Shown here piece by piece: positions 1 to 26,422 of a DNA stretch of 26,422 nucleotides (positions are counted from its first letter, which is position 1; every line of letters begins with the position of its first letter). A program made the position numbers and the translations under genes. This stretch comes from Oehlia diaphana (lineage: Eukaryota > Glomeromycota > Glomeromycetes > Glomerales > Glomeraceae), in assembly GCA_003833135.1 (NCBI GenBank), contig QZLH01000033.1, positions 8,462-34,883 of the forward strand, in the 5' to 3' direction. Under the pieces are notes generated by a model, which was not told the origin of the DNA, did not search any database, and was given only the letters and a program-made list of their open reading frames with translations.

Positions 1-43
1 TTTTTTTTATTTATTTTATTTTATTTTATTTTATTTTTTTTTT

Positions 44-130
<87 letters not shown>

Positions 131-260
131 TTATTTTATTTTATTTTATTTTATTTTTTTTATTATTTTTTTATTTTATTTTATTTTTATTTTATTTTAT
201 TTTATTTTATTTTTATTTTATTTTTTATTTTTTATTTTTTATTTTTTATTTTTTTTTTTG
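1..260. repeat. Poly-T / (ATTTT)n low-complexity tract
   Basis: The first 260 bases are almost only T, with scattered A in an ATTTT rhythm. The block at 1-48 recurs nearly unchanged at 121-160 on either side of about 80 uninterrupted T. No coding potential. Homopolymers of this length are prone to polymerase slippage and sequencing error, so the true length is uncertain. Confidence 0.9.
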
Positions 261-2338
261 TTTGTATAATTTGTGAATTTTCTAATTTAAGAATTTATCA
301 AATTGATACTCACATGGATAAACTAATTTCTACGAAAAACTTTTCACGGAATACCGAAAAAGAAGAAATTTACTAAAATGTTAATTGAAACAGTAGGGAA
401 AAACAAATTAATAATATGATTATTACAATTTTTTTTAGATTTGTAAGATTTGTAAGCCACTAATTTTTTTAAAAAGCAATTCAAACAACGTTTTATGATT
501 TAGGAAAAAACTTGTTTAACATTGTTAAGAAACTTGATAATACAAACGGGCCGTAAGTTTTCGTTGTTTTAGAAAAAAGAAAAATCGTTGTCGCAATCTT
601 ACATTATTTTTTGTAGCAGAAGTCTGATTGGAGCAACAATGGACAAATTTTTTTAAGTAATTGTTTTTGACAAATTCAGAATAAATAAACTTGTATGAAA
701 CATTTTAGTGAAAAAAATAAACAAGTTTTTTTATATAGATTTAAATCATGTATTGTACTCCAAATATTTTTTAAAAAAAAACTTTATTGTAATTTTAGAG
801 TAACAATTCTTATTTATTAAATATTATTGGAGAAAAATTATTGTGTGTGAAAAACGGCCAAAAATTTTGAACTTAATACCTAATTATAGTTTAACATCTA
901 CAAAATCTTATTGGCTCTTCAATCATCCGTATATAGTTTATTGTACTAATAATATAAGGGGAAAAAAAAAAAATTATTATTATTATTTTTTTTTTTTTTT
1001 TTTTAGCGTTTTGAGTTTTCCAGTATTTTTGGTCCGAAATTCCGTTGAGGAAGATGGATAATCCTGAAATAATCTTTTGGCCATCAAAACAAACATTGAT
1101 TAATTAACGATTTTACCTCAATTCGTTTAATGATATACACGTTTCATATCATTAAATCGATTGATTTTCATGTTATTAAACTTGATTTTAATCCTTAAAA
1201 TTCTAAAAACAAGCTAAACTTTAATATTATTCTTTTTTTATGTTATATTATTCTTTTAAAAAAAAAAAATCTTTCTATTTTCTGGTTATTAAACTAGTTT
1301 CCTTTTCTTTTTGTAAGGATTTTCACCGGATTATTTTTACCGTAACTCCAAATATGAATCATGATGAGATAATTTTAAATTTATAAATTGTTCAAAACTT
1401 CAAATTGATAATTGATTTCCTTTGACCGAAATTAGTCCCTCATAACAAATGATGCCATTTATTTATCACATTGTAACGCGTTTGATATAAATCATATAAA
1501 CTTTTTTTTATGGTTAGTGAATTTAAATGAATTAGTAAATTTATACTAAAATTTCTTAAAAAAATTCAATGAAATCATTGATTAATCTTATTGGTCAAAG
1601 ATTTGAAAAAATTATATATTACAATAGGTTAAATTTAATTTTCCGAACATAAAAATGTCGTCATCAAATTGTTTATTGAGTTTCAAAATAATTGAGTTTC
1701 AGAAAAAGTAAATATCGGAGATTATAACCGGTACCTTATATATTTTTTCTCATTACTATTTTAATGTAATTCGGTCTCTATTACGTTTACGTTACCCTTT
1801 TGTTATATTTTGTTATAGGCATTTATACCTTTTAAATTCCTTTTCGATCCAAACAATTAAAATATACGGATTATCCTCCGTAAAAGAATATTTTTTTTTA
1901 GGTAAAGTAAGTATAAAAAAAAAAATGTATGACAACATTCTTGCGTTTAATTAATTATTAGTATTTAATATATATATATAATATAATTTTTTTTTTTTTT
2001 TACAATTCTTTTTAAAAAATAGGAGATCCTTAAAATAAGAACAATCTATAAATAATAAAAAAGATAAAAAAACTTTATTTAAAAAAATATATATTGTTTA
2101 ATTAAAACCTGCGGTAATACAAACAGAAGAATGTAAGGTGAAATTCATGTATTGTATTAAAGTAACGTGACTCTTGTCATTTTAAAAAAGAAAGTTTTTG
2201 AGTGACTTAAATTAACATCAGGGAGTGCAAAATGTTTTTGATGTGTAACGAATAACACGGTCTTACAATTGACACGCCACAACTTGTTTAGAAGTACCGT
2301 TTGTTAATCTTTAAAAAATTGACAATGTAATCAAATGT
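261..2338. other. AT-rich stretch without a recognisable gene
   Basis: No open frame with plausible protein composition and no splice-linked exon set was found. The longest frame (843-1061, +) reads through a poly-A/TTA/poly-T run at about 961-1004 and looks accidental. Short homopolymers occur at about 1257-1270, 1890-1925 and 1985-2000. No RNA gene was recognised. Confidence 0.6.
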
Positions 2339-2605
2339 ACTCTCTATGTGCTCAAATGTACTCAATATATGTTCAATGTGTTCAATGTGTTCAATAGTGT
2401 TCAATAGTTTTCAATTGTGTTAATAGTGTTCAATAATGTTCAATATGCTCAATGTGTTCCAATATGTTCAATATTTTCTCAATAAGTTCAATATGTATAA
2501 TGTGTAATGTTCTCATATGTTCAATGTGTTCAATTTGTTCAATGTGCTCAATGTGCTCAATGTGTTCAATGTGTTCAATGTTCTCAATGTGTTCAATGTG
2601 TACTC
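2339..2605 (+). repeat. 9-bp minisatellite, consensus TTCAATGTG
   Basis: About 265 bases are built from a degenerate 9-bp unit TTCAATGTG with variants such as TTCAATATG and CTCAATGTG. The array is most regular at 2520-2605. Because the unit is a multiple of three, one frame stays open and gives a Cys-Ser-Met repeat. I regard that as a by-product of the repeat, not as a gene. Confidence 0.85.
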
Positions 2606-3744
2606 ATAAAAGAATGTTCTTATTGATATTCTTTTTATTTTTTTCTTTTACAGGTATGGAATTTAAAATGAAATCCATTTTTAAATAAGGATGTGCATTT
2701 AAGCCTTATCATCTATTTTGATGATATTCGTTCTCATTCATCCTTATCCATTATACTTACCATATATATTCTTAATAATAAATTAAGATTTTTCTAATAA
2801 TCGGAAAACTGTGTATTTAAAAATCGCTAATAAATTTCCGCCAAAGAAAATAAATTTTTTCTTTTTATACGCGATTATTAAGAAATTAGATAAATTCCTA
2901 AAAATAGACTCTTATTTTTCAAAAATTATTATAAAATATTCATTGAAATTTAATAATACAATTTTTCTTTGTTCAATTAATTCGTACTAATTAGCAATTA
3001 ACACGTATCATAATAAGAAAATCATACCATATACGGTTTATTGAAGAAGGCGTATATACCTGATAAAGTAGATAGAACTTTAAAAAAAATATTCGCGAAA
3101 TCTTTTACTGCGCATATCGATAACTTATATGCATATTATTATTTATTACCTTTAAAATAAAACATGTGTTGTGTATATGGTTCATATAATTAATGACTTA
3201 TTCTGGTAACGAATGAACCCTTTAAGATTACGCCACCGGCCGTTATGTCGTGGCGCGTGTTGATCGGACTGCCACATTAATAGCATTTCAATCGGACATA
3301 AGAATCCTGTGGCTAAGTCACTTTCCTTTTAAAAGAGAATTCCATCAAAAGGTGATTGAATCAAAATAAAGTTCCCATTAGTTCTATTAGAGAACTTTAA
3401 TGAACAACGAACTGATTAAGAGTTTCAAGATGATCATATGAAAATTCTATTATTCTAATGATCATTATATAATACAAATCAAGTAAATTAAAAAATAATA
3501 ATGTTTTAACCAACAATCCATTCATATAATGCATTCACGTGTGAAAGAATTTTTAATTATAGTTTAGTGATTTTTCAATCATAAAAAATTTTTCCTTTTT
3601 CTTTTTAAGGAAAATAAAGAAGGATTTAAAGATCCGATGGAAAAAAAAAATTTCTCTTTTTAATTTTTACCCGTTTAAAGAATTTTATTGAAAAGGTTAA
3701 ATTCCGATTATCGTCATTATCGTCATAAAAGTTTGATAATCATT
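2606..3744. other. Unassigned AT-rich DNA with a short GC-richer island
   Basis: No gene is supported. At about 3225-3310 the composition changes sharply to a GC-richer stretch. It contains ACGCCAC at 3226-3232 and, about 13 bases later, GTGGCGCGT, which could pair as an imperfect stem. ATCGGAC occurs just after and again about 30 bases on. It may be a decayed mobile-element fragment, but no ends or duplications are visible. Confidence 0.5.
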
Positions 3745-3799
3745 TTTTTTTTTTGTGTTGTGTGTGTATGTTTTTTTTTTGTTCTTTTGTTTCTTTCAT

Positions 3800-3884
<85 letters not shown>

Positions 3885-3909
3885 TTTTTTTTTTTTTTTT
3901 TTTTTTTTG
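3745..3909. repeat. Long poly-T tract
   Basis: Roughly 110 T run from about 3801 to 3908 with only a C near 3831 and an A near 3883, preceded by shorter T runs mixed with GTGTGTG. The poly-Phe and poly-Lys frames on the two strands are artefacts of the homopolymer. Confidence 0.9.
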
Positions 3910-4344
3910 CCCCATTACATTTTTAGTGAAGGTGATTTGCAAATACGTTTTAACCCTGCCCAGTTTTAATTGAAAATCGTAAAAGGCTAATCTTAACCAA
4001 TTTTGGTACATGTATTTAATAATAAACTGATTTTAGATATTATACAGATCAGTCGTTAAATCATCATACTGATAACCTGAAATACTTTAAAGGTATTTAA
4101 AAATGTTCCGGATCAAAGAAAATAATTTAACTATTTTAAATCAATAACAAAAAACCATAATTGGTAAAAAGATAATGTTTTTTATTATGTTACTATAAAC
4201 TAAAAATAAGACATGATGATCTTTTTTTTTTTTTTTATTGTTTCATATAAGTTCGAGAATTTGTTACAGAATTTGAAATAAATTATTATTTACTGTTGAA
4301 AAAGATGATGAAAATTGTTGAGATCGGAAAGAACGAAATATTTA
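3910..4344. other. Unassigned AT-rich DNA
   Basis: About 430 bases between the poly-T tract and the first tandem-repeat cluster. No coding frame, RNA gene or repeat was recognised apart from a T run at about 4221-4236. Confidence 0.55.
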
Positions 4345-4900
4345 TACTATGTTTTGATAAAGAATCAGTAAGTGGTTTACTCACTCGTCATTTTTTATTT
4401 ATGTATTTTCTTCTGATTTGATTTTTTATAATGTAATTTAAATAATATTTTTATTTTATTGCCCACAGTATTGATCTTTATGTTGATTTGGGGAAGAATC
4501 CGTACGTGGTTTACTCGCTTGCGATTTTGAATAATGTAATTTAAAATACTTTATTTATTACCTATAGTAATAATCTTTACGTTGACGTGGTGAAGAGTCC
4601 GTACGTGGTTTACTCACTAATTTTTATAACGTAATTACGTGGTGAAGAATCCGTACGTGGTTTACTCGCTTGCGATTTGAATAATGTAATTTAAAAATAC
4701 TTTATTCATTACCTATAATAATAATCTTTACGTTGATGTGGGAAAGAATCCGTGCGTGGTCTACTCATTTGTCATTTTTTTTTTTCTTTATTTTTCTTCT
4801 GATTTGAGTTTTTATAATATAATTTAAATAATACTTCATTTATTATCTATAGTAATAATCTTTACGTACGCGGTTTACTCACTTGTCATTTCTATCTTTA
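4345..4900 (+). repeat. Tandem/dispersed repeat cluster around CCGTACGTGGTTTACTC
   Basis: Six copies of a unit with core GAAGAATCCGTACGTGG followed by TTTACTC lie near 4358, 4481, 4580, 4636, 4733 and 4862. They are spaced from about 55 to 130 bases. Most are followed by AATGTAATTTAAA and ACTTTATTTATTACCTATAGTAATAATCTTTACG-like spacer sequence. The first and last copies are degenerate. A further decayed copy may lie near 5035. No protein or RNA function was recognised. Confidence 0.8.
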
Positions 4901-5235
4901 TGATTTGAATTTTTAATGTAATTTAAATATTACTTTATTTAAAGAAATAATATAAATATTTATTTTTAAATTTCAGCGCTAATTGAGAGACTTGGGGAGT
5001 CCTATAGTGAACAAATTACCTACAATAATAATCTTTATGTTGATGTGGTAAAGTAACTGTTTCTCCTTTGGATTTGGATTATAACGTGAATATCTAATAT
5101 TACTATATTTTCTATTAGGATTTACTATCAAAATTTATTATTTAATGTAGGTTTATTCATATTTATAACGTTAATTATCACTTTTATAACTCGATTAACA
5201 AATTTAATAAATTTAATATTTCTCAAACAATAAAT
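4901..5235. other. Unassigned AT-rich DNA
   Basis: Between two repeat clusters. It contains one decayed copy of the preceding unit (TTTATGTTGATGTGGTAAAG near 5034) and otherwise nothing recognisable. Confidence 0.5.
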
Positions 5236-5362
5236 CATTTTTACAAATGAACAATTATAGTGAAATAATGTTTCCAAATGAATAACTATAATGAGATTGT
5301 ATTTCCAAATGAACAACTACTATAGAGATCGTATTATTTCTAAATAAACAACTATAGTGAAT
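5236..5362 (+). repeat. Short tandem repeat with AACTATAGTGA core
   Basis: About four diverged units of 30-45 bases, each with a TTCCAAATGAACAACTATAGTGA-like sequence, start near 5243, 5273, 5306 and 5343. The array is imperfect, with AATAACTATAATGAGA and AACTACTATAGAGA variants. No function was recognised. Confidence 0.65.
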
Positions 5363-5409
5363 TTCTTGCATATGTAATAATCACAAATTATTATGGTAGA
5401 TGCAGTCAC

Positions 5410-7735
5410 TGCATGTTAGTAATAACTTGCTTGCATATGATGTGATATAGTCTTTCGCCACTTATAATTCAACGTTCTTTTGTGAGAAATGTGTAACTGT
5501 GTAATTAATTTTAGTGAACAAGTCCTGTCGTAATGATACCGCTGATTCCGGTTCATGTATGCGTATGTACGTACATCTTTCAATTTTTTACAATTTAACA
5601 CAATAACACTCTTGAATTACCTTATTTTTGTTAATTTACAATGATTAGAATGATAATCGATAATCACAGATATTCTATGAGTGAAGCCTACGTAGAGGTA
5701 AACCCGCTAATATTGTGTTAATGCCGCATATCACATTGATCAAATATTATATTTTTTTTTTTACACAAAATTTTTATTTTTTTAATTAACATTGTAATTT
5801 AGTTTGAGATTTTCTTAGCGATAATGAAGATTCTTTAATTTGACATCCTGGCTACTTAAATATTTAGAAAATTGGATATTGTAATCAATAAAATAAATTT
5901 TGCGATTTTCAACGTTATTAAAGAGTCTTTTATGAGAAATTGTGTAACTATGATTTATTTTTAGTGAACCACCATTCACAATTTCTCTTGAGAAAATGTG
6001 TAACTATTTTTAGTGAACAAATCCTGTCATTATGTACCGGAGTAATCGAACGCTGATTCCGGATCATGTACGTGTATGTATGTATATCTTTCAATTTTTT
6101 ACAATTTTAACTCTCAAAATTATTGTGTACCTTACCTTATTTTCGTTTATTCTCGTTAATTTATGATGATTTAGTTGATATTATTGATCACAAATAGATG
6201 TTCTATGATAGTGTTAATATCGATATTTACTCCAAGCCTATGTAGAAGGTAGAACCATATAACATTGATCAAGTATTTATATTTTTTTTACACAATTTTT
6301 TTTTTTAAAAAATTAACATTGTAATTTAGTTTGAGATTTTCTTAGCAACAAAGAAGAACCATTAATTTGACATTCTGCTACTTGAAATATTTAGAAAAAT
6401 TGGATATTGTAATCAATAAAACAAATTTATGATTTTCAACGTTATTAAAGAGTCTTTTGTAAGAAAATGTGTAACTATGTAATTTATTTTTAGTGGACAA
6501 GTCCTGTCATCATGTATCGGAGTTATCCCAGATCATGTACGTGTATGTACGTACATCTTTCAATTTTTTACAATTAACACTCCAAATTAGTGTGCTTAAC
6601 CTTATTTTCGTTCATTCTCGTTAATTTACGATAATTTAGTCGATATTATTGACCACAAATAGATGTTCTATGATAGTGTTAATATTGATATTAACTCCAA
6701 TCAAGTATTATATTTTTTTTTTTTACACAAAATTTTTATTTTTTTTAAATTAACATTGTAATTTGAGATTTTCTTAGCGACAAAGAAGAACCATTAAATT
6801 TGACATCCTGGCTACTTGAAATATTTAGAAAATTGGATATTGTAATCAATAAAACAAATTTACGATTTTCAACGTTATTAAAGAGTCTTTTATAAGAAAA
6901 TGTGTAACTATGTAATTTATTTTTAATGGACAAAGTCCTGTCATCATGTATCGGAGTAATCCCGGATCATGTACGTGTATGTACGTACATCTTTCAATTT
7001 TTTACAATTTAACACTCCAAATTATTGTGTGCTTTACCTTATTTTCGTTCATTTTCGTTAATTTACGATGATTTAGTCGATATTATTGATCACAAATAGA
7101 TATTCTATGATAGTGTTAATATCGATATTAAAACTCCAAGCCTATGTAGAAGTAAAAACGCAAATTCCGGTAATGCTGCATATAACATTGATCAAGTATT
7201 ATATTTTTTTTTTACACAAAAATTTTTTTTTTTTTTTTAATTAGCATTGTAATTTGGTCAGAGATTTTCTTAGCAACAAAGAAGAACCATTATTTTGACA
7301 TCCTGACTACTTGAAATATTTAGAAAATTGGATATTGTAATCAATTACGATTTTCAACGTTATTAAAGAGTCTATTTTTAGTGAACAGGTCCTGTCATCA
7401 TGTATCGGAGTAATCGGGGCGCTGATTCTAGATCATGTATGTGTATGTACAGTACGTACAGTACATATTTCAATTTTTACAATTTATAATTTACAATGAT
7501 TTGTTGATCACCAATAGATATTCTGATAGTGTTAATATCTATATCAACTCCAAAGCTATGTTGCATATATCATTGAACAAGTGTTATATTTTTTTTTTTT
7601 TGCATAAAATTTTATTTTTTTGTAATTTAGTCTGAGGGTTTCTTAGTGACAAGAAGAATCATTAGTTTGACATCCTAATTACTTGAAATATTTAGAAATT
7701 TGGATATATAATCGATAGAATAAATTTACATTAAT
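5410..7735 (+). repeat. Satellite-like array, about five units of 435-500 bp
   Basis: The anchor AGTCCTGTCATCATGTATCG and its variants occurs near 5519, 6018, 6497, 6931 and 7385. Spacings are about 500, 480, 434 and 454 bases. A second anchor, TGTAATTTAGTTTGAGATTT, recurs near 5792, 6315, 6752, 7237 and 7620. A third, GGATATTGTAATCAAT, recurs near 5874, 6404, 6835 and 7330. Each unit holds a partly palindromic GTATGTACGTACAT segment and a poly-T tract. The last unit is the most diverged. No conserved reading frame runs through the units, so this is probably non-coding satellite or a tandemly amplified element fragment. Confidence 0.88.
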
Positions 7736-8950
7736 CATTTAATCACGTACAGTATCTAAATTTTAATTGAATTCACACGTTCATTGCTTAAGAATGAAAT
7801 TATAGTATCAAAAAAATGTTGAGATAATTTTTCAACGATGGATTCTCATTGACCTCAGTTTGCTTTATTTTAGAATAAGGTATTATTAGATTAATATAGT
7901 TTTTTTTTCTTTTCTTAATTATGAAATATAAGAAACAAGTTGACGAATTTATATATTTGACAAAGGAAGAACAAATACACTACACTTTTTTTTCTTACCC
8001 TAACTAATATCCATCAGGAAATTAGCAATTAAACAACAAGAATAGAAATCATAATAAAAACATCTAGAAAAGCTGCAAAGAATATAATTTAGAGCCTTAA
8101 ACCAAATACAATGTCAATATTCACTAATAAAAACATCTAGAATTTGAAATAACCATATTTATATTTATCTGCCAATGTCCAAATCCTCCATTATGTCGAA
8201 ATATCCAATTCTTTTTAGATTAATACAAAATGTATACCATACTAATCTTTTTTATAAATCGAATCTATGTTAATATAATGGTATTCAGTTCTTGTTATCA
8301 TTTTATTCGTCAATTTTGATTATACACTAATACTCTTTTCTTTTTAAATTTAATACCGTCTAGCGAATATGTAATATTTAGAATTCTTAAAAATCAGCAT
8401 AATTACAGTAATAGTTATTTTAAATCAAATTTAAAAGTCTCATATATTAAATTCTTCTAATACTGTCAGGATAGAAGTTGTACCCGGGTACTTTAAGCAG
8501 TGCTTGACGATAATATGTGGCGCAACAACGGTATTTTAATCACACGAATTCTTAGATCTTTATCATTTTGTCCAAAATGAGCATGGGAAATATATGATTT
8601 TGTCAGGCTTATAATTTTTATATAGTAGTGATGACGATGATTATTGTGGATGAATCAATTAGTTTACATTACATAATACGGATTAAAAATTTTTTATTCA
8701 GCAAAAACATTTTGCTTATTGGCTCTTTCACAACACATATATATACGATATATTTTGTTCTTGAGATTTCGTCTTCTTAAAGAATCTAATTTTTAACTTT
8801 ATTCAGTTATACAAAAAATTAATTAAGAACATATTTATTTAAAATTAATAAAGTATGTAAAACAAAAAATAACAAAAGAAAAATTAAAAATGCGTAATGA
8901 AATTTTATTATAACAAGGGTGTACAAAAATTCTAGGTAAATGATTTACGA
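7736..8950. other. Unassigned DNA downstream of gene A
   Basis: About 1.2 kb without a supportable gene. A perfect 12-bp palindrome GTACCCGGGTAC lies at 8480-8491 in a slightly GC-richer patch (about 8465-8535). The last part (from about 8900) probably contains the 3' UTR and polyadenylation region of gene A on the minus strand. Confidence 0.5.
8904..8909 (-). terminator. Possible polyadenylation signal of gene A
   Basis: AATAAA on the minus strand, about 42 bases downstream of the TAA of gene A. In DNA this AT-rich, the hexamer is expected by chance, so the call rests mainly on position. Confidence 0.35.
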
Positions 8951-10240
8951 TTAATGATTTTCAATAAGTTCAATGCACCACTGTTAACCATTGTGTGAAG
9001 AAAAAAAAATGTATATTAATATCATTCATATATAATAAATAAGACAAAAATGCGAGTAATGAAATCTAATAAATACCTCATCATTTTCTTCAGGCTTTTT
9101 GTCCTGAGAAATAACTTCTTGAAAAGTTTCATTATAAATAGTGATTTGATATTCATGACTACGTAAGAAAGAATTATCTTTTACGTTACGAATGTTAATA
9201 ATATCACCAGATCTTACGTAGGAAGAATCATATTTTGTATAATTAATTCTCTGTGCCATCCAATGATAATTAAATTGTGAAGTTCTTGAAGGTGTAGAAC
9301 AATACACTACAAAAAAAAGACAGGAAAAAGATGATGAGAAATAAATATTAATAAAAAATCCAAAGTCAGAATCTTTAAAGGCTACTAACCTTCGACGTGA
9401 TCAGCAAAATCACTGTCTGTATAATCGTGATAAATAATTTCATTAAGAGATTCACGTCCAATGAGAGTTTCTGTAACTTTATGTTGCAATGAAAACATAT
9501 CATTATAGGAGAGTAAATCACGAGAGGCCTTAATAAACCATAATGCATCTGAATCTGGTAACGTTTGACCTGCAAATACCTGATAAGAAGTTTAAAAAAA
9601 AAAATGAATAAAAGATTCGATTTTATTTACATATTATTTTAATTTTGATTTTACTTACTATTTGCTTTCCACTTCCAGTTTGATGATATTTTGTAGTGGA
9701 GGATAGATACTTTCCAGTTTTAACATGTTTTATGGCAACACAAGAAGCATTCCTAATTAATTGTGATTCTTCTTCAACAATATTTTCAAACATTTTAATT
9801 AAATCATCTAAAGAACTAATCTTATCCATATTTCTTCTATTAATAAAAGTATTTTTAAAAAAATCATTTGGTAAAGTATGAAAAAGATATTTTTTCTGAT
9901 CTTCTAAATCATTGATTTCAGCATCAAAACAAAGTGAACGAAAATCTGCAACAAATTTCGCCGTATTACCACCATCACGTTCTGTAACATATTTTAAAAG
10001 ATTTAATTTTCTTTGAGCAGAATTTTTAAATACTGTAAATGAAATATTTGATTTTAATTCTTCTATAAGATCATCTAATGTTTTAATTTTTTCAGGATTT
10101 TTGATCGGAACATCAACCATTCCAATACAAAGATTTAAAATATCTTTTTCAGTTTTTATTTGTTTAAGATAACAAAATGAACGAATTTGTTTAATCCACA
10201 TTTGTGGATGATTAGTTCCATTAAATCTTGAAGGTTCCAT
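8951..10240 (-). CDS. Gene A: Gag-capsid-like / MIR beta-trefoil fusion protein
   Basis: Four exons: 10240-9659, 9579-9390, 9306-9077 and 8980-8951, joined at GTAAGT, GTTAGT and GTATTT donors and AG acceptors. They give 343 residues with all phases matching the paralogs. Residues 1-155 resemble a Ty3-type Gag capsid: an N-terminal P/S-x-F-N-G...HP...W region, a LDDLIEELK helix, then RKLNLLKYV, a FVADFRSLC helix, a TLPNDFF turn and a SLDDLIKMFE helix. From about 163, SCVAIKHVKTGKYLSS starts the first MIR repeat. Two more follow, ending in WCIELIENH. MIR repeats form a beta-trefoil known from protein O-mannosyltransferases, SDF2 and IP3/ryanodine receptors. No signal peptide, membrane segment, zinc knuckle or enzyme domain is seen. 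Unlike B and C, it has no low-complexity insert. Exon 1 has the same length as exon 1 of E (582 nt). Role unknown; the capsid fold is inferred from pattern only. Confidence 0.88.
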
Positions 10241-11234
10241 AATAATAATAATAAATAAAAATTATATATATATAATGAAAAAGAAAAGGTTAACTTTTGA
10301 AAACTTTTTAAGAAGGAAAAATTTTAAACTTGGTATAAATGGATTGTGGAAGATCGTCGATCATCTAAAAAGATTGACGTAGTGTTCATGTGAGCTAATA
10401 TATTGTATCTTATGATTCTCATATTAAATCTTCAATCAATTTATCTATTAAGGGTAATATTGGCGCAATTTGTTTGTTGTGCACCTCTTATATCTCGTTG
10501 CCCATCAATTTTTTTAATTTAAATCGGGCGGTTTAATGGCCCAAGTCAATGACATGATATTTTGCAAACCTACATTAATAGTTAGATTGACTTAAAAAGG
10601 CGCAAAAATTTCTACCACGGATTTTTAAATGAGTCTAACTGGCTATTGTTAATTGTAATCATCCTTAAATAAATCTTATTAAAATTCATTCTCCTAGATT
10701 TTATTATAAAGCTAACATATGATCTTTACTTTTTAAGGTTCACTTATTACTTTATCCAAAATTTGATAAAAACCTTTTCGAATTAATATTAGCACAAAGA
10801 ATTTTAAGGATGCCATATGTATATTATTTATAAATAAAGTAAAATCAATTGCAACAGAACCATCAAAAGAGCAGTAATTTCTTTAAGGATGCCAGATGTA
10901 TTATTTATAAATAAAGAACATTGTATATTTCTGTCAATATCAACCCTAAAAAGATAACTTCAATAAGATTCTTTAAAATCTGATTACTGACATGAGTTCA
11001 ACCCTAAACATTTGGAACTTTCCAAGAAGTTGGAATTGCTTCAATTGCGTAATTAATGCTACATTAAACCATTCAGACTCTTTAAAATAAAATGGATATT
11101 TCAAAATAAGATGGGACGGTTGAATAGAACAAAATTAGAAAATAATATTATTTATTTGCTAAGTCTCATTCCAATATATAAAAATTATTAATGGATTAAT
11201 TAATTCGTTAAAATAACATATTACTTTCATTCTT
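10241..11234. other. Upstream region of gene A, otherwise unassigned
   Basis: Nearest the gene A start are AAT/ATA repeats with TATATATATA at about 10264-10273, which could serve as a TATA-like element. At about 10801-10840 and 10883-10918, a 35-40 base sequence is repeated (core TTAAGGATGCCA followed by TTATTTATAAATAAAG). No gene was recognised. Confidence 0.5.
10801..10920 (+). repeat. Direct repeat pair, core TTTAAGGATGCCA
   Basis: Two copies about 80 bases apart share TTAAGGATGCCA, then a purine/pyrimidine variant, then ATTATTTATAAATAAAG. Nature unknown; it may be a small local duplication. Confidence 0.6.
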
Positions 11235-11690
11235 GTAAAAGTCCTGAATGACAACGAGGCGATATCACACGATTTCTTGCTAAATCTAGCCGTGATGCTG
11301 AATTAAGAGATTAAGACATACAAAATTAATTCTATGAATGATTTAACACAACTTTCCGATAATATTGTATTGGAAGATAAGAAATGGTTACTCAGACATG
11401 TTGCAACATAAGTAAGTAAATTAGATTGTATATATTTATAGGCAAATTGTAATTTCAAATTCACGAATATATTATGTCTGATATGCTTCTTATTCTTCAT
11501 GCGAATAGCAATATATTATTATATGTTGTTATAGGTTTATGCGCGTTCTGTCTAAATAGTGATGAATAATGGATAAAAAAAGTTTGGAGAAATGTTTTTG
11601 CAATAATTACTTTACGTAGTCCTGATTTTAAGTTTACTGTGAATAATGATACTTAGCTCATAAAGAAAGAATTGGAGGTAAAATGTATCT
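11235..11690 (+). pseudogene. Relic I of a Gag-MIR gene
   Basis: Plus-strand fragments match three parts of the family in the right order, separated by stops and frameshifts. Around 11242-11300, the frame reads PE-stop-QRGDITRFLAKSSRDAELRD, aligned with PEKDGGDTVAFLSKFQSLCYNAEINDIE of gene E. At 11394-11408, RHVAT matches the start of MIR repeat 1 (RHVSTGKYLSS). At 11611-11685, LRSPDFKFTVNND and then AHKERIGGK match MIR repeat 3 (LRSHDLKFTVDNE...HDQRIGGND). The N-terminal Gag part and the middle MIR repeat are not recognisable. The copy is broken by internal stops and indels and is not expected to make protein. Confidence 0.7.
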
Positions 11691-12558
11691 TAAATTTATT
11701 GACTCGATATTTAAATCAAAATATTGTTGTATTGCCATATCGAACTTATCAATTAATTATGATTGAATACTCACGATGTTTATTGCTGATTTTCATAAAT
11801 TCTAACGTCTGAGATTTAATAAAATGCATTTTTTGATGAAGATTTTCTTAGAAAAATAAATGTATTGTTATGCAAAAATGCAAAAGAATATTATAAACTC
11901 AATAGACTAAAGTATTTGAAAAGAATAATGAAAATCGATCCATCGTAGCTCTGCAACAGGAGTCATCTGTAATAATAAGTAATACATATAATTCTAGGTG
12001 ATTCACATTTCTAATTAATATCTATCTGCTATTTTCATTCGCAATTTCTAACCCTTTTGATAAACAAAAAAAACCAATTTACTGAAACTTTTAACTAATT
12101 AATTTATTTAAATTTTCTGACTTGTTAGCATAGTTTGAACATTATTCTGATTGGTTACATGAATAAATCGCGCTTCCGCCGTTCCTAAAAAAAAGTAGGA
12201 GAAAAAAAATTTTACATTTTGATGTTACATTCATACATCATTTACATTTACGGCTTATTATCGAAACGCTGAAATTTAATTACTATAGATTCGACAATGC
12301 ATTTATATAATAATATCATAGCACGTATTTTTTATTGTTAATTGTTGACATAGTTAAAAACTTTGGTTCGCGGATATCAAAATTTGATAGTTAAGAATTC
12401 CTTTATTAATAATTAGACGAAAAAAAGATAAGAATTAAATGTGAATAAAGTAATAAAGTACATATTATAAAAATTTATCTATAAATAGGAATAATATAAG
12501 CTAAAATATCGCGTAAATATCTCGAAAATAATAAAAATAATGTGATCATTATTATATT
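11691..12558. other. Unassigned AT-rich DNA
   Basis: Between relic I and the small secreted protein gene. Nothing coding was recognised. The end near 12559 probably includes the 3' UTR of the minus-strand secreted-peptide gene. A GCGCTTCCGCCG-type GC-richer patch occurs near 12170-12182. Confidence 0.5.
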
Positions 12559-12897
12559 TTATGGTTGAGGGCAATTACACTCGCAATTACAAAAGGTTTT
12601 GCAAATTTGATTAGAGCAGATTGTACAGCAACAAGCATTAGAATTTCTACAACTGGACTCTATTTATTATTTTAAATGAAAAAGAATTAGTATTTCACTT
12701 TTTTTTTTTAAAAAAAAAAACATTTGAATAATTTGAATAATTTGAATAAAATAAATAAAATAATTACTGCAAGTAATGTCACCACATACGATTCGTTTAT
12801 CTAATAATTCAGGAAAAGGAGCAGGAGTAGCAGTAGTAATAGTAAAAGTAGTCAAGAGAGTCAAAAAGATTAAGAAAAGTGCGATTTTCATTTTCAT
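12559..12897 (-). CDS. Small secreted cysteine-rich peptide (candidate effector or peptide)
   Basis: Two exons, 12897-12768 and 12659-12559, joined over a 108-base GT/AG intron, give 76 residues. Residues 1-24 (MKMKIALFLIFLTLLTTFTI...) form a typical signal peptide with cleavage expected near TTATP. A Pro-rich stretch follows and ends in LLDKR at 31-35, a Kex2-type dibasic site. The predicted mature part, 36-76, has 41 residues and 12 cysteines, including a CCC cluster and a closing C-N-C-E-C-N-C series. An even number of cysteines fits disulfide bonding. The terminal CxC series would also fit metal binding, as in metallothioneins, so the role is open. If the intron is retained, the frame stays open to a stop just before the acceptor and loses the cysteine-rich tail. 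It is unrelated to the surrounding family. I do not recognise a named family. Confidence 0.72.
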
Positions 12898-12958
12898 TTT
12901 CTTTTTCCAAGATTTCTTTTTAATATTTTTTGATCAAAATTACTTGGAAGTAAACGTA

Positions 12959-12966
12959 TATTTATA
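12959..12966 (-). promoter_or_regulatory. TATA-like element of the secreted-peptide gene
   Basis: TATAAATA on the minus strand ends about 62 bases upstream of the ATG at 12897, a plausible position for a core promoter. The match is exact, but TATA-like words are common in this DNA. Confidence 0.4.
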
Positions 12967-14325
12967 AGACTTTTTTTAATATTATTCAGTTACTTGTTGA
13001 ATATTAATAGAATGTTACATTTTTTGTTTTGCAAACTCGAAACTATAAAAAAGCGTTTTATTATTGTCCATTATGTGAATACATATTCAGTTAGAAAAAA
13101 ATTTATTATTTGAAATGTTAGCAATAAGATCATAGGATTAGCATGGGTTTAGGATAAAATCGCTTTAGAATACAATTACGGTTACGGTACGTAACATATT
13201 TTATAATACGGGAGATTATACATTATTCGCTTGGTCAGGTACTTTTCATTATGTTAATACATTAGGCTAAACTGCTGGAGTTGTGATCTTCAGATAATCC
13301 GGAGTTTCGTGGGTATTCAGGTTAAACTTGACATAAATAAATAGTTTAGCCTGAAAGAGGATTAGTGTAAAGAGAGCTCAAATGAGGTAGTGAAGAGAGG
13401 TTGAAATCTATGTAATGTTGCAGCGGTGTTGTAACATTTCTGTAATGGTTATATAAGTACGCTTAGATTTATAATTAATTTATTTGTAAAAAAAAAAAAA
13501 ACCAAAATTTACATTGTTTTAATTTATTCGTAAAACAAAAAAAAACATTTAATAATATCTGTATTATCTGTTATCATATCAGATGAATTCCAATCAGTTT
13601 CACCATCTGAATTTTCGTCTTCTTCAACATTTCCACAACATTTTATTTATGTATAAATGATATATTTCGTTTGTATCTTCATTAAAATTTCGGTTGCCAA
13701 AATTTCTTCACTTTCAATTGCGTTAATTATGTTAAGTTAGTTATCACCTCATCGATATTATTCAAGACTAGTTTATTTGTATTGACGGATTACAATTAGA
13801 ATATCGCAATTATAGCGAAGACTTTAGATAAAGATAACAATTTAGGGGGCTACGTTTTTTGTCGTAATTTACCAAAAATAAAATTCCTAAGAATTGAAAA
13901 GTCATGTTCAATCTAGCACTTTGAGAAACTATGATAAAGCCGATATTTGAATATACGGTTTGTTCGATTCACAAGATGTCCACCATATATATCATATCCA
14001 GGCGCGTTATATATTTGGTTTTGATTGGTAATCACGCGGTTACAAGAATTTCCCTGCCTTGAATTACTTCATCGAAAAACCAACTCCTTAATGTTTACAG
14101 GATGTAAAAAAAAAATTGCAAAATATACTGTAATATCTTTGTTGAATTCATTTTTAAACGCAATTTTTTATGGTTTCCTGAGTTGGGACGATCCACACTG
14201 TTAAAGATTGACAAATATTTTTCAGATGACTAATAAGAAAATAGGACTTTATGAACGTCTAAATTTTAATAATAAGATAAATAAACAATATTTCTCTAAG
14301 GCTCTAATTTATATCTATCATCATA
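12967..14325. other. Unassigned DNA
   Basis: About 1.35 kb with no supportable gene or RNA. A-rich runs occur at about 13488-13502. Composition is similar to the other intergenic stretches. Confidence 0.5.
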
Positions 14326-15165
14326 ATGAATTTATACATCAAAAAAGATAACACGTTGTTTAGACCGAATTACGGACGAACGGAAAACAATAATTTAATA
14401 AATGATCCACATTTTAGTGATTTTACATTACAGTTTTTAAATTTTTTGCAGAAAAAACCCTGGAAACGAGATTGTGATACTATAAGCTTTCTTGCCAAAT
14501 TTTGTCACTCTGCTGTCATGATGGTGAAATCAATGATTTAAAAGACATTATTTTTTATTGTAAAACTCACTCCAAAATGGATTTACTCAAGTTACATTTC
14601 TTAAGCAAATGAATTATGTTAATTTCATGAAAGAATCAGTACAATTTATAATTAATGTTGTATTGGAATATTCAGCTTTGAGATATAATCATAGAAATTG
14701 TTCTCGTGCTTGTTCTCTGACATTTTGCATTATACAAACATTCAACAAAAAGATGGTACTTATAAAATTACTACTATCATATATAATGGGTATTTATGAG
14801 TTCTGTTCCAAATAGTAATACTCAGTGGAGGGTGATCTGAAATTTTTATGGGAATTTCTTAAGGTATGTTAATAACTTCAGAATCTATTCAGATAGTAAG
14901 AATTTAAGCCCTGTAAAAAAAAATGTTGACCATGTTTATATTTCCATGTTTTTCCCGTGAATGTATCATTTTCATGGAATTTGTAGCTTTTGGAAATTTT
15001 CATCCCTCTAACGGATATCCGTGAATGTATCATTTTCACGGAATTTTTACGAAAGCCACGGAGAAATAATGGAAATAGTCGGATAAAATTTTTTATAGGG
15101 AAGTATTCTTGATCACAAATCATAATACTTATCAAGAGGTAATAGCTCATGAAGAAATAAAATAA
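14326..15165 (+). pseudogene. Relic J of a Gag-MIR gene, interrupted by a MITE-like insertion
   Basis: From about 14430, the plus strand reads DFTLQFLNFLQKKP...DCDTISFLAKF. This matches the SFTIFKESCERKL...GGDTVAFLSKF segment of genes E and H. After frameshifts it continues DGEINDLKDIIFY and MKESVQFIINVV, matching INDIEVIKNIIYK and MEELLTLFSDII. At about 15112-15162, ITNHNTYQEVIAHEEIK matches MIR repeat 3 (FTVDNESYQEVVTHDHR). Several stops and shifts break it, and the N-terminal part before 14326 is not clear. It lies tail-to-tail with gene B. Relic K is its tandem-duplicate copy, and the insertion at 14909-15100 is absent from K. Confidence 0.72.
14909..15100. mobile_element. MITE-like insertion of 192 bp in relic J
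   Basis: The left end CCCTGTAAAAAA and right end TTTTTTATAGGG are terminal inverted repeats with one mismatch. AAG flanks both sides (14906-14908 and 15101-15103), fitting a 3-bp target duplication. Relic K shows the empty site: GAATTTAAG runs directly into TAGTCTTGATCAC near 17588. Inside are two copies of a CGTGAATGTATCATTTTC unit (about 14956 and 15030). No transposase is encoded. It is a non-autonomous DNA-transposon-like element; the superfamily is not assigned. Confidence 0.7.
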
Positions 15166-15237
15166 TTAGTTTAGTATTTTTTATTTTTTTCTCTTCATTC
15201 ACTGTACTCAAAAGTCAAAAAGCGTTATACTTCTACT

Positions 15238-16835
15238 TTAAGCTAAGTACGAGTTTCCGCGCGAATTTGTTAAGTTTTTTTGCGGATGTTCAACAAGTTC
15301 AATACACCACTATATATAAAGCGAATCAAAGATATTAATAATGATTTTTAAAATAGTAAGTAAAATCTAGTGTGTACGAAAAAAAGAAAATTTTTTACTA
15401 TACTGTACCTGATCATTTCCTCCAATTCTGTGGTCGTGAGTAACAACTTCCTGATAACTTTCATTATCAACGGTAAAATATAAATCATGACTTCTTAAAA
15501 ACATATTTTTGGTACGTTCATGCTGGACATTATTATGATGAGGATAAACAAAAACATCATTATCGTCATTATCTAAATTATTACTATCATTATTATTCCA
15601 TTGAAGTAAAATGATATCTCCAGATTTCACATTTCCTTTATTATCATGATTATGATAATGTTTAAAATTCCAAGGAAATTGATAATTATTGCCACAACAT
15701 ACTATAGAATAATAAGATTAATTTATTAAAAAAATTTTAAAGATTTCAGAATACACCACAAATAAACTAACCTTCAAAGTGTTTACTTGTAGGTGATTGT
15801 TTAGATATGTTTGTATAAAAAGATTTACTAAGAATCTTATGTTGTATTTGAATTGAACTTTTGTAATTGATAGGATTAAAATCGAGATCACGAGAAGGAT
15901 GAGAAGGAATATCAAGTTCTTCATCAGTATCATCATCATCATCATTATTATTATTATTAATGGACCATAAAGCGTTTGGCCCGAAATCACCACAGTAAAT
16001 CTATAAATACAAAGATTATATTAATAAAAACATAATTATAATAATATAATAATTTTCAACTAACCATATAATCAAGACTTGAGGCTTGAATTTGGGTTGA
16101 TTGTTTTGATATAAACATTGCAAGTGGTGGGGGTTGTTGGTAGAATGGGGGTCGACCACCTCGTAAACCTCGTGCAATTCTTCTGCTAGGTTGTTTAAAT
16201 TTAGGTCCACGGTACGGGTCATGGTAGTCTTGGTATTGTTGGTTATGATACTGGTCATGGTCTTGGTATTGTTGGTTAGAGTGTGGATACTCTCTATCAC
16301 AACTGGATAAATATTTTCCTGTACTAACATGTCTTAAAGCTATGATGGATCCATTTCTGATTATTCTTGAATAATCTGAAACAATTTCTTCAAATGTTCT
16401 AATTAATTCATCCGTAGAATTACCATCCTCATGTTTAACAAATTCATTTTTAAAGAAATTGTAAGGAAGTGCGTTAATAAGATATTTCTTTTGTTCTTCA
16501 ATATTTGTAATTTCCGCATCACGACAAAGTGTACGAAAATCGGTGACAAAATTTACGGTATTGTCACCCTCATATTCAGATATATATTTTAATGCTTGTA
16601 ATTTTCTTTTACAAGAGTTTTTAAAAACTGTAAAAGAAATATGATTTTTTAGTGCATTAATAAGTGTATCGAAAGAATTTATGTTTTCCGGTATATTAAT
16701 TGTAGAATCAATCATCATTATTGCAAACTTAAGAATTTCTTGTTCATTTGTAATTTGTCTAAAATTACAGTATACCCGCATTTTTTTAACATATTCATTA
16801 GGATGAATTTTTCCATTATAAATGGGAGGTTCCAT
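15238..16835 (-). CDS. Gene B: Gag-capsid-like / MIR fusion protein with expanded low-complexity loops
   Basis: Four exons: 16835-16065, 16000-15772, 15701-15409 and 15309-15238, giving 454 residues. The ATG is chosen because MEPPIYNGKIHPNEY aligns with C and G. Residues 1-155 are the Gag-like part: SFDTLINALK, RKLQALKYI, FVTDFRTLC, ALPYNFFKN and DELIRTFEE helices and turns. MIR repeat 1 starts at about 161 (GSIIALRHVSTGKYLSS). It is then interrupted at 180-252 by a Q/Y/H/P-rich linker with an RGLRGGRPP segment. Exon 2 carries five Asn then five Asp codons (271-281), and exon 3 an Asn/Asp-rich loop, before FLRSHDLYFTVDNE and IGGNDQ|WCIEL. The last exon reads 15 residues past the stop position of C, because about 19 inserted bases remove that stop. 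Intracellular location is expected, as no signal peptide is seen. Function unknown. Confidence 0.88.
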
Positions 16836-16942
16836 TTTGAAATAAAATTAAAAAGAAATAAAAAAAGGTAAAATTTTATAACGGGCTAAGTTGCCGACAA
16901 TTAATTTATCCTTAATAATACATGGTTATATTATAAATTGGT

Positions 16943-16988
16943 TAAATGATATTCTAATCACAATACTTAACATCACGTGATACACTTT
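16943..16988 (-). promoter_or_regulatory. Conserved upstream block of gene B with a CACGTG palindrome
   Basis: About 108 bases upstream of the ATG, 46 bases match the same place before gene C with five differences, all transitions. It contains the 10-bp palindrome ATCACGTGAT (16972-16981), an E-box/bHLH-type CACGTG core. It may be a control element, or may be conserved only because the duplication is recent. Confidence 0.35.
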
Positions 16989-17069
16989 TTTATAAATATT
17001 GTTGCGTAAATCATAATAATTAAATAAATGATCTTTAAAACACCACATTACTATTACGGGTTTTAAATT

Positions 17070-17201
17070 TTTTTGTATAAATTTGTATCAAATGGGCTCG
17101 TCCATATATAATTGGCTCTGGCTTAAATTTAAATTATTTTTTGCATAAATTTGAGCTAATTTTGAGCCAATGAGCCCGTTTGGTATAAATTTAAACAAAA
17201 A
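17070..17201. mobile_element. 132-bp hairpin / MITE-like element between the duplicated units
   Basis: The left arm TTTTTGTATAAATTTGTATC followed by AAATGGGCTCG pairs with the right arm, whose reverse complement reads TTTTTGTTTAAATTTATACC then AAACGGGCTCA. This is about 32 positions with five mismatches. Inner GGCTC...TTAAATTT segments also pair, so nearly the whole element could fold back. No clear target duplication was found. It lies between copy 1 (ending about 16988) and copy 2 (starting about 17222). It could be a foldback MITE; superfamily unknown. Confidence 0.6.
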
Positions 17202-17221
17202 CTATTTACTGGGTGAACTGT

Positions 17222-17655
17222 AAGCGATTTTGGTCACTCTGTTATGATGGTGAAATCAATGATTTAGATAACACTATTTTATAAAACTCGCTCCAAAATG
17301 GATTTAAGTTACGTTTCTGTAAACAAATTAATTACAATGTTAATTCTATGAGTGAATCAGTACAATTTGATAATGTTGTATTATTGAAATATTCATATTA
17401 TTCTCGTGCTTGTTCTCTGACATTTTGCAACCGAAAAGTATTTATTTGTCAAGTACAGACAATCAAAAAAAAAAGCCACTGATAAAATTAATATATATAT
17501 TATGGGTATTTGGACTGAAAATTTTATGGGATTTCATAAGCGAAAGTATGTTAATAACTTTAGAATTTATTCAGATAGTAAGAATTTAAGTAGTCTTGAT
17601 CACAAATAATAATACTTATCAAGAAGTAATAACTCATGAAGAAATAAAAACAACT
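17222..17655 (+). pseudogene. Relic K of a Gag-MIR gene
   Basis: Duplicate of relic J without the MITE. GGTCACTCTGTTATGATGG through AAATCAATGATTTAGATAAC matches the part of J that encodes the FLAKF...INDLKDI segment of the Gag-like domain. Near 17590-17650 it reads ITNNNTYQEVITHEEIK, a remnant of MIR repeat 3. Stops and shifts interrupt it, and the N-terminal half is missing. It lies tail-to-tail with gene C. Confidence 0.68.
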
Positions 17656-17723
17656 AGTTTTCAAAGTCAAAGTGCGTTCGTTATACTTCCACTTTAAAAC
17701 TAAGCACGTGTTTCCATGCGAAT

Positions 17724-19161
17724 TTATTCAATAAGTTCAATACACCACTAGATATAAAGCGAATCAAAGATATTAATAATGATTTTTAAAATAGTAAATT
17801 CTGACGCGTACGAAAAAAAAAGAAAATTTTACTATATTATACCTGATCATTTCCTCCAATTCTTTGGTCATGAGTAAAAACTTCCTGGTAATTTTCATTA
17901 TCAACGGTAAATTTTAAATCATGACTTCTTAAAAAAATATCTTTGGCATGTTCATACTGGACATTATTATTATGTAGATTATTACGAAGATAATTATAAA
18001 AATTTATATTATTAATATTATTATTATTCATAATATTATTAACATTATTATTATTCCATTGAAGTAAAATGATATCTCCAGATTTCACATTTCCTTTATT
18101 ATCATGATTATGATAATGTTTAATACTCCAAGGAAATAGAAAATTATCGCCACAACAAGCTATAGAATAAAAAGATTAAATTTATTAAAAAATTTTTAAA
18201 GATTTCAGAATGAATCACAAATAAATCTAACCTTCAAAGTGTTTACTTGTAGGTGATTGTCTAGATATGTTTGTATAAAAAGATTTACCAACAAGAATCT
18301 TATGTTGTAATTGAATTGAACTTTCGTAATCGATAGAATTAGGATCGAGACCACAAGAACTTAGAGCAGTAGCTAAATTATTACTTCTATTGATGGACCA
18401 TAAAGCGTTTGGCCCGAAATCACCACAGTAAACCTATAAATACAAAGATTATATCAATAACAAATATAATTATAATATTATAATAATTTTCAACTAACCA
18501 TATAATCAAGACTTGAGATTTGGATTTGGATTGGATTTTGTACAAATCTATTAGTAAATGGTATATTTTGCGAGAATTGTTGGTTATGGTTTTGGTATTG
18601 TTGTGGATACCTCTTATCACAACTGGATAAATATTTTCCTGTACTAACATGTCTTAAAGCTATGATGGATCCATTTCTGATTATTCTTGAATAATCTGAA
18701 ACAATTTCTTCAAATGTTTTAGTTAATTCATCCGTAGAATTAGCATTCTTATGCTTAACAAATTCATTTTTAAAGAAATTGTAAGGAAGTGCATTCATAA
18801 GATATTTCTTTTGTTCTTCAATATTTGTAATTTCCGCATCACGACAAAGTTTACGAAAATCGGTAATAAAATTTACGGCATTATTATTGTCATCCTTATA
18901 TTCAGATATATATTTTAATGCTTGTAATTTTCTTTTACAAGAGTTTTTAAAAACTGTAAAAGAAATATGATTTTTTAGCGTATTAATAAGTGTATCGAAA
19001 GAATTTATGTTTTCCGGTATATTAATTGTAGAATCAATCATCATTATTGCAAACTTAAGAATTACTTGTTCATTTGTAATCTGTCTTAGATTACAGTATA
19101 CACGCATTTTTTTAACATATTCATTAGGATGAATTTTTCCATCATAAATAGGAGGCTCCAT
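17724..19161 (-). CDS. Gene C: Gag-capsid-like / MIR fusion protein
   Basis: Four exons: 19161-18499, 18433-18232, 18159-17843 and 17747-17724, giving 401 residues. Tandem duplicate of B. The Gag-like part (1 to about 157) differs from B at few positions. The linker after YLSSC is shorter and Q/N-rich, and exon 3 has its own Asn-rich loop (WNNNNVNNIMNNNNINN). The MIR repeats follow: RNGSIIALRHVSTGKYLSS; YESSIQLQHKILVGKSFYTN; KSGDIILLQW to FLRSHDLKFTVDNE and IGGNDQ|WCIELIE. The start at 19161 matches B and G (MEPPIYDG). An in-frame ATG at 19179 would add MFPNFR and would be met first if the transcript includes it. No signal peptide or membrane segment. Role unknown. Confidence 0.88.
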
Positions 19162-19259
19162 TCGGAAATTTGGAAACAAATTAAAAAGAATAAAAGAATT
19201 AAAAGGTTGTAAAATTTATAATGAGGTTTTAGATCAAGTTTGACGGATTATGTAATGTG

Positions 19260-19306
19260 TTAAATGATATTCTAATTACGATATTTAACATCACATGATG
19301 CACTTA
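19260..19306 (-). promoter_or_regulatory. Conserved upstream block of gene C
   Basis: Counterpart of the block before gene B, about 99 bases upstream of the ATG. The central CACGTG of B is CACATG here (19292-19297), so the palindrome is broken by one transition. Confidence 0.3.
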
Positions 19307-20149
19307 GTTTATTTAATTGAATCATTGTTGCGTACAATGCCGTACATTATATCATACAGTAAGAGGACCAGAATGCGAGATATTGATAGAAGACATTTTA
19401 TTTTCAGATAAAGGTACGATAAATCAGGTTTCTACTGCTTTTTTTTTTATTGACTTTTTTGATTTATTAAATGATTTCTTTTATGTGGTATTATTACCTG
19501 GGAAGTTGGAGTAACTTCTGCGTGGTTTTCAAAATAAAAATCATTTATCTAGGAAGGAGAGCTGCTTCGAATTAATAATTATGAGAATGATATTATAACC
19601 GTATCTAAATTCGAGAAAAGGAATCTGAAAAAATGATGTTAATAACCGGAATTGACGTTTGTATTGTATGTTGGGAACTCTTAATAATATCCAAAAATAT
19701 GCACGTAGTAAAAACAAACAATGATTACTTGCCTCAAATTCTTGTGGTACAGTCAATAAAGTTAAAATTTAAATATTTTGGCTGTTAACTGATCCTATCT
19801 CTCTGGTATTGCACAAAAAAAATTTCACAAACTTTCCTTGACATGTCTTTTAAGTAAAAATGTAAAATATGCAATGAACCCCGTGATAATAATTCTAGTT
19901 TTTTTCTTAATTTCAAATTTAAAAAGCCAAAAATTATATGTGGTGTCACTCTCGATCCAGGATATTTTCACGTCAATAAATAAGCGCGACAGAATTTCAC
20001 GAATAAATATTAACTTCATTCTTTAATTACTCCAATTACTAATTCCAAGATAATTTGTAATTGCTTCAAATGTATCAACCTGAATTATTATTAGGGCATG
20101 GCATAGTAAATAATTGACAAACTGAATAGATCTTTTAAGTCGCAATAAT
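19307..20149. other. Unassigned DNA between gene C and relic D
   Basis: Frames at 19317-19514 (+), 19541-19756 (-) and the overlapping pair near 19825-20026 have no recognisable composition or paralog in the window. No family fragment was identified here. Confidence 0.5.
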
Positions 20150-21302
20150 CCAATTCAGTTATTTAACAAGCTCAACATCCACAAAATGTAAAGAGATAAA
20201 AAATAAATAAAATATTTATTATTTTTTTTACTTTTTTTACTTTTTTTTTTAAAAAAAAAAAAAATAATAAATACGTTGATAATATTTATAGTATATGCGC
20301 GTACCTGACGATTCCTTAATCATTAGCAATAACTGCTGAACTTTCTGATAATTTTACCATTGACTGTAAAATTTAAATTATTACTTTTTAAAAAAATATT
20401 ATTTCATCATCATTTTATTATTCACTGTATTCTTCTTCATTATAATTTTTCATATCCTCTTAATCCTCTTCATCATTCTTCTTTAATTTCATCATAATAA
20501 TTTCATCGAAGTAATATTTCCTTGGTATCTTGATTACGATAACACTTAATACTAATCTAAGGATATTCGTTGTAATTGTTACATTATACGTTAATTTATT
20601 AAGAAACCTAAACATATGTCAGATTATGAACAACCTAGCGATTTTCATTGACACTTGAAAATGTTTTACAGTATGTCTTAACTCTAGTATTCAATAGAAT
20701 AGAACTAATAAATCATAAAGCATTGACTTAAAACTACCACAATAAGCTTACAAAGATTCATTATTAAAAGTAAAATTTAATTTTGGTTCAAAAATAATAA
20801 TGATGATTATAAATTTAACTTGAAATATCATTATTGTAATTTGAAAGAAAGATAATTTTATTAATGGGAAATATATAAATTGATACAAGGGTATATTACT
20901 CGCTGGATATAAATAGGTTAATAGGATAAATATTTCCTGTGGATATATATCTTAATACTACGATAGATCTAAACTAACGCCGCTTTCCAAATAATTCAAC
21001 TAACTCATTTATAGAATTAACATTCTTTCATTAATAGATAAGAAATTTAAAGGAATTGCATTAAAAAACGTCTTTAAATATGCATCATGACGAAAGTTTA
21101 CGAAATTTGATAAATAAAATTTGCAGTATCCCCACTTTTACGTTCAGGTATATACTATTTTTTAAAATTGTAAAAGTAATATATCATCACTTGTGATATT
21201 TTAATTGTAGAATCAACATTCAGTATAGCAAATTTAAAATTACAGTATATGCGCATTTTTTTGGTATATTATAAGGCGCAATTTCCAAATTTGGAAGTCC
21301 AT
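20150..21302 (-). pseudogene. Relic D of a Gag-MIR gene
   Basis: Minus-strand fragments follow the gene order of G. From an ATG at 21302 comes a scrambled start. MRIYCNFKFAILNVDSTIK is at about 21255-21200, then PERKSGDTANFIYQ near 21150-21105. An exon-1 end with a TTGAATTATTTGG-like remnant and a CCTGTGGATATATATCTTAATAC segment (complement) lies near 20930-20965. A MIR repeat 3 remnant (about 20375-20300) ends in a GTACGCG donor-like site. A shifted last exon is near 20150-20180 (TGGATGTTGAGCTTGTT, one base short of TGGTGTATTGAGCTTATT). Many deletions and stops. It is head-to-head with gene E, only 68 bases between the two ATG positions. Confidence 0.72.
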
Positions 21303-21370
21303 TTTACAGTAAAAGCAAGGATTAGCGAATTTTTGTTATGTTACCTGTTACATTTTTTTCTTTCCAAAAA

Positions 21371-22621
21371 ATGTGTCCTCCAAAATATGATGGAACTATG
21401 CATCCTGAAGAATGGATTCAACAAGTTGAAACATTTTGTTTATGTAATAATATAAAGATATCGACAGCTATATTATATAAAAAATTGATTCATCCTTCAA
21501 TTAAAATTCCTTCTATTGAAAATATGATAACAAAAGATGAAATATTAAATGCATTAAAAGCTCATGCTTCTTTCACTATTTTTAAAGAATCATGTGAAAG
21601 AAAATTACTAGCATTAAAACATATTCCTGAAAAGGATGGTGGGGATACAGTGGCTTTTCTTTCTAAATTTCAATCTCTTTGTTATAATGCAGAGATTAAT
21701 GATATTGAAGTAATTAAAAATATTATTTACAAGATTATGATTTCAAATGAATTTTTTAAAAGCGAATTTTCCAAAAGGTCAAAGAAAATTAGTTCAATGG
21801 AAGAATTATTAACATTATTTAGTGATATTATAGAAGATGAAGCAAATTTAATTAAATCTGGTTCTTGTATTGCCTTAAAACATGCTGCCACTGGAAAATA
21901 TTTGAGTAGTGTATCAAATTTAAATTATAAAACGGGATCATATAGTCAAGTGGTGAGTATATGATAATTTATTAAAGTTTAAAACATATATAAAGACGTG
22001 TTTTTTTACTAAAATTATGTAAAATTTGAATAGGTATTTGCTGGTGAGACTTTTCCAGGACCAAATACGTTCTGGATAATTACTTTTAGTTCTCAATCTT
22101 CGAAGAAATATCCTTATACAAATTTTGCTTTTTATGATGATAAAATATATTTAAATCATAAAATGACTAGCAGAACATTGATATGTAGTGGTCATTATAT
22201 CTCTCCTTTGTATAGTCATACAGAAGGTAATTAATAAATTTTATCGTGGTATAAGGAAAAAAACTTATCTAATTATTGAAGGCTTTTATTTTGTAGTTGG
22301 TTGTAATATTGGTCGTCATATAGGATATTCCACAGCTTGGAAATTGAAAAGGCATGCTAGTTCAACAAATAATAATTGTACATGCGTAAAATCCCAAGAT
22401 AGAATTATTCTACAAAATGACGATTTTAATAAGGTTTTACGAAGCCATGAACTTGAATTCGACCTTAATAATGAGAAATTTCAAGAAGTTTTTGGACATG
22501 ACAAAAGAGTTGGCGGAAATGATAAGGTATGTTGTGATATAATTAATTTAACAAATAATGAAGATGGTTGTTAACAAAATAATTTTTCGTTTTTTAGTGG
22601 ATTATTGAACTTATTTCTTAA
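21371..22621 (+). CDS. Gene E: Gag-capsid-like / MIR fusion protein (plus-strand subfamily)
   Basis: Four exons: 21371-21952, 22034-22226, 22297-22526 and 22598-22621, giving 342 residues. Donors are GTGAGT, GTAATT and GTATGT. The start at 21371 aligns with MDLPKYDGTIHPEEW of H. An in-frame ATG at 21338 would add 11 residues. The Gag-like part (1 to about 157) has PPKYDGTMHPEEWIQQ, DEILNALKAH, RKLLALKHIPEKDGGDT, AFLSKFQSLCYNAEI and MEELLTLFSDI. MIR repeat 1 starts at 164 (GSCIALKHAATGKYLSS). Exon 2 begins VFAGETFPGPNTFW. Exon 3 ends VLRSHELEFDLNNEKFQEVF and VGGNDK, and the tiny exon 4 encodes WIIELIS. Exon 1 has the same length as in A although the sequences differ much. The stop overlaps an AATAAA, and a truncated copy (F) follows. 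Function unknown. Confidence 0.88.
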
Positions 22622-22626
22622 ATAAA
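22621..22626 (+). terminator. AATAAA overlapping the stop codon of gene E
   Basis: The final A of the TAA stop is the first base of AATAAA, followed by an A-run. If used as the polyadenylation signal, the 3' UTR would be only a few tens of bases, which fits the close start of relic F at about 22653. Confidence 0.4.
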
Positions 22627-22652
22627 AAAAAAAGTCAACGCGTGATAAACTT

Positions 22653-23592
22653 TTAAGGATTTTGAAAGTTCATATCTCTTTTACTATTTTCAGAGAATCC
22701 TGTAAAATGAAAAGGATGTGATGATACAACAGCTTTTCTTGACCAATTTTTAATCTCTTTGTTATAATGCAGAAATTAATGATATTAAAGAAATTAAAAT
22801 ATTATTCATAAGATTATGATTTCAAATGAATTTTTTAATTATGAATTCTAAGAAAAATCAAAGGAGATTAATTCAATTAATTCAATCAATGGAAGAATTA
22901 TTAAAATTATTTAGTAATATTACAACAGATGAATCAATTAAATGTGTTATTATGGTTCTTGTGTTGCTATAAAATATACCGCTACTGAAAATATTTAGGC
23001 AGCAGATCAAGTTTGAATTATAAACGCGTGCGCAAAATCAAGTGGTTAGTAAATGATTTGTTTAAAGTTTTATGTTTATTTTTTACTAATATTTTAATAC
23101 TACAAACCAAAGGATTATTTAAAACCAAAGAATTATTTGATTTTGTATAGGTATTTGCCGGCAAAACTTTTCAGGCCAAATATGTTATAGATTATCATTT
23201 GCGTCATAAAGTGACTGACAGAACGTTGATAACATAGAAGATCTCCCTTATCTGATCATTCAGAAGATAATTTAAATATTTTAGTATAATTATCCTTTTT
23301 TTAAAAAACCTTATTTAAACAATTATTGAAAGCTTTTATTCTGTAGTAAGAGCATTATAATATAGGACTCTATTCTCACTGATTGGTAGTTGAAACAGTA
23401 CAATTTAACCAATAAACGTGCGTACACGAATCAATATAGAATTTTACAGTATAATAAGGTTTTATCAACCTTGAATGATAAGAAATTTCAAGAGAATTGA
23501 TGGAAATGATGAAGTATGTTGTTGATATAATTAATATGTAATTTTTTTAATATTACCGAATTTAACTTTTATTGAACTCATCTCTTGAATAT
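22653..23592 (+). pseudogene. Relic F: 5'-truncated copy of an E/H-type Gag-MIR gene
   Basis: Starts about 30 bases after the stop of E, at LRILKVHISFTIFRESCK, matching LNALKAHASFTIFKESCE of gene E. About 57 N-terminal residues are missing. A deletion of about 34 bases removes the KLLALKHIPE segment. The copy then goes on through the Gag-like C-terminal part with frameshifts, KYTATENI-stop-AADQV (for KHAATGKYLSSVSNL), and an AG|GTATTTGCCGGCAAAACTTT acceptor and exon 2 near 23152. An exon 3 remnant LNDKKFQE(L)IDGND is near 23475-23510, and an exon 4 remnant FIELIS is near 23572-23590. Clearly broken by stops and indels. Confidence 0.8.
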
Positions 23593-23942
23593 AAATAAAA
23601 TATACATATATTTTTTCTTATAAATATTAATATACTGTATATTAGGTATTTAACGCGATTGAAAAATAAACCAAGAACTTTCAAATTAATAGTGATTTTT
23701 ATTGTTAATATTACAGATATTAATTAATTAATTAGTAAATTCTCTTGAATTTTGGTAAAAAGTAAGGATTGAATTTTATCAGGTCTTTATAACTGAAATT
23801 ATTTGTCATTGGATCGTTACCATATACGCATATTTTGAATAAATAAAATAAATAAATATCAAAGCACTCTTTATAAGATTTGTTATAATTAAACTACGAT
23901 ATAATAAAGCCTATAATTGAAAATCATAATGAACGATCTAAT
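23593..23942. other. Short unassigned spacer
   Basis: About 350 bases between relic F and the 3' end of gene G. AT-rich, with no gene or repeat recognised. It should contain the 3' UTR of gene G. Confidence 0.5.
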
Positions 23943-25295
23943 TCAGGTATCACGATATCCAATAAGCTCAATACACCACTAGATATAAATGAAAGAAGAA
24001 CGTTAACAACTTTGTTTAAATATGTTTATATTTACATTCATATAATTATATACCTGATCATTTCCTCCAGTTCTTTGATCATGAGCAACAACTTCTTGAT
24101 AATCTTCATTCTTAATCTTAAATTTAAATTCATGACTTCTTAACAAAATATTCTCATTAACTTCAGATTGTTTCCATTGGAGTGTAATGATGTCCTGAGA
24201 TTTCACATTACCATTATCATTTTGATGATGATAATTTCCAATAATCCAATGATCTTTCCTTTCTTTTTCGTAACAACATACTATAAAGTAATAAGATTAT
24301 AATAATAGTAACTATTTCGAATGCATGATAAATAAGACTAACCTCTGAAATGATTACTTATAGGTGATTTTTTATCCATATCTGTGTAAAAAAATTTGCT
24401 AAAAATCTCATGCCTTAATTGAATGGGTTTACCATAGTTAATGGCAGAATTAATAGATTTAGTGCTAGAATTCATAGACCATAAAGCATTTGGTCCAAAA
24501 TCGTCACAGTAAACCTATAAAAACAAACATTGTAAGATTACTTCATATTTAGATACCATAAATTATTATAACAAATTCAACTAACCATATTAGAAGATTC
24601 AAATAGATGAGCAATTAAAATACTAATAAATCTTCCAGTACTCAGTTCAACCTGAAAAGAAATAAATAAATAAATTAGAATTTAAAACTAAATGTTAAAT
24701 AAAATTCCTAGTAAATATTTATTTAAATCATATTAACCATAGGACAATTTTTATTGCTGCTGGATAAATATTTTCCTGTGGAAATATGTCTTAAAGCTAC
24801 TATGGATCCATTTCTAATTATTCTTGAATCTTCTAAAACGCTTTCTTCAAATACTTTAACTAGTTCATTCATAGAAGTAACATTCCTTTGTTCATTAGTG
24901 AAATTATTTTTTAGAAAATTATAGGGAACTGCATTAAAAAGACATTTCTTTTGTTCTACCAAATCTGTAATTTCAGCATCATGACAAAGTTTACGAAATT
25001 CGGTAACAAAATTTGCAGTATCACCACCCTCACGTTCAGTTACATATTTTAATACCTCTAATTTTCTTTTACATGAATTTTTGAAAATATTAAAAGAGAT
25101 ATGCCCTTTTAATGCATTAACGAGTACATCAAAAGAGGTTATATTTTTAGATATATCAATTGTAGAATCAATATTCATTATAGCGAATTTAAGAATTTCT
25201 TGCTCATTTGTAATTTGTCTAAAGTTACAATATGTACGCATTTTTTTGATATATTCATTGGGATGAATTCTTCCATCATAAATTGGAGGTTCCAT
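23943..25295 (-). CDS. Gene G: Gag-capsid-like / MIR fusion protein with an extra linker exon
   Basis: Five exons: 25295-24738, 24651-24586, 24514-24343, 24280-24054 and 23978-23943, giving 352 residues. The Gag-like part (1 to about 157) is close to B and C: MEPPIYDGRIHPNEY, FDVLVNALKGH, RKLEVLKYV, NFVTEFRKLCHDAEI, AVPYNFLKN, MNELVKVFEE. MIR repeat 1 begins at about 161 (GSIVALRHISTGKYLSS). Exon 2 (22 codons) takes the place of the long linker of B/C, which is not split there. The exon 2 end ...SSNM|GTTAGT matches the SLDYM|GTTAGT donor of B and C. Exon 3 starts VYCDDFGPNALW. Exon 4 contains KSQDIITLQW, LLRSHEFKFKIKNEDYQEVV and TGGNDQ. Exon 5 encodes WCIELIGYRDT. No signal peptide. Head-to-head with H. 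Function unknown. Confidence 0.86.
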
Positions 25296-25460
25296 TTTAA
25301 AATGTTATTAAATGAGATAGAAATTAAAAAAATTTCAGCAGGTTTAGCAGGTTTTATAGGTTACAAATTTACTAAATTCGGAACAATCCAGTTTCTACTG
25401 CGTCATGAATTCATTTAAATAACGGGATTAACATATTTTGTTACATTTTTCCTTCTAAAA
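25296..25460. promoter_or_regulatory. Shared intergenic region of divergent genes G and H
   Basis: 165 bases separate the two ATG codons, so any promoter elements of the two genes must overlap here or lie inside the partner. No TATA or CACGTG element stands out. A bidirectional promoter is an inference from spacing only. Confidence 0.4.
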
Positions 25461-26422
25461 ATGGATCTTCCAAAATATGATGGAACTATACATCCTGAAG
25501 AATGGATGCAACAATTTAAAGTATTTTGTTGCGCTAATAAAATGTCATACTCCGAAGAAAAATTTTTATGGAAACAATTGATCCATCCTGCAATTAAAAT
25601 TTCTTCTATTGAAAATATATCAACGCACGATGAATTTTTAAATGCTTTGAAAGCTCATGTTTCTTTCGATATTTTTAAGGAATCTTGTAAAAAAAAACTA
25701 TTGGAGTTAAAATATATTCCTGAAAAGGATGGCGGAGATACAGCGATTTTTCTTTCTAAGTTTCAAACTCTTTGTTATAATGCAGGAATTAATAATATTG
25801 AAGAAATTAACATTATAATTTACAAAATTATGATGTCTAATGAATTTTTTAAAAGTGAATTCATAAGAAAATCGAAGGAAATTAATTCAATAGAAGAATT
25901 GTTAAAATTATTTAATGATATAACAGTAGATGAAGCAATTTTAATTAAAAATTGTTCTTATGTTGCCATAAAACATGCCGCCACTGGAAAATATTTAAGC
26001 AGTGTGTCAAATTTGAATTATAAAACAGGAACATATAATCAAGCGGTCAGTAAATATTTATTCTACTTGGTTTTATGTACCGTATACACAAATGGTTTTT
26101 TTGTTAATTATTCCAATGGGTTTATTATATATATTTTTATGTAGGTATTTACTGGAAAAACTTCTCTAGAACTAAATGCGATATGGAACATTTTTGATAA
26201 CAAAGGTCGATCGAATGTTTTTTATGATGATATTTGTTTGATACATCAGCAAACTAACAAAAGGTTAAACTGCACTACTTATAAATCTCTATCTAATTAT
26301 TCAGAAGGTAATTTATAAATTTAGTACAAGTATTTTTTAAATAAATAATTGAAATCTTTTTTTGTAATAGTAAGTTGCTATAATAATTACCCGACGAACC
26401 ATACAATTTGGAAATTGAAACA
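25461..26422 (+). CDS. Gene H: Gag-capsid-like / MIR fusion protein, 3' part outside the window
   Basis: Exons 25461-26045, 26145-26307 and 26371 onward, cut by the window end inside exon 3. The donors GTCAGT and GTAATT and the phases match gene E. The 195-codon exon 1 has MDLPKYDGTIHPEEWMQQ, DEFLNALKAHVSFDIFKE, KLLELKYIPEKDGGDT, FLSKFQTLCYNAGI and IEELLKLFNDI (Gag-like), then SYVAIKHAATGKYLSS (MIR repeat 1). Exon 2 encodes VFTGKTSLELNAIW...; exon 3 begins VSCYNNYPTNHTIWKLK, parallel to VGCNIGRHIGYSTAWKLK in E. The missing end should hold MIR repeat 3 and the small W-x-I-E-L exon. Subfamily partner of E; no break seen in the visible part. Confidence 0.85.

Follow-up and report, generated by a model that had tools for sequence, protein, structure and literature searches.

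Host genes built on retroelement Gag are already known. Arc, dArc1, PEG10 and PNMA2, all of them structural matches to the proteins described here, likewise carry a two-lobed capsid (predicted in our case) without enzymes and are host genes under constraint; they keep or lose the RNA-binding tail, and we know of none joined to a MIR trefoil. In Ty1 p22 and Drt2, a Gag C-lobe is reused by the host, and this lobe aligns at 2.6 Å. Fusion of Gag to a host gene is also known from fungi: Gag-PEX14, as outlined in PMC10799480 (citing Wang and Han 2021), joins a Gag sequence of Bel-Pao origin to a host gene and contains an intron. Here, we describe about 60 related Gag-MIR genes in an arbuscular mycorrhizal (root-symbiotic) fungus, whose proteins join an N-terminal half with a predicted capsid fold to a C-terminal half with a predicted MIR beta-trefoil. 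The first-pass annotation of this DNA knew of no described Gag-MIR fusion, and our search of the open-access literature likewise found none recognised, nor this family; the words MIR and gag do not occur in the main text of PMC8778642 (on gene families expanded in early-diverging fungi) or of PMC9453076 (the Paraglomus genome). The database records that we retrieved call these proteins hypothetical, unnamed, or MIR domain- or motif-containing.

Gene structure and family size

By spliced translation, the window, which is the whole 26,422-base stretch of DNA analysed here (G+C 25%), contains five complete genes (A-E) and a sixth (F) cut by its edge, just as first annotated; they lie on both strands (Table 1). 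All introns used are GT-AG, and each complete frame has one terminal stop (5/5). Genes A-D have four exons and gene E has five. In the common layout, exon 1 ends within or just past MIR repeat 1, MIR repeats 2 and 3 are encoded by the two exons that follow, and the protein ends in a short last exon. The complete proteins span 342-454 residues, the extra length of B and C lying mainly in Asn/Gln-rich inserts. The N-terminal pattern said to be shared by these proteins is present as described, with L79, F100 and C104 invariant in A1, an alignment of 60 family members. Two decayed copies of the family sit between the intact genes.

Table 1. Positions of family genes and decayed copies in the window (genes by spliced translation; decayed copies by tblastn of the window proteins against the window)
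Feature	Span	Strand	Protein	Exons	Gag-like part	Content
Gene A	8951-10240	-	343 aa	9659-10240, 9390-9579, 9077-9306, 8951-8980	~9773-10240	Gag-like + MIR
Gene B	15238-16835	-	454 aa	16065-16835, 15772-16000, 15409-15701, 15238-15309	~16368-16835	Gag-like + MIR, long insert
Gene C	17724-19161	-	401 aa	18499-19161, 18232-18433, 17843-18159, 17724-17747	~18685-19161	Gag-like + MIR
Decayed copy	20935-21268	-				Family fragments with stops
Gene D	21371-22621	+	342 aa	21371-21952, 22034-22226, 22297-22526, 22598-22621	~21371-21838	Gag-like + MIR
Decayed copy	22635-23024	+				Family fragments with stops
Gene E	23943-25295	-	352 aa	24738-25295, 24586-24651, 24343-24514, 24054-24280, 23943-23978	~24828-25295	Gag-like + MIR
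Gene F	25461-26422	+	266 aa read, cut by window end	25461-26045, 26145-26307, 26371-end	~25461-25928	Gag-like + start of MIR

Several other features of the window may be recorded here. Within exon 1 of gene B (16065-16300, minus strand), a Gln-rich and then Arg/Gly-rich insert lies between MIR strands; P0008, the Rhizophagus irregularis counterpart of B, has a like insert, and gene C has a Gln/Asn-rich one. A candidate small secreted Cys-rich peptide with a signal-like N-terminus is found at 12540-12933 (minus strand), with a Lys-Arg site ahead of its Cys-rich part and a further Cys-rich stretch past an apparent intron. Upstream of the gene cluster, at 5500-7700, is a block of imperfect direct repeats in dispersed copies that are 60-97% alike (families D9-D16).

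Across the genome (108.8 Mb, 1,672 contigs), the N-terminus of E matches 84 places. From these, 55 regions were fetched in addition to the window; the places left unfetched were shorter matches, stop-containing frames, or sites beside apparent assembly gaps. Together with the window, the fetched regions hold 62 open frames that match, and all but one of these reach at least 160 residues. The 120-residue frame of L059 is counted among the 62 and omitted from A1 and the dN/dS calculations; A1 comprises 60 of the 61 family members, L063 being omitted as it has no in-frame start codon. MIR exons 2 and 3 both lie downstream on the same strand in 57 of the 62 Gag-like frames, in agreement with the fusion to a MIR partner claimed from the window. 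Only one MIR exon follows in three frames, one of which is the window-cut F, and none in two. Hence, in the copies examined, the order of Gag-like domain and then MIR is close to fixed, and 84 places for the N-terminus of E together with 57/62 frames bearing both MIR exons put this architecture far beyond chance. The two halves are about equally conserved in sequence, with mean pairwise identities of 0.525 and 0.509 (1,225 pairs).

The capsid-like domain and the predicted MIR trefoil

The C-terminal half was claimed to consist of MIR repeats, and both a PDB profile search (SDF2-like 3mal, E 2e-7; Pmt1 6p25, E 4e-7) and the predicted fold, a beta-trefoil of three repeats, bear this out. Single window proteins score under the Pfam MIR (PF02815) cut-off of 25.6 bits (E 21.4, A 20.4, D 15.7); the MIR half of family member L054 exceeds it, with 45 bits. 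L054 is also one of the six matches in a genome-wide MIR search. The other five fall at four loci, C67, C644, C31 (twice) and C127, which look Pmt-like when their frames are inspected by eye; no MIR-only gene was among the six. No signal peptide was seen in the window proteins, the Gag-like domain starting directly at the N-terminus. Unlike them, SDF2-like and Pmt MIR domains and the MIR-only proteins of Mucoromycota are without a capsid-like domain.

For the N-terminal half, modelling of E predicts a two-lobed capsid fold. The six best PDB rows in Foldseek are capsids (E-values >0.05), all of the best 50 rows listed by VIA are capsids (Z <=8.6), and the top named rows from a viral structure library come from reverse-transcribing viruses. 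A full-length model was made for P0020, which is 95.6% identical to gene D. The first-pass annotation had held that missing capsid lobes, or best matches to an unrelated helical family, would speak against its reading; two lobes were predicted, with capsid matches on top. Based on these models, the N-terminal domain very probably adopts a capsid fold.

Sequence searches were less telling. A PDB profile search with A1 returned three unrelated chains, none significant. Pfam assigned no gag family to single window proteins, the cut-off of Retrotrans_gag (PF03732) not being reached, and among A1 members Retrotrans_gag appeared in 2/60 at E<=1, with spurious families in up to 10/60. With hhalign, the probability of a match to seven gag stretches from this genome was 4.1%, and NCBIfam had no match for two family proteins. 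Because no sequence search gave the window N-termini a significant match to Gag, we can only infer descent from a retrotransposon Gag, from the predicted fold and from profile matches among sister genes that are weak and converge; these two lines favour the capture claimed earlier, and the sequences of the window N-termini do not.

The sister genes in question belong to a clade of 28 tips (support 0.99) formed by L054, L056 and L060 of this genome and relatives from other species, in a midpoint-rooted FastTree phylogeny of 189 tips (P0004, P0017 and P0018 omitted). Judging from its sequences, this branch is slowly evolving and strongly conserved; L056, for example, equals R. irregularis P0106 letter for letter save seven residues at one intron boundary. 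Three capsid-type Pfam families recur among 21 slow-branch members at E<=0.1: DUF7041 in 13 (best 4e-5), a caulimovirus coat domain in 11 (best 3.7e-4) and Retrotrans_gag in eight (best 0.0017), all under curated cut-offs in the tables inspected. Families unrelated to Gag or MIR each occur in at most three of the 21. Retrotrans_gag matches at about residues 51-121 of P0107, P0123 and P0127, in the register that the model predicts, and out of register in L054 (108-162). DUF7041, which we take to be a domain of Gag proteins and on which a literature search found no paper, falls on the N-lobe (13-48) in L054, P0107, P0109, P0112 and P0123 and on the C-lobe in P0111 and P0127. It is also present in the precomputed annotation of two metagenomic members, rescored at 24.4 and 23.2 against a 28-bit cut-off. 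Searched against the whole genome, DUF7041 gave one place, below cut-off and outside the known family loci, and it was matched in one control genome as well. The slow-branch profile aligned over the same region to the seven resident gag stretches (hhalign, P 0.0039, probability 8.7%). These leads converge without amounting to proof of Gag.

A rival reading would have the N-terminal domain as a helical bundle fused to MIR, unrelated or convergent and with no descent from Gag. The lack of a significant sequence match and the modest Foldseek and VIA scores would fit such a bundle. The capsids that fill the best Foldseek rows and the best 50 VIA rows listed, over both lobes, argue against it, as do the three distinct families recurring in the slow branch, and we consider it improbable.

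Distribution, origin and selection

A Gag-like domain is present in 130 of 213 retrieved proteins. The named carriers are R. irregularis, R. clarus, R. diaphanus, Glomus cerebriforme, Funneliformis caledonium, F. mosseae and Acaulospora morrowiae; named relatives with both Gag-like domain and MIR are thus confined to Glomeromycotina, and many further records are unnamed metagenome pieces. By taxonomy, Acaulospora belongs to the Diversisporales and R. diaphanus, now listed as Oehlia diaphana, to the Glomerales, in which we also place R. irregularis, R. clarus, G. cerebriforme, F. caledonium and F. mosseae. Outside the family, the closest named relatives among fungi are MIR proteins from Jimgerdemannia, Radiomyces, Syncephalastrum and Basidiobolus, which lack the Gag-like domain.

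Counterparts at 91-96% identity exist in R. irregularis for genes B, C, D and E (B 91% to P0008, C 92% to P0009); gene A has none above 44% among the proteins retrieved. Gene F equals R. diaphanus P0057 over 266/266 residues, and E is identical to an R. diaphanus record over 211 residues. In R. clarus, the proteins at the adjacent locus tags 01850014-16 are, in this order, D-like, E-like and again D-like; judged from locus tags alone, this suggests conserved gene order. Sister counts in the tree mix same-species records with others, and no species dating was drawn from them. The simplest history would be a joining of Gag and MIR in the ancestor of Glomerales and Diversisporales: one old capture, in which a retroelement Gag gene joined an existing MIR gene before the two orders split. 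The slow branch would then keep the ancestral job, and tandem clusters like that of the window would have diversified through duplication and loss.

Some relatives depart from the common plan. P0130 of F. caledonium, a predicted protein of 562 residues, reads as one Gag-like and MIR unit with another, shortened at its N-terminus, behind it; this could be a genuine tandem or the product of merged gene models. P0017 and P0018 of R. irregularis combine divergent Gag-like and MIR parts with an extra C-terminal part, and may likewise be merged models.

Median dN/dS is 0.56 among the 1,291 of 1,830 pairs with dS <1, and exceeds 1 in 20 of these 1,291; the two closest pairs lie near 1, resting on few changes. 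Open frames, host introns and purifying selection, the marks of a co-opted Gag gene, are thus all found here. Median dN/dS for Gag and MIR repeat 3 is 0.53 versus 0.56 in 28 pairs and 0.53 versus 0.46 in 199 pairs, and dN of MIR repeat 3 is the higher in 14 of the 15 closest pairs listed. These medians are similar, and domain-specific selection was set aside as an argument.

The genome holds many copies and fragments of the family, as it would if the genes were still part of a mobile element. The complete genes carry three or four introns and a MIR partner, and four of them have the close R. irregularis counterparts noted above. No pol match was found in 26 of the 33 frames of at least 60 codons outside the genes (the other seven, of low complexity, were unscanned). 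No LTR-like repeats were found, direct repeats of at least 100 bases at 80% being gene-to-gene matches only. We therefore reject the mobile-element reading, on account of the introns, the MIR partner and the absence of pol matches and LTR-like repeats in what was scanned, and regard it as highly implausible. The zinc knuckle, too, is missing as claimed: a CCHC motif occurs in 0/6 window proteins and 0/131 retrieved proteins, one of which (P0131) is without the Gag-like domain.

Proposed function and comparison with known systems

Gag proteins are ordered matrix, capsid, nucleocapsid, and the MIR trefoil follows the capsid-like C-lobe, at the place where nucleocapsid stands. Since the capsid C-lobe faces the interior in retroviral shells, trefoils would lie inside such a shell; the outward display envisaged by the first-pass annotation conflicts with this order. 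On a rough estimate, a trefoil of 20 kDa would take up about 24 cubic nm; roughly that would be offered per copy by a 240-copy shell of dArc size, and a 60-copy shell would probably leave too little room. Closed shells are no more likely in our view than open lattices or dimers of the C-lobe.

On balance, we think it probable that an old Gag capture, joined to MIR, gave rise to a self-associating scaffold or cage that clusters MIR sites in the cell. In this reading, the Gag part would form at least C-lobe dimers and possibly a lattice; the trefoil, at the nucleocapsid position, would have a protein, glycan or lipid rather than RNA as its ligand; and the protein would act as an intracellular clustering scaffold or cage. 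A further proposal, that capsid-like shells or lattices with inward MIR domains in place of nucleocapsid package protein, glycan or lipid rather than RNA, with about 60 cargo specificities in one genome, seems doubtful to us.

Alternatively, Gag-MIR proteins may be restriction factors that poison the assembly of resident LTR retrotransposons, the tandem clusters reflecting an arms race. Resident gag frames do exist (18 Retrotrans_gag places in the genome), the C-lobes of Ty1 p22 and Drt2 are among the structural matches, and the family is large and tandem with decayed copies. Dominant-negative restriction, on the other hand, usually needs a close Gag relative, and a genome search with a slow-branch member gave nothing outside the family at E<=1, so that resident gag has no detectable similarity to it. 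The mostly low dN/dS and the strong conservation of the slow branch also weigh against restriction, which we judge unlikely. Among the resident frames, one of 794 residues with a Retrotrans_gag match (L080 1321-2001, minus strand; G000:C716) is unlike the other gag frames of the genome.

If the N-terminal prediction is true, arbuscular mycorrhizal fungi would possess domesticated capsids as a large family, common to at least the Glomerales and one Acaulospora of the Diversisporales, whose partner domain we have not found described beside Gag. This would make a clear question testable: whether a Gag shell can be rebuilt around a binding module that is not for RNA, and of what use this is to a symbiotic fungus. 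Compared with Ty1 p22 and Drt2, both lobes are predicted here, a trefoil is added, and no link to a resident Gag was found. The Gag-MIR genes share with fungal Gag-PEX14 the fusion of Gag to a host partner, and differ from it in the partner. From Arc, dArc1, PEG10 and PNMA2 they are set apart by the trefoil, by the size of the family and, among named records, by their restriction to Glomeromycotina.
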